From the IMG/VR virus record IMGVR_UViG_3300042922_000886, positions 57,817 to 121,816 of that record: DNA of 64,000 bases; one strand, 5' to 3'. The first letter of the stretch is position 1; each line of letters starts with the position of its first letter. Shown here piece after piece: positions 1-64,000 of the stretch. The DNA comes from a virus. The notes under the pieces were generated by a model. It ran no database searches, was not told where the DNA came from, and worked only from the letters and a program-made list of their open reading frames with translations. The translations under genes and the position numbers were made by a program.

Positions 1-72
1 ATAAATAAAACAAAGGATGAAATTATCGTTAGGCAATGAAATGGTTCTTTTAATGGGAGGTTGAATTGAATA

Positions 73-357
73 ATGATGAAACAAGATTTCATTAAGCAAG
101 TTTTCACTAAGATCGAATCCAAAGGATTTACGGTATTTGAAGGGGAACAAAAATCTGAGGCAGTGCATGTAAAGGTTCTACATAATCAAACGGCTCACTC
201 GTATGATTTAAAACTCCAATTTAAGAATGATAACTACGATGGTTTTGAATTGGGTGGAGATCAGGAGGTTGAGCATGTAACTCGAAAAAATTACGAAACC
301 TTTGATATAATGAATCAGATCGAATCGTCTATAAGGGAAGTTTTGTTTCGACGATAA
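73..357 (+). CDS. hypothetical protein, 94 aa
   Basis: No family recognised. Two adjacent ATG codons (73 and 76) follow a GGGAGG site by about 12 bases. The product looks soluble, with mixed charge and no Cys cluster, signal or membrane segment. The bases just before it are a copy of the intercistronic element seen throughout the window (ATGAAA, then TTTTAAT, then GGGAGG), so it is probably preceded by another gene of the same operon outside the window. Confidence 0.65.
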   Translation: MMKQDFIKQVFTKIESKGFTVFEGEQKSEAVHVKVLHNQTAHSYDLKLQFKNDNYDGFELGGDQEVEHVTRKNYETFDIMNQIESSIREVLFRR

Positions 358-394
358 TAGGCATGTTATTTCTTAAAAATTTGGACGTGATTCA

Positions 395-625
395 GTGAGT
401 AAATGCAATTATATATCTTTAAAAGATTTAATTAAAAAACTCATTCTCGATTCTCACGATGATGGTTATGTGCTTCTGTACGATGGTGTTGAATGTATTG
501 TACGTAGTTTTGATCGATTTATTTTAGATTATTGTGTAGACAAAGACTATTTCGCTCCATACTTCAGTTATTATATTGCCGAAGACACAAAATACTTTGA
601 TGATTTTAAATGGAGATATGTATAA
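395..625 (+). CDS. hypothetical protein, 76 aa, GTG start
   Basis: Function not recognised. The product is acidic and rich in Tyr, Phe and Asp (the last third is FAPYFSYYIAEDTKYFDDF). Only a weak GGAC ribosome site precedes the GTG, so the start is uncertain. It is the last gene before the hairpin at 631-658 and runs convergently with the RsfA-like gene. Confidence 0.55.
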   Translation: MSKCNYISLKDLIKKLILDSHDDGYVLLYDGVECIVRSFDRFILDYCVDKDYFAPYFSYYIAEDTKYFDDFKWRYV

Positions 626-630
626 ATAAA

Positions 631-658
631 AAACCATGCTGCTTAAACGGCATGGTTT
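631..658. terminator. bidirectional intrinsic terminator
   Basis: Perfect 9-bp stem AAACCATGC / GCATGGTTT with a 10-base loop. It is flanked by A-rich sequence on the left and T-rich on the right, so it can terminate both the + operon ending at 625 and the convergent minus-strand gene, whose stop codon lies in the loop. Confidence 0.75.
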
Positions 659-1128
659 TGGTTTGTTCCATCGAGAATCCCAAGTTTACGGGCATTTTCA
701 ATTATTTTGAGCATGTTTTTAAAATCTTCATTTATCTTGATTTCCGGCTTATTTTCTAATTTTATCGTTAGTTCTTCATTTTCTTTTCTCAATTTATCGA
801 TTACATGCTCCATCAATTGTAAGGCTTCAAGAATGTCTGAGATGGGGATGAAATTGTTTTCAGTTACTGTTGGAATAGGATCTGCTTTAATTTTCGGTTT
901 AACCGCAACAGTATTTTTTCGTTCCATTTTTGCCTCTTTAATCTCTTTCTCATAACGTTTTCTTACTTCGCTATTCCATCTGAACCCAGCTGCTGCCGAA
1001 GTCCTTTCGAGGCGTTCTGCGACCTCCAAAAATGCCTTTAATTGTGTACTGCCATCTCTTATATGTTGAAGTACAGTTTCAGCTAAAAGTAAGTCGTCCT
1101 CTAAAGTCCATTGATCTTTTCTTTCCAA
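643..1128 (-). CDS. RsfA-like Myb/SANT-type transcriptional regulator
   Basis: Resembles RsfA, the prespore-specific DNA-binding regulator of Bacillus. The N-terminal 55 residues carry the family signature: [17 protein letters not shown], then [15 protein letters not shown] and CGFRWNS-like [16 protein letters not shown], a Myb-like helical DNA-binding domain. A basic linker and a C-terminal coiled coil (about residues 110-140) follow. The reading frame is open to an ATG at 1173, but I prefer the TTG at 1128: GAGGTGG lies 5 bases upstream and the product then begins directly at the conserved domain. It is divergent from the mazF-like gene and both may share the control region at 1196-1268. 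A sporulation-type regulator on a phage suggests coupling to host development; that role is inferred. Confidence 0.75.
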
Positions 1129-1195
1129 TTGTTCCACCTCAACTTTTAAGTTATTGTTATCCAGTATATTCATTTATGTGAACTATATTCATTGG

Positions 1196-1213
1196 GACAA
1201 AATGTAGTTGACA
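1196..1213. repeat. 18-bp element shared with 32977-32994 (inverted)
   Basis: GACAAAATGTAGTTGACA occurs here and, in the opposite orientation, at 32977-32994. The copy contains a -35-like TTGACA, and GACAAAAT is itself repeated directly 14 bases apart (1196 and 1210). This suggests a promoter plus regulator-binding element used twice by the phage. Confidence 0.55.
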
Positions 1214-1224
1214 AAATTTAAAAT

Positions 1225-1238
1225 AGAACAAATGTTCT
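1225..1238. promoter_or_regulatory. LexA/DinR SOS box upstream of mazF-like gene
   Basis: AGAACAAATGTTCT fits the Bacillus DinR core GAAC-N4-GTTC and sits inside a perfect 18-bp palindrome (ATAGAACA AA TGTTCTAT, 1223-1240). It lies between the divergent RsfA-like and MazF-like genes, directly upstream of the -35 of the promoter at 1240. LexA binding is inferred from the match. Confidence 0.65.
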
Positions 1239-1239
1239 A

Positions 1240-1268
1240 TTGTGTTATAATCATTTACACTATATAAT
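1240..1268 (+). promoter_or_regulatory. sigma-A type promoter for mazF-like gene
   Basis: TTGTGT, 17 bases, TATAAT. A second TATAAT lies at 1246-1251. The SOS box ends where the -35 begins, so LexA would overlap RNA polymerase. Confidence 0.5.
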
Positions 1269-1323
1269 AGGTACATGGATATAAATAAATGATAATAATA
1301 CTATTATACAAGGAGTCGATATT

Positions 1324-1737
1324 ATGGCGGTTGCAATGATGGAAAGAGCATCAATTAATATTCATCAAACTAACTTTACTGCACCAAAAACAATCCATAG
1401 AGGCGATATCTATTTTGCGGATTTAGGCGATGGAAGAGGATCAATTCAAGGAGGAGTTCGGCCAGTACTTATTATTCAAAATGATATTGGAAATCGATTC
1501 AGCCCTACCGTTATCATCGCGCCTATTACAGCTCAAATTCAAAAAGCGAAGCTGCCGACTCATGTAGTGCTATCGGCAATAAAGTATGGACTCGAAAGAG
1601 ATTCTGTTGTACTGTTTGAGCAAATACAGACAATAAATAAGTCCGAACTTGGTGATAAGATTGCGCATATCAGTAGCCGAGACATGAAGGAGATCATTCA
1701 AAGTGCAATGCAGATTAGTATTGGTTTGGTCCACTAA
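1324..1737 (+). CDS. MazF/PemK-family mRNA interferase, no adjacent antitoxin
   Basis: Very close to Bacillus EndoA/MazF: RGDIYFADLGDGRGSIQGG, VRPVLIIQNDIGNRFSP and ITAQIQKAKLPTHV are nearly the family consensus. The catalytic pair equivalents, Arg46 (GGVRPVL) and Thr69 (PITAQ), are present, so it should be an active sequence-specific RNase. There is an extra N-terminal tail of about 22 residues before the canonical start. Usually mazE/endoAI precedes mazF; here no antitoxin-like ORF lies next to it, and the promoter region carries an SOS box. It may rely on the host antitoxin, or the N-terminal tail may restrain it; both are speculation. ATG at 1324 follows AAGGAG by 7 bases. Confidence 0.9.
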   Translation: MAVAMMERASINIHQTNFTAPKTIHRGDIYFADLGDGRGSIQGGVRPVLIIQNDIGNRFSPTVIIAPITAQIQKAKLPTHVVLSAIKYGLERDSVVLFEQIQTINKSELGDKIAHISSRDMKEIIQSAMQISIGLVH

Positions 1738-1771
1738 TAAAAAGGGATTGATCTGATATGTCGAGGATAAC

Positions 1772-1806
1772 TTAGCCTGATTGGTGTATGACACTGGTCA
1801 GGCTAA
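1772..1806 (+). terminator. long hairpin after mazF-like gene
   Basis: TTAGCCTGA / TCAGGCTAA outer stem (9 bp) and GTGT / ACAC inner stem, separated by a 3x3 internal loop. There is no strong T-run after it, so it may be a weak terminator or an RNA-stabilising hairpin. Confidence 0.5.
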
Positions 1807-1830
1807 AATTATAAAACAGGAAATTTATAG

Positions 1831-1859
1831 TTGACTTAAATAAAATAAAAGTATATAAT
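1831..1859 (+). promoter_or_regulatory. sigma-A promoter for the 1.9-28 kb operon
   Basis: TTGACT, 17 bases, TATAAT: the best consensus promoter in the first 10 kb. It starts just after the hairpin at 1772-1806 and points at the gene at 1927. Confidence 0.7.
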
Positions 1860-1926
1860 AAAATTAATCAAAATCATATTACATAAGATCAAATGAAACT
1901 ATTATTTTTATTGGGTGGTGAAGAAG

Positions 1927-2142
1927 ATGAACACAATAATTGAACTTAAGAATGTGTGGATCAATAAGTCATCAACTAAAGAAGATTTTTATTTCTGGAG
2001 TGCTCGGTATTTAAGTGGAAAGTACGGTGAGGATTATCAGAAAGCAGCGAGAGAAATTGGTGAAATGATTGTAGAACTTCAACTTACTCGAATCCAATCA
2101 AACAAGATTTGGGCAAAAGCGAAGGCGATGCATTCAAGATGA
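1927..2142 (+). CDS. hypothetical protein, 71 aa
   Basis: Not recognised. The ATG at 1927 follows GGGTGGTG; two in-frame GTG codons (1915, 1918) lie inside that ribosome site and are unlikely starts. The product is helical and basic at the C-terminus (KIWAKAKAMHSR). It is the first gene behind the promoter at 1831. Confidence 0.6.
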   Translation: MNTIIELKNVWINKSSTKEDFYFWSARYLSGKYGEDYQKAAREIGEMIVELQLTRIQSNKIWAKAKAMHSR

Positions 2143-2173
2143 AATAATCCTTTCAATTGGGAGATGATGAAAC

Positions 2174-2365
2174 ATGGCAAAGAAACCGAAATGCAAAGTG
2201 TGTGATCGTGAAATTGACACTAGAAAATACTCGCATTATAAATTCGGCCATGACTTCGTGTGTTATGTTGAAGCCACAGAGGATTGCGTTGTTCAATACA
2301 CTGGACAACATTTCAGAGAAAAGGGCGATGGATCTGGTCGTTTGAGTGGTGATGATTATGAGTAG
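2174..2365 (+). CDS. small CxxC protein, 63 aa
   Basis: CKVCDREID at residues 7-15 gives one CxxC pair; a further Cys at 30 and His residues could complete a zinc site. GGGAG about 10 bases before the ATG. Its stop overlaps the start of the next gene. Role unknown. Confidence 0.6.
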   Translation: MAKKPKCKVCDREIDTRKYSHYKFGHDFVCYVEATEDCVVQYTGQHFREKGDGSGRLSGDDYE

Positions 2366-2687
2366 GATAACAATCAAGGAATATAGAGCGTCCAAAGGCG
2401 GAGATTACGATTGTTATAAGTTATCTAACGGTCAAAAGTATTGGTTATGGCTAAAGGCTCCCTTTAGAGGTGGGGATGCGGCACTTGTACATATAGTTAC
2501 GGACGACGACAAAGAGGTTGGGACTGTGTTCCTAGAGAAAAACATCAGCAGCGTGAGGATGGGCTTTGAGGGAACAGGTAAATTAATTGAGGTTCCGATA
2601 ACAGTAATGCAAGATGTTAGGCCGAATAAGAAGTATTACTTTGATAAGATTGTAAGAAACCTATTAATAAAGGAGATGAATCATTGA
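2358..2687 (+). CDS. hypothetical protein, 109 aa
   Basis: Not recognised. Start chosen at the ATG that overlaps the preceding TAG (GAGTGGTGATG upstream); in-frame GTG/ATG codons at 2346-2352 are alternatives. The fold looks like mixed beta with a basic C-terminus. The stop overlaps the TTG start of the HD gene, implying translational coupling. Confidence 0.6.
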   Translation: MSRITIKEYRASKGGDYDCYKLSNGQKYWLWLKAPFRGGDAALVHIVTDDDKEVGTVFLEKNISSVRMGFEGTGKLIEVPITVMQDVRPNKKYYFDKIVRNLLIKEMNH

Positions 2688-3109
2688 GCACACTTGAACA
2701 AGCAATAATCGTCGCTGCCGATGGGCATCAAGGTCAATATGATAAAGCCGGACTACCGTACATATTCCATCCATTACGAGTAATGATGGCTTTAACCACC
2801 GAAGAAGAACAGATCGTTGGGGTATTGCACGATGTTCTAGAAGATACGGTTATTACAGAAGATAGGTTAAGGTACTTCGGATTTTCTGAATTGATTATCG
2901 AGGCTGTGAAAAGCGTGACAAGACGTGAAGGAGAAAGTTATTCAGTATTTATTCGTCGGTGTAAGGAAAATGAAATCGGTGTAAAAGTTAAGATCGTGGA
3001 TCTGAAGGATAATATGAACATCTCTAGGATTCCCAATCCGTCTCAAGAAGACTTCAGACGGATTGAAAAATACAAAAAGGCACTAGCAATATTGCTTGAC
3101 GAAGAATGA
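2684..3109 (+). CDS. HD-domain (p)ppGpp hydrolase-like protein
   Basis: Single-domain protein like the hydrolase half of RelA/SpoT (MESH1-type). His in the N-terminal helix (ADGHQGQYDKAGLPYIFHP), the HD pair in VLHDVLEDT (residues about 48-56) and a third Asp region in VKIVDLKDNMN (residues about 101-111) match the metal-binding layout. It could degrade the host alarmone or another nucleotide during infection. TTG start at 2684 overlaps the previous TGA, with AAAGGAG 8 bases upstream. There is no synthetase domain. Confidence 0.8.
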   Translation: MSTLEQAIIVAADGHQGQYDKAGLPYIFHPLRVMMALTTEEEQIVGVLHDVLEDTVITEDRLRYFGFSELIIEAVKSVTRREGESYSVFIRRCKENEIGVKVKIVDLKDNMNISRIPNPSQEDFRRIEKYKKALAILLDEE

Positions 3110-3146
3110 AACGAATCTTTTATTGAGAGAGGATGAATAAAAAAAA

Positions 3147-3266
3147 ATGAAACTGAAATTCGTGCAAACTCCACATAATTCCATTCGGGTATGGATGCTA
3201 TTCGATGAGGATCATAAAGATGTAATGATAAAATCGAGAGAATTTAACTTTTTCCAATTCATCTGA
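3147..3266 (+). CDS. possible small protein, 39 aa
   Basis: An open frame fills part of the gap between the HD and HTH genes. GAGAGGATG lies about 16 bases upstream and itself opens a 5-codon frame, so translation is doubtful. No family. Confidence 0.3.
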   Translation: MKLKFVQTPHNSIRVWMLFDEDHKDVMIKSREFNFFQFI

Positions 3267-3287
3267 ATATGGGGTGGATTTGACAAA

Positions 3288-3389
3288 GTGGAAAGAGACA
3301 TGTTTTCGTGGGAATTACCATTGTCGATAAAAGATTATATCAAGAAAAAATTCGCCCATTACCCAGATTGCCAAATCAATATATTGTGA
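3288..3389 (+). CDS. possible small protein, 33 aa, GTG start
   Basis: GGGGTGG lies 10-11 bases before the GTG. The product (VERDMFSWELPLSIKDYIKK start) looks like a plausible small helical protein, but nothing identifies it. Confidence 0.35.
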   Translation: MERDMFSWELPLSIKDYIKKKFAHYPDCQINIL

Positions 3390-3435
3390 TTAATATAAAA
3401 ATGTGAGTTCAATTGAGAATGGGTGAGCTGGACGA

Positions 3436-3849
3436 ATGAACGCTAAGGGGTATCGTCATACGTTGGATGATTTAATTAAGGCAGAAGTTAAAAAAAGAAA
3501 ACAAAACAACGTTAGCAATGCTTCTGTGCAAGGAGTTATGCAGGATTTGGCTGATTACTGCAAAATAACAACTGATGCAATTTATAATTATAGAAAATAT
3601 AAAGCCATTCCTCTATTAGCTATAGCTTACAGAATGGCTGAGTATTTAGGAGTAACTGTTTTGGAATTGTACCAAATCGAAAATTACGAATCAGCTTTAG
3701 GTAAAAGAAATGAACATGGAATAGGTAGAGGGAGGAAAAAAGAAGATTATAATAAGAATTGCAAAGAATGTGGTGAAATTGGTTATGCGAAAGGTTTTTG
3801 TTTGAAGCACTATCAACAGCACAGGAGATTCAAATTAAATAAATTATGA
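3436..3849 (+). CDS. HTH protein with C-terminal zinc ribbon
   Basis: Residues about 25-80 read as a Cro/CI-type helix-turn-helix (DLADYCKITTDAIYNYRKYK followed by AEYLGVTVLELYQI). The last 35 residues hold CKECGEIGYAKGFCLKHYQQH, a treble-clef-like CxxC...CxxH finger of the kind found in phage HNH-associated proteins; a tandem version occurs at 25650-25913. It is probably a DNA-binding regulator, target unknown. ATG follows GGGTGAG. Confidence 0.7.
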   Translation: MNAKGYRHTLDDLIKAEVKKRKQNNVSNASVQGVMQDLADYCKITTDAIYNYRKYKAIPLLAIAYRMAEYLGVTVLELYQIENYESALGKRNEHGIGRGRKKEDYNKNCKECGEIGYAKGFCLKHYQQHRRFKLNKL

Positions 3850-3898
3850 TTCAAGTTGCGTCTATTATCAAAATATTTTATGGGGAGATGGGCTTACA

Positions 3899-4093
3899 AT
3901 GACAACACTAAAATCGAGCCGTGGAAAAGCAACTTTGAACAACGAAGAAATGGAAGAAGTATAGGAACAGATTAATGGTGAAGTCTGGAAGTTGATTTCC
4001 GCCACTAACCTCAAAGATATTGGAAGGCTGACAGACAATAATGGTTTCTACAAGTATGTCGAACAATTTAAAAATACACAAAAACAATTCTAA
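3899..4093 (+). pseudogene. small gene with an in-frame amber codon, 64 codons
   Basis: ATG 3899 follows GGGGAGATG. The frame reads 21 codons, meets TAG at 3962-3964 and continues for 42 more codons to TAA at 4091 with normal coding character (EQINGEVWKLISATN...). Either a nonsense mutation, a sequencing error or amber readthrough. No family recognised. Confidence 0.5.
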
Positions 4094-4120
4094 TAGAAAA
4101 AATAGAAAGGTGTGGTTATT

Positions 4121-4396
4121 TTGCTTCTAAAAACCTATGTGAAAGTAAATGATAAATACTATGCAGGAGAATTATCAGATACATATAAATCAAGTTTTTC
4201 AGGAGTTGGTTTTCACGACTATAAAAACTGCGAATTGTCTGTTTTGAAATTTGTTGACAATGAAAACAATGCTTACGTTTGTGAAGGTTTACGTAATCTA
4301 AATAGTATTATTGAAAGAATTATGCAAAGAGTGAAAGACAATGCGATACAGTTACAAAGAATCGAAATCATCAATGTCGGAAGTAATGTGTCATGA
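4121..4396 (+). CDS. hypothetical protein, 91 aa, TTG start
   Basis: Not recognised. The TTG is 7-8 bases after AGAAAGGTG; an in-frame GTG at 4112 is part of that site. C-terminal helices (SIIERIMQRVKDNAIQLQRIE) look amphipathic. Its stop overlaps the ATG of the next gene. Confidence 0.6.
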   Translation: MLLKTYVKVNDKYYAGELSDTYKSSFSGVGFHDYKNCELSVLKFVDNENNAYVCEGLRNLNSIIERIMQRVKDNAIQLQRIEIINVGSNVS

Positions 4397-4533
4397 TGGA
4401 TAATAAATTTAAAATTGTCTGTTGTAAATGTGGAAGTGAAAGTCGTTGGTGGTATATCGAAAATGACTACACTTTGAGTCTTAAATGTAATAATGAAGAT
4501 TGTGGAAACCAGAAAAATTATGAGGAAGATTAA
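4393..4533 (+). CDS. zinc-ribbon protein, 46 aa
   Basis: CCKCGSESRWWYIENDY then CNNEDCGNQ: a CxxC...CxxxxC pattern of a small zinc ribbon. Coupled by ATGA overlap to the upstream gene. Function unknown, perhaps nucleic-acid binding. Confidence 0.65.
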   Translation: MMDNKFKIVCCKCGSESRWWYIENDYTLSLKCNNEDCGNQKNYEED

Positions 4534-4583
4534 AAGCAAATGAAAGGATTCTTGTATTGGATAAAATAAGAAAGGGCGGTTAA

Positions 4584-5285
4584 ATGACAATAAGTTCTAA
4601 GCCTGTAAGTGCAAATATTTTATATAAAGTGGTTGATGAAAAAATATATAAGTTATGCTCAATATGTGAAGAATATAAGCCAATGAATGAGGAGAATTAT
4701 AGTAAAAATAAAACCAATAAACGTGATGGCTTTCATCCTTACTGTAAACCTTGCAACAGTAGAAAATCTAGGCAATGGGAAATTGATAATCCTGAAAAAT
4801 ATAAAGCGTTAAATAAAACAAAATTGCCTAGTAAGAATCCAGTTAGATTGGAACGCTTACGAACATATAGAAAGACTGAAAAATCTAAAGATTATATGAC
4901 TGATTGGCGCAATAACAATAAAGATAAAATAAAAACATACAATGCATATAGATTGCAACACAAGACTCATGAGATAAGTCATAAAGAGTGGGAATATTGC
5001 AAAACTTATTTCAATAACAGATGTGCTTATTGTGGTCTACACTACAATGATCATTACCGAATGTACGCAGGTGAACCCCAAAAAATTGATTTACACAAAG
5101 AACACGTTGACCACTTTGGTAGTAATAAAATTGATAATTGCGTCCCATCTTGTTTGTCTTGTAATTCAAAGAAACACAATAAAGAATTAGTTAGTTGGTA
5201 TAATGAAAAAAATGTAAATTTTACGCAATATCGAATCCAAAGAATATATTTATGGCTTGCGGAAGACTATAAGAAAATCCAATAA
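4584..5285 (+). CDS. HNH endonuclease with N-terminal zinc ribbon
   Basis: Free-standing phage HNH (homing-type) nuclease. N-terminal CSICEEYKPMNEENYSKN...CKPC is the zinc ribbon common in phage HNH proteins. The C-terminal core has CAYCGLHYND (residues about 152-161), the catalytic segment HKEHVDHFGSNK and CVPSCLSCNSKKHNK. All metal ligands and the HVDH histidines are present, so it is probably active. The Lys-rich middle (residues 70-130) likely contacts DNA. Start ATG after AAGGGCGG. Confidence 0.85.
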   Translation: MTISSKPVSANILYKVVDEKIYKLCSICEEYKPMNEENYSKNKTNKRDGFHPYCKPCNSRKSRQWEIDNPEKYKALNKTKLPSKNPVRLERLRTYRKTEKSKDYMTDWRNNNKDKIKTYNAYRLQHKTHEISHKEWEYCKTYFNNRCAYCGLHYNDHYRMYAGEPQKIDLHKEHVDHFGSNKIDNCVPSCLSCNSKKHNKELVSWYNEKNVNFTQYRIQRIYLWLAEDYKKIQ

Positions 5286-5305
5286 AAGAAGTATTTTAAG
5301 GGGTG

Positions 5306-5470
5306 ATGAAACGAAAAATGAAAAACGCAAAAGAAATGAATCCCGCTGAACTTATTGATGAATTAGAGACACTTACATTGAAACGATGGAATGCAAACTA
5401 CACAGAAGGCTATAGACTTGATAATCGGTTAAGAGAACTTCGAATTGAAATGATGGAGAGAATGAAATAA
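5306..5470 (+). CDS. small helical protein, 54 aa
   Basis: Nearly all helix, with alternating Glu/Leu/Arg; ends in MERMK. Two starts are possible: ATG 5306, directly on the AAGGGGTG site, or ATG 5318 with better spacing. Preceded by an intercistronic element copy (AATAAAAG...TTTTAAGGGG). Unknown function. Confidence 0.55.
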   Translation: MKRKMKNAKEMNPAELIDELETLTLKRWNANYTEGYRLDNRLRELRIEMMERMK

Positions 5471-5500
5471 GTCATTTATTTGGAAAGGTGAGTTATAAAT

Positions 5501-5893
5501 ATGAATGTTTACAAAAGCCTTGGAGAAATTGTGAGTGATTATAATGCGGGTGTCTACAAGAGTACGCTGCCTTATCCTACCGGCAGATTTAGAGAGGATC
5601 ATGTCTTTGATGAAGACCAATCAATAAAATGGAATAAAGATGAGGTTGTAAGAAGAAATAGCGAATACGACCAGAAAAGAAATGAGTACCGTGCTGATAA
5701 CAATAGATTAGATAAGTTACTCAAAGATGATGTAACTTACAACTTGATTTATGATTTTGACTTGAATCAAGAACAGGCCGAATATACTTATGACATTGCA
5801 TATACTGAAAAGCATTCTAGTATGACTGACGTATTCTATTATGCGGTTGAATTAGCAGAGTATTTTGTGAAAATGAAAGTACTTGAAAGATGA
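5501..5893 (+). CDS. hypothetical protein, 130 aa
   Basis: Charged, largely helical protein with a central Glu/Arg/Asn-rich stretch (residues 45-75) and no recognised domain. Strong GGAAAGGTGAG site before the ATG. Intercistronic element copy upstream (ATAAGTCATTTATTTGG). Confidence 0.65.
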   Translation: MNVYKSLGEIVSDYNAGVYKSTLPYPTGRFREDHVFDEDQSIKWNKDEVVRRNSEYDQKRNEYRADNNRLDKLLKDDVTYNLIYDFDLNQEQAEYTYDIAYTEKHSSMTDVFYYAVELAEYFVKMKVLER

Positions 5894-5930
5894 TAAAAGA
5901 GCGATTTTAATGGGAGGTGTGTTAGAGGAT

Positions 5931-6209
5931 ATGGATTGCCCGATTGATTTTGATTATAACAGATGCTCTTCAAAGGACTTCGGTTTGCAGTGTGATACAT
6001 GTGTTCATGCTCCAGAGTTTCAAATTTATCAGCACGGTCTAATGTGGGTTGTATCAGACGATAAATACATTGCAACCGGCAAGACAAGAGATGGAGCAAT
6101 TGACAACTTCATTGAACTATTAAATAAAGAGTATGCTCGGTTGAAGCAAAAGGTCGATCAGGATATTCAAGAATCAAGAACGAAGCATCGGAAACTATGG
6201 AATTACTGA
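5931..6209 (+). CDS. hypothetical protein, 92 aa
   Basis: Cys10-rich N-terminal part (CPIDFDYNRC...CDTCVH) may bind metal; the C-terminus is a charged helix. The frame is open from 5883, but GGGAGG at 5912-5917 and the element copy before it place the start at ATG 5931 (or GTG 5919). The segment around GLMWVVSDDKYIATGKTRDGAI resembles small phage domains that fold as a beta sheet plus helix. Function unknown. Confidence 0.6.
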   Translation: MDCPIDFDYNRCSSKDFGLQCDTCVHAPEFQIYQHGLMWVVSDDKYIATGKTRDGAIDNFIELLNKEYARLKQKVDQDIQESRTKHRKLWNY

Positions 6210-6278
6210 GCAAATGAAAAAGCAATTTTATTTAATAAAACTATTCAATATAAATTAATGAATAAAGAGGTGCGCTGC

Positions 6279-6575
6279 ATGACAATTATTCGTAAACGAT
6301 TTATTGAACGAGACTATCTTTTTAAAAAGATCATGCTGAATAGCGAAGCAATTACGGAATCCATGGCCAATGAATTGTTGGACGACATGAAATGCCCATT
6401 TGCTGATTATACTTTTTATTTCATTCCCATTGGAGCAGGATGGAGAACGGAAATCAAAGATAACGATTCGGGAATGCTTGTGCCGGTATCAGATATAACA
6501 GGATTTGCAAATGATTTTTATATTAAACAACTAATCGAACTTACAAAGAACAAACTCCAACAACAAATTGCGTGA
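6279..6575 (+). CDS. hypothetical protein, 98 aa
   Basis: Start ATG 6279 is 9 bases after AGAGGTG; an upstream in-frame ATG at 6258 lacks a site. N-terminal half basic, C-terminal helix NKLQQQIA. No family. Confidence 0.6.
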   Translation: MTIIRKRFIERDYLFKKIMLNSEAITESMANELLDDMKCPFADYTFYFIPIGAGWRTEIKDNDSGMLVPVSDITGFANDFYIKQLIELTKNKLQQQIA

Positions 6576-6586
6576 GGTGGATGTGT

Positions 6587-6769
6587 ATGAGTATAGTTGA
6601 CTTCGCAAAGAACATTTTAAAGGTTCCTCTGAATTTCTACCAAGTAGAACTTCTTGAATTGCTGCAGATCAGCGGAGATAGTGCCTTTTACTCTTCACGT
6701 CCACGCACACACGGCATGCTACTGATCCATGAGATTTACCAAAAATACAAGAACGCAGATTCAATGTAA
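6587..6769 (+). CDS. hypothetical protein, 60 aa
   Basis: Starts at the ATG 8 bases after GAGGTGG. The segment VPLNFYQVELLELLQ recalls the opening of some phage ATPase/terminase proteins, but there is no P-loop and the similarity is too short to use. Upstream gene overlaps by a few bases of untranslated spacing. Confidence 0.5.
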   Translation: MSIVDFAKNILKVPLNFYQVELLELLQISGDSAFYSSRPRTHGMLLIHEIYQKYKNADSM

Positions 6770-6787
6770 TCTTCTGATAAGGAGAGG

Positions 6788-6979
6788 TTGGAGTCAGTGA
6801 GATGTAATGTATTCAGAAGATTAATGGATAGAATCAAGAGACAGAAGATACATGCTTCGGTAAATCGTATATGTGAAATTCAATCAGAGGAAATAAACTT
6901 GCTGAGGGCTGAGAACCAATTGCTAAAGAGAATGATAGCAATGTTGGAGGAGGAAAATAAAAAAAAGAATAAAGACTAA
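6788..6979 (+). CDS. small coiled-coil protein, 63 aa
   Basis: The C-terminal two thirds form a leucine-heptad coiled coil (INLLRAENQLLKRMIAMLEE). TTG 6788 is very close to AAGGAGAGG, so GTG 6797 is an alternative start. It sits directly before the operator-like region of the ribbon-helix-helix gene. Confidence 0.5.
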   Translation: MESVRCNVFRRLMDRIKRQKIHASVNRICEIQSEEINLLRAENQLLKRMIAMLEEENKKKNKD

Positions 6980-7018
6980 GGTTACGGTTCATGTGCCAAT
7001 AGTCCATAAGAGGCTCAG

Positions 7019-7082
7019 GTATACAAAAAGTATACGAGTATACAGTAGAATACCATTGATTTTATAAGGAGTGAAAGTATAC
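7019..7082 (+). promoter_or_regulatory. operator candidate: four GTATAC palindromes
   Basis: GTATAC occurs at 7019, 7030, 7038 and 7077, i.e. between the coiled-coil gene and the ribbon-helix-helix gene, the last one inside the leader just before the ATG. Clusters of short palindromes before a ribbon-helix-helix gene are typical autoregulatory operators; binding is inferred. Confidence 0.5.
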
Positions 7083-7086
7083 CTTT

Positions 7087-7917
7087 ATGTCAGATATCCA
7101 GAAGCATACGACAATTAAAGTAAACGATGACATTAAAGATCGAATCAATACTTTGGTCGAAGAGTTGGGTGCCAGTAGTCAAAAAGATGCGATGGATTAT
7201 TTGTTAGGTTTACATGCAGTCAAAAGAGAAATTGAGAGCGGTAAAGAAATTCCTCGGATCACTGACATGAAGTATCACTTTGCTCGTATCGAAGGTATTT
7301 TCACTGAGTTTGTACTAACATCAAGAGACCGTGAGGTTTTTGATGCTGAGACCATTAGTATACTGAAACAAACTATAGAAGATCAAAAGATCCAACTGTA
7401 TGACAAGTCGATTGAGAATAGTAGTCTGAGAGAAAATTATGATCAATCTATGCAAGAGTTGACTACTAGGCACGAAAATGAAATATCTGTTTACTCTGCT
7501 GAATTTGACAGAGTAAAAGGTGTAAGTGCTCTTGTTAAAGAAAATACAGCCAAAGAACTTAAACAGATGGAGCAGCTGGTCGAGCAGTATAAGGAGTCAA
7601 AAGAGCAAGCTGAGAAGTTAGTCAAGTTAGCACAAGAAGCAAGCGAAAATGCTCAAAATAAACTTAATGAATATTCAAATAAGGTGAAGGAATATGACTT
7701 GCTTCAACAAGTGAATGAGGATCTGAAAAGCAAATTATCAGAAATTAAGAATTTGCTTAAAGGAAAAGAGTATGAATGCAAAGAAGCGATATTGACTACC
7801 GAGAGAAAGCGTCTCGAACAGGTTGGTAAATTGCGTGAAGAGTTAGCGTCTCAAAGAGAAATATATGCTGAACTCAAGATCGAATCATCTCGGTTAAGAG
7901 GAGCACACGATAAATAA
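7087..7917 (+). CDS. ribbon-helix-helix protein with long coiled coil
   Basis: Residues 7-45 (TTIKVNDDIKDRINTLVEEL, then SSQKDAMDYLLGLHA) read as a ribbon-helix-helix: one beta strand and two helices. From about residue 95 to the end it is an almost uninterrupted coiled coil (Glu/Lys/Leu heptads). This architecture resembles plasmid-type DNA-binding proteins such as KfrA or phage segregation/anchoring proteins, though the N-terminal fold differs from KfrA. Probably dimeric, autoregulated through the GTATAC cluster upstream. Role in partition, replication or nucleoid organisation is inference. ATG after AAGGAGTG. Confidence 0.6.
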   Translation: MSDIQKHTTIKVNDDIKDRINTLVEELGASSQKDAMDYLLGLHAVKREIESGKEIPRITDMKYHFARIEGIFTEFVLTSRDREVFDAETISILKQTIEDQKIQLYDKSIENSSLRENYDQSMQELTTRHENEISVYSAEFDRVKGVSALVKENTAKELKQMEQLVEQYKESKEQAEKLVKLAQEASENAQNKLNEYSNKVKEYDLLQQVNEDLKSKLSEIKNLLKGKEYECKEAILTTERKRLEQVGKLREELASQREIYAELKIESSRLRGAHDK

Positions 7918-7946
7918 AATAAATAACAGAATAGGAGTTACTATAA

Positions 7947-8246
7947 ATGAAACTTGAAAAGTACCTTGAGGAAAACCATCCTGATGTGCTTGGTCAATAT
8001 CGTGCATTTATTAGAAAAGATACACTTCCCAAAATCGGGGTTACTGTAAAGACCATTCGAGGTGGATTTGGTGACTGGAAGGGTGGACGGCATCTTAGAG
8101 TAGTAGGTTATGGATATAAGGGAGAGAAAAGTGGTGGCGCGACATGGGGCGATAACTTCATCGTCTTAAGAGGGGATAGTCGGAAGGATGAGTACCTTTC
8201 AAGAATGGACGAATGGTGGAACGACTTTGTTATTGTGAATGAATGA
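7947..8246 (+). CDS. hypothetical protein, 99 aa
   Basis: Glycine-rich, basic middle (GGFGDWKGGRHLRVVGYGYKG), then an acidic Trp-containing C-terminus. No family recognised; the middle could be a nucleic-acid-binding loop. ATG with weak site TAGGAG. Confidence 0.6.
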   Translation: MKLEKYLEENHPDVLGQYRAFIRKDTLPKIGVTVKTIRGGFGDWKGGRHLRVVGYGYKGEKSGGATWGDNFIVLRGDSRKDEYLSRMDEWWNDFVIVNE

Positions 8247-8269
8247 ATTCACTATTTCATCGGAGGAAT

Positions 8270-8740
8270 ATGATGGAACAAATTAGCAAATACCACTATA
8301 AAACTTACGTAGGTTTCAAAGAGGATAATGGATATAGAATGAGTTGGAATTCAAGTCATCCAGATCTTGAGCCAACAGAAACATTCAGTTTAGGTTATAC
8401 AGATGTTTATTGTGTCTATTGTTGTGGTCAAGCGTATCCAATTCAAGCAGGACTAAAAGGAGTTGTATACGGCTACACCAAAAACTATGATGTGACCGGT
8501 TATACATGTATCTGTGAAGCAGCCGAGAATGAAAAGTTACAAAGAAAAGAATTGAAGGAGTTACAAGAAAGACATAAAAAAGAAGAATTAGAACTGATGA
8601 GAAAGTTTCAACCACTTCTAAAGCAGGATAAACGGAAACGTCTTGAATTGAAGCATAAACGAGAATTGTATGAGCTTGAAAATGATGAGAAATACGAAAG
8701 ACAGATGTCGTTGAGAAGTAATGAAGTAGTTAGGAAATAA
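8270..8740 (+). CDS. hypothetical protein with Cys cluster and coiled coil, 156 aa
   Basis: Start at ATG 8270 behind CGGAGG; the frame is open further up to 8243 in the previous gene. Residues about 45-75 contain CVYCCG and CIC, a likely zinc site. The rest is a charged coiled coil (KELKELQERHKKEELELMRK). Intercistronic element copy (ATGAATTCACTATTTCATCGGAGG) precedes it. Function unknown. Confidence 0.65.
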   Translation: MMEQISKYHYKTYVGFKEDNGYRMSWNSSHPDLEPTETFSLGYTDVYCVYCCGQAYPIQAGLKGVVYGYTKNYDVTGYTCICEAAENEKLQRKELKELQERHKKEELELMRKFQPLLKQDKRKRLELKHKRELYELENDEKYERQMSLRSNEVVRK

Positions 8741-8774
8741 AATCGGTAATTCGTTGGGAGTTGAAAATAAAAAT

Positions 8775-9221
8775 ATGCAGGATATAAATATAGTGATTCA
8801 ATGGTTAAAAGAAGGAAAAAAGATTCGACCAAAGCAGCGCAATATGATGATACAAACATCTGCCCCATGTATAAAATTGACTTTTAAAGATGGAACATCA
8901 AAATTAAGTGGTTTTTCACCAACAAGTGATTATTATGGCGCTGGCTGGATTGAAGTACAAGCAAATGATAAGGATATTGCCAAAGTTGAGATTGTTGGTT
9001 ATGGATCTGACAGAGTATATAAAGTGGAGTACATTTATTTCAATCCTCAATGTAATAGAACTCTGTGCAGATTGACAACAGGAGAAACTGCAGATTATCC
9101 ATTCGATTTGACAGATTTTATCTATGATGAGTTTGAAATTGTCACTGATGTTGAACCACTTTTATTGACACTAAAAGAAGTTGAGTTAAAGTTTGGAAGA
9201 CCAGTTCGGATTATTGGATAA
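8775..9221 (+). CDS. hypothetical protein, 148 aa
   Basis: Starts with VIQWLKEGKKIRPKQ, reminiscent of small phage proteins built on a LKEGKK helix, followed by beta-rich sequence. ATG 8775 is 14 bases from GGGAG; an in-frame TTG at 8754 precedes that site. Function not assigned. Confidence 0.6.
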   Translation: MQDINIVIQWLKEGKKIRPKQRNMMIQTSAPCIKLTFKDGTSKLSGFSPTSDYYGAGWIEVQANDKDIAKVEIVGYGSDRVYKVEYIYFNPQCNRTLCRLTTGETADYPFDLTDFIYDEFEIVTDVEPLLLTLKEVELKFGRPVRIIG

Positions 9222-9281
9222 GCAATAAAATTTGTGTTTCATCTTATAAAACCAAAATTAAACTAAAGGGAGAACTAGTAA

Positions 9282-11321
9282 ATGGAATTTAAACAATTCA
9301 AGGATATGCTGCAAGCAAATTTTCAACAAATGTCTAAAGAAGTAACGCACTTATTTGAAGTGAACTTGGATAAGGATGAACTCTGGAACTTATACTTAGA
9401 CAGTTTCCCAGATGGAACTAATTTGATTTTCAGAGAACGTAGAGAATACGACTGCTCTTGCTGTAGACAATTTGTTAAAAATATTGGCAATGCAGTTGTG
9501 ATTAAAAACAATACATTAACTACCATTTGGGATTTTCAAACTAATGACGAGAAATTCCAACCTGTTCTCGATGTGCTATCTTCGTTTGTTAAATCTAAAG
9601 CCGTTTCTGACGTATACATTAGCAAATTTAAGAAGATGGGAACAGATAAGAATTTCGAAGAGGCTAACGGTAGTGCGAAGGAATGGCAGCACCTTTACCT
9701 TGAACTCCCTGATAAATATGTAGATAAGAGTTCTCGCTCTGAAGGTGATATTAAGGGAACTTATCGTGACACCAGAAATGTCTTCAAGAGATCCTTAGAT
9801 GAAATTACTGAAGATAGTCTTCTAACTGTTCTGGAACTCATTTCACAAAACTCGCTCTATAAAGGCGAAGAGTGGAAATCGGCATTGACTGAATTCCATA
9901 AGCACAAGAAAGAATACAACAAGTTACCAACTCAACAAGAAAAATCAAATTATGCTTGGGAACAATCTGTAAAAGTTGGTGGTGCTATCGGTAGAATACG
10001 AAACCATAGCATGGGTACATTGCTGATTAACCTGAGCGAAGGAATGGATCTTGATACAGCCATTAGAAAGTACGAAGTAATTGTTGCTCCGTCTAATTAC
10101 AAAAGGCCGAAAGCAATCTTTACTAAGAAGATGTTAGATGATGCAAAAGAAACGTTGCAGCAACTTGGATATATGGATTCACTAAATCGGCGTTTCGCTA
10201 CATTGGACGATATTACAGTCAATAATATTTTGTTCTCCAATAAAGATTCTGCGAAACGAATTAACGGTTCGGATGTATTCGATGAAATGTTGGGCGAAGT
10301 TGCTATTAATCCAAAGAAATTTTCTAAAGTTGAAGAAATTCCGGTTGAAGCATTTATCAAAGAAGTGCTGCCGACATCTAAGGAAGTCGAAGTGCTCCTT
10401 GAAAACAAACATTCCAACAACATGGTTTCCTTGATTGCTCCAGAAAATAAGGACGCCAAGACTATGTTTAAATGGAGAAACGGATTTAGTTGGGCATACT
10501 CTGGAAACATTACCGACAGTGAAATGAAAGATCGAGTGAAGTCAGCAGGTGGCAATGTAGAAGGGGTATTGCGATTCTCGATTCAATGGAATGACGGCAA
10601 TTTCAACGGTAATGATTTCGACGCTCACTGTATCGAGCCAAATGGCAATCAAATTTATTACGGTAGCAAGAAAAACTGGGCCACTACTGGTGAATTGGAT
10701 GTAGATATCATTCGTCCCGAAAGAAGCAAGCCAGCAGTTGAAAATATTACATGGACAAATAGAGATAAGATGGTAAAAGGAACTTATAAATTCTTTGTTC
10801 ACTGCTACTCTAACAATGGCGGTCGGGATGGATTTAAGGCAGAGATCGAGTTCGGTGGACAAATTTATTCCTTTGAATACAACAAAGAACTTCGTCAAGG
10901 CGAGAAGGTGCATGTTGCAGAAGTTACTTTCGATCAAGATGGATTTACAGTTAATGAAAAACTGCCTTCCAATGTATCCTCTCGCGACATTTGGAATGTA
11001 AAATCGAATCAATTTGTTCCGGTTTCGGTCGTCATGTATTCGCCTAACTATTGGGATGAGCAGCATGGCATTGGACATAAGCATTATTTCTTCATGTTGA
11101 AAGATTGCGTTAATCCTGAAAATCCAAATGGATTTTACAATGAATTCTTGAAGGAGGAGTTAGTTCAACACAAACGAGTATTTGAAGCATTGGGCGGCAA
11201 GATGGCAGTTAAAGATGTAGATGATCAATTGTCGGGTGTTGGATTCTCTTCGACAAAACGAAATGAGCTGTTGGTAAAAGTAAAAGGGCAAACCGAACGA
11301 GTATTGCAAATTAAATTCTAA
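9282..11321 (+). CDS. large conserved phage protein with YfaP/DUF2135-like C-terminal domain, 679 aa
   Basis: The biggest gene in the window. The first 150 residues include a CSCCRQF Cys cluster. The middle is helical. From about residue 385 ([17 protein letters not shown]) the sequence matches a widespread phage protein of unknown function. Within it, [19 protein letters not shown]...PNGNQIYYG...[10 protein letters not shown]...ENITW is a beta-sandwich resembling the YfaP/DUF2135 domain. No enzyme motif, signal or membrane segment. With the next gene it forms a pair separated by 26 bases, and such pairs recur in large phages. ATG preceded by AAGGGAG. Intracellular role unknown. Confidence 0.75.
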
Positions 11322-11347
11322 ATTAAACTAAGGAGATGTTTTAGATT

Positions 11348-11740
11348 ATGACAAATGCAAATATGTTTGAGGTAGCAGTTCGGACTAAGATGCGGTTTCC
11401 GTTTAAAGGCGTAATTTCTGTAGAGGATTTGTGGGATTTGTCGGTTGAGAATTTGGATACAATTTTCAAAACACTCAATTCGCAACTGAAGCAAGTAAAT
11501 GAAGAAAGTTTATTGAGCACAAAAACGAAAGAAGACAGAGAACTGGACGTAAAAATCGAAATCGTAAAATACATTGTTAATGTGAAATTGGAAGAGCGAG
11601 ATAAGCAGCAAAAAGCGAAAGAGCAAAAGGAAAAGAAGCAGAAGATTCTTGAGCTAATCTCTAACAAACAAGATGAAGCCTTGCAAAATAAATCCATTGA
11701 AGAACTTCAAGCAATGCTTAACGAATTGGAAACTAAGTGA
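11348..11740 (+). CDS. conserved phage coiled-coil protein, partner of the 679-aa protein
   Basis: N-terminal segment MRFPFKGVISVEDLWDLSVE followed by LDTIFKTLNSQLKQ is a recurring phage sequence that I associate with the upstream large protein. Residues 75-130 form a Lys/Glu-rich coiled coil. ATG after AAGGAGATG. Probably a subunit or chaperone of the upstream product; inferred from adjacency. Confidence 0.65.
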   Translation: MTNANMFEVAVRTKMRFPFKGVISVEDLWDLSVENLDTIFKTLNSQLKQVNEESLLSTKTKEDRELDVKIEIVKYIVNVKLEERDKQQKAKEQKEKKQKILELISNKQDEALQNKSIEELQAMLNELETK

Positions 11741-11748
11741 GGGAAAGT

Positions 11749-11775
11749 GGGGTGGTGGTTTCTTACCACTGCCCC
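11749..11775 (+). other. GGGG...CCCC RNA hairpin
   Basis: GGGGTGGTGG / CCACTGCCCC, 10 bp with two wobble pairs and a 7-base loop, ending on the base before an ATG. A near-identical hairpin follows the SSB-like gene at 35787-35812. No T-run, so an RNA stability or translation-control element is as likely as a terminator. Confidence 0.5.
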
Positions 11776-12030
11776 ATGAAACTCGTCTTACATTTGAAAG
11801 GAAATAGAAAATTGCATAAAAGATTAGCAGATAGATTTGTTAAAGCGAGACTTGTACGTCCGACAAATAAGTATTTCACACATGATCAAGGTAGTTATGT
11901 AAATGGTAACTCACACAATACACTAGTGGAAGCAGAGATGTATCAACAAAAATATCCAAGCAGACGTATTGTGTTGATAACATGGCGTGGAGAATGGATT
12001 ACAATCAAGAAAGGCAAATATGAAAGTTAA
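11752..12030 (+). CDS. hypothetical basic protein, 92 aa
   Basis: Start is ambiguous. GTG 11752 is 8 bases after GAGGG but lies in the hairpin; ATG 11776 follows the hairpin directly and lacks a ribosome site; the frame is open from GTG 11737. The product is basic (HLKGNRKLHKRLADRFVKAR) with a beta-rich C-terminus ending in GEWITIKKGK. Unknown function. Confidence 0.55.
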   Translation: MVVSYHCPMKLVLHLKGNRKLHKRLADRFVKARLVRPTNKYFTHDQGSYVNGNSHNTLVEAEMYQQKYPSRRIVLITWRGEWITIKKGKYES

Positions 12031-12059
12031 TAAAATTCGTATTTTATTGGAGGGTTAGT

Positions 12060-12230
12060 ATGGAACTGAGTGGAAAGTTTGAATTTCTGCGTAATATTGA
12101 TAAATTGATTCAGCGATCAGAGAGATGGATTAAAGACGCTACTGAACGTAAGGACTGGAGTGATGTGGACCATTACAGCGGCCAAAAGAAAGCTTTTGAA
12201 GAAGTCAGGGATATGATTTTCGATCAATAA
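12060..12230 (+). CDS. small helical protein, 56 aa
   Basis: ATG behind TGGAGGG. Charged helical product (NIDKLIQRSERWIKDATERK). An intercistronic element copy precedes it (AATAAAATTCGTATTTTATTGGAGG). No family. Confidence 0.55.
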   Translation: MELSGKFEFLRNIDKLIQRSERWIKDATERKDWSDVDHYSGQKKAFEEVRDMIFDQ

Positions 12231-12373
12231 AATCCGCATTTTATAAAATAAAAATATAGAGTACTCATTTAATTTAATTAAGAATACCTCTTATACATAA
12301 CATATCAGTCACCTTAGAGAATGACAAAAAAATCAAAGAGGTGATTTTTATTGGACGGTATTTATTGGAGAAA

Positions 12374-12520
12374 ATGATTGGCTACGATCCGAACACTAAA
12401 GTTGAAACTTGGCAAAAGGTAATGGAGAGCGATGATTTGGATACTCTAAAAGAATTTCTTGGTAATAATTATCGAATCATTGATCGTGCAACTTCGACAA
12501 TTAAAACTTCGAAAGAGTAA
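12374..12520 (+). CDS. small protein, 48 aa, coupled to an 8-codon leader
   Basis: ATG 12374 overlaps the TGA of a tiny upstream frame (TTG 12351, 8 codons, good GAGGTG site), so translation may be coupled. TGGAG lies just before the ATG. The product is polar with no recognised motif. Confidence 0.5.
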   Translation: MIGYDPNTKVETWQKVMESDDLDTLKEFLGNNYRIIDRATSTIKTSKE

Positions 12521-12584
12521 ATGAGAAGAATTGAACGATTTTAGAATTTTACAATAGAAGAATAAATCAGAAGAAATATAAAAA

Positions 12585-12603
12585 ACCTGCCAAATCAGCA
12601 GGT
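12585..12603 (-). terminator. intrinsic terminator for the minus-strand cargo pair
   Basis: ACCTGC / GCAGGT stem with a 7-base loop. Read on the minus strand it is followed by TTTTTAT. It lies about 60 bases after the end of the gene at 12662. Confidence 0.75.
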
Positions 12604-12661
12604 CGATATGGAACTCCTTTTTCTTCTTGTTGTTATTATTTTTTGTGCTATTGATCGAGAA

Positions 12662-13279
12662 CTACTTTGACAATATTTTACTTGCATTCGCAACAATATC
12701 TTTTTTTAGCTTCGCGTAGCCTTCGTTGTGTTTCTCTACTTCAGTTTCTCTTGCGTCCCTGTTGTCAAGATTATATTTTCCGTAGTGTGCACCAGCTACA
12801 TGATATTTTTGCTCTTGTGCATTCCAACTCAAGAGGAACATATACTTAAGGCCGCTTTGGGCTTTTCTATAGTCTTCTAGTGGGGTTTCGATTTTACCCA
12901 GTTTTTCATCTTGTATAAATGCAGTTGTCTCAATAATCGGAATTACTTGATTGGCTTGAACATCTCCTTTGACATTTTTTAAAATTCGTTCTACTCTAAT
13001 GTCAGTTAAAGTTCTATTTACAACTACGTTAGCCGGTCCTTCATACGAGATTTTGTACGGTGCGCTATTCGGCGTTACAGTTGCCTCAACCACTAAATGA
13101 ACATTACTATCGTTTAAAAGTTCTTCTGCACTGCTATAAGGATAAATCCAAGCAGCACTCGATCTCACTATTATTTCGTCATTCTTTTTATTATTTATGA
13201 AAATTAGGTAAACGACAGAAATTAGAATAATTAGAACTATAACAGTTATTAATGTTGCTTTTTTTGTTTGAACAGACAT
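12662..13279 (-). CDS. membrane-anchored extracellular protein, 205 aa
   Basis: N-terminal single membrane segment (about residues 9-28, ITVIVLIILISVVYLIFI) after a short basic start, followed by an extracellular beta-rich domain without Cys. No family that I can name. It is transcribed with the metalloprotease gene upstream (54-base gap) and ends at the terminator 12585-12603. GGGAGTG lies 10 bases before the ATG. It may be a protease partner, substrate or immunity-like protein; inferred from pairing only. Confidence 0.65.
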   Translation of the reverse strand: MSVQTKKATLITVIVLIILISVVYLIFINNKKNDEIIVRSSAAWIYPYSSAEELLNDSNVHLVVEATVTPNSAPYKISYEGPANVVVNRTLTDIRVERILKNVKGDVQANQVIPIIETTAFIQDEKLGKIETPLEDYRKAQSGLKYMFLLSWNAQEQKYHVAGAHYGKYNLDNRDARETEVEKHNEGYAKLKKDIVANASKILSK

Positions 13280-13332
13280 TAGACACGATCACTCCCTTTG
13301 TATGAACTAAAACTAACTGGTCATTTCAAATC

Positions 13333-13965
13333 CTAATAATCATTAAGAAATTTATATTGTGCGTGTTGAATATCAGTTGTTGTAAGTGTATAAGTTGAAG
13401 CACCAGCATTCATTACATTTGATCCCGTATGTGCAGGGGAATTAGTAAGGTGACTCACTCCTAAAGTATGACCGGTTTCATGCGTAACAATTGTATGTCT
13501 AAGTGATGGTCCGAATCCTGACAAGGTTTTAAGATAATCATGATGAATCACAACAATTGCATGTTTGTATCCTATGTCAGTACCTTCAACACTGTTTGAA
13601 ATATCTAGATCTACTGAATTATAAAAGAATACTTGCCCACCTACTAATGGATCAAGTGTACCTATGTAGTATTTAATCTGAGCGTTTGATTCTGAACTGC
13701 TGTTGAAAGATGGTATATAAGCTTGTGGTCCCCACTGAGACACAGCTTCTGTCACAGAGTCACTGTAGCCATATTGTGTTATTGAGAGGTCGCTCCAGTA
13801 ACCTAATGAACTAGGAGCCGATGAGTAACCTTCAAATTTACCTCCATACAAGTGGCACCCATTGCACTGAGTGTAATCTGCTGATGCAGGAACCGATGAA
13901 AAAGATGCAAGCAGTATAATAAACATAATCGTGTAAATCTTATATTTTTTTCTCTTTGGGGACAT
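13333..13965 (-). CDS. secreted matrixin-like zinc metalloprotease
   Basis: Signal peptide: basic KRKKYK, hydrophobic core, cleavage likely after VPASA (about residue 29). Residues 162-172, HETGHTLGVSH, are the metzincin zinc motif HExxHxxGxxH with catalytic Glu163; NVMN about 20 residues later is the Met-turn. A CNGC pair lies just after the signal. Predicted to be exported by the lysogen and to cleave extracellular protein. Very good GGAGGT site. Being opposite in direction to the phage operons, it looks like cargo (lysogenic conversion) expressed independently. No propeptide is obvious. Confidence 0.85.
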   Translation of the reverse strand: MSPKRKKYKIYTIMFIILLASFSSVPASADYTQCNGCHLYGGKFEGYSSAPSSLGYWSDLSITQYGYSDSVTEAVSQWGPQAYIPSFNSSSESNAQIKYYIGTLDPLVGGQVFFYNSVDLDISNSVEGTDIGYKHAIVVIHHDYLKTLSGFGPSLRHTIVTHETGHTLGVSHLTNSPAHTGSNVMNAGASTYTLTTTDIQHAQYKFLNDY

Positions 13966-14431
13966 TACTATACCTCCATATTATAAGTCTTTTTGAATAC
14001 CTTGTGTCTTCATAAAAAATTACCAATTATTAAAGAACAATGTTCAACAAACAAACACTTAACAAGACTGAATCATTTTATTCCCTCCTATACTTTTTAT
14101 TTTTCTAGGAACACCAACGATGATTTGCGTCCTTTCCGTTGAAACCATTCACCACCTTTTGTAATATATGGTACTATCAATTTCCAATATAAGTAAATGG
14201 TCGCCAAATACTATTTTTGACGCAAAAAAACCAATAAATTGTCGAATATGTAATTAAAAGGGCATGGTATTATAATACAGTTTTGTGAAAAGAAATCAAC
14301 GTAAGTGGATGAATTATAATAAATAAATATATATAATAAATTATAATTGTTATACAATGTTATTGTAAATATATGGGGCGATTCGTGGTATAATTAAGGA
14401 ATAAAAGTCTGATTTTAAGGGGAGATTGGTG
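13966..14431. other. intergenic divergence region between cargo pair and early operon
   Basis: No gene supported. It is AT-rich and must hold promoters in both directions. On the minus strand TATAAT (13974-13983 region) is close to the protease ribosome site, and a strong AGGAGGG followed by ATG opens only a 5-codon frame. On the + strand there are several TATAAT-like boxes (about 14268-14274, 14312) and one extended -10. GAACAATGTTC near 14033 is SOS-like but has the wrong 3-base spacing. Confidence 0.5.
14386..14394 (+). promoter_or_regulatory. extended -10 promoter for the 14.4-28 kb operon
   Basis: TGGTATAAT (TGnTATAAT). The -35 is poor (TGTAAA 19 bases upstream), as is usual for extended -10 promoters. 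Gene start 38 bases downstream. Confidence 0.55.
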
Positions 14432-14617
14432 ATGGTTCGTGCTTCTAGAAGTGATAGTTTGTTTTACAGTATTAAAGAACTTCATGGGAAATATATAGTT
14501 GCATTGTATCGGCAAAACGGAGAAGAGATAAGGACATATGACCAACCTTTTAGTACAGAAGTAGATGCGATAAATGCGGCAAGAGTGGCAGTTAAAGTCT
14601 TTGAGGAGTCCAAGTGA
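14432..14617 (+). CDS. hypothetical protein, 61 aa
   Basis: ATG 14432, 7 bases from AGGGGAG; in-frame TTG/GTG codons just before lie inside the site. Small beta-sheet-plus-helix look (KYIVALYRQNGEEIRTY then AINAARVAVKVFEE), like DUF1508-type minimal domains, but the match is weak. First gene of the operon. Confidence 0.6.
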   Translation: MVRASRSDSLFYSIKELHGKYIVALYRQNGEEIRTYDQPFSTEVDAINAARVAVKVFEESK

Positions 14618-14664
14618 GACATACAACGAAACACGGATTTCATGGGAAAGGAAGAGAATACAAA

Positions 14665-14850
14665 ATGAATGGTGCAGAAGTCCAAATCAGAGACAAAACA
14701 TCCAGATTTGATGGGATGGTTGGAAGGATTGTGAAAGTCCAGAAGACACTGCAAGGAAACGATCTTTATATAGTAGCAATGAATCCATTCATCTCTGAGT
14801 CATTCTTTCCTGATGAAGTGTTTGTTTTAGATGATCCAATAAAAAACTGA
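14665..14850 (+). CDS. hypothetical protein, 61 aa
   Basis: The frame is open from a GTG at 14614 overlapping the previous stop, but a copy of the intercistronic element (CGAAACACGGATTTCATGGGAAAGG) lies in between, and AGGAAG 10 bases upstream points to ATG 14665. Product resembles a small SH3-like barrel (VQIRDKTSRFDGMVGRIVKV). Unknown. Confidence 0.6.
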   Translation: MNGAEVQIRDKTSRFDGMVGRIVKVQKTLQGNDLYIVAMNPFISESFFPDEVFVLDDPIKN

Positions 14851-14876
14851 TTTTATAGGGGAGGAAATTATTAAAA

Positions 14877-15104
14877 ATGAGTAAACATGTAATTTTGGAA
14901 GAATGTAATAATGGGGAACTCAAATATTTTAAAGAATTTGATGAAGTCAATGGGAATCCAATATTTGTGAATTCTAGAGATGAAGCTAAAATCTATTTTG
15001 GTTCTGACGAGGAATTAGAATTATATTCAGAGCATTACACGAGTCTGAGAGTTAAAGGATTCAATGTAAAGGTAGTTGAAATTGTTAAAGGATTACCCAA
15101 ATAG
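14877..15104 (+). CDS. hypothetical protein, 75 aa
   Basis: Acidic, beta-rich small protein; GGGGAGG lies 13 bases before the ATG. The intercistronic element is upstream (CAATAAAAAACTGATTTTATAGGGGAGG). No family. Confidence 0.6.
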   Translation: MSKHVILEECNNGELKYFKEFDEVNGNPIFVNSRDEAKIYFGSDEELELYSEHYTSLRVKGFNVKVVEIVKGLPK

Positions 15105-15105
15105 T

Positions 15106-15357
15106 ATGAAGAAGTCAATTGCTGAGAATATGGCAGATGTCTTAATTGAAAGTAATCGTGATTCGGTTTGGTATGGTGATTTAGATGAGATTCATGCATG
15201 TGCACGGCGGTCAGGAATGTATGACCGCCCAGGTAATACTCATCCTCTAGCAATCAATAAAAGGGTATTGAGTGCATTGGACAAGAGCGACTTATTTGAT
15301 AAAGGATATATAAAGCATTTGGGAAGACCGGCAAGACACTTTAAATTAAAAAAGTAA
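15106..15357 (+). CDS. possible winged-helix protein, 83 aa
   Basis: ATG one base after the previous stop. The C-terminal half (NKRVLSALDKSDLFDKGYIK...GRPARHFKL) resembles the recognition helix and wing of a small winged-helix domain. Basic overall. Assignment weak. Confidence 0.5.
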   Translation: MKKSIAENMADVLIESNRDSVWYGDLDEIHACARRSGMYDRPGNTHPLAINKRVLSALDKSDLFDKGYIKHLGRPARHFKLKK

Positions 15358-15411
15358 AGCACAAGAAAATTAGACGATAAAACGGAGGTTTTATAAGGAG
15401 GAGGTTAAACA

Positions 15412-15537
15412 ATGACTTTTAAAAGTTGCGAGAGTTGCAGATGGGTTGCCTGCAAACATTATGGCTGGAAACGACCTACTTGCATAAATTATATTCCAGA
15501 CCATACTGTTAAGAGTGAAAGCGCTAAAGGCAAATAA
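15412..15537 (+). CDS. Cys-rich zinc-binding peptide, 41 aa
   Basis: CESCRWVACKHYGWKRPTC gives CxxCxxxxC plus a fourth Cys: a compact zinc knuckle. Excellent AAGGAGGAGG site. Unknown role. Confidence 0.6.
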   Translation: MTFKSCESCRWVACKHYGWKRPTCINYIPDHTVKSESAKGK

Positions 15538-15565
15538 AAGATTGGTTTCATGGGGAGTGGATGAT

Positions 15566-15765
15566 TTGGAGGAATTATTGGCTGTAATCGAGCGATACAA
15601 AGAAACATTTAGGCGAAAAGAAAGATTGCTTAAACCATATCGTGATAAAAAAGAACGACAGAAGATTTACTTATAAATGAATCAATCTCAATGTTAATTT
15701 TGGAGGCCGAAATACGTCAATTGAAAGAAATCATCGAGGATCTTGAACATGTTGTTAGCAGATAA
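15566..15765 (+). pseudogene. coiled-coil gene apparently split by a frameshift
   Basis: TTG 15566 (GGGGAGTGG upstream) gives 36 coiled-coil residues to TAA 15674. The overlapping frame continues without a break as LINESISMLILEAEIRQLKE to TAA 15763, also coiled coil. A -1 shift near 15670 would join them into one protein of about 65 residues. Mutation, sequencing error or programmed shift cannot be told apart. Confidence 0.4.
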
Positions 15766-15800
15766 AAGACTCGTTTCATTGATATTTGGAGGATGGATAT

Positions 15801-16079
15801 ATGAATATTAGTTTAAACGAGACCAATGAAGGCTATGTAGTTGAAGTTAAATATTTTGAAAATAATGTTCAAATTAATCGAATTACTCAATTAATAATAG
15901 GTCATGAGTACATCGTTGTTCCTCCTCTTTATGCAAAACAGAAATTTCTAGAAGGTAGAAAGTGTGTCCTAGAAGAATACATTAATGGGAAAAGTGGTTG
16001 GGTTGAAAAGTTGAAAGTAAGATATCCCGATAATAACAGAGTAGGTAGAGTTTCAATCGAGAACGTCATGAAATACTAG
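15801..16079 (+). CDS. hypothetical protein, 92 aa
   Basis: ATG 9 bases after TTGGAGG; an ATG at 15786 overlaps that site. Beta-rich, mixed charge, ends with RVSIENVMKY. No family. Confidence 0.6.
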   Translation: MNISLNETNEGYVVEVKYFENNVQINRITQLIIGHEYIVVPPLYAKQKFLEGRKCVLEEYINGKSGWVEKLKVRYPDNNRVGRVSIENVMKY

Positions 16080-16113
16080 TTTCATTTTGAAATAATTTAT
16101 AGGAGATGATGGC

Positions 16114-16353
16114 ATGGCACTTATGGAAGGGGAAAATATTTCACCAAAAACGGCTGCTGAAGCCAAGAAATTAATTGGTAAGCATGTTCGCTATTTAAGG
16201 AGTCAAGACATTGATAAGTCGGGAAGAGGTTATTTCTTTCCAAGATTCGGGATAATTTCTGAAGTTCATGGAAGAAATATATTTATGGAAAATGGAACAG
16301 ACATTCAATTGAGCGAGTTGGTTGAGATGGTTGAGATTCAAGTGACTGAATGA
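16114..16353 (+). CDS. hypothetical SH3-like protein, 79 aa
   Basis: After an N-terminal helix (SPKTAAEAKKLIGKHVRYLR) it reads as a small beta barrel (GIISEVHGRNIFMENGTDIQLSEL), similar in style to phage proteins of this size. ATG after TAGGAGATG. Confidence 0.6.
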   Translation: MALMEGENISPKTAAEAKKLIGKHVRYLRSQDIDKSGRGYFFPRFGIISEVHGRNIFMENGTDIQLSELVEMVEIQVTE

Positions 16354-16384
16354 AAGAAAGAACTGTTTTATCTGGGAGGATGAA

Positions 16385-16840
16385 ATGGAATCGTTGAATG
16401 GACTGTTCCTAGAAAAAATGAAAATGTTAGTTCATTGCCATACTGGTCTGCCTCTAATAGAATTTGATAATGACTACTACGAAAAAACCACAATGTTTAT
16501 GGGTTATAACTTTGATGAAAAACTTATAGCATATAATCTACCAATGTACGAACTTAATAAGAGTCAAATTCCTGAATTAGCACATCTTTCATTAGAGAAG
16601 TTTTTTGAAATAGCAGTTTATCACGAAATAGGACACCATCTTGATTACATTGCAAACCCGAATAGGAAGATATACAGAGAAATGCATGTTAACGATGCGA
16701 CCAATGAGTTTATTCTTGAAGGTGAACTCAATGCTTATAAATATGGTAGGGATCTTGTGCCCGACTCCCTAATAAGTTATTACGATATTTTGAACCAATT
16801 CAACATAGAGAAGTACAATGAAATGGCAAATGAAACCTGA
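16385..16840 (+). CDS. HExxH zinc-metallopeptidase-like protein, 151 aa
   Basis: YHEIGHHLD at residues 79-87 is an HExxH zinc motif; GELNAYKYG at residues 113-121 can supply the third ligand (Glu114), the layout of ImmA/IrrE-type intracellular metallopeptidases. No signal peptide and no HTH. ImmA proteases cleave phage or ICE repressors, so a role in induction or anti-defence is possible but unproven. TGGGAGG before the ATG. Confidence 0.65.
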   Translation: MESLNGLFLEKMKMLVHCHTGLPLIEFDNDYYEKTTMFMGYNFDEKLIAYNLPMYELNKSQIPELAHLSLEKFFEIAVYHEIGHHLDYIANPNRKIYREMHVNDATNEFILEGELNAYKYGRDLVPDSLISYYDILNQFNIEKYNEMANET

Positions 16841-16858
16841 ATTTCATGGGGTGTCAAA

Positions 16859-17182
16859 ATGAGAAAATGGAAATTGGAACATAATGATTACTGGCAAAAC
16901 TATAACTTATATGAAGATGCACCACTGGGTAAGCAGTTATTAACCCACATAACTGACTCTGAGCTTGAAAGAATTAAGCAGTTAGTTGACCACCATAACA
17001 CTCAGGTTGAAGAAACTGAGAAAAATACCAGAGTAGAAGAAGCAATAAAGGCACTAGAAGGAGTTATGGAAGAGTTATTCCCACATCTAAAGGATCGAGA
17101 GAAACTCCGTAAGGGAAGCACTAATGATGCAATATACCGTGCTTATTGGAGTATTTCTAGCGTAATACGAGAAATCCAATGA
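16859..17182 (+). CDS. hypothetical helical protein, 107 aa
   Basis: Acidic helical protein (EAIKALEGVMEELFPHLKDR). An intercistronic element copy precedes the ATG (TGAAACCTGAATTTCATGGGG). Not recognised. Confidence 0.6.
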   Translation: MRKWKLEHNDYWQNYNLYEDAPLGKQLLTHITDSELERIKQLVDHHNTQVEETEKNTRVEEAIKALEGVMEELFPHLKDREKLRKGSTNDAIYRAYWSISSVIREIQ

Positions 17183-17254
17183 AAACTGACTTTCATTGAT
17201 TGAGGGAGTGACCACTAGGTCGATATTTTTTAACAAAACAGGTTGGGGGTTCTT

Positions 17255-17530
17255 ATGTTAACCGAAGAAGAGAGACGCAGAATTATTGAGGAAGAATTAT
17301 TAAGAGAAGAAATACGAAGAAGGCCGTATTGGGGACCGCTTATCGGTAAAACGATAGTTTATTTCTTTTTATGGGCAGTAATGTTTTGGGTATCAATGGC
17401 AATTATTTACTTTGGCCTTTTTGCAGTTCCGAGTACTGGATTTCGTATGTTTGTTGCATTAACTACGGCCCCAATCATTTCGTTAATACTTACAATCATG
17501 GTTGGCCGGAAACTGGGCAAAAAGCTATAA
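17255..17530 (+). CDS. two-span membrane protein, paralog of 19049-19357
   Basis: Opens with MLTEEERRRIIEEELLREE, a highly charged cytoplasmic helix shared with the gene at 19049 (MLTDEERRKIIEEEQ). Two membrane spans follow (about 32-58 and 64-86), ending in KLGKKL. GGGGG site before ATG 17255. Orientation and role unknown; the shared N-terminus suggests duplication. Confidence 0.65.
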   Translation: MLTEEERRRIIEEELLREEIRRRPYWGPLIGKTIVYFFLWAVMFWVSMAIIYFGLFAVPSTGFRMFVALTTAPIISLILTIMVGRKLGKKL

Positions 17531-17562
17531 TAAAGAAACTTGGCAAGGAGGGCATTTTTAAA

Positions 17563-17832
17563 GTGGTTGAAGTAAAAGAAGCGTTATGTATTAAAGATGT
17601 GATCAACATAGGTAATTCAAGGATTTCAGTAGCATTCTATAATGGAAGAACATACCCCGTTTATATAGAAGACGATGGCCGAAGTATTTGGGCATTTAAC
17701 GAAAAGGGATCGACCAAATGTTACGTGATTTTGAAACGCCTGATTTCTTCTTTGACGATCATTTTAGTATCATTGACTGAAATTGTAACAGATGAAAAAC
17801 AGATTCGAGTCAATCAATCACAACATAGTTGA
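17563..17832 (+). CDS. hypothetical protein, 89 aa, GTG start
   Basis: AAGGAGG lies 10 bases before the GTG. First 65 residues beta-rich, then a hydrophobic segment (LISSLTIILVSLTEIV) that could be membrane associated. The frame is open upstream inside the previous gene. Unknown. Confidence 0.5.
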   Translation: MVEVKEALCIKDVINIGNSRISVAFYNGRTYPVYIEDDGRSIWAFNEKGSTKCYVILKRLISSLTIILVSLTEIVTDEKQIRVNQSQHS

Positions 17833-17845
17833 AAGGTTGATTTGT

Positions 17846-18043
17846 TTGAACAAACTATTCATATTTGCATTCTCCTCTGCTATAGGTTCAATCGTAATGA
17901 TAATACTAAATCTAATTTTTTACGGAAACACACTGGCAACCGGTATATTAGCAGCATCAACAGCGTTAAATTGTGCAATGCTTTGGACTTTTCATAGAGA
18001 AGAAACTGTCGATGCGCTGAAGAGAATATTTTGGAGAAAATAA
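17846..18043 (+). CDS. small membrane protein, 65 aa
   Basis: TTG 17846 has GAAAGG upstream and avoids overlap with the preceding gene; ATG 17792 is open but has no site. Two membrane spans (residues 3-24 and 28-46), then a charged tail FHREETVDALKRIFWRK. Unknown function. Confidence 0.55.
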   Translation: MNKLFIFAFSSAIGSIVMIILNLIFYGNTLATGILAASTALNCAMLWTFHREETVDALKRIFWRK

Positions 18044-18088
18044 AACTTGCTCTTATACAAATTCTAAGATAAAGGGGATGTTCTTAAA

Positions 18089-18532
18089 GTGAATAGTTAT
18101 CTCGAAAGATACATTGAAAATCTTACGGGTAGAACTTTTATCAAAAGCGTAGTGCAAATGGAAGATAAGCTTTTTATTTTCTTTTATAACTCATACCAAG
18201 AGTTTCGGGAAGACAAAAACACTACTCAGATTACCGAGGAAGATTATCAGGAGTATTTTACACAGAACTCCATTGAAAAAATCTTAGTTGGTGAACCAGC
18301 GAGGATCTTGAGGGAGTTTCCCTTTATTGATTCAGTAGAGATTAAAATACCAAACTATGCCATCAATATCAAAAGAGACCTCCTGAATGAGTTTCTTGGT
18401 TTCCGAATTGAACAAACAAGTGTTTTTGATGGTACTTGGAGAAGTCAATTTTCAGATGTGTACATTTATAATAAAACCAAGCGGAAGCAATTTATTACCG
18501 AGTTCGTTGATATCGAAAAAGAAGGTCAATGA
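18089..18532 (+). CDS. hypothetical protein, 147 aa
   Basis: GTG start after AAGGGGATG. Mixed alpha/beta, aromatic rich, no recognisable motif or membrane segment. Confidence 0.6.
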   Translation: MNSYLERYIENLTGRTFIKSVVQMEDKLFIFFYNSYQEFREDKNTTQITEEDYQEYFTQNSIEKILVGEPARILREFPFIDSVEIKIPNYAINIKRDLLNEFLGFRIEQTSVFDGTWRSQFSDVYIYNKTKRKQFITEFVDIEKEGQ

Positions 18533-18566
18533 AAGTTCACTTTTATCGAGTAATTGAAAGGAAGAA

Positions 18567-18809
18567 ATGCCTATGGATGGACTTCCAAAATACATTATTG
18601 AGGCGATAAAAAAGTCTGCAAAGTATCATGAAAAAGCAAGAGAGCACCAAAAAGTTTTTGAAACTTGGATTCAAGAGAATTTTGGTGAAGATGCAATTAA
18701 TGATGATGGTATTAGAGACGCAATTATCGATAGAATCGAACAATCAAATGATCCCGAGGGAGCTATCGAGAGTATTGTAAATGTGCTCGATGAGTACAAG
18801 ATCAAATAA
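18567..18809 (+). CDS. hypothetical acidic protein, 80 aa
   Basis: Helical and acidic (GEDAINDDGIRDAIIDRIEQ), low isoelectric character as in DNA-mimic-like phage proteins, but no family. ATG 18567 or 18573 after AAAGGAAG. Confidence 0.6.
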   Translation: MPMDGLPKYIIEAIKKSAKYHEKAREHQKVFETWIQENFGEDAINDDGIRDAIIDRIEQSNDPEGAIESIVNVLDEYKIK

Positions 18810-18842
18810 AAGGTCAATTTCATATAAGGTGTGACATAACAG

Positions 18843-19028
18843 ATGCCCTTACATTCTGTTGAATTTATAAACTGGCTCAAATCATTAATAACTGACCTAG
18901 AAGGACAGGAGATTGCTGTCGCTGAGAATAAAAGCTATGTAGCAGCCGAAGCCTTTTATAACCAGAGGAAGACGGTAGAGATGATTCTTGAGGTTATTGA
19001 AACAGGATGTTTTGATATAGAAAAGTGA
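18843..19028 (+). CDS. hypothetical helical protein, 61 aa
   Basis: All helix. AAGGTGTG about 9 bases before ATG; element copy upstream (AATAAAAGGTCAATTTCATATAAGG). Unknown. Confidence 0.55.
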   Translation: MPLHSVEFINWLKSLITDLEGQEIAVAENKSYVAAEAFYNQRKTVEMILEVIETGCFDIEK

Positions 19029-19048
19029 TTTCAGAAAGAAGGCTCTAG

Positions 19049-19357
19049 ATGTTAACCGATGAAGAAAGACGTAAAATAATAGAAGAAGAGCAACTTCGAA
19101 TACAACTTAGAATGGAGCACTATAATCGACCGGTTGTGCGTCCATTCTTAGGAAAAGTTTTAGTAATGGTCTTTGCATTTGCCTTCATTTGTGCAGCGAT
19201 GTTCTTAGGATCAGCTATTATATTGTTCATCATTTTAAATCTACTTCAAAATAAAGACAATATGAATATTGTTGTACTGGGATCTTTCATATTTTCAATT
19301 GTTACTACACCAATTATTTGGATACTCCTGATGAAAAATTTGTTTAAGAGAAAATAA
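19049..19357 (+). CDS. two-span membrane protein, paralog of 17255-17530
   Basis: Same N-terminal charged helix as the gene 1.8 kb upstream, then two long hydrophobic spans (about 35-64 and 75-98) and a basic end (KNLFKRK). The membrane parts have diverged more than the head, so the charged head is likely the functional part facing the cytoplasm. Confidence 0.65.
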   Translation: MLTDEERRKIIEEEQLRIQLRMEHYNRPVVRPFLGKVLVMVFAFAFICAAMFLGSAIILFIILNLLQNKDNMNIVVLGSFIFSIVTTPIIWILLMKNLFKRK

Positions 19358-19401
19358 TAGAAGACGATGAAATGTGAGTTTTATGTGAAAGGAGTAAAGT
19401 T

Positions 19402-19596
19402 ATGAAAGTTGGAGAACTGATCGACAATATTAAAGTTGGACAAGTTGCACTTGGAGTATACGAGAATGAGCAATGGTTTATTACGAAGACACCTGAAGAG
19501 CAAATCCGTATTTGTGATAATAGAGGCGTTTCAATCGGAGAGATGATGCCACTTCGGATTCAAACTTTGAAAGCAAAGTGGAAAATAATTAAATAA
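19402..19596 (+). CDS. hypothetical protein, 64 aa
   Basis: Beta-rich small protein with a basic tail (LKAKWKIIK). AAAGGAG site. Element copy upstream (GATGAAATGTGAGTTTTATG). Unknown. Confidence 0.6.
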   Translation: MKVGELIDNIKVGQVALGVYENEQWFITKTPEEQIRICDNRGVSIGEMMPLRIQTLKAKWKIIK

Positions 19597-19624
19597 AAAT
19601 CCATTTTATAAAGGAGATGAATAA

Positions 19625-19861
19625 ATGAAAAGTGAAAAAGTTACAAAGACATTTAGTGAAATGAGTCAAGCAGAATATAGACTCGGAAACGCAATCGATG
19701 ATCTGAAATATGCTCAAATGGCATATAAAAATGAATTGATTGACGAGTGCATTGGACACATTATGCGGCTGCAAGATGAGGCTGGGAAGTTAACAGAACG
19801 AGATCTCGCAATCTTTTTGCGGGACTTGGTAAGTAAAGTTTCAGATATTAAATCACGATAA
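19625..19861 (+). CDS. hypothetical helical protein, 78 aa
   Basis: Helical, charged. AAAGGAGATG before the ATG, and a clean element copy (AATAAAAATCCATTTTATAAAGG) just upstream. Unknown. Confidence 0.6.
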   Translation: MKSEKVTKTFSEMSQAEYRLGNAIDDLKYAQMAYKNELIDECIGHIMRLQDEAGKLTERDLAIFLRDLVSKVSDIKSR

Positions 19862-19982
19862 AAAGTAATGAGATTGAACAAAAGTGGATTTTTTGGTGTG
19901 ATGAAGAAACAGGGATCGGACGATTTAGATGTATACTACGCATACAGTAGAAGTTTCTATTCAATCATACTGAGGTGCTATT

Positions 19983-20819
19983 ATGACAACTTTGAAAAGT
20001 ATGTACGAAGATATTCTACTAGGCAGAAGACAGAAATTTACTCAAGGTACTTGGGAGTTGCATTATGGTGGAAAAGAAAATTTTAAAGGGCTGCTTCGTT
20101 ACTTGGTCTTTGAAAGACTAACTTTAACAAGAGAGCAGTTCCTTGAAGAAATATCATTTCAGTTTTTAAAAAAGTGGAAGCTTGCAAGTCCAGCACAAAT
20201 GCTATATCAGTCTAAAACCTTAGACATTGTGAATGATATTTTTCCTGAATGGAATATCAAAGGATGGGAATTGAGGATGGTTCCCCCTTTTTTTTGGAAT
20301 GAGGAAACCATTAAAGAAGCTATTAGGCATTATTATTTGTGTGAATTGAAATGGGATCGGAATGATTTAGTCACCAAGTTTTCAAGTGGCATGCTGAAAT
20401 CTACAAGGTATTATGAAGCAATGGTTAGATTTAGAGATATGAAACTATATGAGAATTTAGGTAGAAGTAAATCAAGTGCCTACGCTTTATTGTTGTATTG
20501 TTTTCCAGAATATAACCTTAAAATCTATGAATTTTCGGGTACGATGGAAAACTGGGATGACATTGATATTAGAAATACGTTGTATGAATTGTTCTATGAC
20601 AAACTAGGTTGGGGCGAGGATGAGTTAAAGGCAAAGATTAATATAAGAGTATTTATTGACAATGGTTTCGAGCAGTTCTTTAATTACTTCTTCAAGGGGA
20701 GTACATATAGAGTGATGACTTATTTATTCCCGAAGGATGATTGGGAACATCTGAAGAGGAATAAAGATAAGAATTTTAAAAATAAACCAAATTACTCGAT
20801 GATTGTATATAGGAGATGA
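19983..20819 (+). CDS. DUF4046-like repeat protein, 278 aa
   Basis: Begins LKSMYEDILLGRRQKFTQGTW, like the EIYxEVLxGKRKRFPxGTW opening of DUF4046 proteins. It then repeats a unit of about 65 residues three times, each ending near FPEW-x-KGWE or FPEYNLKIYEF and containing LxWxxxxLxxK. Function of the family is unknown; the repeats look like helical DNA- or protein-binding modules. GAGGTG 6 bases before ATG. Confidence 0.65.
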   Translation: MTTLKSMYEDILLGRRQKFTQGTWELHYGGKENFKGLLRYLVFERLTLTREQFLEEISFQFLKKWKLASPAQMLYQSKTLDIVNDIFPEWNIKGWELRMVPPFFWNEETIKEAIRHYYLCELKWDRNDLVTKFSSGMLKSTRYYEAMVRFRDMKLYENLGRSKSSAYALLLYCFPEYNLKIYEFSGTMENWDDIDIRNTLYELFYDKLGWGEDELKAKINIRVFIDNGFEQFFNYFFKGSTYRVMTYLFPKDDWEHLKRNKDKNFKNKPNYSMIVYRR

Positions 20820-20853
20820 AAAGTTCATTTTACTTGAGAAGGAGACAATAAAT

Positions 20854-21012
20854 ATGTGGTACGAAAATAAAATTATCACAACAGAAGATCCACAACTTGA
20901 TGGTTTGAACGTTCGTTTGAAAATAGAGTCCTACGAACAGGCAATTGAGTTGGTAAAGTTATTTATGGATCAAGGCTATAAAGTGCAAATTGTAGAAACG
21001 GATGAAGATTGA
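20854..21012 (+). CDS. hypothetical protein, 52 aa
   Basis: ATG 8 bases after AAGGAGA; the frame is open upstream. Small alpha/beta protein with SYEQAIELVKLFMDQGYKVQ. Unknown. Confidence 0.55.
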   Translation: MWYENKIITTEDPQLDGLNVRLKIESYEQAIELVKLFMDQGYKVQIVETDED

Positions 21013-21043
21013 CTTGATAAAGTTTCTTTTATGAGGTATGAAA

Positions 21044-21367
21044 ATGGCAATAATCATTTGTGTAAAATGTAAAAAGGTTAATGTTGATGACTCGGATAAG
21101 AGTCAGAGATGTGGGAGATGTAAAGCTAGAAGTGGGCAGCATCATAAAAACTTTAGAGCAAACGCACTGAAACATTATGGTGCAAAATGCATGAACATTG
21201 AATGCCCAGTTATTCCGGGACGCTTAGATGAAAATGATCTGGATGTTCATCATAAACGAGAGGTAAGTGATTTTCCAGATAATGCAACGGTTCAGGAAAT
21301 TAACTCTGTTAGCAACGCGGAGATATACTGCAAGATATGCCATAGTAGGAAGCATAGGAGTAAATGA
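21044..21367 (+). CDS. small HNH endonuclease, 107 aa
   Basis: N-terminal zinc ribbon CVKCKKVNV...CGRCKAR, then CMNIEC, the core LDVHHKREVSD (catalytic His pair) and CKICHSRKHR at the end: the compact HNH fold typical of phages (packaging-associated or homing). ATG 21038 is an alternative start. Confidence 0.8.
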   Translation: MAIIICVKCKKVNVDDSDKSQRCGRCKARSGQHHKNFRANALKHYGAKCMNIECPVIPGRLDENDLDVHHKREVSDFPDNATVQEINSVSNAEIYCKICHSRKHRSK

Positions 21368-21399
21368 AAATACTAATTCATTGGGAGAGGAATGATAAG

Positions 21400-21693
21400 T
21401 TGACTACTGATAAGTTAATTGAAAAGGGATTTTCCATAGTAAAATATGAAGATGAGGATTTTTATTCTAGAACAATTAGTGATATGCACACTGTTCAAAA
21501 ACTTCTTAAATTAACCGGCGAAGATGGTGGTCAGTTTGACTTTGACTATGTTGGCGTACATTGTGTACTTGAAATAAAACCCGATTTTTCTTTTGCTCAA
21601 TATTTGTTTAGAGATATTGATACTGATGGATCGTGGTTCACACATGACCAACTGACGGTTGAAGAATTCGAAAAAATAATTGATGAAATCTAA
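21400..21693 (+). CDS. hypothetical acidic protein, 97 aa
   Basis: A full intercistronic element (ATGAAAATACTAATTCATT then GGGAGAGG) lies just upstream, so TTG 21400 is preferred over the ATG at 21364 that overlaps the HNH stop. Acidic, aromatic-rich product. Unknown. Confidence 0.55.
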   Translation: MTTDKLIEKGFSIVKYEDEDFYSRTISDMHTVQKLLKLTGEDGGQFDFDYVGVHCVLEIKPDFSFAQYLFRDIDTDGSWFTHDQLTVEEFEKIIDEI

Positions 21694-21696
21694 TGA

Positions 21697-21715
21697 ATGA
21701 AAGAAAATCTTTCAT
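21697..21715 (+). repeat. intercistronic stem-loop element, palindromic copy
   Basis: ATGAAAG-aaaat-CTTTCAT followed at once by GGGGA and a ribosome site. Representative of at least forty copies of the pattern ATRAAA, 4-9 bases, TTTYAT, GGGAGG that join genes in this window. Confidence 0.6.
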
Positions 21716-21736
21716 GGGGAAGTAGGAGGTGCATAA

Positions 21737-21997
21737 ATGAGACTTACAGATAAAACGGGTGCTTGGGATAGATTAAAAAGATGGGAAGGAAAGTATAAAA
21801 AGTTTGAAGTATCAATTAATCAGGGCAGTAGTGATCCACATAGAGGCATTGTAGACTACTATTACTTCGTGGTAATTTGCAACGAACCTGATTTAAGACA
21901 CAATTCTTTGTGGACTAAGGATAAATACAGTTCAAAAGAAGAGGCTGAACAAGCAGCAATTAATTGGATTGATGAAAAACTGAAGGCGATAAAATAA
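21737..21997 (+). CDS. hypothetical protein, 86 aa
   Basis: Begins basic (DRLKRWEGKYKKFEV), ends in a charged helix. GTAGGAGG site. No family. Confidence 0.6.
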   Translation: MRLTDKTGAWDRLKRWEGKYKKFEVSINQGSSDPHRGIVDYYYFVVICNEPDLRHNSLWTKDKYSSKEEAEQAAINWIDEKLKAIK

Positions 21998-22024
21998 CGG
22001 TGTTGTAGAAAGGGAGAGGGGAAA

Positions 22025-22237
22025 ATGTATAAGGTTGGAGATTGGGTTAAAACATCTCAGACATCGAGCGACTATATAAGAATAATTGAACTCAACGAAT
22101 CAGACTCTAAAGGTGTGGGATACCTGTATGGGTATCATAGCAAATACTCTAAGAGAAGGAAACCAGCGGGGTTCAATACAAATATAAATGAGAACAAGTC
22201 AGAAATGTACAAAGGGAAGAAGCGAATAATAAAATAA
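22025..22237 (+). CDS. hypothetical basic protein, 70 aa
   Basis: VGDWVKT opening suggests a small beta barrel, followed by a basic stretch (KYSKRRKPAG). Good GGGAGAGG site. Unknown. Confidence 0.6.
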   Translation: MYKVGDWVKTSQTSSDYIRIIELNESDSKGVGYLYGYHSKYSKRRKPAGFNTNINENKSEMYKGKKRIIK

Positions 22238-22266
22238 CTTTCATAGGGAAATAGGAGGCATTAAAT

Positions 22267-23088
22267 TTGAGCAAAGCTAAAAAGAAAATCGATGTAAACT
22301 CAGAAGAATTTAAAGTGCAGCAACACAGGGATAATCTTATACGTATTGAGGAACGATTGATTCACATTCCAGAGCCAACTGTTACTTTTGAGATTGGAGA
22401 AAGTGTAAGGGTGGGTAGTCTTGAAGATGAGATTGTTTTTTCAATTCTTCATGGTGGCAAAATTCTTGAAATCGATTATACCTCTGTTAAGTCAAATTAC
22501 GGAAATCCAATTCGCGAGGAGCATCAAAAGGGGTATTGGACATGGACAGACACAAGAAAGAAAAATGACAATGTTAATTCTCTAATTGAGAACGACGATA
22601 TCCGTTTGAACTACTCTCAAACCCATCTACGTGGATTGCTAACTAAAGTCTATCATTTTGGCGTAGATTTTAATCCTGATTATCAGCGTGATTACGTTTG
22701 GGATAAGAGCGACAAAGTTAAGTTAATTGATGCAATATACAAAAATGTAGACATTGGGAAGTTCGCCTTTGTTCGGGTATCCGATAGAAAGTGGGAAGAT
22801 AACGGGCATATCTACAGTTATGAAATTCTAGACGGTAAGCAGCGACTCAGAGCAATTCTCGATTATTATGAAAATCGTTTCCCGTACAAAGGATTTTATT
22901 TCAATGACTTATCACGCAGGGATCAAAATCATATGATGGAATACAGTGTTAATGTGGCCGAAGTATCCGAGCTAACTTACGAGCAAACGTTACGATACTT
23001 CCTGATGCTCAACACTAGTGGACGGATTATGAGTGAAGAACATCTAGACAAGGTTCGTCAATTGCTTGATCAAGAGACGATGAAATAA
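22267..23088 (+). CDS. DUF262/GmrSD N-terminal-like protein, 273 aa
   Basis: Residues about 120-200 match the DUF262 (ParB/Srx-like) module: NPDYQRDYVWD, then LIDAIYKN and the signature EILDGKQRLRAILDYY. In type IV restriction enzymes (GmrS, Dnd-related) this module hydrolyses nucleotides or nicks DNA. Here it stands alone, without the HNH/GmrD half, so it is a domain-only phage version. TTG start after AGGAGGC. Confidence 0.7.
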   Translation: MSKAKKKIDVNSEEFKVQQHRDNLIRIEERLIHIPEPTVTFEIGESVRVGSLEDEIVFSILHGGKILEIDYTSVKSNYGNPIREEHQKGYWTWTDTRKKNDNVNSLIENDDIRLNYSQTHLRGLLTKVYHFGVDFNPDYQRDYVWDKSDKVKLIDAIYKNVDIGKFAFVRVSDRKWEDNGHIYSYEILDGKQRLRAILDYYENRFPYKGFYFNDLSRRDQNHMMEYSVNVAEVSELTYEQTLRYFLMLNTSGRIMSEEHLDKVRQLLDQETMK

Positions 23089-23117
23089 CGGTTTCATTGG
23101 GAATGGAGGTTAATGTT

Positions 23118-23465
23118 TTGAACAAAGAATTATTTATTAAAAGGATCGTATCCTCAAGAGAAAACCTTAACTTGACACAAATTGAAGTTGGACAGCGAAT
23201 AGGAATCAATAACAAAACTTTAAGCGGTTATGAAAGAGGTGTTTCTGAACCTGATCTTCAGACATTAGTTCAAATTGCAAATCTTTATCAGGTTTCCATC
23301 GACTGGCTTTTAGGGAACGAGCAACTTGATAAATTGCTTTATCAGAGGTCAGAAGCTGCAAATAAATTGATAAATGCCCAAAAGAAGCACATTGAATCCC
23401 TAGAGGCAATGGTTCAATCTTTATCAGTATTCAAGGAATTATGCGACAATTACAGTAAGATTTAG
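23118..23465 (+). CDS. XRE/Cro-family repressor-like HTH protein, 115 aa
   Basis: Residues about 8-62 are a classical CI/Cro HTH: NLNLTQIEVGQRIGINNKTLSGYERG followed by EPDLQTLVQIANLYQVS and IDWLLG. The C-terminal 45 residues are a coiled coil that could dimerise. TTG 23118 follows GGAGG. Sits inside an operon without its own divergent partner. Probably a regulator of phage genes; target unknown. Confidence 0.8.
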   Translation: MNKELFIKRIVSSRENLNLTQIEVGQRIGINNKTLSGYERGVSEPDLQTLVQIANLYQVSIDWLLGNEQLDKLLYQRSEAANKLINAQKKHIESLEAMVQSLSVFKELCDNYSKI

Positions 23466-23528
23466 TTAACACACAGAGAATGAGACATAAATCGAAGTCT
23501 GATAAAATGAATTCAAAGGGTGGTTATT

Positions 23529-24128
23529 ATGAATCAATGGGCCACAGATAACTCTGCTTTAATAAGCATGATAAATACATTTGGAATGATCGTTTTAACA
23601 GGGATATATGTTTTGTTTACGATATTAATTCAAAGAGCGAATAATAAGGTAGTGGAACAAAATGAAGCAATTAGAAAAGAAAACAATATGCCTAATGTCA
23701 TTGTCTACTTCGATATGAAGATATTAAATCTCTTAGATTTAAAAATAAAAAATATAGGCAAGTCTCCAGCATGCAATATTGTTGTATTTTTAGAAGCCGA
23801 GAATGAAATAGTAAATGTGAAACATTTGGATCGCTCTTCAATATTAAAAGGTATCGCTTTCTTGGCTCCAGAACAAGATATAAAAACGTTTGTTGGCTCT
23901 ACAATGGAAATAAGAAATTCAAACGATGAATTTCCAATATATAAAGTTAAAATTAAATTTTCAGATATAGCAGGACATGAATACTGTAATGAATACATGA
24001 TAGATGCCAACATGTATAAAGGAAATGTTCAAGCAGTCGATAAGTCAATTCATCATCTTACGAAGGAAATGGAAAAAGTAAATACAACTTTAATTAAAAT
24101 GACAAGAAATATAGCCGAATTGAAGTAA
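23529..24128 (+). CDS. membrane-anchored protein, 199 aa
   Basis: One membrane span (residues 9-31, ISMINTFGMIVLTGIYVLF), a cytoplasmic-looking coiled linker, a beta-sandwich domain (residues 50-140) and a C-terminal coiled coil. Similar one-span proteins are common in Firmicutes with unknown role. ATG after GGGTGG. No element copy before it. Confidence 0.6.
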   Translation: MNQWATDNSALISMINTFGMIVLTGIYVLFTILIQRANNKVVEQNEAIRKENNMPNVIVYFDMKILNLLDLKIKNIGKSPACNIVVFLEAENEIVNVKHLDRSSILKGIAFLAPEQDIKTFVGSTMEIRNSNDEFPIYKVKIKFSDIAGHEYCNEYMIDANMYKGNVQAVDKSIHHLTKEMEKVNTTLIKMTRNIAELK

Positions 24129-24173
24129 GAGAACAGCAAATAAAACGATGATTTTACAAGGAGCTGTGGTTGG

Positions 24174-24377
24174 ATGGTTTGGATGTATACAATTGTAAAA
24201 AGAGCTGAAGATAGAGTGGGAAATAAGTGGACAATTGATGGAGAAATTTATAACCCCTTCACAGATAAGAGTCTGAACTATGTCTTGAACCAGTATGGCG
24301 CAGAAGGATGGGAACTAGTGACTAAAGAGGATGCAAATACTTATATCTTTAAGAAGTTGCATCAAGAAAACGAGTGA
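24174..24377 (+). CDS. DUF4177-like small protein, 67 aa
   Basis: LNQYGAEGWELVTKED is the DUF4177 signature (LNxxGAEGWELV) within a short beta protein. Function of the family unknown. AAGGAG 10 bases before ATG. Confidence 0.65.
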   Translation: MVWMYTIVKRAEDRVGNKWTIDGEIYNPFTDKSLNYVLNQYGAEGWELVTKEDANTYIFKKLHQENE

Positions 24378-24400
24378 TAAGGGGGAGGCTATCGGAGGCT

Positions 24401-24622
24401 ATGAGCAGACTGAAGGAAGCACAGTTGCTTCTAAGTAGATACATCCTGTTAACAGATCAACTCGAAGATTTGCTCGGCAAGTTGCGCGACGAGGAAGACA
24501 TTGTTAAACCTAAATTGAATAAGTTATTAAGCCAAATGAATGTTGAAGAAAAGAATTCCTTATTCGAACAATTAAAGCATGATTCAGTTATAAAATTCCA
24601 CGTCTTTAAGACAATAAAATGA
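24401..24622 (+). CDS. hypothetical coiled-coil protein, 73 aa
   Basis: Leucine-rich helical protein (LKEAQLLLSRYILLTDQLED). ATG 24401 has GGGGGAGG 12 bases upstream; the frame is open from GTG 24374. Unknown. Confidence 0.55.
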   Translation: MSRLKEAQLLLSRYILLTDQLEDLLGKLRDEEDIVKPKLNKLLSQMNVEEKNSLFEQLKHDSVIKFHVFKTIK

Positions 24623-24641
24623 CGATTTCGTGGGGGTTCCG

Positions 24642-24887
24642 ATGTCTGTAGAGTGGAAAGGGAAATATACTTGTAAAGAATGTGGCAACAGTAGGTTTTT
24701 CTATAATGAAGTTTCTGTTCAAGCAAAGAGAAGAATTGATCTTAAGAATGGCCCTAAAAACGATGTAGTGTATGATATAGAAAAAGATATAGATGATGGT
24801 TTTTTCGAAATCATTTATTGTGGAAAATGCGATGAGCCTGTTGATAATGAAGAATGGGAAGAAAAAATTGCTTTTAAAGAACTTTAA
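24642..24887 (+). CDS. zinc-ribbon protein, 81 aa
   Basis: YTCKECGNSRFFYNEV and IIYCGKCDEPVD give a CxxC/CxxC ribbon about 48 residues apart. Acidic C-terminus. GGGGG site before ATG. Probably nucleic-acid or protein binding. Confidence 0.65.
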   Translation: MSVEWKGKYTCKECGNSRFFYNEVSVQAKRRIDLKNGPKNDVVYDIEKDIDDGFFEIIYCGKCDEPVDNEEWEEKIAFKEL

Positions 24888-24916
24888 GTAAATAGATGTC
24901 AAGAGGTGTAGTGAGG

Positions 24917-25135
24917 ATGGTTGAGAAGAATAGAATTGATATGACACTTCTGGAATTGTTAGATGAATATAAGAGGAGAAAAGCGAATTTAAATAATTAT
25001 AGAGATACTGTTTTCATGAAGGATGTAGATGAAAAAGACGAGGTAACTAAGAAAAGACATATTAAAGAATATGATGAGATTAGACAAGAGACTTTAGAAG
25101 TGGCGTGTTTTATTGCAGAGAAACTGCTAAAGTAA
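24917..25135 (+). CDS. hypothetical helical protein, 72 aa
   Basis: AAGAGGTG is 8 bases before ATG 24917; ATG 24896 overlaps the site. Basic/acidic helices, no family. Confidence 0.55.
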   Translation: MVEKNRIDMTLLELLDEYKRRKANLNNYRDTVFMKDVDEKDEVTKKRHIKEYDEIRQETLEVACFIAEKLLK

Positions 25136-25192
25136 ACAACACAATAAAAACATGCTTTTATAGGTTAAAAAGTTAGGAAGGTGTGGCGAAAA

Positions 25193-25624
25193 GTGAAAAC
25201 CAAAGATTACATTAAGATGTTACAAGTAGGAAAAAATCCAGTTGTTCGCTTTACTAAAATGATTGATACATTTGAGTGCGAAGTGGACGAAGGAATGCTG
25301 GCTAGAGCGGTATCTGTTAGGGACGAGGGAGACGGAACAGCGAAAGTTGTATTCGAAGTAAAAGAGTTTGAAGAAATTAATATCCCTTTTATGAAACCTA
25401 ACTATTATGATAAAGATGGAAATCCGACCTTGAGATGGATCGACACAAACTTTTATCCTAAAGACGGCATTGAAAAATTTTACATTGAGACTGATGGTGA
25501 AACACCCTTTGAAGTTATTGAAGACAACGTTGCATTGAATGATTATAGGAACAGCGGATCTAATCTTAGCTATATTCAGTGGCTAGAGGAGCAGTATTTG
25601 AAATTATCAAAGAAGCATATCTAA
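25193..25624 (+). CDS. hypothetical protein, 143 aa
   Basis: GTG start after AGGAAGG. Beta-rich N-terminal domain, helical C-terminus (YIQWLEEQYLKLSKKH). Unknown. Confidence 0.6.
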   Translation: MKTKDYIKMLQVGKNPVVRFTKMIDTFECEVDEGMLARAVSVRDEGDGTAKVVFEVKEFEEINIPFMKPNYYDKDGNPTLRWIDTNFYPKDGIEKFYIETDGETPFEVIEDNVALNDYRNSGSNLSYIQWLEEQYLKLSKKHI

Positions 25625-25649
25625 ACCTTTTACCAAGGATGAGAGCGGT

Positions 25650-25913
25650 ATGACTATAGATAAATGTACAATTGAAGGCTGCACTGATCCTGTTAAAGCC
25701 AAAGGCTTGTGTAGCATGCACCATCAAAGGTTAAGACGTACCGGAAGTGTAGAAGCAAAAAAACCAAAAGAAACACAAAGGATCGCTAGTAAAACTTCAA
25801 GGTCGTTCCAGTTTAAAAAATGTAATGCTTATGGATGCGATGAAAACGCCTCAAGCATGGGACTCTGTAAGAAGCACTTGGAAGAATGGGATTGTAGGAT
25901 TAAAATACGATAG
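25650..25913 (+). CDS. tandem zinc-finger protein, 87 aa
   Basis: Two copies of one finger: CTIEGCTDPVKAKGLCSMHH and CNAYGCDENASSMGLCKKHL, each CxxxxC-x8-9-CxxH, joined by a basic linker. The same finger ends the HTH protein at 3436-3849. Such fingers occur in phage HNH-associated and DNA-binding proteins. Likely DNA binding. Confidence 0.7.
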   Translation: MTIDKCTIEGCTDPVKAKGLCSMHHQRLRRTGSVEAKKPKETQRIASKTSRSFQFKKCNAYGCDENASSMGLCKKHLEEWDCRIKIR

Positions 25914-25998
25914 CTGATTTGTAAATGATTGTTGATCATTTTATGAGTGTTTCTGAAGTGTGACAATGAAAAGGTAATTTCATGGGGTCTAATTAACG

Positions 25999-26526
25999 AT
26001 GACGCTATACTGGACACTGCAAAAAGAGGAAATATGGGACCAAAGCAAGCAACAAGGATACTTAGAAGGGAAACAGCAATATGCTATGTATCCAACGGAA
26101 TATCTCTGGATGATGGAACAAATGAAAAATAGAATTCCTAATTATAGTGGAGAGTATCCAATTTGGCTATGGATCAAGAAACCCGATATGCGGTCAACTA
26201 GTCACTTTGGAAGTTATACTAAATGCGTAAGAATAACCGTCGAGCTAGAACCAGCAGATGTCCTTGTTTCAGATTTTCTTGATTGGCACTGTGTTCTAAA
26301 TGACGGATTCAACGCACACAATGAACAAGAATATGATGATTTTTATGAAGGAAAACTTGTTATTACAAAAGAGCAAAGTTGGGAACGAATGTTTGATTAT
26401 AATCGTCCAAGAGATCCTGTTTGGGGTGGTTCAGGGGATTGGCTTCAGGGAGTAACCGGAAGAATTTACTTGGGTCAGATTAGAAAAGTTGAACATTTTA
26501 TAAGCCGAAAGCAAGCCGTTTTATAG
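25999..26526 (+). CDS. DUF3841 protein, 175 aa
   Basis: Close to DUF3841: LYWTLQKEEIWDQSKQQGYL, YPIWLWIKKPDMRS, RITVELEPADVLVSDFLDWHCVLN are family hallmarks. Biochemical function unknown. It lies 24 bases before the macro-domain gene, hinting at a nucleotide or ADP-ribose theme. The start has no strong ribosome site (GGGGTC 13 bases upstream). Confidence 0.8.
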   Translation: MTLYWTLQKEEIWDQSKQQGYLEGKQQYAMYPTEYLWMMEQMKNRIPNYSGEYPIWLWIKKPDMRSTSHFGSYTKCVRITVELEPADVLVSDFLDWHCVLNDGFNAHNEQEYDDFYEGKLVITKEQSWERMFDYNRPRDPVWGGSGDWLQGVTGRIYLGQIRKVEHFISRKQAVL

Positions 26527-26550
26527 ATCAAAATAAGCGAGGGTGTTACA

Positions 26551-27003
26551 ATGCCAGTCAATATTATACAAGGTGATTTACTCAGTGCTTCAGAGAACAT
26601 TATTGGGCATCAGGTTAATTGTCAGGCCGTAATGGGATCAGGTGTAGCTAGAGCTTTGAGGGACAAGTATTCCGGTTTATACTCAGCATACACTGAGTTT
26701 TGTACGGGAAACTCACCAAAAGAATTATTAGGACAGTTGCAAATTGTACCAGTCGCAAAAGACAAGTATGTGGCTAATCTATTAGGTCAGTTGAATTTTG
26801 GACGATCTAACATTACATACACTAATTATAACGCACTAAAGGCTGCGTTACTTACCTTAAAAGAATTTGCCAAAGAAAATGGATATACTGTTGCTCTTCC
26901 CTATAATATTGGTTGTGGATTGGCCAACGGTAAGTGGTCCATTGTCGAACCGATGATTCAAGAAGTGTTTGCAGACTATGAAGTTACTCTTTATAAAATC
27001 TGA
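26551..27003 (+). CDS. macro-domain protein (ADP-ribose binding/hydrolase), 150 aa
   Basis: Single macro domain. NIIQGDLLSASENIIGHQVN, MGSGVARALRDKY (phosphate loop) and ALPYNIGCGLANGKW (second loop) match the ALC1/Appr-1-p class closely. It can bind and possibly hydrolyse ADP-ribose derivatives, so it may counter ADP-ribosylation or NAD-dependent defence; that use is inferred. GAGGGTG before ATG. Confidence 0.88.
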   Translation: MPVNIIQGDLLSASENIIGHQVNCQAVMGSGVARALRDKYSGLYSAYTEFCTGNSPKELLGQLQIVPVAKDKYVANLLGQLNFGRSNITYTNYNALKAALLTLKEFAKENGYTVALPYNIGCGLANGKWSIVEPMIQEVFADYEVTLYKI

Positions 27004-27040
27004 ATAAAACAACAATTTCATGAGGAGATGAGGCAAGTCT

Positions 27041-27325
27041 TTGGAGATTAATAAAAAGTACAAATATTGGGAGTTTTACTATGATGAATCTAATGGCAAG
27101 TCTGTGTGCCCTACAAAAGTGAGTCGTCAATGTGTTGCTTCTATTTGGGATGAGGAATGGAGAGGTGTGGAGTTGCTAAAATATAGTGATGAAGAATTGA
27201 GAACCAATCTACTTCAGGACATAGAAGATAAGAGGAAATATGAAGGTGTGAGAATTAATAAAGGATTGATTCGTCATGCAATTGCTGAATTGAGGAAAAT
27301 AAAAGAAGAACTTGGAGTCAGATAA
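27041..27325 (+). CDS. hypothetical protein, 94 aa, TTG start
   Basis: Basic start, acidic middle, C-terminal helices (GLIRHAIAELRKIKEELG). Element copy (AATAAAACAACAATTTCATGAGGAG) precedes it. Unknown. Confidence 0.55.
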   Translation: MEINKKYKYWEFYYDESNGKSVCPTKVSRQCVASIWDEEWRGVELLKYSDEELRTNLLQDIEDKRKYEGVRINKGLIRHAIAELRKIKEELGVR

Positions 27326-27354
27326 AACAAATAATTCATGGGGAGTTGGCGTAC

Positions 27355-27555
27355 ATGCAAGAGTTTAAATTTAAAGGGAAAGTTGTTACCGATCCTATTG
27401 ACGAAAATAATGTAGCATGGTTAATAGAAGATTCTTTTGGAGTACGACACAATGCAGCAGACCTTCTAACTGGAATTGATCTCCTGAGTAATAGTTTCCG
27501 CACTGAAGATGGAGATGAAGTAGAGATTATAGTTCATAAGAAGGTCATAAAATAA
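27355..27555 (+). CDS. hypothetical beta protein, 66 aa
   Basis: ATG after GGGGAGTTGG. SH3-like beta pattern (FKFKGKVVTDPIDENNVAW). Element copy upstream (GATAAAACAAATAATTCATGGGG). Unknown. Confidence 0.55.
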   Translation: MQEFKFKGKVVTDPIDENNVAWLIEDSFGVRHNAADLLTGIDLLSNSFRTEDGDEVEIIVHKKVIK

Positions 27556-27580
27556 TACTTTCATGGGGGATGGGAGAGAC

Positions 27581-27751
27581 ATGCAAAAAGAAATCATCGG
27601 ATGGTTGGGTGGCTATTATGATCGGTTGTCTATTCATGACAATAAAAAAGATGCAGAACGAGGGCAGTACGGCGGAGAAACGTTAGATGAACTAACAAGA
27701 GAATTTCAAGACAAAAAAGTAAGGATAGTCATCGAAGTAATTGAAGAGTAA
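27581..27751 (+). CDS. hypothetical protein, 56 aa
   Basis: ATG after GGGAG; ATG 27563 overlaps an element. Small mixed protein ending VRIVIEVIEE. Unknown. Confidence 0.5.
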   Translation: MQKEIIGWLGGYYDRLSIHDNKKDAERGQYGGETLDELTREFQDKKVRIVIEVIEE

Positions 27752-27785
27752 ATAAAACAATTCTTTCATTTGGAGATGATCTAAT

Positions 27786-28043
27786 ATAAAAAAGGAAGAA
27801 GCGATATTTACAGTCCAAAGAATGTTTCGTGAGATACAGTTTGAATCCGATCATAAAGGTGGTTTCAGTGAGATGGATCAAACACAAACTGAATTTACGC
27901 TGTCTGATGAGTTTTTAAATGAAGTTAGTTTAAAAGGGCTAAAAATGTTGATGAGTTTAGTTGAAAGTAATTCGAGTTCTGGCGTTAGTCGAAGAAAGGC
28001 ACTATCGCAAGAGGAAATTGAAAAAAGATTGTCTAACGGATAA
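27786..28043 (+). CDS. hypothetical protein, probable ATA start, 85 aa
   Basis: Coding character begins before the first canonical start (ATG 27822): the frame reads KKEEAIFTVQRMFREIQFES and is closed just upstream by TGA at 27777. TGGAG precedes ATA 27786 by about 10 bases. Product acidic, with SLKGLKMLMSLVESNSSS in the middle. Last gene before the SOS-box promoter region. Unknown. Confidence 0.45.
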   Translation: MKKEEAIFTVQRMFREIQFESDHKGGFSEMDQTQTEFTLSDEFLNEVSLKGLKMLMSLVESNSSSGVSRRKALSQEEIEKRLSNG

Positions 28044-28104
28044 GGTCATAAAACAGCGATTTCATTAATGAATACTCTCTGTAAAATAATTCTCTAGCAA
28101 TATG

Positions 28105-28140
28105 CGAACGTATGTTCTATAATGGCGATATAGCCATTAT
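28105..28140 (+). promoter_or_regulatory. SOS box with -10 and overlapping palindrome
   Basis: CGAACGTATGTTCT (28105-28118) fits the DinR consensus CGAACRNRYGTTC. Its last T starts the -10 TATAAT (28118-28123). A second perfect palindrome, ATAATGGC-gatata-GCCATTAT (28119-28140), overlaps the -10 and start point. Two regulators could therefore act here: host LexA and a phage repressor. Drives the zinc peptide gene and possibly more. Confidence 0.65.
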
Positions 28141-28232
28141 GCTGATTAAGTGGAACTCAGTGATGTCAGTTTCGTACTATTAGAATCAATTAGGACAATA
28201 ATATATCGTTTTAATGGAAAGGTGAGAATCAT

Positions 28233-28370
28233 ATGGCGGATGAAAAACTAAAAAGTCTTTATGAGGAACTTCTTAAGTTAAGCGATGATGAGAGACTTGA
28301 ACTATTCAATAAATTCTGCAAAAAATGCGGAGATATTGACCCACGTTGTAAATGCTGGAACGATGACTGA
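28233..28370 (+). CDS. small zinc peptide under SOS control, 45 aa
   Basis: N-terminal amphipathic helix (KLKSLYEELLKLSDDERLEL) and C-terminal CKKCGDIDPRCKC cluster. AAAGGTG site before ATG. First gene after the SOS promoter and the last before the YopQ/YopR-like pair, so it could be an SOS-induced effector of lysogeny control. No family recognised. Confidence 0.6.
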   Translation: MADEKLKSLYEELLKLSDDERLELFNKFCKKCGDIDPRCKCWNDD

Positions 28371-28531
28371 TGAACGAATGAAATTGGCATTGGCATTTCA
28401 ATTGATCATTGGGGAGAGTTCCAAGTTTTGAAGAGTATGATGAATATATAAATCGGCACCTGTAAAACGGGACTATTTTCCTATTATAAATAAACAAGAA
28501 GTAATTTGAAAAATAAAACTAATACATATAT
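28371..28531 (+). other. leader region with element copy and 7-codon frame
   Basis: Contains an intercistronic element copy (ATGAAATTGGCATTGGCATTTCAA), then GGGGAG followed by a TTG-started frame of 7 codons ending at TAA. No larger gene is supported. Confidence 0.35.
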
Positions 28532-28560
28532 CCTCAATAATATGAAAATAAAAATTGAGG
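28532..28560 (+). terminator. terminator before YopQ-like gene
   Basis: CCTCAAT / ATTGAGG, 7 bp, 15-base loop, followed by a T-rich run (TGTTTATGTGTTTGTTTTATTTTTT). Separates the long upstream operon from the lysogeny genes. Confidence 0.6.
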
Positions 28561-28596
28561 TGTTTATGTGTTTGTTTTATTTTTTAATATTTGTGA

Positions 28597-28602
28597 TATA
28601 AT
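28597..28602 (+). promoter_or_regulatory. -10 box upstream of YopQ-like gene
   Basis: TATAAT 36 bases before the ATG; the best -35 is TTGTTT at 19-base spacing, so the promoter is probably weak or activated. Confidence 0.5.
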
Positions 28603-28637
28603 ATATACCAAAGGGTAAAAAATGAGGAGTTGAGGTA

Positions 28638-29945
28638 ATGATTAGAGATCGTTCTGAACTTGAGCTACATCTGCAAGAGGCTATCGAACGAATAAAATAT
28701 AAAAGAAAAAATGTCGAAGAAGTAAATAAATCTTTGTTAGAATATGACGTTCCACCGGGATTTTTCAATGAAGTTTGTAAGAAATACTCGATTCTTCAAG
28801 AAATCGATGCAGCATTGTTATGCTTAATAGCTAAAGCAGTATTTATGATTGATGGTAGTGATTCCATTAGAGTGGAAAATTACTTCACACAGGGCGAAAT
28901 TGAGAGTGCTTCAAAATATAAACTAGAAAGAGATCAAGATATAAAACTGCCCATTATCCTTAATGAAGTTATTAAAATAGACAATGACCGGTACTTTACA
29001 AAGATCAAGATGACGGATTTAGTACAATGGTATCACTCAAAGTTAATTGTATATGACGCAGAAACACAGAGAGGTTTAAAATTTATTCGCTCCAGAGATG
29101 GGGTTGTGCCGGTTCCAATTGTCAATAAAGATAGCGTTGACAATATTGCAAATCATATGGAAGACGAGACATTCTTCACAGACACTATCCGATTAAATGT
29201 ATACTCTGAGGAGTTTGAACCAGTTATATACAATCCTAAGACACGCATGTTAACGATTAAAGAAGGAGTCACAATTTCTATTCTTGATGGTTTCCATCGG
29301 CTTCAAGGTGGTGTCAGAGCCGTCATGAAAAACCCCGAACTGCCACTTATAGAAGAACTGTCTATTTGTATCTATGACACAGAAACAGCTAAGAAGTTTT
29401 TTGGACAAATTAACAAATACAACCCCATTGATCCTCAACGTCTTGAAGAATTAGATGAGGAAAAAGTATCATTTGCAGCAGTTAAACAGTTAAAAATACA
29501 CTCAGTCTTAAAAGGCAGAATTGCATCTGGATCTAAGATTAGTGGATTAGTCGGACATCTTACAACGGAAAGTATACTTGCAACGGCTATTGAGGAAGTT
29601 TTCGAACCCAGAAACACCCCACAAGCAAACTCTGTTGGAGTATATCTTGTAGAGTTTTTTAATTATTTATTTGAGACGTTTAAAGATCAAATTAACAACA
29701 AAGATTCGCTACTTGGACATCAGAGAATGTTTATTGGGTACATTGTGATAGCAAAACAATTTAAAGATTATGACATTCCTTTAGAAGAGATCAAAGTGGT
29801 TGTTAATTATTTTAACTCTGATTATAATGAAGAATTGAGACAATTACTCACCAACAATAGAGGAACACAAGCGAGATTACAGAAACTTGTTAAAGAATAC
29901 TTTGAAAAGACAGATGTGAAATCAATTTTGAAATCAGGAGAGTAA
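28638..29945 (+). CDS. YopQ-like protein with DGQHR/ParB-Srx-type core, 435 aa
   Basis: Resembles the SPbeta YopQ position and size (about 460 residues from memory). The centre (residues about 200-290) has the ParB/DndB-type signature ISILDGFHRLQGGVRAVM followed by FFGQINKYNPID, where DGFHR replaces DGQHR. No HTH or P-loop is evident. In SPbeta yopQ is cotranscribed with the repressor gene yopR; here the next gene starts 3 bases after the stop. Likely acts in lysogeny maintenance, mechanism unknown. AATGAGGAG before ATG. Confidence 0.65.
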   Translation: MIRDRSELELHLQEAIERIKYKRKNVEEVNKSLLEYDVPPGFFNEVCKKYSILQEIDAALLCLIAKAVFMIDGSDSIRVENYFTQGEIESASKYKLERDQDIKLPIILNEVIKIDNDRYFTKIKMTDLVQWYHSKLIVYDAETQRGLKFIRSRDGVVPVPIVNKDSVDNIANHMEDETFFTDTIRLNVYSEEFEPVIYNPKTRMLTIKEGVTISILDGFHRLQGGVRAVMKNPELPLIEELSICIYDTETAKKFFGQINKYNPIDPQRLEELDEEKVSFAAVKQLKIHSVLKGRIASGSKISGLVGHLTTESILATAIEEVFEPRNTPQANSVGVYLVEFFNYLFETFKDQINNKDSLLGHQRMFIGYIVIAKQFKDYDIPLEEIKVVVNYFNSDYNEELRQLLTNNRGTQARLQKLVKEYFEKTDVKSILKSGE

Positions 29946-29948
29946 AAC

Positions 29949-30947
29949 ATGTCCAATAAGATTTATCAAGGTGGTTTTTATAACGAATATCAAAAATTTC
30001 GTTATCTAAAAACACTGCCTGAAAAATCGGTCGCACAAGCATCCCGAATTTTGAGTCGAGCAAGGCCAATAGAAGAACAATATGACATTGATTTATACAA
30101 TTTCAGTCTACATCAAGTTGAAAACCTATTTAATTATCTCGAACCTTCAACTTTAAATGCGAGTCGTTCAAATTTCTATATTGTGCAAAACTATATCAGG
30201 TGGGGCATTGAGCAAAACTTAAGAGATGACAACCTCAATCCTATTGAATTGTTTTCAGATGTTGCATACTTCAACAGATTCATCGATCAATCAAAAAAGG
30301 CACTTTACACAAAAGATGAGATTGATGACATTGTTGATACATGTAAGAATGCTCAAGATTCGTTAGTGATCCAATTGATTTTTGAAGGCGTATTTGGAGT
30401 ATCTGGCTATACAGAACTTCTAAATTTAACAACAAATGATGTACTGGAAAACAACACATTGCGGCTCAAAGATGGAGATAGCGAAAGACTTATTCGAGTG
30501 TCTGATAAATGTATCAGATTAATTGAAAAAGCCATTAATGAAGAAGTTTATTATAAAAAGAATGGTAATGCCAGTGTAAACCTCAAATCAGCAGATCATG
30601 CCGAGTTAGTTAAAAATAATTATGTTTTAAGAAATGTTAACACGAGAAGTAAAGATGACGGGATCGCAGACGCTCACCTTGTATTAAGAAGAATTAAAGC
30701 TATAAAAGAATATGCTGAATTAAAAGTTTTAACTCCTTATATTGTAAGGAATTCAGGAATGTTGTACTTAGCGAAAAAGATATACGAAGAAGAAAACAAA
30801 TTAGAAAAAGATCAAATAATATCAGTGTGTAGACAGTTTGGTATTCGAAAGATAAATAACAATGGTTATGAAGTTTATAATACTCATAGATACACTGAAG
30901 ACTTTTTAAATGTTAGGACTATCGATGAGGTATATGCAGACAGTTAA
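29949..30947 (+). CDS. YopR/MrpR-like tyrosine-recombinase-fold repressor, 332 aa
   Basis: Same length and neighbour as SPbeta YopR, the master lysogeny repressor with a tyrosine-recombinase-like fold that has lost catalysis. Seen here: a helical N-terminal SAM-like part (residues 60-115), LIFEGVFGVSGYTELLNLTT resembling the first recombinase box but lacking its Arg, VRNSGMLYLAKKIYEE in place of the HxLRH box, and no catalytic Tyr near the C-terminus. Thus probably DNA binding rather than strand exchange. Followed by a strong terminator overlapping its stop. Confidence 0.65.
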   Translation: MSNKIYQGGFYNEYQKFRYLKTLPEKSVAQASRILSRARPIEEQYDIDLYNFSLHQVENLFNYLEPSTLNASRSNFYIVQNYIRWGIEQNLRDDNLNPIELFSDVAYFNRFIDQSKKALYTKDEIDDIVDTCKNAQDSLVIQLIFEGVFGVSGYTELLNLTTNDVLENNTLRLKDGDSERLIRVSDKCIRLIEKAINEEVYYKKNGNASVNLKSADHAELVKNNYVLRNVNTRSKDDGIADAHLVLRRIKAIKEYAELKVLTPYIVRNSGMLYLAKKIYEEENKLEKDQIISVCRQFGIRKINNNGYEVYNTHRYTEDFLNVRTIDEVYADS

Positions 30948-30966
30948 CTCTCTGTCTGCATTTTTT
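30936..30966 (+). terminator. strong intrinsic terminator after YopR-like gene
   Basis: GCAGACAG / CTGTCTGC, 8 bp, 8-base loop, followed by ATTTTTTG. It overlaps the last codons and stop of the gene. Confidence 0.85.
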
Positions 30967-30995
30967 GTTGTTTTCTGACTGTGAAACTACTTTAA

Positions 30996-31045
30996 ACATT
31001 TATTTATAAAATGTGTTGACGGACTTAGGAAGAATGTGGTACATT
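30996..31045 (+). promoter_or_regulatory. agr-type operon promoter with upstream palindrome
   Basis: TTGACG (31016), 18 bases, TACATT (31040). ACATTT-N7-AAATGT (30996-31014) ends next to the -35. The promoter is isolated from the YopR terminator, so the cassette is an independent unit. The palindrome is a candidate site for the LytTR protein or the YopR-like repressor. Confidence 0.6.
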
Positions 31046-31117
31046 TATATCAAGAAAACAAACAGTAGATGTTTTAAAGATTTATGTTATAAAACATAAT
31101 GGGGAAGAGTGATATCG

Positions 31118-31759
31118 ATGGATGCAGTTAGATTTTTCATGTTATCTATCTTAGAAGTTTCAACTTTGTTTGTTCTCATGTTCTCGATATTTAGATTCAA
31201 AGTTAGGTTCTATATAAAAGAAATAATTTTTATAAGCGTGTTGATTTCGTTGGCATCTTATTATCTTAGATTTTTTGAGAATCTATATAGTTTAGTTCCG
31301 ATAATACTCCTTGTTCTTATAATAATAAATTTATGGATTGTGTTTAAAATATCACCTTTCTACGCAGCTATTATGGGGATTGCTTCCTACGTCGGTTATA
31401 GTGTTGTACAGGCACTGATACTTTGGATCATGCAAGAGGCCAACTTTGTTACATTCAATCAGATAAAAGAAAACAATCTACAAACTGGTCAGTTACTTCA
31501 GATAATATCGGTTGCCATTACTCTACTGATATCTGTTGTTTTAGTAAGGTTTAGACTATGGTTTACGTTTGTTCCTGTATCAAATTCTGTACTCATAAAG
31601 ATCAACTCGAAGAATCTTATTACACTAATTGCAATTACAATATCTATCATCATAGTAGGATCGATTTTTAATATAAATAATATCGCTCTTATACTCATTG
31701 GATTAGTATTTGTCGCTGGATTTATTTATTACCTTCTATATAAAAGGGAGACAACATGA
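31118..31759 (+). CDS. polytopic membrane protein resembling the sensor part of AgrC, no kinase
   Basis: About 213 residues with six or seven hydrophobic spans (roughly 6-26, 33-52, 57-77, 80-104, 124-146, 167-187, 188-207) and a short basic tail (YKRETT). This is the usual layout of the peptide-sensing membrane domain of AgrC kinases, but the protein ends where the DHp and ATPase domains would begin. Its stop overlaps the start of agrB. It may be the peptide receptor signalling without phosphorylation, an exporter/processing helper or an immunity protein. ATG 31118 is chosen (GGGGAAG upstream); GTG 31109 is also open. Confidence 0.65.
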   Translation: MDAVRFFMLSILEVSTLFVLMFSIFRFKVRFYIKEIIFISVLISLASYYLRFFENLYSLVPIILLVLIIINLWIVFKISPFYAAIMGIASYVGYSVVQALILWIMQEANFVTFNQIKENNLQTGQLLQIISVAITLLISVVLVRFRLWFTFVPVSNSVLIKINSKNLITLIAITISIIIVGSIFNINNIALILIGLVFVAGFIYYLLYKRETT

Positions 31760-32283
31760 TTGATAAATTAACTCATACAATTGGTATGAAAATCAAAAAG
31801 AATTATCCAGAAGCAAACATTGAAATCCTTAAATACTCATTGAACGTAATAATAAACCCACTAGCAACAATTATTCTCTCAATGGTAATATCACACTTTA
31901 CTAATGATACTTATGATGTTGTAATCGCTATGGTTTCGTTCGCTGTACTTAGGGCATTCTCTGGCGGAATACATATTAAATCATCGGAGCTATGCATAAT
32001 TATCTCAACGACATTATTTATTGGAATCTCTTTTTTGCACGATTACCTCGTTGACTATACACTAATACTCACTATCGTATCATCATTATTAACCTTGACT
32101 TTTGCACCATCTAGAATTTATGGTCAAACAAGAATTCCGGAGCAGTTCTATCCGATTCTAAAAGTTGTTTCATTGGGTATTATTTCAATTAATTATATAT
32201 TTAACAGCAGTGTACTTGCTTTAACTTTTTTCATACAAAGTATGCTGCTGATTAACATCGGGAAAGGAGGTGAAAACAAATGA
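31756..32283 (+). CDS. agrB: AgrB-family peptide-processing membrane protease
   Basis: 175 residues with several membrane spans and the AgrB catalytic pair: LRAFSGGIHIKSSELC places His73 and Cys80 seven residues apart, as in AgrB His77/Cys84. It should cleave the C-terminal tail of AgrD and cyclise the peptide at the membrane. ATG overlaps the stop of the membrane-sensor gene; its own stop overlaps agrD. A whole, uninterrupted family member. Confidence 0.9.
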   Translation: MIDKLTHTIGMKIKKNYPEANIEILKYSLNVIINPLATIILSMVISHFTNDTYDVVIAMVSFAVLRAFSGGIHIKSSELCIIISTTLFIGISFLHDYLVDYTLILTIVSSLLTLTFAPSRIYGQTRIPEQFYPILKVVSLGIISINYIFNSSVLALTFFIQSMLLINIGKGGENK

Positions 32284-32405
32284 AAAAAATCATCGCAAAA
32301 TATGCTACCTTGGCTTTGTCTGCAGTTGCTGTTGCTACCGTTAGTGGTACTGCAAGTTTGGTTTTCGTACACAATCCTAAAGTACCTCAAGATCTCTTGA
32401 AGTAA
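32280..32405 (+). CDS. agrD: AgrD-like cyclic (lactone) autoinducer pre-peptide, 41 aa
   Basis: Layout of AgrD: basic amphipathic leader (KKIIAKYATLALSAVAV), core, and recognition tail NPKVPQDLLK with the family Pro-x-x-Pro. There is no Cys; Ser26 four residues before Val30 (SLVFV) would give a five-residue lactone, as in the Ser-type autoinducers of many Bacillales. Superb AAAGGAGGTG site; ATGA overlap with agrB. The mature ring and its length are predictions. Confidence 0.85.
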   Translation: MKKIIAKYATLALSAVAVATVSGTASLVFVHNPKVPQDLLK

Positions 32406-32416
32406 TTTTAGGTTGA

Positions 32417-32464
32417 AATTGTTGGACTCGGAGAGTGATCGCTGTACTTTCCAGTCCAACAATT
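32417..32464 (+). other. 12-bp hairpin between agrD and LytTR gene
   Basis: AATTGTTGGACT / AGTCCAACAATT, perfect, 24-base loop, no T-run behind it. It could stabilise the agrBD message, or be a processing or attenuation site that sets expression of the regulator relative to the peptide. Confidence 0.6.
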
Positions 32465-32495
32465 ATAGTTTCTAGAACTGGAGGATATCTTTGCT

Positions 32496-32879
32496 ATGGA
32501 GTTTTTCGCAAAAAAGAAAGATGGGAAGAATATTTCAGAAAAAGTTGAAAAAATTCATAGCAAGGATATCTGCTATGTAACCACCGAAGGAAGAAAAGCT
32601 CATACAATTGCAAAAATGAAAGATGGCTCTGTATATTATATTTCTATGCCAATATCAGAAATTGTTCAAGGATTGGAGGAATATGAAAATTTCAAAACAA
32701 CGGATCGCAGTGTAACAGTCAATATGGATAACGTTACATATTACGAAACGCTGTACGATAGGTTATTTTTTGAACATAACAATGAAATGAGGGAGTTTAC
32801 GTTTATTACTGTAGCTAGATCATATGCTAAGGAAATCAAAGTCCTAATGAGGGAATTACGTGTAGAATTTAGGGAATAA
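32496..32879 (+). CDS. LytTR-type DNA-binding protein, 127 aa
   Basis: The whole protein is one LytTR domain: KDICYVTTEGRKAHTIAKM, then SEIVQGLEEYENFKTTDRSV, NMDNVTYYETLYDRLFF and FTFITVARSYAKEIKVL match the strands and the conserved V-N-x-D-x-V and R-x-Y-x-K positions. There is no receiver domain, so it cannot be a phosphorylated response regulator. It probably binds the cassette promoter and phage targets, with activity set by the membrane protein or by level. Start ATG after TGGAGG. Confidence 0.8.
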   Translation: MEFFAKKKDGKNISEKVEKIHSKDICYVTTEGRKAHTIAKMKDGSVYYISMPISEIVQGLEEYENFKTTDRSVTVNMDNVTYYETLYDRLFFEHNNEMREFTFITVARSYAKEIKVLMRELRVEFRE

Positions 32880-32953
32880 AGGTTTTTCAAATATAAAGTA
32901 AAACATTAGAATATATTAAACAATTTTATGTGACATATTGCGACAAAATTTTC

Positions 32954-32982
32954 AATATAATTACATTACATGAAAATGTCAA
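32954..32982 (-). promoter_or_regulatory. minus-strand promoter facing back into the agr-type cassette
   Basis: Read on the minus strand: TTGACA, 17 bases, TATATT. It includes the 18-bp element shared with 1196-1213. No minus-strand gene lies downstream, so it would produce RNA antisense to the LytTR and agrD genes. Confidence 0.55.
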
Positions 32983-32994
32983 CTACATTTTGTC
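32977..32994. repeat. 18-bp element, second copy
   Basis: TGTCAACTACATTTTGTC, reverse complement of 1196-1213. The surrounding 32880-33149 contains no supported gene; GACAAAAT also occurs at 32942 on the + strand. Confidence 0.55.
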
Positions 32995-33149
32995 AAGACG
33001 AACTGTAATTGAAATGAGTGTATTTATATATTAATATTTACCTTAATAAAGTATGTAAGGGGGATACATCAAAGTTATATATTAAGTGCAATACCGTGAT
33101 GAACAAATCCTGCACTCATCAAATAAAAACTCAGCAAGGGGATGATTTT

Positions 33150-33386
33150 TTGAATAGTAAAAATTATTCAATTGGATTTAAACGCATAGATTTGCGATGG
33201 GTTATTGTCTATGGTAATGCTGCATTGGTTGAAAAGTGGATATCAAAGAATGTAACTGGTGGCAGGTTATATGGTGAGGTACATAAGTCGGAAGAAAAGA
33301 TGAATAAACAGTTAGAGTATTATAAGAATGAATACGATGATGTATCCATACATAGAGTTGAAGATGCGATAAAGGAAATTGCGTAA
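33150..33386 (+). CDS. hypothetical protein, 78 aa, TTG start
   Basis: AAGGGGATG lies 4-9 bases before the TTG; the frame is open further up to 33018 but without a site. Begins basic and beta-like (YSIGFKRIDLRWVIVYG), ends with a charged helix. Followed by its own terminator. Unknown, possibly linked to the signalling region. Confidence 0.55.
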   Translation: MNSKNYSIGFKRIDLRWVIVYGNAALVEKWISKNVTGGRLYGEVHKSEEKMNKQLEYYKNEYDDVSIHRVEDAIKEIA

Positions 33387-33406
33387 GAGCTGAGAAATCA
33401 GCTTTT
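33385..33406 (+). terminator. terminator after 33150 gene
   Basis: AGCTGA-gaaa-TCAGCT, extendable to about 9 bp with a wobble pair, followed by TTTTAC. Confidence 0.65.
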
Positions 33407-33438
33407 ACATATCATATTAAATAAAAGAATAAAATAAC

Positions 33439-33467
33439 TTGCAAAATATATATTAATGTGTTATTCT
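33439..33467 (+). promoter_or_regulatory. promoter of a tiny autonomous unit
   Basis: TTGCAA, 17 bases, TATTCT, between two terminators. Confidence 0.5.
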
Positions 33468-33512
33468 AATTGAGGGGATAATCCACTAATCAATAGATCG
33501 GCTGTGACATTT

Positions 33513-33599
33513 GTGAAGAAATTGGACGTAACAACTATTTTGCAACAAATGGGGATCGATTGGGAAAAAGTGAAGAGGATTCTGAATAAGATCAGTTGA
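33513..33599 (+). CDS. possible 28-aa peptide gene or small RNA
   Basis: GTG-started frame (alternative GTG 33504) encoding a basic helical peptide, KKLDVTTILQQMGIDWEK plus KRILNKIS. No clear ribosome site near the start, so the unit (promoter 33439, terminator 33606) may instead make a small RNA of about 160 bases. Position next to the control region is suggestive. Confidence 0.4.
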   Translation: MKKLDVTTILQQMGIDWEKVKRILNKIS

Positions 33600-33605
33600 T
33601 CGAAG

Positions 33606-33625
33606 GAGTCTTATCAATAAGACTC
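33606..33625 (+). terminator. terminator of the tiny unit
   Basis: GAGTCTTA-tcaa-TAAGACTC, 8 bp perfect, followed by a short TTACAT. Confidence 0.6.
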
Positions 33626-33785
33626 TTACATACTAAGATTATTCTGAAAAGTTTTTCTTGTCGAGGAAGACCTAGCGTTAAAAAATAGCGCTGCAAAGCG
33701 ATTATATAGATAAGATTATACTTAGGTGGTGATAAAATATCCCAATAAAAGATGAATTTCATCGGACGATTTGAGGTTAAACTAA
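33626..33785. other. leader of the replication operon
   Basis: No gene supported. Contains AGCG-rich inverted repeats near 33672-33700, TATAGATAAGATTATACTT as a possible -10 area, and an intercistronic element copy (AATAAAAGATGAATTTCATCGG) just before the first gene although no gene ends there. Confidence 0.4.
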
Positions 33786-34703
33786 ATGACATTAGAACCT
33801 ACTTACGGAAGCTTTGACACCATTGGAATGGTGACCGGCCTTTCAAACGAAAGGTCATTTACCGAAGGACAGAAGGATGGGAATAACCCTTGGGTCAAAA
33901 TCAATTTTGGGGTCAAGGTAAGTGATCGAGCGTTTGTATATGTTGAACTTATGGGTTCAAAAACACCAAATGTAAAAATCGCTTACCGAGATCCAATGAC
34001 AAAGAAATTCAACAAGGAAGATTCGTTATTGATACCATGGGAATCAAGATATAATCCTAGTCGAATTAATTATGAAATACATATGCCAGTCAGGTTAAAT
34101 CTTAATGAAAGTTCATCTGATGAGTCAATTTTAACTTCCTACGATGCTGCATGTGCTCTAAAAGAAAATTTGAATGACAGTGACATAGTTTATGTTCATG
34201 GAAATCTTCAGTTTTCGGAGTATGAAGGGAAATCAAAAGAAACGTATTGTGTAACGAGTCTTTCAAAAATAAAAGAAATGAATAAAGTAAATTACAAGCC
34301 GGTCGCTTCTTTTACTCAAGATTGTGTATTTTTGAACTGCAATAAAGATGATGAAAAGTTATTAATCGATACATACATAATTTGCAGGAAAAATGGAGAT
34401 TTAACATGTATTCCTTATACGTTTGTTGCAAGATGTATTGATTTAATCGAGCATTTTGAGAACAACATTACATATGGATCATTGATTAAAGTTCATGGTA
34501 ACATACATAATCGTGCCGATATTGTTAAGATTGATGGGCAACTTGTAGTAAAAGGAATTGTTAAAGAACTAGAAATTAAAGGCGGCAATTTACTCGAAAA
34601 GGATAAGTACACCGAGGCAGATTTAACTTCAATTAGTAAAGAGAGCATTTTTGCGACACAGGGAACAGGATTTGGATCAATTGAGGAAGATCCGTTCGGT
34701 TAA
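33786..34703 (+). CDS. SSB-like protein (first of a pair), 305 aa
   Basis: Two beta-rich OB-like halves (residues about 10-175 and 185-275) and a C-terminal tail ending EEDPFG, like the acidic tip of single-stranded DNA-binding proteins. Near GMVTGLSNERSFTEGQKDGN it resembles phage ssDNA-binding/recombination accessory proteins. Followed by a longer paralog-like gene and the RecA-like ATPase, a replication-recombination context. Exact family not named. Confidence 0.55.
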   Translation: MTLEPTYGSFDTIGMVTGLSNERSFTEGQKDGNNPWVKINFGVKVSDRAFVYVELMGSKTPNVKIAYRDPMTKKFNKEDSLLIPWESRYNPSRINYEIHMPVRLNLNESSSDESILTSYDAACALKENLNDSDIVYVHGNLQFSEYEGKSKETYCVTSLSKIKEMNKVNYKPVASFTQDCVFLNCNKDDEKLLIDTYIICRKNGDLTCIPYTFVARCIDLIEHFENNITYGSLIKVHGNIHNRADIVKIDGQLVVKGIVKELEIKGGNLLEKDKYTEADLTSISKESIFATQGTGFGSIEEDPFG

Positions 34704-34821
34704 CTTGAAAGGATGTGAGTATATAGTTAACGGTACTATAAGAAGTCCTCCATATTGATTTAGTATATTATAAAAATAAAACATAAAAATAATAAAAAAT
34801 TAAGGGAGATGTCCATACGTA

Positions 34822-35760
34822 ATGTCCGAGAAAAAAGAATTGCGTCAAGCCGAAAACGTAGCAAAAATTGAAGGTATTGTTGCAGATATTCGTATTGAAA
34901 CAAAAGAAGTAAATGGTAAACCGGCTATCAGTGGAGAAATTGATATTCTAGTCGGTGAAGATACTCATACAGTGAATGTATTTTCTTATAAGAAGAATGG
35001 AGAAGGGAAAGAGAGCGGACTATACAAGGGGTTTGTAACGGTCATGAACGATTACAAGTCCATTAAAGCACATGGAAAAGATGCTGCCGATAAAGTACGC
35101 ATTACTCAAGGTCAAATCGATCTGAATGATTACTATGGGGCAGACGGACTATTGCGATCCTTCCCACAACTCAAAACAAACTTTGTCAATCGTCTTCAGT
35201 CCGGGGATACATTTGAACCAAAGGCAGAGTTTACCCTTGAGATGGTAATTGCAGTGGTTAAGGAAGAAATGAAAGATAATGAAGCAACAGGTCGAGCGAT
35301 TATTAAAGGATATGTCCCCGTTTATGGGAATAAAGTAATTCCATTCGATGTAGTAGTTGCTGAGAAAAAAGCCGTAGACTATGTTACCTCTAATTATGAA
35401 AAAGGAACAACAGTTACTGTCCACGGTGAAATTGTAAATAAGAAAGTTCTTACTACAAAAGAAGTTGAAGTTGAATTCGGTGATCCGAAAGTGGATACTT
35501 CTGAGCGAACTGTTCGAGAGTATTCTGTTAAGGGCGGGACAGCACCAAAAGACCAAGAAGATGTAAAAGCTTATAAAGTTGCTGATATCAAAAAGGGACT
35601 CGAAGAGCGAGAAAAGATGCTTGCCGAAAAGAAAGAGAAAGCAGCGAAGAAGGATAGCAACAATTCTTCATCCAACAAGAGCAAAGATCCATTTGGCGAT
35701 AGTGAAGCCTTTGGAAAACCGATTGACATTAGCGATGATGACCTTCCTTTTTTACTATAA
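34822..35760 (+). CDS. SSB-like protein (second of a pair), 312 aa
   Basis: N-terminal OB-like domain (VAKIEGIVADIRIETKEVNG), a second one from about residue 130, a Lys/Ser-rich flexible linker and the tip DISDDDLPFLL, nearly the canonical DDDLPF partner-binding motif of SSB. Strongly suggests ssDNA binding with recruitment of replication proteins. AAGGGAG before ATG; a GGGG...CCCC hairpin follows. Confidence 0.65.
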   Translation: MSEKKELRQAENVAKIEGIVADIRIETKEVNGKPAISGEIDILVGEDTHTVNVFSYKKNGEGKESGLYKGFVTVMNDYKSIKAHGKDAADKVRITQGQIDLNDYYGADGLLRSFPQLKTNFVNRLQSGDTFEPKAEFTLEMVIAVVKEEMKDNEATGRAIIKGYVPVYGNKVIPFDVVVAEKKAVDYVTSNYEKGTTVTVHGEIVNKKVLTTKEVEVEFGDPKVDTSERTVREYSVKGGTAPKDQEDVKAYKVADIKKGLEEREKMLAEKKEKAAKKDSNNSSSNKSKDPFGDSEAFGKPIDISDDDLPFLL

Positions 35761-35786
35761 ATGTAAAATAAATAAAGCAAAGCAAT

Positions 35787-35812
35787 GGGGTAGTTAAATA
35801 AACAACTGCCCC
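35787..35812 (+). other. GGGG...CCCC RNA hairpin, second copy
   Basis: GGGGTAGTT / AACTGCCCC, 9 bp with one wobble, 8-base loop; same design as 11749-11775. Followed by TTAATAAAAAA, not a T-run. Confidence 0.5.
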
Positions 35813-35842
35813 TTAATAAAAAATAGGAGGAAAATAATTTAA

Positions 35843-36835
35843 ATGTCATTAGATATCTTTAATCCGCAAATTTCCGTTATTTCGAGTGGTCTTGAAGGAA
35901 AGGTAATATTGATTTATGGTAGCAACTCCTTAGGTAAAACGTTTCAAACCACAAGAATGAAAAAGCCTTACTATTTAGGTTTTGAAAAAGGGCTTGGAGC
36001 AATCTCAGGGATTCCATTTGCACCGATCAATAAATGGAGCGACTTCAAAAAGGTTAATCGTCAGTTAACTTCTCCTTCGACACTAGAAAAAGCAAAGGAA
36101 CTTTATCAAACGATTATTTTTGATGAGGTAGAAGCTTCTGCACGGTATTGCCAAAAATATATTTGTGATTTGTACGAAGCAGATAGTATTAAAAGCGGTA
36201 ACGAAGGGTACGGTTTGTGGAAGGAATATGAACTTGAATATTGGACTGAGATTGATAAATTGTTAGGTGCTGGTTATACAATTGCTTTTATTGCACATCA
36301 AGACTTCAGTAAGGAATTAGATAAAATTTATCCTAAAGGTGACAAACGTGCTTTAGCACCGATTGTTGATAATAGCGATGTAATTGTTTACTTGCGCTCA
36401 AATGGTATTGATGAGAAAAACAATGTCATTAAATCAAGTGCATATTTTAATGAGACTAAAGAATTTTTCGCTCGTAGTCGATTTAATTATATTCAAAATC
36501 ATCTTCCTGAATTTACGGCAGAAAATTTGGAGCAAGCACTAATTCAAGCAATTAAAAAGCAGGAAGAAGTTGAAGGAATTAAGTCGGTTACATATGAACA
36601 AAAGAAAGAAGTATACGATTCTGGCGAACTAGACTTCGATAAAATTGTAGCAGAGATCAATGAGTTGGGTAAAAAATTCCAAGCAGCTAAACGACTTGTA
36701 GAATGCACTGAGATTATTGAAAGACACATTGGAAAAAATAAAAAGATTAAAGAATGTACGAAATCACAGGTTGAAGCATTATCGCTTATCCTAGACGAGA
36801 TTAAAGAGTTGCCACAACCTCAAGTAGAAGCATAA
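35843..36835 (+). CDS. RecA-like AAA ATPase (Sak4-type recombination protein), 330 aa
   Basis: Walker A GSNSLGKT at about residues 30-37, Walker B TIIFDEVEA near residue 95, and an AFIAHQDF motif as in Sak4/AAA_24 single-strand annealing ATPases. Central domain followed by helical tail (residues 230-330). Right after the SSB-like gene, as in phage recombination cassettes where Sak4 works with an SSB. Likely annealing/recombination-dependent replication. Confidence 0.75.
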   Translation: MSLDIFNPQISVISSGLEGKVILIYGSNSLGKTFQTTRMKKPYYLGFEKGLGAISGIPFAPINKWSDFKKVNRQLTSPSTLEKAKELYQTIIFDEVEASARYCQKYICDLYEADSIKSGNEGYGLWKEYELEYWTEIDKLLGAGYTIAFIAHQDFSKELDKIYPKGDKRALAPIVDNSDVIVYLRSNGIDEKNNVIKSSAYFNETKEFFARSRFNYIQNHLPEFTAENLEQALIQAIKKQEEVEGIKSVTYEQKKEVYDSGELDFDKIVAEINELGKKFQAAKRLVECTEIIERHIGKNKKIKECTKSQVEALSLILDEIKELPQPQVEA

Positions 36836-36977
36836 GATAGCCATTTAAATAATCATTTCATTCGGAGGCATTACAGTTGAGTCGAGGACTGTAGGGTGGT
36901 TGGGGATGCTCAAATGGCGTGGGAAGCCATTAAAATAAATGAATATAATATATAAAAAGTCTAAGTTTATTGGAGGC

Positions 36978-37526
36978 ATGATGAGGAAGGCAGAGGTTAG
37001 CCTATCTGTTGGATTGATTGGGTTCAGTTTATTTGGACTTTTTTTGATACTAACCAACACAACAGAAATTAAAAACACGACTTCAATAGATGTTGTCGCT
37101 AAACAGACCGAGGTTGAGCAAGAATTTTTGAATGCTAATACATCATCTCCAGAATCAATACTGTTGAGTGCCGAACCAAGAGTAGAAATAGAACTATCCA
37201 AAGAAACAAAAGAAGAACTCGCTATATTCGCTGTTACGGCGTACACATCGGGCTACGAGTCAACTCAAAAGAAAAAAGGTGATCCGTTATATGGAATTAC
37301 AGCCAGTGGAGAACGTGCTGTAGAAGGTCTAACAGTCTCTGCAGATTGGAGAGTGTTGCCAAAAGGGACTCGAGTTTATATAGAGGGAATTGGTGAAAGA
37401 GTCGTGCAAGATAAAGGTGGCGCAATAAAAGGAAATAAACTGGACGTATATTTTGAAAGTTTAAAAGACGCCAAGGCATTCGGTAAACAAAAATTAGCAG
37501 TAACAATATTGGAAAGAGGTGATTGA
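36978..37526 (+). CDS. 3D-domain cell-wall hydrolase, membrane-anchored, 182 aa
   Basis: N-terminal membrane segment or signal (LSVGLIGFSLFGLFLIL), a linker, then a C-terminal 3D domain: FAVTAYTSGYES, YGITASGERAVEGLTVSADW, LPKGTRVYIEG and KGNKLDVYFES supply the three conserved Asp. Such domains cleave peptidoglycan glycan strands (MltA/Rpf/YocH type); SPbeta carries a comparable protein near its replication genes. Acts outside the membrane. GGAGG is only 1-4 bases before ATG 36978/36981; ATG 36939 is open but lacks a site. Confidence 0.8.
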   Translation: MMRKAEVSLSVGLIGFSLFGLFLILTNTTEIKNTTSIDVVAKQTEVEQEFLNANTSSPESILLSAEPRVEIELSKETKEELAIFAVTAYTSGYESTQKKKGDPLYGITASGERAVEGLTVSADWRVLPKGTRVYIEGIGERVVQDKGGAIKGNKLDVYFESLKDAKAFGKQKLAVTILERGD

Positions 37527-37800
37527 AATTAGTTTTTCTGCATCTGAACGAGAGACTGTAATTCAGACTGATGATGAGAGTGGTAAATATAAAATCTACA
37601 CATTACAACAAAAAGTGCAAACCAAACTAAAGAGAGCAAACATATTACCATATAAAACTGATACTGACGGTGCAATGTACTTCGAATTAGATTTTAATCA
37701 AATAAGTTTTCGTGCTAAGAGTGATAAGCCTAAGCGAGTAATGAGTGATGAACACAAGGACAAGTTGAGGAAAGGGAGGGAAGCAAAATCAAGATTATAG
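37519..37800 (+). CDS. hypothetical basic protein, 93 aa
   Basis: GTG start after GGAAAGAG, overlapping the previous stop; an ATT at 37528 placed 6 bases after GAGGTG is another possible start. C-terminus very basic (KPKRVMSDEHKDKLRKGREA), resembling NUMOD-type DNA-binding tails. Unknown. Confidence 0.5.
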   Translation: MIEISFSASERETVIQTDDESGKYKIYTLQQKVQTKLKRANILPYKTDTDGAMYFELDFNQISFRAKSDKPKRVMSDEHKDKLRKGREAKSRL

Positions 37801-38393
37801 CAATCGAGGGCTTAGATAAATCAGGGAAAGCAACCCAATCTAATATGTTGTATAAAAAAATTGAACAATATGGCTATAAAGTTGCCAAAAGTGAATTCCA
37901 CCGATACGACACGAATACTGGAAAACTCATTATGGATTGGTTAACTCGAAAATGGGATGTGAGTCAAAAGTCTATTGAATTGATTATGGCTGCCGACAAG
38001 CAAGCACAGCAGGAATGGTTTTCTCAACTCGATAAAGAAGGTTACGACTACCTTATTCTAGACAGGTACACGCTAAGTCAAGCTGCATATGGTGTAGCCA
38101 ATGGGATTCAAGGATCATGGATAATTGAGTTGCAAAAGTATATGCGCAAACCTGATTTAGACATAGTAATCGACATTCCTGCTGAAATCAGTATGAGTCG
38201 AAAGGGTAAACACAACAACGGTCAAAACGATAAGTATGAATCCGACTTAGAAATGTTGAAGCGTGTTCGGGAGAACTATAAATCTTTTTCTACATACTAC
38301 TCAGCACCCGTAAAGAAAATAGTTGATGGTACAAAATCGATTGAGGAAATACATAATGAAATCTTTAATATTGTTCTGGGGGTAGGAAGTTGA
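37788..38393 (+). CDS. thymidylate kinase-like protein, non-canonical ATC start, 201 aa
   Basis: KIIAIEGLDKSGKATQSN begins with the P-loop GLDKSGKAT of thymidylate kinases; DYLILDRYTLSQAAYGVANG holds the DR(Y/F)xxSxxAY motif and RPDLDIVIDI-like KPDLDIVIDI the Walker B. The first canonical start (ATG 37845) lies after the P-loop and upstream codons are blocked by TGA at 37749, so translation must begin at ATC 37788, 7 bases after GGGAGGG (ATT 37794 is second choice). Phosphorylates dTMP to dTDP for phage DNA synthesis. Overlaps the previous gene's end. Confidence 0.8.
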   Translation: MKIIAIEGLDKSGKATQSNMLYKKIEQYGYKVAKSEFHRYDTNTGKLIMDWLTRKWDVSQKSIELIMAADKQAQQEWFSQLDKEGYDYLILDRYTLSQAAYGVANGIQGSWIIELQKYMRKPDLDIVIDIPAEISMSRKGKHNNGQNDKYESDLEMLKRVRENYKSFSTYYSAPVKKIVDGTKSIEEIHNEIFNIVLGVGS

Positions 38394-38701
38394 GCACAAA
38401 AGTAGTTTACATTTCAGGGCCAATGACTGGCGTAAAGGCCAATAATTTTCATGAATTTAATCGTGTAGCAGCCATTTTAAGGAATAGCGGATATGAAGTT
38501 ATCAATCCTGCAGATCATGGGTGTTCGGAAAGTTTATCATGGTCAGATTATATGAGGATGGATATTGCGGATCTCATTGAGTGCGATCTAATTGCTACTC
38601 TTGATGGGTGGGAACTCTCAAAAGGAGCAAGATTAGAGGTACATATAGCAAAAGAATTAGGAATGGATGTTTTGGATTATCGTGAGCTGATCAACAAATA
38701 A
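38390..38701 (+). CDS. DUF4406 nucleoside 2-deoxyribosyltransferase-like protein
   Basis: VVYISGPMTGVKANNFHEFN and LATLDGWELSKGARLE... match DUF4406, a family folded like nucleoside 2-deoxyribosyltransferases (SGPMTG substrate loop; SxGARxE catalytic Glu as KGARLE). Likely nucleotide salvage or modification, fitting the neighbouring kinase. TTG start coupled to its stop. Confidence 0.8.
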   Translation: MSTKVVYISGPMTGVKANNFHEFNRVAAILRNSGYEVINPADHGCSESLSWSDYMRMDIADLIECDLIATLDGWELSKGARLEVHIAKELGMDVLDYRELINK

Positions 38702-38741
38702 AATATATTTTTTATTGGATAGAGAAAAGGAGAATTTGAAA

Positions 38742-39011
38742 ATGGAAAACATTAAATTGGTGGCAGAAAAACTTAAAGAAATTGAGGAGTTCGTAAAGAA
38801 AAATCTAAGTACTCATTATGATGATGTGCTTGAACATGTTGAATACAAACTAGATGCCGTGAAACAGATTGCTCAAGCCAACCATATTCCTTTGATCGTT
38901 ACTGCGGAGGATATTATCAACAAGTACCGTGAAGAAGAAGAATCATCTGAATATGAGGAAGAGAGTAGTAGTTATTATTATGAAGAAGAATCATCTTATT
39001 ATGAAGAATAG
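38742..39011 (+). CDS. helical protein with Glu/Ser/Tyr-rich tail, 89 aa
   Basis: First 60 residues helical; the last 28 consist almost only of Glu, Ser and Tyr (EEEESSEYEEESSSYYYEEE pattern). Such an acidic disordered tail can mimic nucleic acid or bind proteins. AAAGGAG before ATG 38742. Unknown. Confidence 0.6.
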   Translation: MENIKLVAEKLKEIEEFVKKNLSTHYDDVLEHVEYKLDAVKQIAQANHIPLIVTAEDIINKYREEEESSEYEEESSSYYYEEESSYYEE

Positions 39012-39022
39012 GAGATTAACAA

Positions 39023-40006
39023 ATGATCGTTATAGGATCTAAGGCACTAACTTTTCGGTTAGAACAAACAGAAGAAGTTGTTGAACGGTGGTATAAAACG
39101 GACTATGACGTTTTGATGAGTATCGATGAATTCAAATCGTGGTGTAGCAGGTATAAAGAAGAGATAATTAAACTCTACCCAACGCAGGAGAATAAGTATA
39201 AAGCCATTCTTTCTAAATATGGTAGGAAGAAACAATACGAAATCGAGATTGGATATGAAGGAACATCTGCAGAATTCTTATTGAAACACGAACAGAATGT
39301 TACCGACTGTGCTGTATTTGGTTACTTTGGCGAATTGTTCAATGCACTCAGCCTTCAATATCAGTTTTTAACCAAACGCTCTCATTTGATTTATCCGGTA
39401 CATTTCGAGAAAAATATGAACGACTACCATCTTATAAAGTCGCTCATTGGAGATTTCAAAAGAGATGAGCTAATGCAGGAGTATTATAAATTGCGCGCTG
39501 CCGAGGCAAAGGAACGGTACAGTCGATTTAAGACGCCAAAATTGAATGTTACAAACGAAGACTTCTTTAGTTCAAAGTTGGCAGTTGAAAATTACTTTGT
39601 ACATGACGACATTCATGAGGTAATGAAGCATCACGATGTCCCTGTTTATGAAATGATGAAGCGAGATTTTGGATTGGCCAAATGTGAAAAAGATATGTTC
39701 TTTGCATTGCCTTATGATTATCAAATTCAAGCTGTTCAAGAAGAAGCGTACACTATAGCCTTAGAAAGATACATAGTACCCCAAGCAGGAGAGGATTGGC
39801 AGAATTACTTAAATTGCTATAAGAAAGCACTAATGCGAATCTGCACAACCCTTTGTTCTGGATGGTTCAGGAGCTTTGCTATCGAAAACTATAATGTTAT
39901 AGTCGAAAGGTACAATCCTGATTTTGTGAAGAGGTTTAAGGCAGCTTTTGATACAGGAGAAATTAAGGCACTCGAAGACAAAGTTGTTCCAGAAATGATT
40001 GCTTAA
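39023..40006 (+). CDS. conserved large-phage protein (DUF7275-like), 327 aa
   Basis: Opens with IVIGSKALTFRL and later DYDVLMSIDEFK, suggesting a nucleotidyltransferase-like fold; middle YFVHDDIHEVMKHHDVPVYEMM contains clustered Asp/His. I have seen similar proteins in large phages as unknown proteins; the DUF name is from memory. ATG 7 bases after GGAG. Soluble. Confidence 0.6.
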   Translation: MIVIGSKALTFRLEQTEEVVERWYKTDYDVLMSIDEFKSWCSRYKEEIIKLYPTQENKYKAILSKYGRKKQYEIEIGYEGTSAEFLLKHEQNVTDCAVFGYFGELFNALSLQYQFLTKRSHLIYPVHFEKNMNDYHLIKSLIGDFKRDELMQEYYKLRAAEAKERYSRFKTPKLNVTNEDFFSSKLAVENYFVHDDIHEVMKHHDVPVYEMMKRDFGLAKCEKDMFFALPYDYQIQAVQEEAYTIALERYIVPQAGEDWQNYLNCYKKALMRICTTLCSGWFRSFAIENYNVIVERYNPDFVKRFKAAFDTGEIKALEDKVVPEMIA

Positions 40007-40056
40007 TTAATTTTATATTAAATAAAATGTTTTAATATACGGAGGAGTGATATGAA

Positions 40057-41064
40057 ATAAAGATAGTAGGATTATTTAGTGGGGCCGGTGGTTTAGAATT
40101 AGGGTTTAAAAAACAAGGATTCGAATTTGAGTATGCTCTTGACTACATGCCAGCAGCCTGTGAAACAAATAAACGAAATCTTGGAAATCATATCGTTTGT
40201 AAAGACATAAGGCATGTTAGTGCAAGAGAAATTCCAAAAGGCAGTGGATACATTTACCTGATCGGGGCATCTTGCAGAGGATTTAGTAACTCGAATATGA
40301 AGACGTCATTTTTGGAGAATCCAGATAATGAACTTACATATGATTGGATAAATAAAGTAAAACATAACAAACCGGATATTATTATATCTGAAAACGTACC
40401 ACAAATCCTTACAAAATTTAATGGAGCTTTCGCACAAGAGATAATTGACAATTTATCAGATGTTTATCATATAGAGGTGAAAGTTCTAAACGCTGCTGAC
40501 TACGGAGTCGCCCAAGACAGAAAACGTTGCATTATGATTGGCAGCCGTATTGGTGCAATTAAACATCCTGAGCCGACACATAAAACTTGGAAGACTGTTG
40601 GGGAAGCGCTTGAGGGATTACATGATGGAGTTCCTAATCAGACGAATATCCGTAAGTCTTCTAGTGAGGTGATACAGCGATTTAAGCAAGTTCCGCAGGG
40701 TGGAAATTGGAGAAACATTGGAGAGTTCGCAGGAAAGGATAAACATTCGATTCTGTACCGTCGATTAACTTTTGATGAGACTAGTCCTACGTTCCCTCAT
40801 GCTGGAAAGAATCTCGTGCTGCATCCTTCAAATGATCGAATTCTTTCAGTTCGTGAGTGTGCAAGAATCATGAGTTTTCCCGATGATTTTGTTTTCTATG
40901 GTGGACTTACCGACATGTATCAGCAAGTTGCAAATGCAGTTCCTCCATTGATGGCGGAGGCAATTGCAAAAGAAGTCAGAAAATTAATAAATATAAGCAA
41001 TACATATAAGAACAAGTTTAGTATTCAAAGAATAAATGAAGATTCAATGCAGGACGCTAATTAA
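40057..41064 (+). CDS. C5-cytosine DNA methyltransferase, probable ATA start, 335 aa
   Basis: Motifs in order: I (IVGLFSGAGGLELGF, right at the N-terminus), IV with catalytic Cys73 (GASCRGFS, Ser in place of the usual Pro), VI (SENVP), VIII (QDRKR), IX and X (QQVANAVPP). TGA at 40048 closes the frame upstream and the first ATG (40147) would remove motif I, so the start is ATA 40057, 9 bases after GGAGGAG; an indel in ATGAAATAAAG is the alternative. Probably protects phage DNA from restriction. No restriction partner nearby. Confidence 0.8.
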   Translation: MKIVGLFSGAGGLELGFKKQGFEFEYALDYMPAACETNKRNLGNHIVCKDIRHVSAREIPKGSGYIYLIGASCRGFSNSNMKTSFLENPDNELTYDWINKVKHNKPDIIISENVPQILTKFNGAFAQEIIDNLSDVYHIEVKVLNAADYGVAQDRKRCIMIGSRIGAIKHPEPTHKTWKTVGEALEGLHDGVPNQTNIRKSSSEVIQRFKQVPQGGNWRNIGEFAGKDKHSILYRRLTFDETSPTFPHAGKNLVLHPSNDRILSVRECARIMSFPDDFVFYGGLTDMYQQVANAVPPLMAEAIAKEVRKLINISNTYKNKFSIQRINEDSMQDAN

Positions 41065-41101
41065 TCGGGGAATAAAATAATGTTTTTATTAGGAGAAGGT
41101 A

Positions 41102-41479
41102 ATGAGAGAGGAAAAACAGACGATTTATATCACAGATGATGGTAAGGCATTTACTGATAAAAAAGAAGCAACGATTCATGAAACTAAGTTAAATAATGTT
41201 AAAAATTACTTAGTCAGATACTCTCCTGATTTAACCGAAGGAAGAGGATTTCAGGCAGCAGGGATCGTTATGGTTCATGCTAAGGGTTCGCATAAGGAGT
41301 TTGTTGAACATTGGTGTTATAAAAAGTTTGGAAACAGAATCGATTTTTGCATGGGAGCGTATGGCTCAAACGCAATCACTGACTCTTGGGATATCAAAGA
41401 AGCAAGTGAAGACGATTTAAGAAAGTACGATATCCTATATAGGATTGAAGAAAACTTTGTAACAAAAATATGGAATTAG
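41102..41479 (+). CDS. hypothetical protein, 125 aa
   Basis: Begins with YITDDGKAFTDKKEATIHE, a small motif seen in phage proteins annotated only as hypothetical. Mixed alpha/beta. AGGAGAAGG before ATG. Unknown. Confidence 0.6.
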   Translation: MREEKQTIYITDDGKAFTDKKEATIHETKLNNVKNYLVRYSPDLTEGRGFQAAGIVMVHAKGSHKEFVEHWCYKKFGNRIDFCMGAYGSNAITDSWDIKEASEDDLRKYDILYRIEENFVTKIWN

Positions 41480-41512
41480 ACAATATAATCGGCTTTTCGT
41501 TGGGAGGGGTAT

Positions 41513-41803
41513 ATGGCACATTATTATGATCGCGAATATGACTTGAAAGAAATGAAAGAGAGAGCGCATAAGAAGATAGACTTTTACAAAGTTGAAACTA
41601 CAAAAATTAATCAATTCCTAAAAGAAACTAACTTGCACAGCATTGATATACCTGAACCAATAAGTAGGCATATTGATAATATTTTATCAAATTTCGGACA
41701 TTATGTCGCTAATGAAAATACGTGGATCGGTAAGGCAAATCTAATGCTCAGTCTAGGAAAGAGATATCTTGATTTTGATGATTATCATGAGCACTTTAAG
41801 TGA
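41513..41803 (+). CDS. hypothetical helical protein, 96 aa
   Basis: Helical, charged, no motif. GGGAGGGG site and element copy (CGGCTTTTCGTTGGGAGG) upstream. Unknown. Confidence 0.6.
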   Translation: MAHYYDREYDLKEMKERAHKKIDFYKVETTKINQFLKETNLHSIDIPEPISRHIDNILSNFGHYVANENTWIGKANLMLSLGKRYLDFDDYHEHFK

Positions 41804-41843
41804 ATGAAATTGGACATTTATTTGGAATAAGAGGGTAGATAAC

Positions 41844-42110
41844 GTGATCGAAAAGAGACTAGATAATGAGGGTTGCATTCTAACTATACATAGTGCTGTC
41901 AGAAACGATACGATGAAAGTCTATTGGAACGCAGACACACCAGAGAGAAGTAAGGAAATATCAAACGGCGAAGAAATATTTATTTTTGTACAATCTTTTC
42001 ATTCGAAAAGAATGGAATCAAATTCAATTTCATTGTCTATGGATGAGGCTGAGTGTCTGAGAGACGTATTAGATCATATGATAAGTGAACTTAAGAAGAT
42101 GCAAAACTAA
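41844..42110 (+). CDS. hypothetical protein, 88 aa, GTG start
   Basis: Beta-rich then helical tail LRDVLDHMISELKKM. AGAGGG site. Unknown. Confidence 0.55.
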   Translation: MIEKRLDNEGCILTIHSAVRNDTMKVYWNADTPERSKEISNGEEIFIFVQSFHSKRMESNSISLSMDEAECLRDVLDHMISELKKMQN

Positions 42111-42112
42111 GA

Positions 42113-42136
42113 CCAATGAAACTGGAGTTTCATTGG
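42113..42136 (+). repeat. intercistronic stem-loop, perfect 10-bp copy
   Basis: CCAATGAAAC-tgga-GTTTCATTGG: the best-formed copy of the repeated element, directly followed by a ribosome site for the exonuclease fragment. Confidence 0.65.
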
Positions 42137-42156
42137 ATGATAAATCGGAGGATCAT

Positions 42157-42375
42157 TTGAGACTAGATATAATGACTGATATTGAAACACTAGGGACTAA
42201 ACAAGACGCAACAATCTTTCAAATCTCTGCTGTAGCGTTCGATATCATGACTGGAGAACACATTTCAACATTCAATCAGATCGCTGATATTGAGAAGAAT
42301 GCTATTGTACGTGTAGACGGCTCAACAATTAAATGGTGGCTGAATACTAACAACTCACATTCCGCACCCCTATGA
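42157..42375 (+). pseudogene. 3'-5' exonuclease (DEDD) fragment, truncated by IS
   Basis: TTG 42157 after CGGAGG. Begins LDIMTDIETLGTKQDATIFQ, the first DEDD box (D-x-E) of DnaQ/Rv2179c-like exonucleases, and continues to TIKWWLNTN, then runs into foreign sequence and stops. The other two catalytic boxes are lost. Insertion point is about 42350-42360. Confidence 0.7.
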
Positions 42376-42858
42376 CTCTAAAAATGGCGAATTTTGGTGT
42401 ATGCTAGAGTCATAGAAATGAGAGTCGGGAGCGAAGTGTGGGCATGCAAATCGAAAATTTTTATGAAGTCGGCTATCTTCCTTTACTAAGCGGAATCATG
42501 AACGATTTGGGACTCCGCAAGAAGATCGATCAATTTGTACCTGTCGATTCGCAGTGTTGGACTACTGCAGGCGAAGCCGTCCAGTTGTTGTTGCTCGACA
42601 TGCTGAGCGGTCGAAATGCCCTGATGAATGTAGACAAATGGGCAGCGGAGCAGGACTTGGATCAACTGCTCCGCCCCGGTCTGCAAGCGTCCTGGTTCAA
42701 CGATGACGCACTCGGCCGCCATTTGGACCGGCTGTATGAGGCGGATATCCATCAAATCTACTCCGCTTTCCAACTGCACGTGTACCAGCACGAGCGCATC
42801 CCGATGGGCGTCTTCCACGGCGATACGACGAGCATGTCTGTCTATGGCGATTATAGGT
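42360..42858 (+). mobile_element. IS1634-type insertion sequence remnant
   Basis: Clearly GC-richer than the surroundings, with different codon use. The frame at 42444-42858 encodes the N-terminal part of an IS1634-family (DUF4277/IS4-like) transposase: LLLDMLSGRNALMNVDKWA, WFNDDALGRHLDRLYEAD and GDTTSMSVYGDY with the first catalytic Asp. It ends abruptly at about 42858 where phage-like sequence resumes. The inner palindrome ATGACTCT...AGAGTCAT (42373-42413) may be its promoter/operator end. Left boundary approximate. Confidence 0.75.
42444..42858 (+). pseudogene. transposase N-terminal fragment
   Basis: About 138 residues of an IS1634-family transposase starting at ATG 42444; the remaining two thirds, with the other catalytic acids, are missing, so it is inactive. 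The frame runs a few codons into phage DNA and stops at 42870. Confidence 0.7.
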
Positions 42859-42926
42859 CAGGTTATTGTTAAGACACTTATGCAGGGAGCCGGTAGTCTT
42901 GTAATTGGTAAACTAAACAAGCAATA
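42859..42926 (+). pseudogene. 3' remnant of an unidentified phage gene
   Basis: After the IS junction one frame reads VIVKTLMQGAGSLVIGKLNK to TAA 42924, directly followed by a normal intercistronic element copy. It is probably the tail of the gene into which the IS or its deletion ran. Not identifiable. Confidence 0.35.
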
Positions 42927-42959
42927 AAAGGGTCATTTCATTGCGATAGGAGATAGAAA

Positions 42960-43124
42960 ATGATTTATTTAGTAATCAAGAGAAAAATATATAATGATAC
43001 ATACACTGTACGTTACGCACTAGTAAATAAAGAATTAGCAGAGAGTTTTGTAAAGTGGGCAAACCACGACAACCAAGACGAGGATACGGTTTATGAATTA
43101 TTAGAACAATACGTTATAAAATGA
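42960..43124 (+). CDS. hypothetical protein, 54 aa
   Basis: Small alpha/beta protein (MIYLVIKRKIYNDTYTVRYA). ATAGGAG before ATG; element copy upstream (AATAAAAGGGTCATTTCATTG). Unknown. Confidence 0.6.
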   Translation: MIYLVIKRKIYNDTYTVRYALVNKELAESFVKWANHDNQDEDTVYELLEQYVIK

Positions 43125-43163
43125 TGATGAAATTAAGATTGCATTGGAATAGTAGGAGGAGAA

Positions 43164-43394
43164 ATGAGTAAAGTTACATTCGGAAATAATATCGGAGCAA
43201 AGCAATGGAGTTTCATGCTCGATAAAGAGAATAAGATTCTACATACGGCATGGTTTCCTCTGATCGAAGTCAATGGAAAGATGGCGACAATTAAGGACGA
43301 CAATTATCCAGTTGGCATCAAGGAGGCTGAGAGCAGATATAAAGCTAGAAAGATGGCGCAAGAGTTTTTGAATCGAGTAAAAGAAGAAACATGA
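43164..43394 (+). CDS. hypothetical protein, 76 aa
   Basis: Beta-rich N-terminus, basic helical C-terminus (ESRYKARKMAQEFLNRVKEE). GTAGGAGG before ATG. Unknown. Confidence 0.6.
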   Translation: MSKVTFGNNIGAKQWSFMLDKENKILHTAWFPLIEVNGKMATIKDDNYPVGIKEAESRYKARKMAQEFLNRVKEET

Positions 43395-43425
43395 AGAAAT
43401 ATGATTTCGTGGGAAGAGGTGTAAG

Positions 43426-43698
43426 GTGATTAATAATAAGCCAACAAATGAGGAATTGATAAAGTGGAAACAACATCTTCAAGAACTGGACGATGAAAAG
43501 TACCCAATTGCAATAGCTGCGGTAATGGAGTCCAAAGAGAAATATACAGAAGGTGAAGCATATACTTCTGTATATTTCTTGCAAAGAAAAGTAAGAGTAG
43601 GATACTCGCAAGGTCAACGACTCATCGAGCGTATGGTACAAGATAATATTCTTCAACCAGAAATAAAAGAGAATTATATAAGGTACAAGATCCGATAA
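43426..43698 (+). CDS. FtsK-gamma-like winged-helix protein, 90 aa
   Basis: AYTSVYFLQRKVRVGYSQGQ followed by RLIERMVQDNIL fits the FtsK/SpoIIIE gamma domain (S-x-S-x-LQRxxxIGYxRAxxLxxxME), which binds DNA polarity sequences. Stands alone here, without the ATPase. Could recognise a phage DNA site; inferred. GTG start after GAGGTG. Confidence 0.65.
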   Translation: MINNKPTNEELIKWKQHLQELDDEKYPIAIAAVMESKEKYTEGEAYTSVYFLQRKVRVGYSQGQRLIERMVQDNILQPEIKENYIRYKIR

Positions 43699-43719
43699 AA
43701 GGTAGATTGCATAAGAAAA

Positions 43720-43743
43720 GGAACTGCCAAGTACGACAGCTCC
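43720..43743 (-). terminator. terminator of the minus-strand 37-aa gene
   Basis: On the minus strand GGAGCTGTC / GGCAGTTCC (9 bp with wobbles, 6-base loop) followed by TTTTCTTAT. Confidence 0.7.
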
Positions 43744-43752
43744 AATCAGATA

Positions 43753-43866
43753 TTACTTAAAGAAGAATCCTATGATACTCGCAAGACTCAGTTTGAATCG
43801 GAATTTCTTGGTTTCTGTGGTCTTATTCGGTTCTTTTACGGTTGTTCTCTCGTAAACATATTCCAT
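43753..43866 (-). CDS. minus-strand small cationic peptide, 37 aa
   Basis: ATG with a strong GAGGGGGG site 7-9 bases upstream. First 20 residues are polar (YERTTVKEPNKTTETKKFRF), the last 15 hydrophobic and aromatic (LSLASIIGFFFK). It has its own terminator and a plausible promoter (TTGCAA about 19 bases before GATAAT, minus strand, near 43900). One of very few minus-strand genes. Could be a membrane-active peptide or regulator; not recognised. Confidence 0.6.
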   Translation of the reverse strand: MEYVYERTTVKEPNKTTETKKFRFKLSLASIIGFFFK

Positions 43867-43990
43867 ATCTTTATCCCCCCTCGCAAACTAATTATCGTTG
43901 TCTCACTCTATATAGTTGCAACGAGAGGGTAAATTATTCAATTTGGCAGACCTAATATTGTTCAAGGTTGTTCAGGTACTTTTATTATAG

Positions 43991-44137
43991 ATGATAAGCG
44001 ATTTTCCGTACACTATTAAAATTCAATACAAGTTAGTTGCATATAAGAGATTTGATCAGTATTTGTATTGCGTTTCCGAAGAAGGTTTGAAACTTCTTGA
44101 GAGGATTTTTGAAGTGAGGATTACTGAGCTAGAATAG
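43991..44137 (+). CDS. hypothetical protein, 48 aa
   Basis: Opens after TATTATAG with no good ribosome site; product has coding-like composition (YKLVAYKRFDQYLYCVSEEG) and ends where an element copy begins (ATTAAAATACGGGCTTCATGGGG). Unknown. Confidence 0.45.
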   Translation: MISDFPYTIKIQYKLVAYKRFDQYLYCVSEEGLKLLERIFEVRITELE

Positions 44138-44171
44138 CCCATTAAAATACGGGCTTCATGGGGTGAGAAAA

Positions 44172-44342
44172 ATGAAGTTGGGATATGCAGTAGTAGGTAA
44201 GTTATATGGAGAACCGTGGGAGAGCATGATTTACGAGGATGCTGAAGAATGTGATAGTGCTTATCGCGATCTAGTTAACGACAGTGATTATAGTGACTTA
44301 AAGAGATGTAATGTTTATATCCATTACGAAGAATGGCGATGA
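44172..44342 (+). CDS. hypothetical acidic protein, 56 aa
   Basis: GGGGTGAG before ATG. Acidic, small. Unknown. Confidence 0.55.
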   Translation: MKLGYAVVGKLYGEPWESMIYEDAEECDSAYRDLVNDSDYSDLKRCNVYIHYEEWR

Positions 44343-44394
44343 AAGACGGATTTTATTTACTAGCGAAATAGGAAAAAATCACTGGAGGGAGTCT

Positions 44395-44637
44395 ATGATA
44401 GGCAAGATTTCAGTAAGAGGCTGTATCGTTGCATTATCTGATGGTAACCTATCTGGACCTAGTGTACGTGTCTATTCATCAGACAATAGAATTATTCTTG
44501 ATAGATATTATACACAAATGTCCACCGCAATCGAACAGTACGGATACATCTTACTATCTCTATATGAGGGAATCGATTCATTCAGGTTAACGTCTAAAGT
44601 GTTGCCAAGTGACAACATCAAATGGGCTAGCATTTAG
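44395..44637 (+). CDS. hypothetical protein, 80 aa
   Basis: TGGAGGGAG 4 bases before ATG 44395; the frame is open up to 44311 inside the previous gene. Beta-rich. Unknown. Confidence 0.55.
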   Translation: MIGKISVRGCIVALSDGNLSGPSVRVYSSDNRIILDRYYTQMSTAIEQYGYILLSLYEGIDSFRLTSKVLPSDNIKWASI

Positions 44638-44641
44638 AAAA

Positions 44642-44665
44642 CAAATGAAAATTCATTTTCATTTG
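44642..44665 (+). repeat. intercistronic stem-loop, perfect 10-bp copy
   Basis: CAAATGAAAA-ttca-TTTTCATTTG followed by CGGGAAGG. Independent perfect copy of the element; differs in sequence from 42113-42136 while keeping the pairing, which supports RNA structure. Confidence 0.65.
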
Positions 44666-44682
44666 CCGGGAAGGATGATGCA

Positions 44683-44886
44683 ATGACGTACAACAATGTA
44701 AAGTATTGTAGTTTTGACTGTGAGGAAATAGGTGGAGTCTGCGATAACTGCATCCATTACGACTTCAATGGTGACGAGGAAGGCATATATGTTGGAGATG
44801 GCTATTGTAACTATCACGAAGATCACTCAGAACCGCACAATGGGTGCGAAGATTTTGTTTGTCTTGGGGTGAGAAATAATGAATAA
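44683..44886 (+). CDS. Cys-rich acidic protein, 67 aa
   Basis: Eight Cys in three groups (CSFDCEE, CDNCIHYD, CNYHED...CEDFVC): two probable zinc sites. Overlaps the next ATG. Unknown. Confidence 0.6.
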   Translation: MTYNNVKYCSFDCEEIGGVCDNCIHYDFNGDEEGIYVGDGYCNYHEDHSEPHNGCEDFVCLGVRNNE

Positions 44887-45223
44887 AATTATAAAATACA
44901 TAAATGAAACCGAAATATCGGCAGTGGTCGATTCTATTGTCAAAAACAACAAAGATATCTGGAGTGTAATCGAACAGATTAAGGAGTCTAGGATAGAGTA
45001 TCAGAAAAAGTCGCAGGAGCTGCAGAATGAACTCGTTAAGTTGTTACCCGACTACAAAGTGGGTATGATCCTCGAGGCTAAAGAAGACTGTCTGAACAAT
45101 TGGCGTAAGGGTGATCGTGTAGAAATAACACTCGTCAAAGGAAATGATTGTGTTTTAGATGGTGCGGCTGCTATCGATGAGAAATGGATTCGTAAGTATT
45201 TTATGATCATTGGGAGCAAATGA
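44879..45223 (+). CDS. hypothetical coiled-coil plus SH3-like protein, 114 aa
   Basis: N-terminal coiled coil (EQIKESRIEYQKKSQELQNE), C-terminal barrel-like GMILEAKEDCLNNWRKGDRV. TGGGGTGAG before ATG. Unknown. Confidence 0.6.
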   Translation: MNKIIKYINETEISAVVDSIVKNNKDIWSVIEQIKESRIEYQKKSQELQNELVKLLPDYKVGMILEAKEDCLNNWRKGDRVEITLVKGNDCVLDGAAAIDEKWIRKYFMIIGSK

Positions 45224-45257
45224 AGTGCAGTGTGTATTTTTAGAAAGGAGATAGTGA

Positions 45258-46010
45258 TTGTTAGAAATAAACAAAATATATAATGAGGATTGCATTGGAT
45301 TAAACGGAATGCGTTTGATCCAAGATAAATCAATTAACTTAATTCTCGCTGACCTACCCTACGAGGAAACGCAAAATGTTTGGGATTCTGTTATTACACC
45401 TGAAATAATGTGGAATGAGTATAAAAGAATCATTAAAGATAACGGGGTTATTGCACTTACTGCATCGTTTCAATTTGCTTCAAAGATATATGAGTCTAGA
45501 AAGGTTCCGTTTCGATATGATATAGTTTGGCGCAAAAATAAGAGCACAGGATTCTTAAATGCTAAGAAAATGCCACTACGTCAACACGAACTAATTCTCA
45601 TTTTTTACCGCAAACTGCCAGTTTATAATCCGCAAAAAACTACAGGTCATAAACCAGCGAATTCATATACTAAACATACTGGTGATGGTAGCAATTATGG
45701 AAAAACTAAAATCGGGGTATCTGGTGGAGGACAGACAGATAGATATCCAACAAGTGTATGGGATATACCTGTGATGAATAATGACTCGAAAGATAAATGG
45801 CATCCCACACAAAAACCTGTAGAGCTATTCGAAAGAATTATTAAAACATACTCCAATCAAGGCGATTTGGTATTGGATAACGCTAGTGGGTCAGGAACTA
45901 CTGCTGAAGCTTGCATGAATACTCAGAGGGATTATATCTGCTTCGAAAAAGATAGAACATACTGGGAAAAATCGATTGCACGTATTCATCGATTGAATAA
46001 TAATACATAA
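45258..46010 (+). CDS. N6-adenine/N4-cytosine DNA methyltransferase, 250 aa
   Basis: Beta-class order: motif IV ADLPYEETQNVWD (DLPY, residues about 31-34) first, then target domain, then motif I LDNASGSGTTAEACM near residue 210. Similar to phage Dam-like modification enzymes; complements the C5 methyltransferase 4 kb upstream. No restriction gene adjacent, so protective modification is likely. TTG start after AAAGGAG. Confidence 0.82.
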   Translation: MLEINKIYNEDCIGLNGMRLIQDKSINLILADLPYEETQNVWDSVITPEIMWNEYKRIIKDNGVIALTASFQFASKIYESRKVPFRYDIVWRKNKSTGFLNAKKMPLRQHELILIFYRKLPVYNPQKTTGHKPANSYTKHTGDGSNYGKTKIGVSGGGQTDRYPTSVWDIPVMNNDSKDKWHPTQKPVELFERIIKTYSNQGDLVLDNASGSGTTAEACMNTQRDYICFEKDRTYWEKSIARIHRLNNNT

Positions 46011-46047
46011 TTTATGCAAATAAAATGTTAGTTTAATTGGAGGAAGT

Positions 46048-46290
46048 ATGGGAGAGAACAATTTGACTTTGATTATTGGGGATGATTGGGAAGGCATTTA
46101 TCACGATGGACTACTGATTTATGAGGGACATGAAGTGCAAAGAAGAGAGTTAGTAAACTTAATGAAAAGCCATGAAACATTTAATGTGGAATTTAAAGCG
46201 CTCAATGATATGGGGATTGATTGGTTGCATGAGGAAGGAAGTTTACCTGAATACATATCTGGAATCCCATATCAGTGTATCGAGCAATAA
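46048..46290 (+). CDS. hypothetical acidic protein, 80 aa
   Basis: Acidic alpha/beta product. TTGGAGG before ATG, element copy upstream (AATAAAATGTTAGTTTAATTGGAGG). Unknown. Confidence 0.6.
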   Translation: MGENNLTLIIGDDWEGIYHDGLLIYEGHEVQRRELVNLMKSHETFNVEFKALNDMGIDWLHEEGSLPEYISGIPYQCIEQ

Positions 46291-46315
46291 AACCTGTATT
46301 TCATAGGGAGGAAAA

Positions 46316-46672
46316 ATGGAACAAATACAAAATCACGAAATTAAAGACATCTGGAGAATTAGAGACGGCTTACTGGTTGAGGTGTTTAAGTACAAATCTA
46401 TTGGTCATCACAGTTATACTAAGAAGCAAGAAAAACGTGTTATGGGTTGCAAAGGATTGACAGTACTAACGTCTAGTTATACAGACTCATATAGCAAGAA
46501 AACTTATTCCAAAGGAACACTTCTTTACAATAGTTGTCCAGTTGAACCGTTGGATGATAAGAGTCAATTTAAATTTGAAATTAAGTCGAGCGGCGGATCA
46601 ATCTTTGGTTCGGTTAATGAAATTGAAAAAGTGTTAAAAGACATTGAAAACTTGATGAGAAAATATCAATAA
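46316..46672 (+). CDS. hypothetical protein, 118 aa
   Basis: Basic middle (SYTKK and KKTYSKG), helical end. GGGAGG 6 bases before ATG. Unknown. Confidence 0.6.
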   Translation: MEQIQNHEIKDIWRIRDGLLVEVFKYKSIGHHSYTKKQEKRVMGCKGLTVLTSSYTDSYSKKTYSKGTLLYNSCPVEPLDDKSQFKFEIKSSGGSIFGSVNEIEKVLKDIENLMRKYQ

Positions 46673-46697
46673 AAATTGGATTAATACTGGAGTCGAT

Positions 46698-47018
46698 TTG
46701 TTGATTAGAAGATTTAAAACAACTGTTATCCGAGAAGACGAATACATAATTGAGATCGATGATGAAGTTATTGACGAAGAATGGATGAAAAAGTATAGTG
46801 AGGACTTTAGAAACATTCCTTCGCTCAAAGGACATATTGAAAATCTAGCTTGGAATCGAATGGTCAATGGCGAGGACTTTTATGAAGGATATGGAAACGT
46901 GTTGCATGACGGAGCAATAGCTTGGCAAGCAACCGGATATGTTGAGAAAGGTATTAACATTAAAGTTGTAAATAAGGATGATATTGAAGTATTTGCCGAA
47001 GAGATGTTAAGGATTTAA
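46698..47018 (+). CDS. hypothetical protein, 107 aa, TTG start
   Basis: TTG 46698 or 46701 after TGGAG. Acidic; GYGNVLHDGAIAWQATGYVE in the middle. Unknown. Confidence 0.55.
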   Translation: MLIRRFKTTVIREDEYIIEIDDEVIDEEWMKKYSEDFRNIPSLKGHIENLAWNRMVNGEDFYEGYGNVLHDGAIAWQATGYVEKGINIKVVNKDDIEVFAEEMLRI

Positions 47019-47020
47019 TA

Positions 47021-47080
47021 TTGGATTCAAAAGTTGATTATAGTAACGAAATCTTACTTAATGATTATCAAAATTATTAA
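47021..47080 (+). CDS. possible 19-aa peptide
   Basis: TTG 7 bases after AAGGA, ending at TAA 47078. Very acidic, no support beyond position in the gap. Confidence 0.25.
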   Translation: MDSKVDYSNEILLNDYQNY

Positions 47081-47106
47081 TAAAAAATAAAAGGAGTGTA
47101 TTGAAA

Positions 47107-47361
47107 ATGATTTTACATCCTGATGGACGAGTAGAGGGTACAGCCGAAGAGTTGATTATGTGGAAAGAAATGCTGTCAAAAAAAGTAGAACAGGAATATT
47201 ACAAGAAGTTCACCTCGAGTGGAAAAGGTTATACACCATGGATTACTGGAACAACTAGTGTTAGCACTGGAAACTGTCCAAATGAAGGTGGACCATGTTA
47301 TTGTACAGGCGCATGCAGAGGTGGGACTATTACGTATGGCGGAAAGGAGGCGAATCATTGA
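47107..47361 (+). CDS. small Cys-rich-tail protein, 84 aa
   Basis: Starts HPDGRVEGTAEEL, a short phage motif; ends with CPNEGGPCYCTGACRGG, four Cys in 14 residues. AAAGGAG 10 bases before ATG. Unknown. Confidence 0.55.
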   Translation: MILHPDGRVEGTAEELIMWKEMLSKKVEQEYYKKFTSSGKGYTPWITGTTSVSTGNCPNEGGPCYCTGACRGGTITYGGKEANH

Positions 47362-47723
47362 ATAAAGAAACACAATTAAGGGCGGAGAACCAAAAGTATA
47401 AAATTATTGCAGCGTTGCGCGAGGCTGGTGCAAGTGGCTTAACGAATGCACAGCTCTCCAAAATTGCACTTCGATACAATGCTCGAATTCAAGAAATGTA
47501 TGTTCTCGGCTTTGGCATAAGCACAGTCCCAATGTCAGGCGGACTAACTAGATATGTATTAAACTCAGAACCTAAATCGATACATAGCAAGCCCGATCAC
47601 GCTTTGAATATCCTCATTAAAGAGATAGATAAGTGCGGAGGCAATGTTGATAAGGAACAGTTGCTAGGCTTATTGGAAGCTAATAATTTCACAGTGAGAC
47701 GTAAAGTTGGTTCATTCAGTTAA
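47358..47723 (+). CDS. possible winged-helix protein, 121 aa
   Basis: IIAALREAGASGLTNAQLSK then ALRYNARIQEMYVLGFG resembles a winged-helix DNA-binding domain. TTG start overlaps the previous TGA with AAAGGAGG upstream. Likely regulator; weak. Confidence 0.5.
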   Translation: MNKETQLRAENQKYKIIAALREAGASGLTNAQLSKIALRYNARIQEMYVLGFGISTVPMSGGLTRYVLNSEPKSIHSKPDHALNILIKEIDKCGGNVDKEQLLGLLEANNFTVRRKVGSFS

Positions 47724-47767
47724 AATAAATGAATAGAAAAAGAATTTAATGGACGAGGAGTGGTCTA

Positions 47768-48319
47768 ATGAGTAAATTCTTTACTGATTTGAAGGAAGTT
47801 TTAATCAATGCAGGTAGTCAAAACAATATTAATGCTTGCGGGTATTATAATGCACTCCTTCAAAATAGTAATATGCTGGATGAAATCATTGAATCATATA
47901 AAATAAACAATATGTATATAACATGGCATCCTGATGATACCGGTGATTACACTGACGGTTTGATTCTAATTTCGTTTAGAGATTATCGCGATGGAAATTT
48001 CAAGTATAAAATACAACTTACATCGGAGCAGTCATGGGACGGATATTGTGAGTGTACTCCTGAAACACCGCACTACAACCCAAAATATGATTGTTCGGGA
48101 TACTGTGACTGGTATATCCCAACATTTTCAATTGAAAAACACACAGATATTGGACATGAGAAATTTAAAGGTTATGCAAAAGATATGTGGGAATTAGACG
48201 CTCAATGGCAAGAAGAACTTGGAATCCACGAAGATGATAAAACAGCTGAACAAATTGCAAATATTAATCTTCAAATTGAACAACTTCTGAAGCGTAAAGA
48301 GGCGCTTAGAAATAAATAA
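47768..48319 (+). CDS. hypothetical protein, 183 aa
   Basis: Central CECTPETPHYNPKYDCSGYC Cys cluster, C-terminal coiled coil. GAGGAGTGG before ATG. No family. Confidence 0.6.
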   Translation: MSKFFTDLKEVLINAGSQNNINACGYYNALLQNSNMLDEIIESYKINNMYITWHPDDTGDYTDGLILISFRDYRDGNFKYKIQLTSEQSWDGYCECTPETPHYNPKYDCSGYCDWYIPTFSIEKHTDIGHEKFKGYAKDMWELDAQWQEELGIHEDDKTAEQIANINLQIEQLLKRKEALRNK

Positions 48320-48345
48320 ATTCGTGATTTCATTGAGGAGAGAAA

Positions 48346-48675
48346 ATGAAAAAGATATTTTTTGACATTGATAATGGAGAAGTAGTGAAACCGAGAAATA
48401 TCACAGCGCCAGCATATTTAGCTGTGATAGAAGATGAAAGTTTAAAAATTACCGAACTGTACTCATGTTTTAGCAAATTTAAGCTTGAAGCATACGGTTA
48501 TAAGTGGGAGAATGCTATGCTTCATCAGGATTGTTTTGAGTGGGTTAACTATTCATGGTTGATGAAGAGTTTACGAAAATATATATTGTTGATTGCGAAG
48601 CGCAGTGATAAAGATGACTATGAAGATGAGTATAGAGAGCATTATAGGTATTTGAGATTCTGGAAGAGGCATTGA
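48346..48675 (+). CDS. hypothetical protein, 109 aa
   Basis: Alpha/beta start (KKIFFDIDNGEVV), basic helical end. GAGGAG before ATG; element copy upstream (AATAAATTCGTGATTTCATTG). Unknown. Confidence 0.6.
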   Translation: MKKIFFDIDNGEVVKPRNITAPAYLAVIEDESLKITELYSCFSKFKLEAYGYKWENAMLHQDCFEWVNYSWLMKSLRKYILLIAKRSDKDDYEDEYREHYRYLRFWKRH

Positions 48676-48705
48676 AATTGTAATTTTATAAAGAGGTGTA
48701 TTTGA

Positions 48706-48903
48706 ATGATGGGAAAAGTTAAATGGTTCATCCAAGAACTTGGATACGGCTACTTTACTTCGGATGACGGAATAGATATTTTTGTATCAGTTAAAAACCC
48801 TTTCGAACAGTCGTTTATACAAGGAGACAGAGTAAAGTTTGATCTAATTGAGTGCCAATATGGTGGTCTGACAGCTATAAACACTGAGAAGATAAAAATA
48901 TAA
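48706..48903 (+). CDS. cold-shock-domain protein, 65 aa
   Basis: Full-length CSD: GKVKWFIQELGYGYFTSDDG (RNP1 GYGYF) and DIFVSVKNPF (RNP2) followed by GDRVKFDLIE. The usual RNP2 His is replaced. Binds ssDNA/RNA; phage versions may aid mRNA unfolding or antitermination. AAGAGGTG before ATG (48706/48709). Confidence 0.85.
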   Translation: MMGKVKWFIQELGYGYFTSDDGIDIFVSVKNPFEQSFIQGDRVKFDLIECQYGGLTAINTEKIKI

Positions 48904-48932
48904 TTTATCTACAAATTGAAGGAGAGATAGAT

Positions 48933-49244
48933 TTGTTAAAGATTGAGGATAAAAATATTACAGGTTTTACAGTTAAAGTTTTAAATAAAAAAGTAGTTAT
49001 TGAAATGCCAATTGCCAATCTGGTTAGAGGTTTTAATCTGAGTCCTAATAATTATGGCGAATGTAAGATTAAACGAGGTAAAAGACAAGAATTTGCGAAA
49101 TGGTTGGTTGAAAATCTTTTAGATGAAGCAAACGTGGATACAGGTGATAATTTTATTGTAACTATGCTAGACAGTGTCTATGAAAGAGCATATGAAGGCG
49201 CAGAAGACGAGTTTGTTAAGTACGGATATGACGTTGAAGAGTAA
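48933..49244 (+). CDS. hypothetical protein, 103 aa
   Basis: TTG start after AAGGAGAG. Basic centre (CKIKRGKRQEFAKWLVENL), acidic end. Unknown. Confidence 0.55.
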   Translation: MLKIEDKNITGFTVKVLNKKVVIEMPIANLVRGFNLSPNNYGECKIKRGKRQEFAKWLVENLLDEANVDTGDNFIVTMLDSVYERAYEGAEDEFVKYGYDVEE

Positions 49245-49286
49245 ATAAAATAGGAAATTTATCTGCCGAGCAAGGAGGGAGTAATC

Positions 49287-49394
49287 ATTATTGACCCGAC
49301 TCAAGATGGTATATCTCACATAAATATCTATAGCCAAGGCAAGACAGAGCTTGGACGGATGTTAAGCAACTTCTATGGGTATGGATGGAGGTAA
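49287..49394 (+). pseudogene. N-terminal fragment of a conserved phage protein, ATT start, cut by a homing endonuclease gene
   Basis: IIDPTQDGISHINIYSQGKT followed by ELGRMLSNFY is the start of a widespread phage protein of unknown function; after LSNFY it ends (GYGWR, TAA 49392). The break coincides with the start of the HNH/AP2 gene, indicating insertion or replacement. No ATG/GTG/TTG fits; GGAGGGAG lies 6-9 bases before ATT 49287/49290. Confidence 0.6.
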
Positions 49395-49398
49395 AATT

Positions 49399-50040
49399 AT
49401 TACAAAATATATTGATATAACAGGTGAAAAATTTGGTAGGTGGACAGTTATTGAAAGAGGAAAAAATGACAAAAACGGCAAAGCGATGTGGTTATGTCAA
49501 TGTGAATGCGGAAGTCAACCAAGAGAAGTAAACAGTTCGAGTTTAAGAAATGGCGTATCAAATAGTTGTGGTTGTCTAAATCTGGAGAAAATTAGTAGTA
49601 GGTTTAAACTACACGGAAAATCAAAGACCAGATTGAATAATATTTGGTTTAACATGAAACAGCGTTGTTATAATTCAAAAAATCCAAATTACGCTGATTA
49701 TGGTGGTAGAGGCATTAAGATTTGCGATGAATGGCTTAATGATTTTTTAAATTTCTATAATTGGTCAATTGAGAATGGACATTCGGATGAATTAAGTATT
49801 GAAAGAATAAATGTAAATGGAGATTATGATAAACATAATTGTAAATGGGCAACTGATTTAGAACAGGCAAACAATAAAAGAAATAATGTTTACATTACAA
49901 TTAACAATGTGACTAGAACTGCGGCTCAATGGGAGAAAGATAGCGGAATAAATAAATCGACTTTTAGAAATAGAATTCGAAGAGGACTTCAAGGCGAAGA
50001 ATTGTTGAGTATTAATAGAAGTAAAAATATAAAGTTATAG
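49399..50040 (+). CDS. AP2/HNH homing endonuclease 1, 213 aa
   Basis: ITGEKFGRWTVIERG, CQCECG...VNSSSLRNG..SCGC (zinc/NUMOD4-like region), then the HNH-like core RLNNIWFNMKQRC, YADYGGRGIKICDEW, SIERINVNGDY and CKWATDLEQANNKR: typical phage free-standing HNH/AP2 family. C-terminal GEELLSI. GGAGGT lies 6 bases before ATT 49399; ATG 49375/49381 are open but lack a site. Paralog at 52645. Confidence 0.85.
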   Translation: MTKYIDITGEKFGRWTVIERGKNDKNGKAMWLCQCECGSQPREVNSSSLRNGVSNSCGCLNLEKISSRFKLHGKSKTRLNNIWFNMKQRCYNSKNPNYADYGGRGIKICDEWLNDFLNFYNWSIENGHSDELSIERINVNGDYDKHNCKWATDLEQANNKRNNVYITINNVTRTAAQWEKDSGINKSTFRNRIRRGLQGEELLSINRSKNIKL

Positions 50041-50044
50041 TTAA

Positions 50045-50125
50045 TTGAAGCCATTAGAAATGGTATTTGATTCAGGAACACACTTAGTGAATACTAAAAA
50101 TATCAATAAAGTTTTGCTCGAATGA
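50045..50125 (+). pseudogene. short remnant frame after homing endonuclease
   Basis: A 26-codon frame (LKPLEMVFDSGTHLVNTKNI...) with coding-like composition but no ribosome site; perhaps the far end of the interrupted gene or of a lost neighbour. Confidence 0.3.
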
Positions 50126-50149
50126 ATGAGCAAATAAAAGGAGACAATT

Positions 50150-50800
50150 TTGGATAAGGTTAAATTAAAATATATAAAAATACGGCTTGAATTAGAAAAA
50201 CAACAATTGACAGATATGCTTCCTGAAGAATTCAGAGAAAGGTTTCAAAAACTTGCATATATAGCCGGTGGATGTATTTACTCAATTTATAATAACACAG
50301 AACCAAAAGATTATGATTTCTTTTTACGTGATAGTAAATTAGCCAATGATTTGAGAAAATATTTTATTTCACTATCAGGTTATCACGGGAAAACAGTGTC
50401 AGGTGGTATGTATAAAGATAGTTCCTTAGTAGTAACTGAAAATGCCGTTACACTCGGAAAGCATCAGATAATCACTCGTTGGGTAGGTGAACCGATGGAA
50501 GTTTGTGGAGAATTCGATTTTTGCCATCTTCAGTACTACTACGATGGCAACGAAATTGAAACAATCAGTGATTTTGAATTTCTAGAAAGTAAGACATTGC
50601 GATACAACGAGAGTCGTGCGCGGGACATCGTTGGTTCGGTAATGAGGCTGAATAAATTCGTTGAACGGGGGATGAAAGCCCCGCAAAAAGAAGTGAGTAA
50701 AATGTTGCTCAAATTAAAAGAAGTCGGGTTCAATGAGCGCGAAGTTGAAATTTTAGAAGAAGCAAAAGAAAGGTCTGATACAGATCATTTTGGTTCGTGA
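50150..50800 (+). CDS. nucleotidyltransferase-fold protein, 216 aa
   Basis: YIAGGCIYSIYNNTEPKDYD shows the pol-beta/PAP signature GG-x(n)-D-x-D, followed by helical domain with KEVSKMLLKLKEVGFNEREV. Could add nucleotides to RNA or protein; substrate unknown. TTG start after AAGGAG. Confidence 0.65.
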   Translation: MDKVKLKYIKIRLELEKQQLTDMLPEEFRERFQKLAYIAGGCIYSIYNNTEPKDYDFFLRDSKLANDLRKYFISLSGYHGKTVSGGMYKDSSLVVTENAVTLGKHQIITRWVGEPMEVCGEFDFCHLQYYYDGNEIETISDFEFLESKTLRYNESRARDIVGSVMRLNKFVERGMKAPQKEVSKMLLKLKEVGFNEREVEILEEAKERSDTDHFGS

Positions 50801-50808
50801 GGTGCATA

Positions 50809-51003
50809 ATGGTTAATCATTTTGTTTTAACAGATGAAGAGTTAGTTGACGAATTAATTGATCTTATCGAGTGCTCGGTCGAAGTCGACTACGATCTTGT
50901 TGATAATGACTTTGACATCAATACTGACTGCAGTTTTCATTACAAGAGAAACAGAGAGTATCACGAAATTCGTAAAGAACTGTTATATAGATTGAGCAAA
51001 TAA
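50809..51003 (+). CDS. hypothetical acidic protein, 64 aa
   Basis: Very acidic first 40 residues. GAGGTG 4 bases before ATG 50809. Unknown. Confidence 0.55.
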   Translation: MVNHFVLTDEELVDELIDLIECSVEVDYDLVDNDFDINTDCSFHYKRNREYHEIRKELLYRLSK

Positions 51004-51048
51004 AATAAAAGAGTATTTTCATTGACCTAAGAATAGGGAGGAAACGAG

Positions 51049-51942
51049 TTGAAAGCAAGTACAAATGAAGATTTCAAATTGATTGCAATTAAAACAAAAG
51101 ATAGAGTATACATTTCTGACAATATTACTAATTCGAGTTATTTCAATTCACAAATTAAATATTTCCTATTCGATGAAACGGAAGCAAAAAGTACATATAA
51201 GAGCGACTGGTACGAGGTTTCCGCGATTCCCAATAAAATAGAAAAGAGAATTCCTAAGCAAGTTATTAAATCTTGGTATGAGTTGAAGGAGGCACATTAT
51301 AATACTAGTTTACCAAGAGTACTTTATAGCAAAGATTTCGCGGAAGATGGAGAATACGAATCAGTTTATGGACTTTATCAGATTAAAAATGAATATGATG
51401 AAGGTGGATTAGAATCTATTAAATTTCAACTAAACGTTATTGAAGAACTCGATGATTTTGTTATTACAAGAAGTGACTACGAACTACAACATCCAATTCT
51501 TGATAAGATTCAAACACATCCGATTTTACTCACAACTAAACACTGTAGCCTAAGCAGAGAAGATAGTTATAAAATTGTACGTAAATATATTAAAGAAAAT
51601 ATTAATCATAAATATGCAACCATTACAAGTGACTATGATTTTTGCTTTACAGTTGCAAAGAAAATTGACCATGATCCTGAACCTTATCAAGTTAATGTAG
51701 GCAAAAGAAAACCGAAGTATGAAACAAGATATCAGAGAACACGAACAGTAAAGACTTACGAAATTGCCCCAAAAGCATATCAAAACTATCCTGTAATTGA
51801 GCCATTTCAAGGTAAAAATGAACAGGACCTAAAAAATAATATTCAATCATATTTGGATGAAGTTATGGCAGTTATTAATAAACCACTTGTTGAATGTGAG
51901 CATTGCAAAGGATTGGGGGTTGTAAAGACAAATGAAATTTAA
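51049..51942 (+). CDS. conserved phage protein with DnaJ-type CxxCxGxG tail, 297 aa
   Basis: Long alpha/beta protein; ends with VECEHCKGLGVV, a single DnaJ zinc-finger repeat. TTG start, GGGAGG upstream. I recognise it only as recurring in Bacillus-type phages. Unknown function. Confidence 0.6.
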   Translation: MKASTNEDFKLIAIKTKDRVYISDNITNSSYFNSQIKYFLFDETEAKSTYKSDWYEVSAIPNKIEKRIPKQVIKSWYELKEAHYNTSLPRVLYSKDFAEDGEYESVYGLYQIKNEYDEGGLESIKFQLNVIEELDDFVITRSDYELQHPILDKIQTHPILLTTKHCSLSREDSYKIVRKYIKENINHKYATITSDYDFCFTVAKKIDHDPEPYQVNVGKRKPKYETRYQRTRTVKTYEIAPKAYQNYPVIEPFQGKNEQDLKNNIQSYLDEVMAVINKPLVECEHCKGLGVVKTNEI

Positions 51943-52201
51943 GACAAGTTTTCTGAGAAAAGAACTTGATTTGCCTGATGCCGCGATTAAAGACGAGATT
52001 ACTGATACTTCCCGATGGAGTATCCATCATAGAATTGTTTTTGAACATAATGGCATATTTTATCAAACCTACTATTCTGTCGGAGCAACAGAGATGCAAG
52101 ATGAAGGTCCATGGGAGCATGAGTCAGAAGTTGATTGTGTTGAGGTTGAATTAAAACCGACAACCGTTATGAAGTGGGTTCCTGTTAAAAATAATAAATA
52201 A
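51932..52201 (+). CDS. conserved phage protein, 89 aa
   Basis: TDTSRWSIHHRIVFEHNG, YYSVGATEMQDE and WEHESEVDCVEVEL are near-consensus for a small conserved phage protein of unknown function. Overlaps the preceding gene by 11 bases. Confidence 0.65.
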   Translation: MKFKTSFLRKELDLPDAAIKDEITDTSRWSIHHRIVFEHNGIFYQTYYSVGATEMQDEGPWEHESEVDCVEVELKPTTVMKWVPVKNNK

Positions 52202-52230
52202 AACTATGCAATAATAAATATATGTGATAA

Positions 52231-52275
52231 TATTAAAATGAAGGTGAATGCCCCTTTCATATTAATATAAATATT
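52231..52275 (+). other. long imperfect AT-rich hairpin
   Basis: ATATTAAAATGAAGG ... CCTTTCATATTAATAT can pair over about 15 positions, just before the ribosome site of the gene at 52291. Looks like an enlarged version of the intercistronic element. Confidence 0.45.
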
Positions 52276-52290
52276 AGGGAGATGAAACAA

Positions 52291-52506
52291 GTGAATATTG
52301 AGTCAATGCAAGTAGTGTCCGAACGTAACGGTTTTGTCATACGTGAAGACAAGGATAATCGTTTCAAGTATGTTGTTTATCATCCTAATTTCGATGGTGT
52401 ATATATCGATGCATTTAAGTACCTAGAAGAAGCTGAAGAGTTTTGCGATGAAGAAGACCCAGTTGTTTGTGCCGAAGATATTCAAAATGGCTTCCTATGT
52501 ACATAA
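52291..52506 (+). CDS. hypothetical protein, 71 aa, GTG start
   Basis: GGGAG 8-9 bases before GTG 52291; ATG 52282 touches the site. Acidic C-terminus (EFCDEEDPVVCAEDIQNG). Overlaps the next gene. Confidence 0.55.
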   Translation: MNIESMQVVSERNGFVIREDKDNRFKYVVYHPNFDGVYIDAFKYLEEAEEFCDEEDPVVCAEDIQNGFLCT

Positions 52507-52649
52507 TTTACGATTGCTTTAAAAAAGAAAACATTCGGATTTATAAGGTTTTTGAAGATTTTCCCTTCATTGAGTATTTATCTCGAGACGACATAAATAC
52601 TGGCGGATTTTACATGATTACAACTGAAGAGAGGGGAATAAAGAATTAA
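52497..52649 (+). CDS. hypothetical protein, 50 aa
   Basis: ATG overlaps the end of the previous gene. YIIYDCFKKENIRIYKVFED opening; its 3' end supplies the GAGGGG site of the next gene. Unknown. Confidence 0.5.
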   Translation: MYIIYDCFKKENIRIYKVFEDFPFIEYLSRDDINTGGFYMITTEERGIKN

Positions 52650-53478
52650 ACTTGATATCACAGGACAAAAATTTGGGAAACTCACTGCAATTAAATATGT
52701 TGGCAAAGATAATCGACGTGGATCATTGTGGTTATGCGAATGTAATTGCGAACAAAAGACTCAAAAAATCTGCAAACTAGGCAAATTAAAAAGTGGAGGA
52801 GTTAAAAGTTGCGGTTGTTTAGGAACTAATAACACCCACAGCCTTTCTAATCATAGGCTATACAAGATTTGGAGCGGTATGAAGATTCGCTGTTATGACC
52901 GCAATGAACCTAATTATCCTAATTACGGAGGCAGGGGCATTAAAGTTTGTGATGAATGGTTTAATAAAGAAAATGGTTTCATTAATTTTTATAATTGGGC
53001 AATAGAAAATGAATACCGAGGTGATCTATCAATTGATCGAATCGATGTTAACGGGAACTATGAACCTTCGAATTGCAGATGGGCCACAAGGAAGGTCCAA
53101 GGAAATAATAAAAGAAACAATAGAGTAATAGAAATAAACGGAGAAGAAAAGACAATAACTGAGTGGGCTGATGAATATAAGTTAAATCCTTCCACATTTA
53201 TCCACAGAATAAAGCTAGGTATATCCGGAGACCTGTTGTTATCCCCTGCTGGCTCGGTTCCTAAAATACCTTCTCATACTCGCAAAATAGTTCAGTTAAC
53301 ATTAGATGGCAAATTCATAAGAGAATATAATTCTTCTATGGAGGCGGAGAGGGTGAATGAAGGCGTGAGGGCAAATTGTATAACAAGAGCCTGTCAAGGA
53401 AAAATAAGACATCATAAAGGATATAGGTGGATTTATAAAGAAAACTATAATGCAAAGAATGAAAACGATGAGAATTAA
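52645..53478 (+). CDS. AP2/HNH homing endonuclease 2, ATT start, 277 aa
   Basis: Paralog of homing endonuclease 1: KLDITGQKFGKLTAIKYVG, CSCGC-like CGCLG, KIWSGMKIRCYDRNEPNYPN, GGRGIKVCDEW, SIDRIDVNGNYEPSNCRWAT. An extra C-terminal NUMOD1-like DNA-binding segment (VQLTLDGKFIREYNSSMEA). TAA at 52639 closes the frame; ATT 52645 is 8 bases after GAGGGG and gives the complete N-terminus, whereas the first TTG (52726) would remove it. Confidence 0.8.
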   Translation: MKLDITGQKFGKLTAIKYVGKDNRRGSLWLCECNCEQKTQKICKLGKLKSGGVKSCGCLGTNNTHSLSNHRLYKIWSGMKIRCYDRNEPNYPNYGGRGIKVCDEWFNKENGFINFYNWAIENEYRGDLSIDRIDVNGNYEPSNCRWATRKVQGNNKRNNRVIEINGEEKTITEWADEYKLNPSTFIHRIKLGISGDLLLSPAGSVPKIPSHTRKIVQLTLDGKFIREYNSSMEAERVNEGVRANCITRACQGKIRHHKGYRWIYKENYNAKNENDEN

Positions 53479-53569
53479 TGAATTTTAAAAGTCCAGTTAT
53501 GTATCTTGGAATCCAAGAGAGCCTTGAAAGATAAAGCTGATATATGGTCGAAAATACATATATAACCGG

Positions 53570-53599
53570 TTGATATACGAACGTTTGTTCGATTATAAT
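53570..53599 (+). promoter_or_regulatory. SOS-box promoter of the YolD-like operon
   Basis: TTGATA (53570), 18 bases, TATAAT (53594). CGAACGTTTGTTCG (53578-53591), a perfect inverted repeat around the core, sits between them: ideal LexA repression. Confidence 0.72.
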
Positions 53600-53624
53600 A
53601 AAGAAAAACCAGCAGGTGATACAT

Positions 53625-54008
53625 ATGACCAAACCGGTACAATCTGAGGAAGAACTCAGCCTTATAAAAGAATATGTCCTTTACTCTGTTATCATGGATA
53701 CTATAGAGAAAGACATTGTAACAATGAAGGAAGTTAAACTGAAGATGGCAGAAGTATACACTCGTTCGCTTCGAAAAGTACAGAATGCTGCAACCGAAAA
53801 ACATTCTCGGGTTAGAAAAGAACTGAGGAATCGTGGAATCAAGGTTTATGAAGAAATTCGAGACAGGGAACATCTTAAATCAAAATTTATTTGCCGAGGC
53901 TATCATGGCGAGTTGCTGATTTTGTGGAACGTAATAAAAGTTGAAGTTGAGGAGCGACTATATACGTATATGGATATCGATCCAAATGAAGATACATTGA
54001 TACCATGA
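53625..54008 (+). CDS. SOS-controlled hypothetical protein, 127 aa
   Basis: First gene after the SOS promoter; CAGGTG 6 bases before ATG. Helical, highly charged (KVQNAATEKHSRVRKELRNRG). The central part may be a DNA-binding helix pair. Not UvrX or a Y-family polymerase. Unknown. Confidence 0.6.
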   Translation: MTKPVQSEEELSLIKEYVLYSVIMDTIEKDIVTMKEVKLKMAEVYTRSLRKVQNAATEKHSRVRKELRNRGIKVYEEIRDREHLKSKFICRGYHGELLILWNVIKVEVEERLYTYMDIDPNEDTLIP

Positions 54009-54063
54009 ATTTATTTTCATGAAATATAATGGATAGATTTTTTATCCAAACGAGGTGAAAATC

Positions 54064-54399
54064 ATGATAAGCAAAAAACTTAGCGGTAATGGTTTATGGG
54101 AGTCCTCAAGAATGGTGCTTCCAGAACATAGGATCAGGATGTTTAAACATAATGAAGAAAGAGGGTACAAGGAAAAGCCAAGTTTGCATGAAGATGAGTT
54201 GGAGATGTTATTTCAGAATATAAATTACTCCATCAATCAAAGAGAAATAGTAAGCATGACAGTATTCGGAGTAGGACAAGACCGGGTTATTAATGGTGTT
54301 GTTACGTACATCAATTATGACAAAAAGAAGCTGAGAATTGAATTTGATGATGGTTATGAGTTTGTAGATTTTGATGAGATTATAAATGTGCGTATGTAA
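54064..54399 (+). CDS. YolD-like protein, 111 aa
   Basis: GNGLWESSRMVLPEHRIRMF and the C-terminal barrel MTVFGVGQDRVINGVVTYIN match the YolD-like family. In Bacillus it pairs with Y-family polymerases (UvrX/YqjW) under SOS control. Here it sits in an SOS-box operon without the polymerase, so it may serve a host polymerase. GAGGTG 6 bases before ATG. Confidence 0.78.
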   Translation: MISKKLSGNGLWESSRMVLPEHRIRMFKHNEERGYKEKPSLHEDELEMLFQNINYSINQREIVSMTVFGVGQDRVINGVVTYINYDKKKLRIEFDDGYEFVDFDEIINVRM

Positions 54400-54454
54400 T
54401 GCTCAATAATGGTCAATAAAAGAGACATTTTATTAGATGAAAGCGAGGTGAAAG

Positions 54455-54754
54455 ATGAAGTTAACATCTGATTTGATTTCACGAAGAAACAGTTACTCAC
54501 TCTGGAAGTACGAAGATGCAGTTAAAGCAATTCATCATTGGGAGACGGATAAATATCAGAGCGGTAGGTTATCTGTAAGTGAATGTAAGACATGCTACTA
54601 TTTAAAGAATGGAGCAAGTTTACAAGCATTCACTAACTACATATGCAAGAACTGCAATCAAGAAAAAAATCACCATGATTCTTCTACGCCAGATTATTGT
54701 CCTGATTGCTGTAAAGAACATAATGTTTGTCGAAGATGTGGAGCGGACGTTTGA
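54455..54754 (+). CDS. Cys-rich multi-zinc protein, 99 aa
   Basis: Five Cys pairs (CKTCYY, CKNCNQ, CPDCCK, CRRCGA) in the last 60 residues: at least two zinc ribbons. Basic N-terminus. GAGGTG before ATG. Unknown. Confidence 0.65.
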   Translation: MKLTSDLISRRNSYSLWKYEDAVKAIHHWETDKYQSGRLSVSECKTCYYLKNGASLQAFTNYICKNCNQEKNHHDSSTPDYCPDCCKEHNVCRRCGADV

Positions 54755-54799
54755 CTTGTCGTTTTACACGATTACCCAAGAAATAAGCGAGGTGATACT

Positions 54800-55027
54800 A
54801 TGTATCAACAATATGATGAGGAATATGATAAGCGTTATGAACTCGAAGCATATTTGGCTGTAGATGTTGCCGAAAATGGGGATCGTGCCAGAATTGCAAA
54901 GAATTACTTTAGCAAAAGCGAACTACCGGCGCTTGATAAAATTGCGACTAAACTAAAAGAAAATGGGTTTGACACCTTCGAGATTCGAGAGATTACTGAA
55001 TTGAAACGAAGATACTCCATTATGTAA
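54800..55027 (+). CDS. hypothetical helical protein, 75 aa
   Basis: GAGGTG before ATG. Tyr/Glu-rich start, ends in ELKRRYSIM. Unknown. Confidence 0.6.
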   Translation: MYQQYDEEYDKRYELEAYLAVDVAENGDRARIAKNYFSKSELPALDKIATKLKENGFDTFEIREITELKRRYSIM

Positions 55028-55072
55028 AAGTATATAATAAATGATAATCCATTGGTGAGAGGCGAAGGGTTT

Positions 55073-55693
55073 TTGACCAAAAACAAGGAATTGATTAACC
55101 GTAGGGCGTTTAAAGGGGAATTTTATGATGAGATTAACGATGGCATCAGTGAGAAATATCAAGCAATATATCCTAATAGTAAAATAAGAGTTGAATACAT
55201 CTTAGATAGAGAATTGTTCCTTTGGCAAGTGTATATTGACGGTCATACATATTCAGAAGACGGAAAAATTATCGAAGCATTAATTCATGTTGACACATTC
55301 AAGAATCTAACTGCAATTAAACTGTTCTCTTCAATAAGTTTGTCAGAGTATGAAGCAGAATACAATGATTATAGTGAAGATAATTATAAATTGTTGAGAC
55401 AAGGTATCAATGATTTGGTGATGGAGTTTTCGGCCAAGGGAGTTATTTTTGAAGAGAACGAAGTAAGCACTGGAGGCTATCGAGTTGTTTTCTACCATCC
55501 TGAATTCAGCTCAAGAAATTCATACATGAGTTCTTGGGATAGGGAACGGATGAAGGAGAGTTTACACTATGATCTATACCGTAGTTCAAGTTATGGACAT
55601 TTTAATGTGCAGCCAATTTCAAAAGCAACTGTAAAAAGTAAACTTAGCGATGTTAGGAGAAGTATTAAACGGTTACTTGAAAAGAAACAATAG
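55073..55693 (+). CDS. hypothetical protein, 206 aa, TTG start
   Basis: AGAGGCGAAGGG before TTG 55073; the frame is open from 55052. Alpha/beta, no motif. Unknown. Confidence 0.55.
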   Translation: MTKNKELINRRAFKGEFYDEINDGISEKYQAIYPNSKIRVEYILDRELFLWQVYIDGHTYSEDGKIIEALIHVDTFKNLTAIKLFSSISLSEYEAEYNDYSEDNYKLLRQGINDLVMEFSAKGVIFEENEVSTGGYRVVFYHPEFSSRNSYMSSWDRERMKESLHYDLYRSSSYGHFNVQPISKATVKSKLSDVRRSIKRLLEKKQ

Positions 55694-55723
55694 ACGATCC
55701 TTTCATTAACTTTGAGGTGAGGT

Positions 55724-55921
55724 ATGGATAGATTCATTCGTGTTATTTTTTTAAGTTTTCTTATGGTGCTATTTGAGGAACTTAGTGATCAAGCATATGA
55801 AAAAGGTCAAACTTGGTCTGGAATTTCTTTGTTTGCAATTGTATTATTTTTTGGTTATTTGTTGCTATCAAGAGCATATCAAGATGGAAAGAAAGATGCT
55901 GAAAAGAAATCGAGGTGGTAA
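55724..55921 (+). CDS. membrane protein, 65 aa
   Basis: Two hydrophobic segments (3-19 and 33-50), basic tail. GAGGTGAGG before ATG. It is placed in front of the replication genes; perhaps anchors the replisome, speculative. Confidence 0.6.
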   Translation: MDRFIRVIFLSFLMVLFEELSDQAYEKGQTWSGISLFAIVLFFGYLLLSRAYQDGKKDAEKKSRW

Positions 55922-55922
55922 G

Positions 55923-56459
55923 ATGGCATCTGTTTTTTGCCAGTATTGTAAGGTAAAAGACGAGAAGAATTTGATGAAAAGAGGAATCACAAAAACCGGC
56001 TATATACATAACACTTGTATTCCTCGATGGGAGAAAGATCAGGAATATAAGAAAATAGAAAATGAACAATGGAGTTCACTTTATGAGTATCTTCGCTCCC
56101 TACATAATGCCCTAGATATTCCTCCACGAAATATTAAACGACTTAGAGAAATTAAAGAAAATAAAAATATTTCATATAAATTAATGATTGATGCATATAA
56201 AGTTGCAGAAGATAAAATTAAGTGGTTTATTCGCGAAGTACTTCAGGACGGGAACAATGCAGAAGATATAAATAAGGTAATAACGGTTATGATGAATTCA
56301 GGGTTGAATCAAGCGGCAAGAGAAGAACAAATGAGAAAAAGGCAGCAACAAGAAAAAGAAAAACTGATGGCACAGGAGACAAGTAACGATATGTCTCATG
56401 ATAATTTAATAAATAAAAAAAATACAAAAGATATACTGGATATATCGGAGTTTCTTTAA
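55923..56459 (+). CDS. replication accessory protein candidate (helicase-loader position), 178 aa
   Basis: N-terminal CQYCKVKDEKNLMKRG zinc ribbon, helical middle, disordered Gln/Glu/Lys tail with a final KDILDISEFL motif that looks like a partner-binding peptide. Lies directly upstream of the helicase gene, as do loader or primosome genes in phages. No ATPase motif. GAGGTGG before ATG. Confidence 0.55.
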   Translation: MASVFCQYCKVKDEKNLMKRGITKTGYIHNTCIPRWEKDQEYKKIENEQWSSLYEYLRSLHNALDIPPRNIKRLREIKENKNISYKLMIDAYKVAEDKIKWFIREVLQDGNNAEDINKVITVMMNSGLNQAAREEQMRKRQQQEKEKLMAQETSNDMSHDNLINKKNTKDILDISEFL

Positions 56460-56478
56460 TGCTCAGGAGGGGTAAGTT

Positions 56479-57975
56479 ATCGCAGAATATATCAAAGAGT
56501 TTGTTGACCCGTCTGGAGTTCATGAATCCTTATTCGTAGGGTATTTATGGAAAACTCCAAGTCTATACTCTAAATATAAAGTCCATAAAACAGAGAAGGA
56601 CACATTTACAAAACCAGTATGGTATTTTTACTATTATATAGGAAAAGAAATGTATGAGAATGGTATGCGTACTTTTGACGACGCTTCTGTTTATTCATAT
56701 CTTACTTCGAAGCCGAAAGAAAATGGAAAAAAATCATACTTTGAATATTACAACGAACACGGTGGATGGTCCACTATTGAAGAGATCTTAAATGAATGTG
56801 ATCCAGATAAAGGGAATGTAGACTATCATTTTAGTGAAGTTCAAAAATATGAAAGTTTGCGTATGTTTCAAAAGGAAGGCTTTATCAATGTACTGAGTTC
56901 GGATTTGATCAGCAAATTAACAAACATGAATCTGATCCAACTACAGCAATTCATGCAACTCAAGGTTAAGTCTGGATTCTCACAAGTGAATTCTGGGGAA
57001 ATAGTTATCTCGTATTTGGGCGATGATCTAAGTGAGACCATTAAAGAATTAAAAAATGGAGAACAGGCAGGAATTCCTTTATTTGAATCACCAAGACTCA
57101 ATAGAAAAATAAACGGACAAAAACTAGGGAATTTAAATTACTTGATATTGCCTTCAGGTGTAGGTAAATCAAGTATATTGACAGAGAAAGCGGTAATGAG
57201 TCTATATGAAAATGACGAAAAAGGAATCATTTTTGCTAACGAGGAGGGGATAAAACGTTGGAGATCCAGACTGCTTGTTACTGTGGCAGCAAGGGTATTA
57301 AAAAAGCCGGTCGCAAGAGACGTTGTTAATCGAGGATTTGGTGACGAGGTTGAGGCGATTCTGCATGAAGCAAGAGAATGGATTGAATCGCATCGAAAAG
57401 AGAACATACTCTTTATCAATCTAAAGAAATATAGAATCCAAGACGTAATAAGTAATATTGAATTGTATAGGCCAAAGGGATACAAACACATATATTTTGA
57501 TACTTTTAAACCTGATTTAACGCAGCAGATTGAAAGATGGTTGGCATTTTCTAATTCAGCGCAATATTTGTATGACACTATAAAAGACGATGCCTACAAT
57601 TGTCATTGTCTAGCTACTGTACAATTAAAAATTGGTAAAGAATTTAGATACATTGATCTTGATTGTATCGGAAAATCGGTCGAAATCTCAGAGGTCGGTG
57701 CTGTAATAATGGCCGGACGCTTAATGTTTGATGATGAATATAAAGTAGAAGGACACAAAAACAGGCTTAATCCGTACAATTGGGAGAAGGATGAACTCAA
57801 CGGAAAGTGGTTTAAGAAAGAGTATAGACTTGATCCAGAGAAAAAATATCTAATTCTCTTCCTGCCAAAAAATCGTGAAGGGAGTGAAGATGAGCAGATC
57901 ATCTTTGAAGTGAATTATGATTTTAACATATGGAGAGAAGTATCTCTAGTCCAAGTACCAAACAATGGAAGGTAA
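56479..57975 (+). CDS. DnaB-type replicative helicase, ATC start, 498 aa
   Basis: RecA-like core from about residue 205: Walker A LPSGVGKSS (about 223-231), GIIFANEE, a Walker B region KHIYFDTFKPD and NCHCLATVQL. N-terminal 200 residues are helical and phage specific. Closest in layout to the SPbeta helicase next to its primase. The frame opens after TAA 56473; ATC 56479 is 6 bases after GGAGGGG and no ATG/GTG/TTG occurs before 56650, 57 codons in, so ATC is the likely start. Unwinds DNA at the phage fork. Confidence 0.8.
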   Translation: MAEYIKEFVDPSGVHESLFVGYLWKTPSLYSKYKVHKTEKDTFTKPVWYFYYYIGKEMYENGMRTFDDASVYSYLTSKPKENGKKSYFEYYNEHGGWSTIEEILNECDPDKGNVDYHFSEVQKYESLRMFQKEGFINVLSSDLISKLTNMNLIQLQQFMQLKVKSGFSQVNSGEIVISYLGDDLSETIKELKNGEQAGIPLFESPRLNRKINGQKLGNLNYLILPSGVGKSSILTEKAVMSLYENDEKGIIFANEEGIKRWRSRLLVTVAARVLKKPVARDVVNRGFGDEVEAILHEAREWIESHRKENILFINLKKYRIQDVISNIELYRPKGYKHIYFDTFKPDLTQQIERWLAFSNSAQYLYDTIKDDAYNCHCLATVQLKIGKEFRYIDLDCIGKSVEISEVGAVIMAGRLMFDDEYKVEGHKNRLNPYNWEKDELNGKWFKKEYRLDPEKKYLILFLPKNREGSEDEQIIFEVNYDFNIWREVSLVQVPNNGR

Positions 57976-57992
57976 TCCTCTAAGGGAGGAGC

Positions 57993-59072
57993 ATGATGAG
58001 TGATGTTCTAACAGAAATAAGAAAAAAATTGTTACAAGATGACAATATACATACATTGCTTGAAAAGGCAGAGTGTGAAAATATAAAACGTCGAAGCAAC
58101 AGGTATGAAGCAACGTTGCCAAGCAGGTTTAATTCAGATAACGATAGAGCCGTGCAAGTGTATTTAAATGAATCAATAACCTGTAAAATAAGAAGTCGAA
58201 CCTTTTTAGGAAAAGGTATTTATGACTTAATTTCATATATTGTATTTGGATGTATAGAAATAAAAGAAATAAATAAATGCCTTCCGAAATCAAAAAGATG
58301 GATTTGTGAGCAATTGGGTTTTTTTGAGTATCTAAATAACTCATGGTATCATGAAAAGCCAAAGGAAGACCCGTTAAAATGGTTAAAAGATTTAAAGAGG
58401 AAACGAAACAAGGAAATTAAGATAATTGAAAATACCGTGCTAGATGATACTGTATTTAATCAGTACATTATGTATCCTTACATTAATTATTTGAAAGAAG
58501 GCATCGACTATAACACGCAGCTCGAGTTTCAAATCGGTCTTGACCTAGTTAGTGAACGCGTAATCTTTCCTATACATAATAAATACGGAGACTTGATTGG
58601 AATAAAGGGTAGAACTCTAGATCCAGATTACAAAACTAAAAAAATCCCGAAGTTTATGCATTTATATAATGTAAATATGATTTCCGAGCTGTACAACTGG
58701 CATCGCGCGCTTTACTACATAATGGAGCAGAAAGAAATCATATTTTACGAAGCTGAAAAAACTTGCTGGCTAAGTACTCAATGGGGATATAGAAATTGCG
58801 TTGCTTTGGGGAGCAGTGAGATAACCGAGTGGCATGTCCAGATGGTCAAGGAACTTGGCTTAGATATCCGAATCGTGTTGGGTTACGACAAAGATAAGGA
58901 AGCAAAGGAAATAAAGGAAGCAGCTAAGATGTTTGGATTCACTCACTCAATCAACGTTATGTGGGATGGGAGGAATGCATTTTCTGCAGAGAAGAAGCAC
59001 TCTCCAACGGATTTAGGCAAAGATGCATTTGACCAACTATACAATGACAGGTATAAATACAAAATAACATGA
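57993..59072 (+). CDS. DnaG-type primase, 359 aa
   Basis: TOPRIM core: IIFYEAEKTCWLSTQWGYRN (catalytic Glu; AEKTCW replaces EGPxD) and VLGYDKDKEAKE (DxD). The region RVIFPIHNKYGDLIGIKGRT is the DnaG core. The N-terminal zinc domain is degenerate: only scattered Cys where CHC2 ligands are expected. Starts 17 bases after helicase (GGGAGG before ATG). Synthesises primers with the helicase. Confidence 0.8.
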   Translation: MMSDVLTEIRKKLLQDDNIHTLLEKAECENIKRRSNRYEATLPSRFNSDNDRAVQVYLNESITCKIRSRTFLGKGIYDLISYIVFGCIEIKEINKCLPKSKRWICEQLGFFEYLNNSWYHEKPKEDPLKWLKDLKRKRNKEIKIIENTVLDDTVFNQYIMYPYINYLKEGIDYNTQLEFQIGLDLVSERVIFPIHNKYGDLIGIKGRTLDPDYKTKKIPKFMHLYNVNMISELYNWHRALYYIMEQKEIIFYEAEKTCWLSTQWGYRNCVALGSSEITEWHVQMVKELGLDIRIVLGYDKDKEAKEIKEAAKMFGFTHSINVMWDGRNAFSAEKKHSPTDLGKDAFDQLYNDRYKYKIT

Positions 59073-59100
59073 CAAATAAAATCGATATTTCATTCAATGG

Positions 59101-59133
59101 TAGCAAGCACAACTTGGAAAATAGTGCTTGCTA
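59101..59133 (+). terminator. terminator after helicase-primase operon
   Basis: TAGCAAGCAC / GTGCTTGCTA, 10 bp perfect, 13-base loop, followed by TTCTTTGTATCTT. Confidence 0.75.
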
Positions 59134-59203
59134 TTCTTTGTATCTTGATATAAAATAAAAGTATGAAATAAACTAATTGATGAGGAGGCGGACTAAATAT
59201 TCG

Positions 59204-59338
59204 ATGTTTGTCTGGTGGATCATTGGAATATGTATTTACTTCTGTTTAGTAGTACTTATCGCAAAATGCTGTGGAGGAAATACAACTTTCGATTATAAAA
59301 TAAAACATAATAATACATATGGGGAGAATGAGCGATGA
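59204..59338 (+). CDS. small membrane protein, 44 aa
   Basis: One membrane span (VWWIIGICIYFCLVVLIAKC) then a polar tail; stop overlaps the next ATG. GAGGAGGCGG lies 12 bases before the ATG. Unknown. Confidence 0.5.
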   Translation: MFVWWIIGICIYFCLVVLIAKCCGGNTTFDYKIKHNNTYGENER

Positions 59339-59667
59339 AGTTGTATCAATTGGGCAAAGGGGTATATAAAACTTACCGGGAAACAGTTAAAGGGAATCAA
59401 AATATCACTCCACAACAAGCACAAAAGAAATTGACTCGAAACATTATACTGGCTTTTAAAGTTTCAAAAAGCAATAATGAAAATTTAAAGCAACGGTACT
59501 TCTATGGTAACTTGCACATACTCGTAGTTGGAAATAAAATCGTCTGGATCAAAAATATTAAGCAGAATGGCAACTGGTTTTATAAGGATCAGAAAAAGTA
59601 TGATGAATTGAATGTGCTGCTTGGTATTGAAAATGATTCTGAAACTATTAATCAAAGAGTCAGTTAA
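59335..59667 (+). CDS. hypothetical basic protein, 110 aa
   Basis: Basic, alpha plus beta (NLHILVVGNKIVWIKNI). GGGGAG before ATG. Unknown. Confidence 0.6.
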   Translation: MKLYQLGKGVYKTYRETVKGNQNITPQQAQKKLTRNIILAFKVSKSNNENLKQRYFYGNLHILVVGNKIVWIKNIKQNGNWFYKDQKKYDELNVLLGIENDSETINQRVS

Positions 59668-59682
59668 TAAGAGGGAGAAAAC

Positions 59683-59913
59683 ATGAGTGAGGCACTAAAA
59701 AATGCCCTATACGATGTAGTAGAAAAAGCAAAGAAATACGATGCGATTATACATCTTAGAAAAAATGGAGAAATCCATTGTGATTTTTGCGGTAAGTGTC
59801 AATGCGATGTTAAGAAGTTAGTAGCTGGACCAAGAGTTTTTATTTGCGACGAATGCATAGAACTATGTGTTGAAGTTATTAAAGAAGAGAAAGTGAATGA
59901 GGAAGACAAATAA
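59683..59913 (+). CDS. stand-alone ClpX zinc-binding domain protein, 76 aa
   Basis: Residues 32-67 ([18 protein letters not shown], then [11 protein letters not shown]) are almost identical to the N-terminal zinc-binding domain of ClpX, with all four ligands Cys33, Cys36, Cys55, Cys58. No ATPase follows. In ClpX this domain dimerises and binds substrates/adaptors, so a free copy could trap adaptors or poison ClpX hexamers, redirecting proteolysis. GAGGGAG before ATG. Confidence 0.88.
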
Positions 59914-59955
59914 AATTATGCTTTCATTGAAGAAAGGGGCGCCTATTGGAAAAAT

Positions 59956-60390
59956 ATGAGGGATACAAGGGAAATTAAATTCCGGGGACGCCGAATTTGC
60001 AATGGTGAGTGGGTATACGGTTGGTTGTATTCAATCGTTCCATATGGAAATCCTCATGAGCGTGGTTTTATGATCAAAGAGGATATAGGAGACGATTATG
60101 AGGTCGATCCCGAATCAGTAGGTCAATATAGCGGCGTTAACGATGACGACAAGGATGAAGAGTTATTTTCTGGAGACATCATACAGGTGGGATACGACGG
60201 CGAAACGATTGTCTGTGAAGTGATGAGAGAAGGTCCGGGATTCTTGCTGGCATCAGGCGAATTTGATGACGGATATATCTGGATCAGTGAAATAGTAGAA
60301 TCGCTTGATGGCAAGTTTTATATACCTGATTCGGAATTGTTGGGAAATCGCTGGGAGCATCCTCATCTATTAGGAGGGAACCAAGCATGA
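59956..60390 (+). CDS. YopX-family protein, 144 aa
   Basis: REIKFRGRRICNGEWVYGWL, VGQYSGVNDDD...LFSGDIIQVGYDG and the final WEHPHLLG are YopX-family hallmarks (SPbeta yopX and many phages). Beta-rich, function unknown. First gene of the GC-richer block. Start ATG 59956. Confidence 0.88.
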   Translation: MRDTREIKFRGRRICNGEWVYGWLYSIVPYGNPHERGFMIKEDIGDDYEVDPESVGQYSGVNDDDKDEELFSGDIIQVGYDGETIVCEVMREGPGFLLASGEFDDGYIWISEIVESLDGKFYIPDSELLGNRWEHPHLLGGNQA

Positions 60391-60773
60391 GGATAGACGA
60401 TATGAAGCCGGGACCGGAATTGAATGCGGAATTTGCGAAAGCACTCGGAAAGCCGAATTTGCGCAAATATAACCACTGCTATGTTTGGGACAATGTGGGG
60501 TACGTCAACGGAAAACCAGTTGGATCAGTAATGGGAACGATCGATGTTCCAGAATACTCCACAACATGGGACGGAATGAGCGAAGTTGTTGGGGAGATGC
60601 AACGACGGGGATACAGATATTTGCTCCATGACACTCATAACGGCATATCGCTTGCGCAGTTTCAAAAATATAATGCAGAATACGAACTGACTGGGTTCGG
60701 CAGGAGTGAAGGAAAAACGGCCCCTCACGCTGTAACGTTGGCAGCTATTAGGGCTCTACAAGGGGAGCAATAA
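60387..60773 (+). CDS. DUF2591/ABA-sandwich phage protein, 128 aa
   Basis: Pattern MKPGPELNAEFAKALG ... YSTTWDGMSEVVGEM ... AVTLAAIRALQ fits the phage ABA-sandwich/DUF2591 family. ATGA overlap with YopX. Its end, ALQGEQ, is encoded by the first copy of the repeated junction sequence. Function unknown. Confidence 0.65.
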   Translation: MRIDDMKPGPELNAEFAKALGKPNLRKYNHCYVWDNVGYVNGKPVGSVMGTIDVPEYSTTWDGMSEVVGEMQRRGYRYLLHDTHNGISLAQFQKYNAEYELTGFGRSEGKTAPHAVTLAAIRALQGEQ

Positions 60774-60777
60774 ACGT

Positions 60778-60954
60778 ATGAAGACGCTATGTACACGTTG
60801 TAAAAAGCCGGTTTATAAAAATCGAAACCACTGGACAGATGTACACGGAAATCGCAAGCATATTCGCTGCCAAAAAGAAGAAGAACAGGAGCGCCGTGAA
60901 CGAGATAAAAGAACATCTCGCATGGAGGCTCTACAAGGGGAGGATACCCAATGA
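60778..60954 (+). CDS. zinc-site protein with GEDTQ end, 58 aa
   Basis: CTRCKKPVY and a later Cys/His (HIRC) form a zinc site; Arg/Glu-rich helix follows. Ends ALQGEDTQ over the junction GGGGAGGATACCC that is also the ribosome site of the next gene. Confidence 0.6.
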   Translation: MKTLCTRCKKPVYKNRNHWTDVHGNRKHIRCQKEEEQERRERDKRTSRMEALQGEDTQ

Positions 60955-61178
60955 GTAAAAAAGGCGGAGATATACTTTGTGATCTCTGGAGCCGAGTCGA
61001 TCAAGCGGATTTTGACACCATGATTACGGAAGCATTCAAGAAGATTCCTACGAAAATCCAAAAGAAATTCATTGCAGAAATTCTTGAAAATAATATTTGG
61101 GATTTGAACGGAAAGCCTGATGATAGAACTTTATCCGAGTGCTGGGAATTTGTTGATGCAGGGGAGGATACCCGATGA
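60951..61178 (+). CDS. hypothetical protein, 75 aa
   Basis: Helical; ends AGEDTR on the second junction copy. Unknown. Confidence 0.6.
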   Translation: MSKKGGDILCDLWSRVDQADFDTMITEAFKKIPTKIQKKFIAEILENNIWDLNGKPDDRTLSECWEFVDAGEDTR

Positions 61179-61372
61179 ATAACTGTGGAGTATGCAATCA
61201 TCACTTAGACATCAACCATGCCCAATTAAGACGATTCGAATTGGATGGGACTCTTACGCCGTACCATATGGGTTGTGAGGGTGAGGCGCGGAAACTTAAG
61301 CCTTGTGTAGACTGCGGCCAACATCGACTATTATGCAGCGATTGTGCAGAGGTAGGGGAGGATACCCAATGA
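61175..61372 (+). CDS. zinc-binding protein, 65 aa
   Basis: CGVCNHHLD ... HMGC and CVDCGQHRLLCSDC: two zinc sites. Ends VGEDTQ on the junction. Confidence 0.65.
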   Translation: MNNCGVCNHHLDINHAQLRRFELDGTLTPYHMGCEGEARKLKPCVDCGQHRLLCSDCAEVGEDTQ

Positions 61373-61566
61373 ATATTATACCAATCATCAGAAATGAAAG
61401 AGGTAGCCTGACGCTTAATAGGGCTGATTTGGATATCATCATTGGTCAGATTATTGATATATGCAGAACAGAAAAGGAACTGGAATGGGTTCAAGATCAA
61501 TTAATAGGCTGCATTGAATCCATGGTGGAAGGAAAATTGGAAGAGTTGGAGGATACCCAACCATGA
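61369..61566 (+). CDS. hypothetical helical protein, 65 aa
   Basis: Start ATG 61369 after GGGGAGGATACCC. Helical; ends ELEDTQP over the next junction. Confidence 0.6.
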   Translation: MNIIPIIRNERGSLTLNRADLDIIIGQIIDICRTEKELEWVQDQLIGCIESMVEGKLEELEDTQP

Positions 61567-61766
61567 AATACGCGATAAAGTTCCAAGGCGAATATATGCG
61601 CCAAAGATACGGATCAGATTGCTTTACCGACGATCTTGGTTTCGCTGTCCTATTCGATTCTCGGGAAGAAGCTGTATCCGAACTTTTCGGTGATGAGCAT
61701 GTCGTTGAAATACAAGAAGACGAAGAAGGCGGAATCTGGGAGGATACAGCAAATGGAATGGATTAA
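61563..61766 (+). CDS. hypothetical acidic protein, 67 aa
   Basis: Mixed fold, very acidic end (EIQEDEEGGIWED). Overlaps the next gene by 14 bases. Confidence 0.6.
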   Translation: MKYAIKFQGEYMRQRYGSDCFTDDLGFAVLFDSREEAVSELFGDEHVVEIQEDEEGGIWEDTANGMD

Positions 61767-62070
61767 TTGCAGCGACAGAATGCCGGAACCGGCTCAACGT
61801 GTACTTGCAGTATTCCCAACAGGGTATAAGGGTGTCAGGCATATTTCCTTAGTCATTTACGTTCCGGCCAAATCAGTAAAGGCGGAAGATTTGTGGGACG
61901 ACGACAGTGATTGTGTTGAATACGACGAAGAGAAGGATTGCTTCTACGTCGAAGAAGGTTGGTATGAATCGTCTTACGAGTCGGAAAAGGATTGGCGTTT
62001 GAATTACGAGGTAACTCACTGGATGCCATTACCTCATGTTCCAGTGGCACAAGGGGAGGATAAAGGGTGA
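61753..62070 (+). CDS. DUF551 protein, 105 aa
   Basis: WINCSDRMPEPAQRVLAVFP at the N-terminus and VTHWMPLPHVP near the end are the DUF551 signature. Function unknown; common in phages. ATG 61753 behind GGGAGGATA. Confidence 0.85.
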   Translation: MEWINCSDRMPEPAQRVLAVFPTGYKGVRHISLVIYVPAKSVKAEDLWDDDSDCVEYDEEKDCFYVEEGWYESSYESEKDWRLNYEVTHWMPLPHVPVAQGEDKG

Positions 62071-62327
62071 AACAGCCAAACATAAAAATATTCGGAAAAA
62101 CTCATAAAGTCGTTCAAATCGAATTTAACGACGATGGCTTAATCCAAAAGATCATATATAAGGCAAATCAACACAATAACAGAATAGTATTCCGACGAGA
62201 CGATATGGTGGATGAATCGCTCGTACGGAAATACAAAATCCACGAGCCAACAAATCATCCATACCACAACTATGCTCATGCGCCTGATCTGGAGTCTTTA
62301 TTGGTACAAGGGGAGGATACCCAATGA
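62067..62327 (+). CDS. hypothetical basic protein, 86 aa
   Basis: GTG start after GGGGAGGATA. Basic beta-rich product ending VQGEDTQ on the junction. Confidence 0.6.
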   Translation: MKQPNIKIFGKTHKVVQIEFNDDGLIQKIIYKANQHNNRIVFRRDDMVDESLVRKYKIHEPTNHPYHNYAHAPDLESLLVQGEDTQ

Positions 62328-62482
62328 AGCGTGAACTGATTATATCCGGTTCGGTAGAAAAATGTTGGGCTTGCAAGGGTCGAGGATATTCGGGATCTGA
62401 AAACCATCCCGAATGCGTAGTTTGTAGTGGATATGGTTGGTTGCCGAAGGGAGAAGAAGATGCCGAGACGCCATCCAGATGA
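62324..62482 (+). CDS. DnaJ-type zinc-finger protein, 52 aa
   Basis: CWACKGRGYSGSENHPECVV followed by CSGYGW: one full CxxCxGxG pair as in DnaJ. Likely protein or RNA binding. ATGA overlap. Confidence 0.7.
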   Translation: MKRELIISGSVEKCWACKGRGYSGSENHPECVVCSGYGWLPKGEEDAETPSR

Positions 62483-62615
62483 AGTTAAGCAAAAATGCGG
62501 ACGATGCAGCCGAGAGAGATACGAACTCGTTAAATGTGGCGGAATATATGTATGTTGGAACTGCTGCAACTACCTAAAAAAGTCGGGGGATGATACCCAT
62601 GGAACCAGTAAGTAA
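62460..62615 (+). CDS. zinc-ribbon protein, 51 aa
   Basis: CGRCSRERYELVKCGGIYVC and CWNCC give a four-Cys ribbon. ATG after GGGAGAAG; overlaps the previous gene by 23 bases in another frame. Ends over GGGGGATGATACCC. Confidence 0.6.
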   Translation: MPRRHPDEVKQKCGRCSRERYELVKCGGIYVCWNCCNYLKKSGDDTHGTSK

Positions 62616-62946
62616 TGCTGATAAGTTGAGAGATAAAGCACCGGAAGATATAGACGATGTCCTATCCGAACTCGAAGACTTGAGCAAATTTTGGAAAGAG
62701 GCAATGAGGGAGCAAGCCGAGGAATATATTGAATCTCTCCAATCCATACAGCAGGAAAGGGATAAACTGCTTCGCAAACTGAACTATAAAGACTTGATTA
62801 TCTCAAATGCGGTGGAATTAGTTGAGGATCGAGAAAAAGTGCTTTCGGAATTGCGACCATTCGTTTCACCAGAGCATCAAAAATTAATAGATTCAGTGGT
62901 GGACAACGGGAGTTTCAATGTCGGAGTAGGGGAGGAAAGGACATGA
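62599..62946 (+). CDS. hypothetical coiled-coil protein, 115 aa
   Basis: Continuous charged coiled coil (EYIESLQSIQQERDKLLRKL). ATG in the junction ...ATACCCATGG. Unknown. Confidence 0.6.
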   Translation: MEPVSNADKLRDKAPEDIDDVLSELEDLSKFWKEAMREQAEEYIESLQSIQQERDKLLRKLNYKDLIISNAVELVEDREKVLSELRPFVSPEHQKLIDSVVDNGSFNVGVGEERT

Positions 62947-63209
62947 CCGAATTGACGGAACAGCGAAAACGGGAGATCGCTGAGATGGCCCGGAGGGATT
63001 TAAACGCTCATGCATGGTTATGCGAACAAGAGCAGGAAGAATATGCCACTGAGGTTCTTTCCCTCCAACAACAGGTAAACACGCTGACGAAACAGATTGA
63101 GGCAGCGTTAACCGATTTGGAAGCATATAAACCTTTAACGGCTATAGTCGTCCTTAAAAGTGCCATACAGTCTATAAAGGAATCCCCGAGGGAGGAGCAA
63201 GGGAAATGA
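62943..63209 (+). CDS. hypothetical coiled-coil protein, 88 aa
   Basis: Coiled coil in the middle (LQQQVNTLTKQIEAALTDLE). ATGA overlap on both sides. Unknown. Confidence 0.6.
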   Translation: MTELTEQRKREIAEMARRDLNAHAWLCEQEQEEYATEVLSLQQQVNTLTKQIEAALTDLEAYKPLTAIVVLKSAIQSIKESPREEQGK

Positions 63210-63472
63210 TTAAATTGACATATTTTGAAGGTGACGCGCTGTATATTGCGCCAGATCGAATTATCGCCGTTTATGATGATATTTCCGCGACAACGATAAG
63301 TTGCGGTGGAGAACTTTTCAGCGTGGAAGAAAAGCCAGAAGAAGTAGTACGCAAGATCATGGATTACAAACTGGCTATGATTGAATACCGTTCGAAATTC
63401 CAAAACAATAAATCTGTTGCTGACATATTGTGGGTAATGAATAAACTGGCCGGATTGGAGCAGACCCCATGA
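63206..63472 (+). CDS. hypothetical protein, 88 aa
   Basis: Starts with a small beta domain (IKLTYFEGDALYIAPDRIIA), then helix. Similar openings occur in phage flagellar-FlbD-like small proteins; weak. Unknown. Confidence 0.55.
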   Translation: MIKLTYFEGDALYIAPDRIIAVYDDISATTISCGGELFSVEEKPEEVVRKIMDYKLAMIEYRSKFQNNKSVADILWVMNKLAGLEQTP

Positions 63473-63873
63473 TAGTACGAATCACATTTGGCGACCGAGT
63501 AATGATGTTTGGAGATAGCTATAAGCCGTGGCACATGCAGATGGACGAATATATGCGGCGATGTGCAGAAGGATTGCCAAGACCGGAAAGGGTTGAAGTA
63601 TCAAAATCAAAGTGGATCGGGTGGGGTGGCTTAAAGTGGTGTTCATCGGATAACTTTCAGCATGAGTTGAACCGTGAAGGGTGCCAAGAAAGCGATCCAG
63701 ACAATTCTCGGCCACGTAAATACGCTGATATGGAGTTTGCTCCGGCAAAAGGAAAGGTGTTGGGGAAAGTATACGATGCATGGGAGTCTGGTCAGCGATT
63801 GATGAAAATCGGGAAATTAAATGATGAAGAATATAGGTTGTATCAGCGCGGAGAATTGAAAATAACTGTCTAG
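63469..63873 (+). CDS. hypothetical protein, 134 aa
   Basis: IVRITFGDRVMMFGDSYKPW, basic centre with GWGGLKWCSS, acid tail. Overlaps the previous stop. Unknown. Confidence 0.6.
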   Translation: MIVRITFGDRVMMFGDSYKPWHMQMDEYMRRCAEGLPRPERVEVSKSKWIGWGGLKWCSSDNFQHELNREGCQESDPDNSRPRKYADMEFAPAKGKVLGKVYDAWESGQRLMKIGKLNDEEYRLYQRGELKITV

Positions 63874-63904
63874 GCCCAATAGGGGATAAAGGGAGAGAAA
63901 ATGA

Positions 63905-64000
63905 ATGGCTAAATATGTGTTTTTTGCATCGACTGGGTATGTTGGATCAAGCCGTGAAGAAACTGTAGAAATTCCGGACGAGGAACTTGAGGGCATGTCT
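63905..64000 (+). CDS. partial gene at window end, DUF7167-like
   Basis: AAGGGAG before ATG 63905. The visible 32 residues (KYVFFASTGYVGSSREETVE, IPDEELEGMS) match a common small phage protein that opens with STGYVGSSREE. Runs off the window. An ATG at 63901 in another frame stops at once. Confidence 0.65.
   Translation, partial: MAKYVFFASTGYVGSSREETVEIPDEELEGMS

Follow-up and report, generated by a model that had tools for sequence, protein, structure and literature searches.

A pairing of a secreted metalloprotease with a surface partner was described in Listeria by Boichis et al. in 2021, where the secreted metzincin Mtz is followed by the lipoprotein Tim (LMRG_00713-00714) (PMC8235301). 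In that study, Tim was likened to TIMPs using Phyre2, and Mtz cuts Tim ~50 residues from its N-terminus. Upon co-expression with active Mtz, the Listeria cells became curved, and both they and their neighbours were sensitised to penicillin. The pair also increased the sensitivity to phage lysis and raised virion release ~5-fold. This phenotype required both proteins and an active protease; Tim is cleaved by Mtz and was not shown to inhibit it. Deletion of the pair left biofilm, cell invasion and intracellular growth unaffected. Similar pairs were reported in Bacillus, Brevibacillus, Lysinibacillus and Clostridium, with the non-Listeria partners lacking a lipobox, and the prophage mtz-tim genes of Listeria were predicted to be under Agr control (PMC8235301). 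In the literature that we covered, with subscription journals mostly outside it, Listeria was the one bacterium for which a metzincin was described together with a TIMP-like partner.

We analysed a window of 64,000 nucleotides, which spans positions 57817-121816 of a virus record 121,816 bases long and carries a matrixin gene and the gene of a membrane-anchored partner (Table 1). A DnaB-like helicase in the window showed 54% identity to the helicases of the Spbetavirus phages Goe11, Goe12 and Goe14, and an MrpR-type repressor was recognised by PF22822 (5.2e-22) and PF22823 (1.9e-19). In SPbeta, MrpR serves as the master repressor (PMC10516654). An integrase, a tape measure protein and a terminase are encoded elsewhere in the 121.8-kb record, as indicated by PHROG matches. 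Judged by these genes, the record is a large temperate SPbeta-like phage. The helicase relatives were found at 14 genome loci, 10 of which are titled Paenibacillus, and the six nearest ones (60-74% identity) are all from this genus. A related virus record, G002, is a Paenibacillus chitinolyticus prophage, since its locus of 21,326 bases matches the P. chitinolyticus genome at 100% identity. Because the helicase relatives are mostly from Paenibacillus and G002 is a Paenibacillus prophage, we infer that the host is probably Paenibacillus or a near neighbour.

Table 1. Features of the matrixin-partner locus and of the agr-like module, in window coordinates
Feature	Position	Strand	Evidence or remarks
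Variable slot	12493..14628		Flanks 12226-12492 and 14629-14866 98% identical in G001
Terminator-like hairpin (9 pairs) then T run, 3' of the partner gene	12584..12604	-	No more sites than in shuffles
Membrane-anchored partner, 205 aa	12662..13279	-	ORF, N-terminal TM segment, no cysteine, extracellular domain ~residues 50-205
Secreted matrixin (M10 metzincin), 210 aa	13333..13965	-	ORF, signal peptide, zinc site, Met-turn, family profiles
Promoter-like site TTTACA-18-TATAAT, 5' of the matrixin gene	14340..14369	-	11/12 match; no more sites than in shuffles
Membrane protein of the agr-like module	within 31109-32879	+	phrog_15604
AgrB	within 31109-32879	+	PF04647, 2.3e-18
AgrD-like ORF, 41 aa	32280-32405	+	By eye, no family match
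LytTR regulator	32496-32879	+	PF04397, 8.2e-7

The upstream gene had been predicted to encode a complete signal-peptide matrixin with HETGHTLGVSH and a Met-turn, and both motifs are indeed present in an intact ORF. The signal peptide, read by eye, ends at ASA-D, the zinc site occupies residues 162-172 and fits HExxHxxGxxH, and the Met-turn is SNVMN, with Met185 nearly invariant in the matrixin alignment (A3). Among 39 paired matrixins, 38 kept HExxHxxxxx[HD], 21 had the exact HExxHxxGxxH, and 38 had a methionine ~6-35 residues past HExxH. These features, together with the secretion signal, are shared with matrixins of peptidase family M10 (PF00413), whereas the cysteine-switch pro-domain and the hemopexin domain are missing; no long pro-domain was found. 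The window protein alone scored under the curated Pfam cut-off for matrixins (19 versus 24 bits), so its M10 membership rests at the family level. At that level the assignment is firm by profile comparison: PF00413 matched 21 of the 23 aligned matrixin-family proteins at E<=0.1 (best 2.2e-8), and a profile of the matrixin relatives matched MMP-1 collagenase among solved structures (2.1e-9). A single-sequence structure model was uninformative (pLDDT 35), and the matrixin's hit on a PHROG holin family (E 0.047) was taken as chance.

The downstream gene, claimed earlier as a membrane-anchored companion of the matrixin, fits that description, since its product has a single N-terminal hydrophobic segment. 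This segment, a predicted continuous helix of residues 3-33, was the sole confident part of an otherwise poor single-sequence model (mean pLDDT 45.7). The protein has no lipobox, and its anchor is a transmembrane segment. A Pfam scan of 32 partner members gave no convincing family (13 families with one member each, best E 0.0043) and no TIMP match, and the partner profile did not match any solved structure, with a best E of 0.17.

TIMPs, the animal metalloproteinase inhibitors of PF00965, carry an inhibitory domain with an N-terminal cysteine and disulfides, and inhibition works through that cysteine. The likeness of the partner to them is one of role by analogy only. When the partner profile was aligned with three TIMP sequences, hhalign returned a probability of 2% over 21 columns, and the score of 18.7 was slightly above the maximum of 16.7 in 100 shuffles. 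The window partner, unlike a TIMP, is free of cysteine, as are 38 of 39 partners beyond residue 35; cysteine-led inhibition of the TIMP type therefore cannot operate here. A TIMP identity thus found no support in the Pfam scan, the profile search of the PDB, the hhalign comparison or the poor structure model, and by these tests of sequence the partner appears not to be a TIMP, although it may have a distant likeness to the OB-type fold.

The two genes lie on the minus strand between phage genes on the plus strand, in agreement with the original prediction that the pair opposes the phage genes. They are separated by 53 bp, with a GGGAG ahead of the partner start by eye, and their G+C contents (38% and 35%) are close to that of the window (36%). 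An own terminator had also been predicted: a hairpin does lie just 3' of the pair, but shuffled sequences yielded as many such sites (1 versus 1.3 expected), and the promoter scan gave 9 sites versus 10.8 expected. Both sites lie in the right orientation on either side of the pair, and it is plausible that they serve it as terminator and promoter. The stretch from the promoter-like site to the matrixin contains a 29-aa ORF with a ribosome-binding-like sequence by eye (14059-14148, minus strand). A 151-aa phage protein with HEIGHH is encoded on the plus strand (16385-16840) and is conserved in the related record G001; it matched no Pfam, NCBIfam or PHROG family and is possibly another small zinc peptidase.

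G001, a second record (183 kb, from a metagenome), is near-identical to the phage over long stretches, with 99.98% identity across 17 kb. Between the common flanks, the slot holds 2,136 bases in the window; in G001 it is filled by 1,551 bases that are unrelated and contain different ORFs, among them one resembling an XRE-type regulator by eye. A protein search of G001 and G002 found no matrixin relative in either. Because different DNA lies between the shared flanks in so similar a phage, the pair is exchangeable cargo. Its earlier description as lysogenic cargo thus holds, given the exchangeable slot and the temperate-phage genes of the record (terminase, tape measure, integrase and MrpR). 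The original prediction had also named an outcome that would speak against it, namely the same pair at a non-phage site of the host chromosome with the window itself being chromosomal. Similar Paenibacillaceae pairs do occur at chromosomal-looking sites, as judged by eye, the closest being 45% (matrixin) and 36% (partner) identical; the window, however, is not chromosomal but phage. Outside the slot, a 679-aa phage gene (phrog_1735, window 9282-11321) is interrupted in G001 (L015:7286-11052) by a 523-aa transposase-like ORF.

We searched for the pair in genomes of the family and class, centred on Paenibacillus sp. HGH0039 (G004). The window matrixin matched 8 of 104 genomes in the family and 15 of 398 in the class, the partner matched 19 of 104 in the family, and the partner profile matched 106 of 398 in the class. 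Scans for close relatives with the window proteins had given no match because the relatives are <=45% identical; the whole-genome protein and profile searches did find them. Five of the eight matrixin loci in the family were paired (L034-L037, L040); the others were one without a partner (L038), one ending at a contig edge (L039) and one whose match is not a matrixin (L041). Among the 17 loci of class Bacilli found by the matrixin alone, 15 had an ORF matching the partner profile directly downstream on the same strand, with gaps of -29 to 48 bp. This profile started from the window partner and was extended iteratively with ORFs from those loci, with adjacency unused. The two exceptions were a 66-aa matrixin remnant beside partner fragments, and a downstream lipoprotein of the Tim-like group that scored under the profile threshold.

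In the reverse direction, a matrixin was directly upstream of the partner at 29 of 40 examined loci. These comprised 30 from the profile search (21 with a matrixin), several of which are genes already in the class matrixin search, and 10 hand-picked lower-scoring ones (8 with a matrixin); many weaker matches of the partner family lie outside this count. Furthermore, in a Paenibacillaceae bacterium (CAVE-418, G010), the matrixin and the partner domain are fused in a single 372-aa protein (L033:1090-2208). The gene-tree distances of matrixin and partner were correlated with r 0.83 over 39 distinct pairs, a value reached in 0 of 2000 permutations; one of the matrixins, L084, is a shortened reading frame of 151 aa. 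The correlation shows that the genes travel together by their trees, a pattern that shared descent alone could produce. In both trees the nearest relative of the window pair was the Paenibacillaceae locus L034 (matrixin-tree support 0.971). Since relatives of both proteins co-occur in many genomes, the pairing is not chance, and as judged from gene neighbourhoods the matrixin and partner are a conserved two-gene unit in which the partner is not incidental. Eleven of the 40 partner loci had no adjacent matrixin (L087, L092, L094, L097, L104, L107, L108, L109, L112, L121 and L122); because of these, and of the many weaker matches, the partner domain may also function where there is no protease.

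Compared with Mtz-Tim of Listeria, the window pair likewise consists of a secreted metzincin with an anchored partner directly downstream of it on the same strand, with the same order and topology, and is likewise associated with a phage or mobile element. However, the phage here is SPbeta-like, whereas the Listeria prophages are PSA/A118/A500-like, and the window partner has a transmembrane anchor where Tim has a lipobox. The neighbours also differ: in Listeria, the pair lies next to XRE cI/cro-like regulators at the chromosomal locus or a holin-lysin in the prophages, whereas neither an XRE cI/cro pair nor a convincing holin-lysin was found among the window neighbours, of which seven ORFs were searched by Pfam and three by PHROGs. 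Alignment of the partner profile with two lipoproteins located downstream of an enterococcal-type metzincin gave an hhalign probability of 84% (E 7e-6), with a score of 42 where 100 column shuffles reached at most 25. The partner may be homologous to Listeria Tim; the nearest test is this one, in which the compared proteins were enterococcal Tim-like lipoproteins and not Tim itself. We regard Mtz-Tim as the closest described system and the window pair as belonging to the same kind.

Our best explanation, to which we assign a probability of roughly 0.5, is that the locus is a cassette of the Mtz-Tim kind in which the protease clips the partner, the wall is weakened and lysis is eased. The matrixin would be exported, and the partner would stay membrane-bound and expose its domain to the outside. 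At the cell surface, the protease would most likely encounter the partner and cut the linker that joins its membrane segment to its domain. Once free, the domain would weaken wall maintenance, either by itself or together with the protease. Lysogens or their neighbours might then lyse more readily under a phage or another lytic agent. Based on the Listeria work, we infer that cleavage of the partner, its release and a wall effect could also take place in this phage. Because Mtz-Tim is the closest described example, the effect is more likely on the wall of the bacterium itself and on phage lysis than on a eukaryotic host.

Among the alternatives, the one that survives best is that the partner is a membrane-tethered inhibitor, shielding the lysogen from its own protease, which would act on surface proteins of neighbours, receptors of competing phages or environmental protein. 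We consider it possible, if doubtful. The strict pairing, the order of protease then partner, and the anchoring at the surface of the producer would all suit an inhibitor, and a fusion such as that of CAVE-418 would instead bear its inhibitor permanently. The TIMP mode of inhibition via an N-terminal cysteine is ruled out for the cysteine-free window partner. Moreover, the Listeria phenotype needs both proteins and an active protease, and in that study the partner was cleaved and not shown to be inhibitory (PMC8235301).

It is unlikely that the matrixin is instead an exoprotease for nutrition or the host niche, serving in lysogenic conversion, with the partner as a surface anchor, a chaperone or a substrate-capture domain. 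Paenibacillus hosts are protein degraders, the protease is secreted without a long pro-domain, and the fused protein holds protease and domain together, all of which would agree with such a role. Against it stand the partner loci at which no matrixin is adjacent. In addition, for the single pair that has been tested, the effect was on the bacterial wall, and deletion of that pair left biofilm, invasion and growth in cells unchanged (PMC8235301). That the pair is passenger DNA of bacterial-chromosome origin with no present phage function, as the bacterial occurrence of such pairs and the variable slot would allow, is improbable, because neither frame is broken and the residues of the zinc site and Met-turn are preserved, although the nearest relatives found are only 45% (matrixin) and 36-44% (partner) identical, which implies long maintenance under selection in a phage or an unsampled donor.

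An agr-like module lies next to the MrpR repressor, ~17 kb from the pair (31109-32879). Its AgrB has relatives in Brevibacillus and Paenibacillus phages, and phage agr genes are the subject of an earlier report (PMC3901668). Upstream of the matrixin, a search with the Agr-box consensus found no Agr/LytTR-type repeats above chance; the LytTR protein of the phage may bind a different site. A quorum signal of the phage could in principle switch on the protease and partner, soften the surrounding walls at high density and couple virion release to the state of the population; we regard this as very improbable.

Bacterial matrixins had been described earlier as uncommon on phages. Searches of phage collections do not measure how rare the pair is, because they also missed the published prophage pairs of Listeria. 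A tblastn search of 50,697 phage records with the window proteins and pattern scans of viral contigs found no relative of either protein, and both methods missed the Listeria prophage pairs as well. Matrixins of other genomes gave one match in the phage collections, Enterococcus phage Efs 1-1-1 (OR846610), which was rejected as evidence of phage carriage: its neighbours xseA, xseB, ispA, argR and recN read by eye as bacterial chromosome. In this record (L083:3947-5369), a metzincin and a Tim-like protein form a pair ahead of argR and recN by eye.

The locus is of a known kind; what makes it of interest is how widely the pairing occurs, the fused form and its presence in a phage. The cysteines behind TIMP inhibition are absent, which calls for caution in reading such partners as TIMPs. 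The single studied locus of Listeria resembles a conserved protease-partner unit of class Bacilli that includes a natural fusion, and the Mtz-Tim kind of pair appears to extend to large SPbeta-like phages. The pair may help the phage to exit or change the cell wall of its host, and it offers a testable route by which secreted phage cargo would alter the walls of lysogens and their neighbours.
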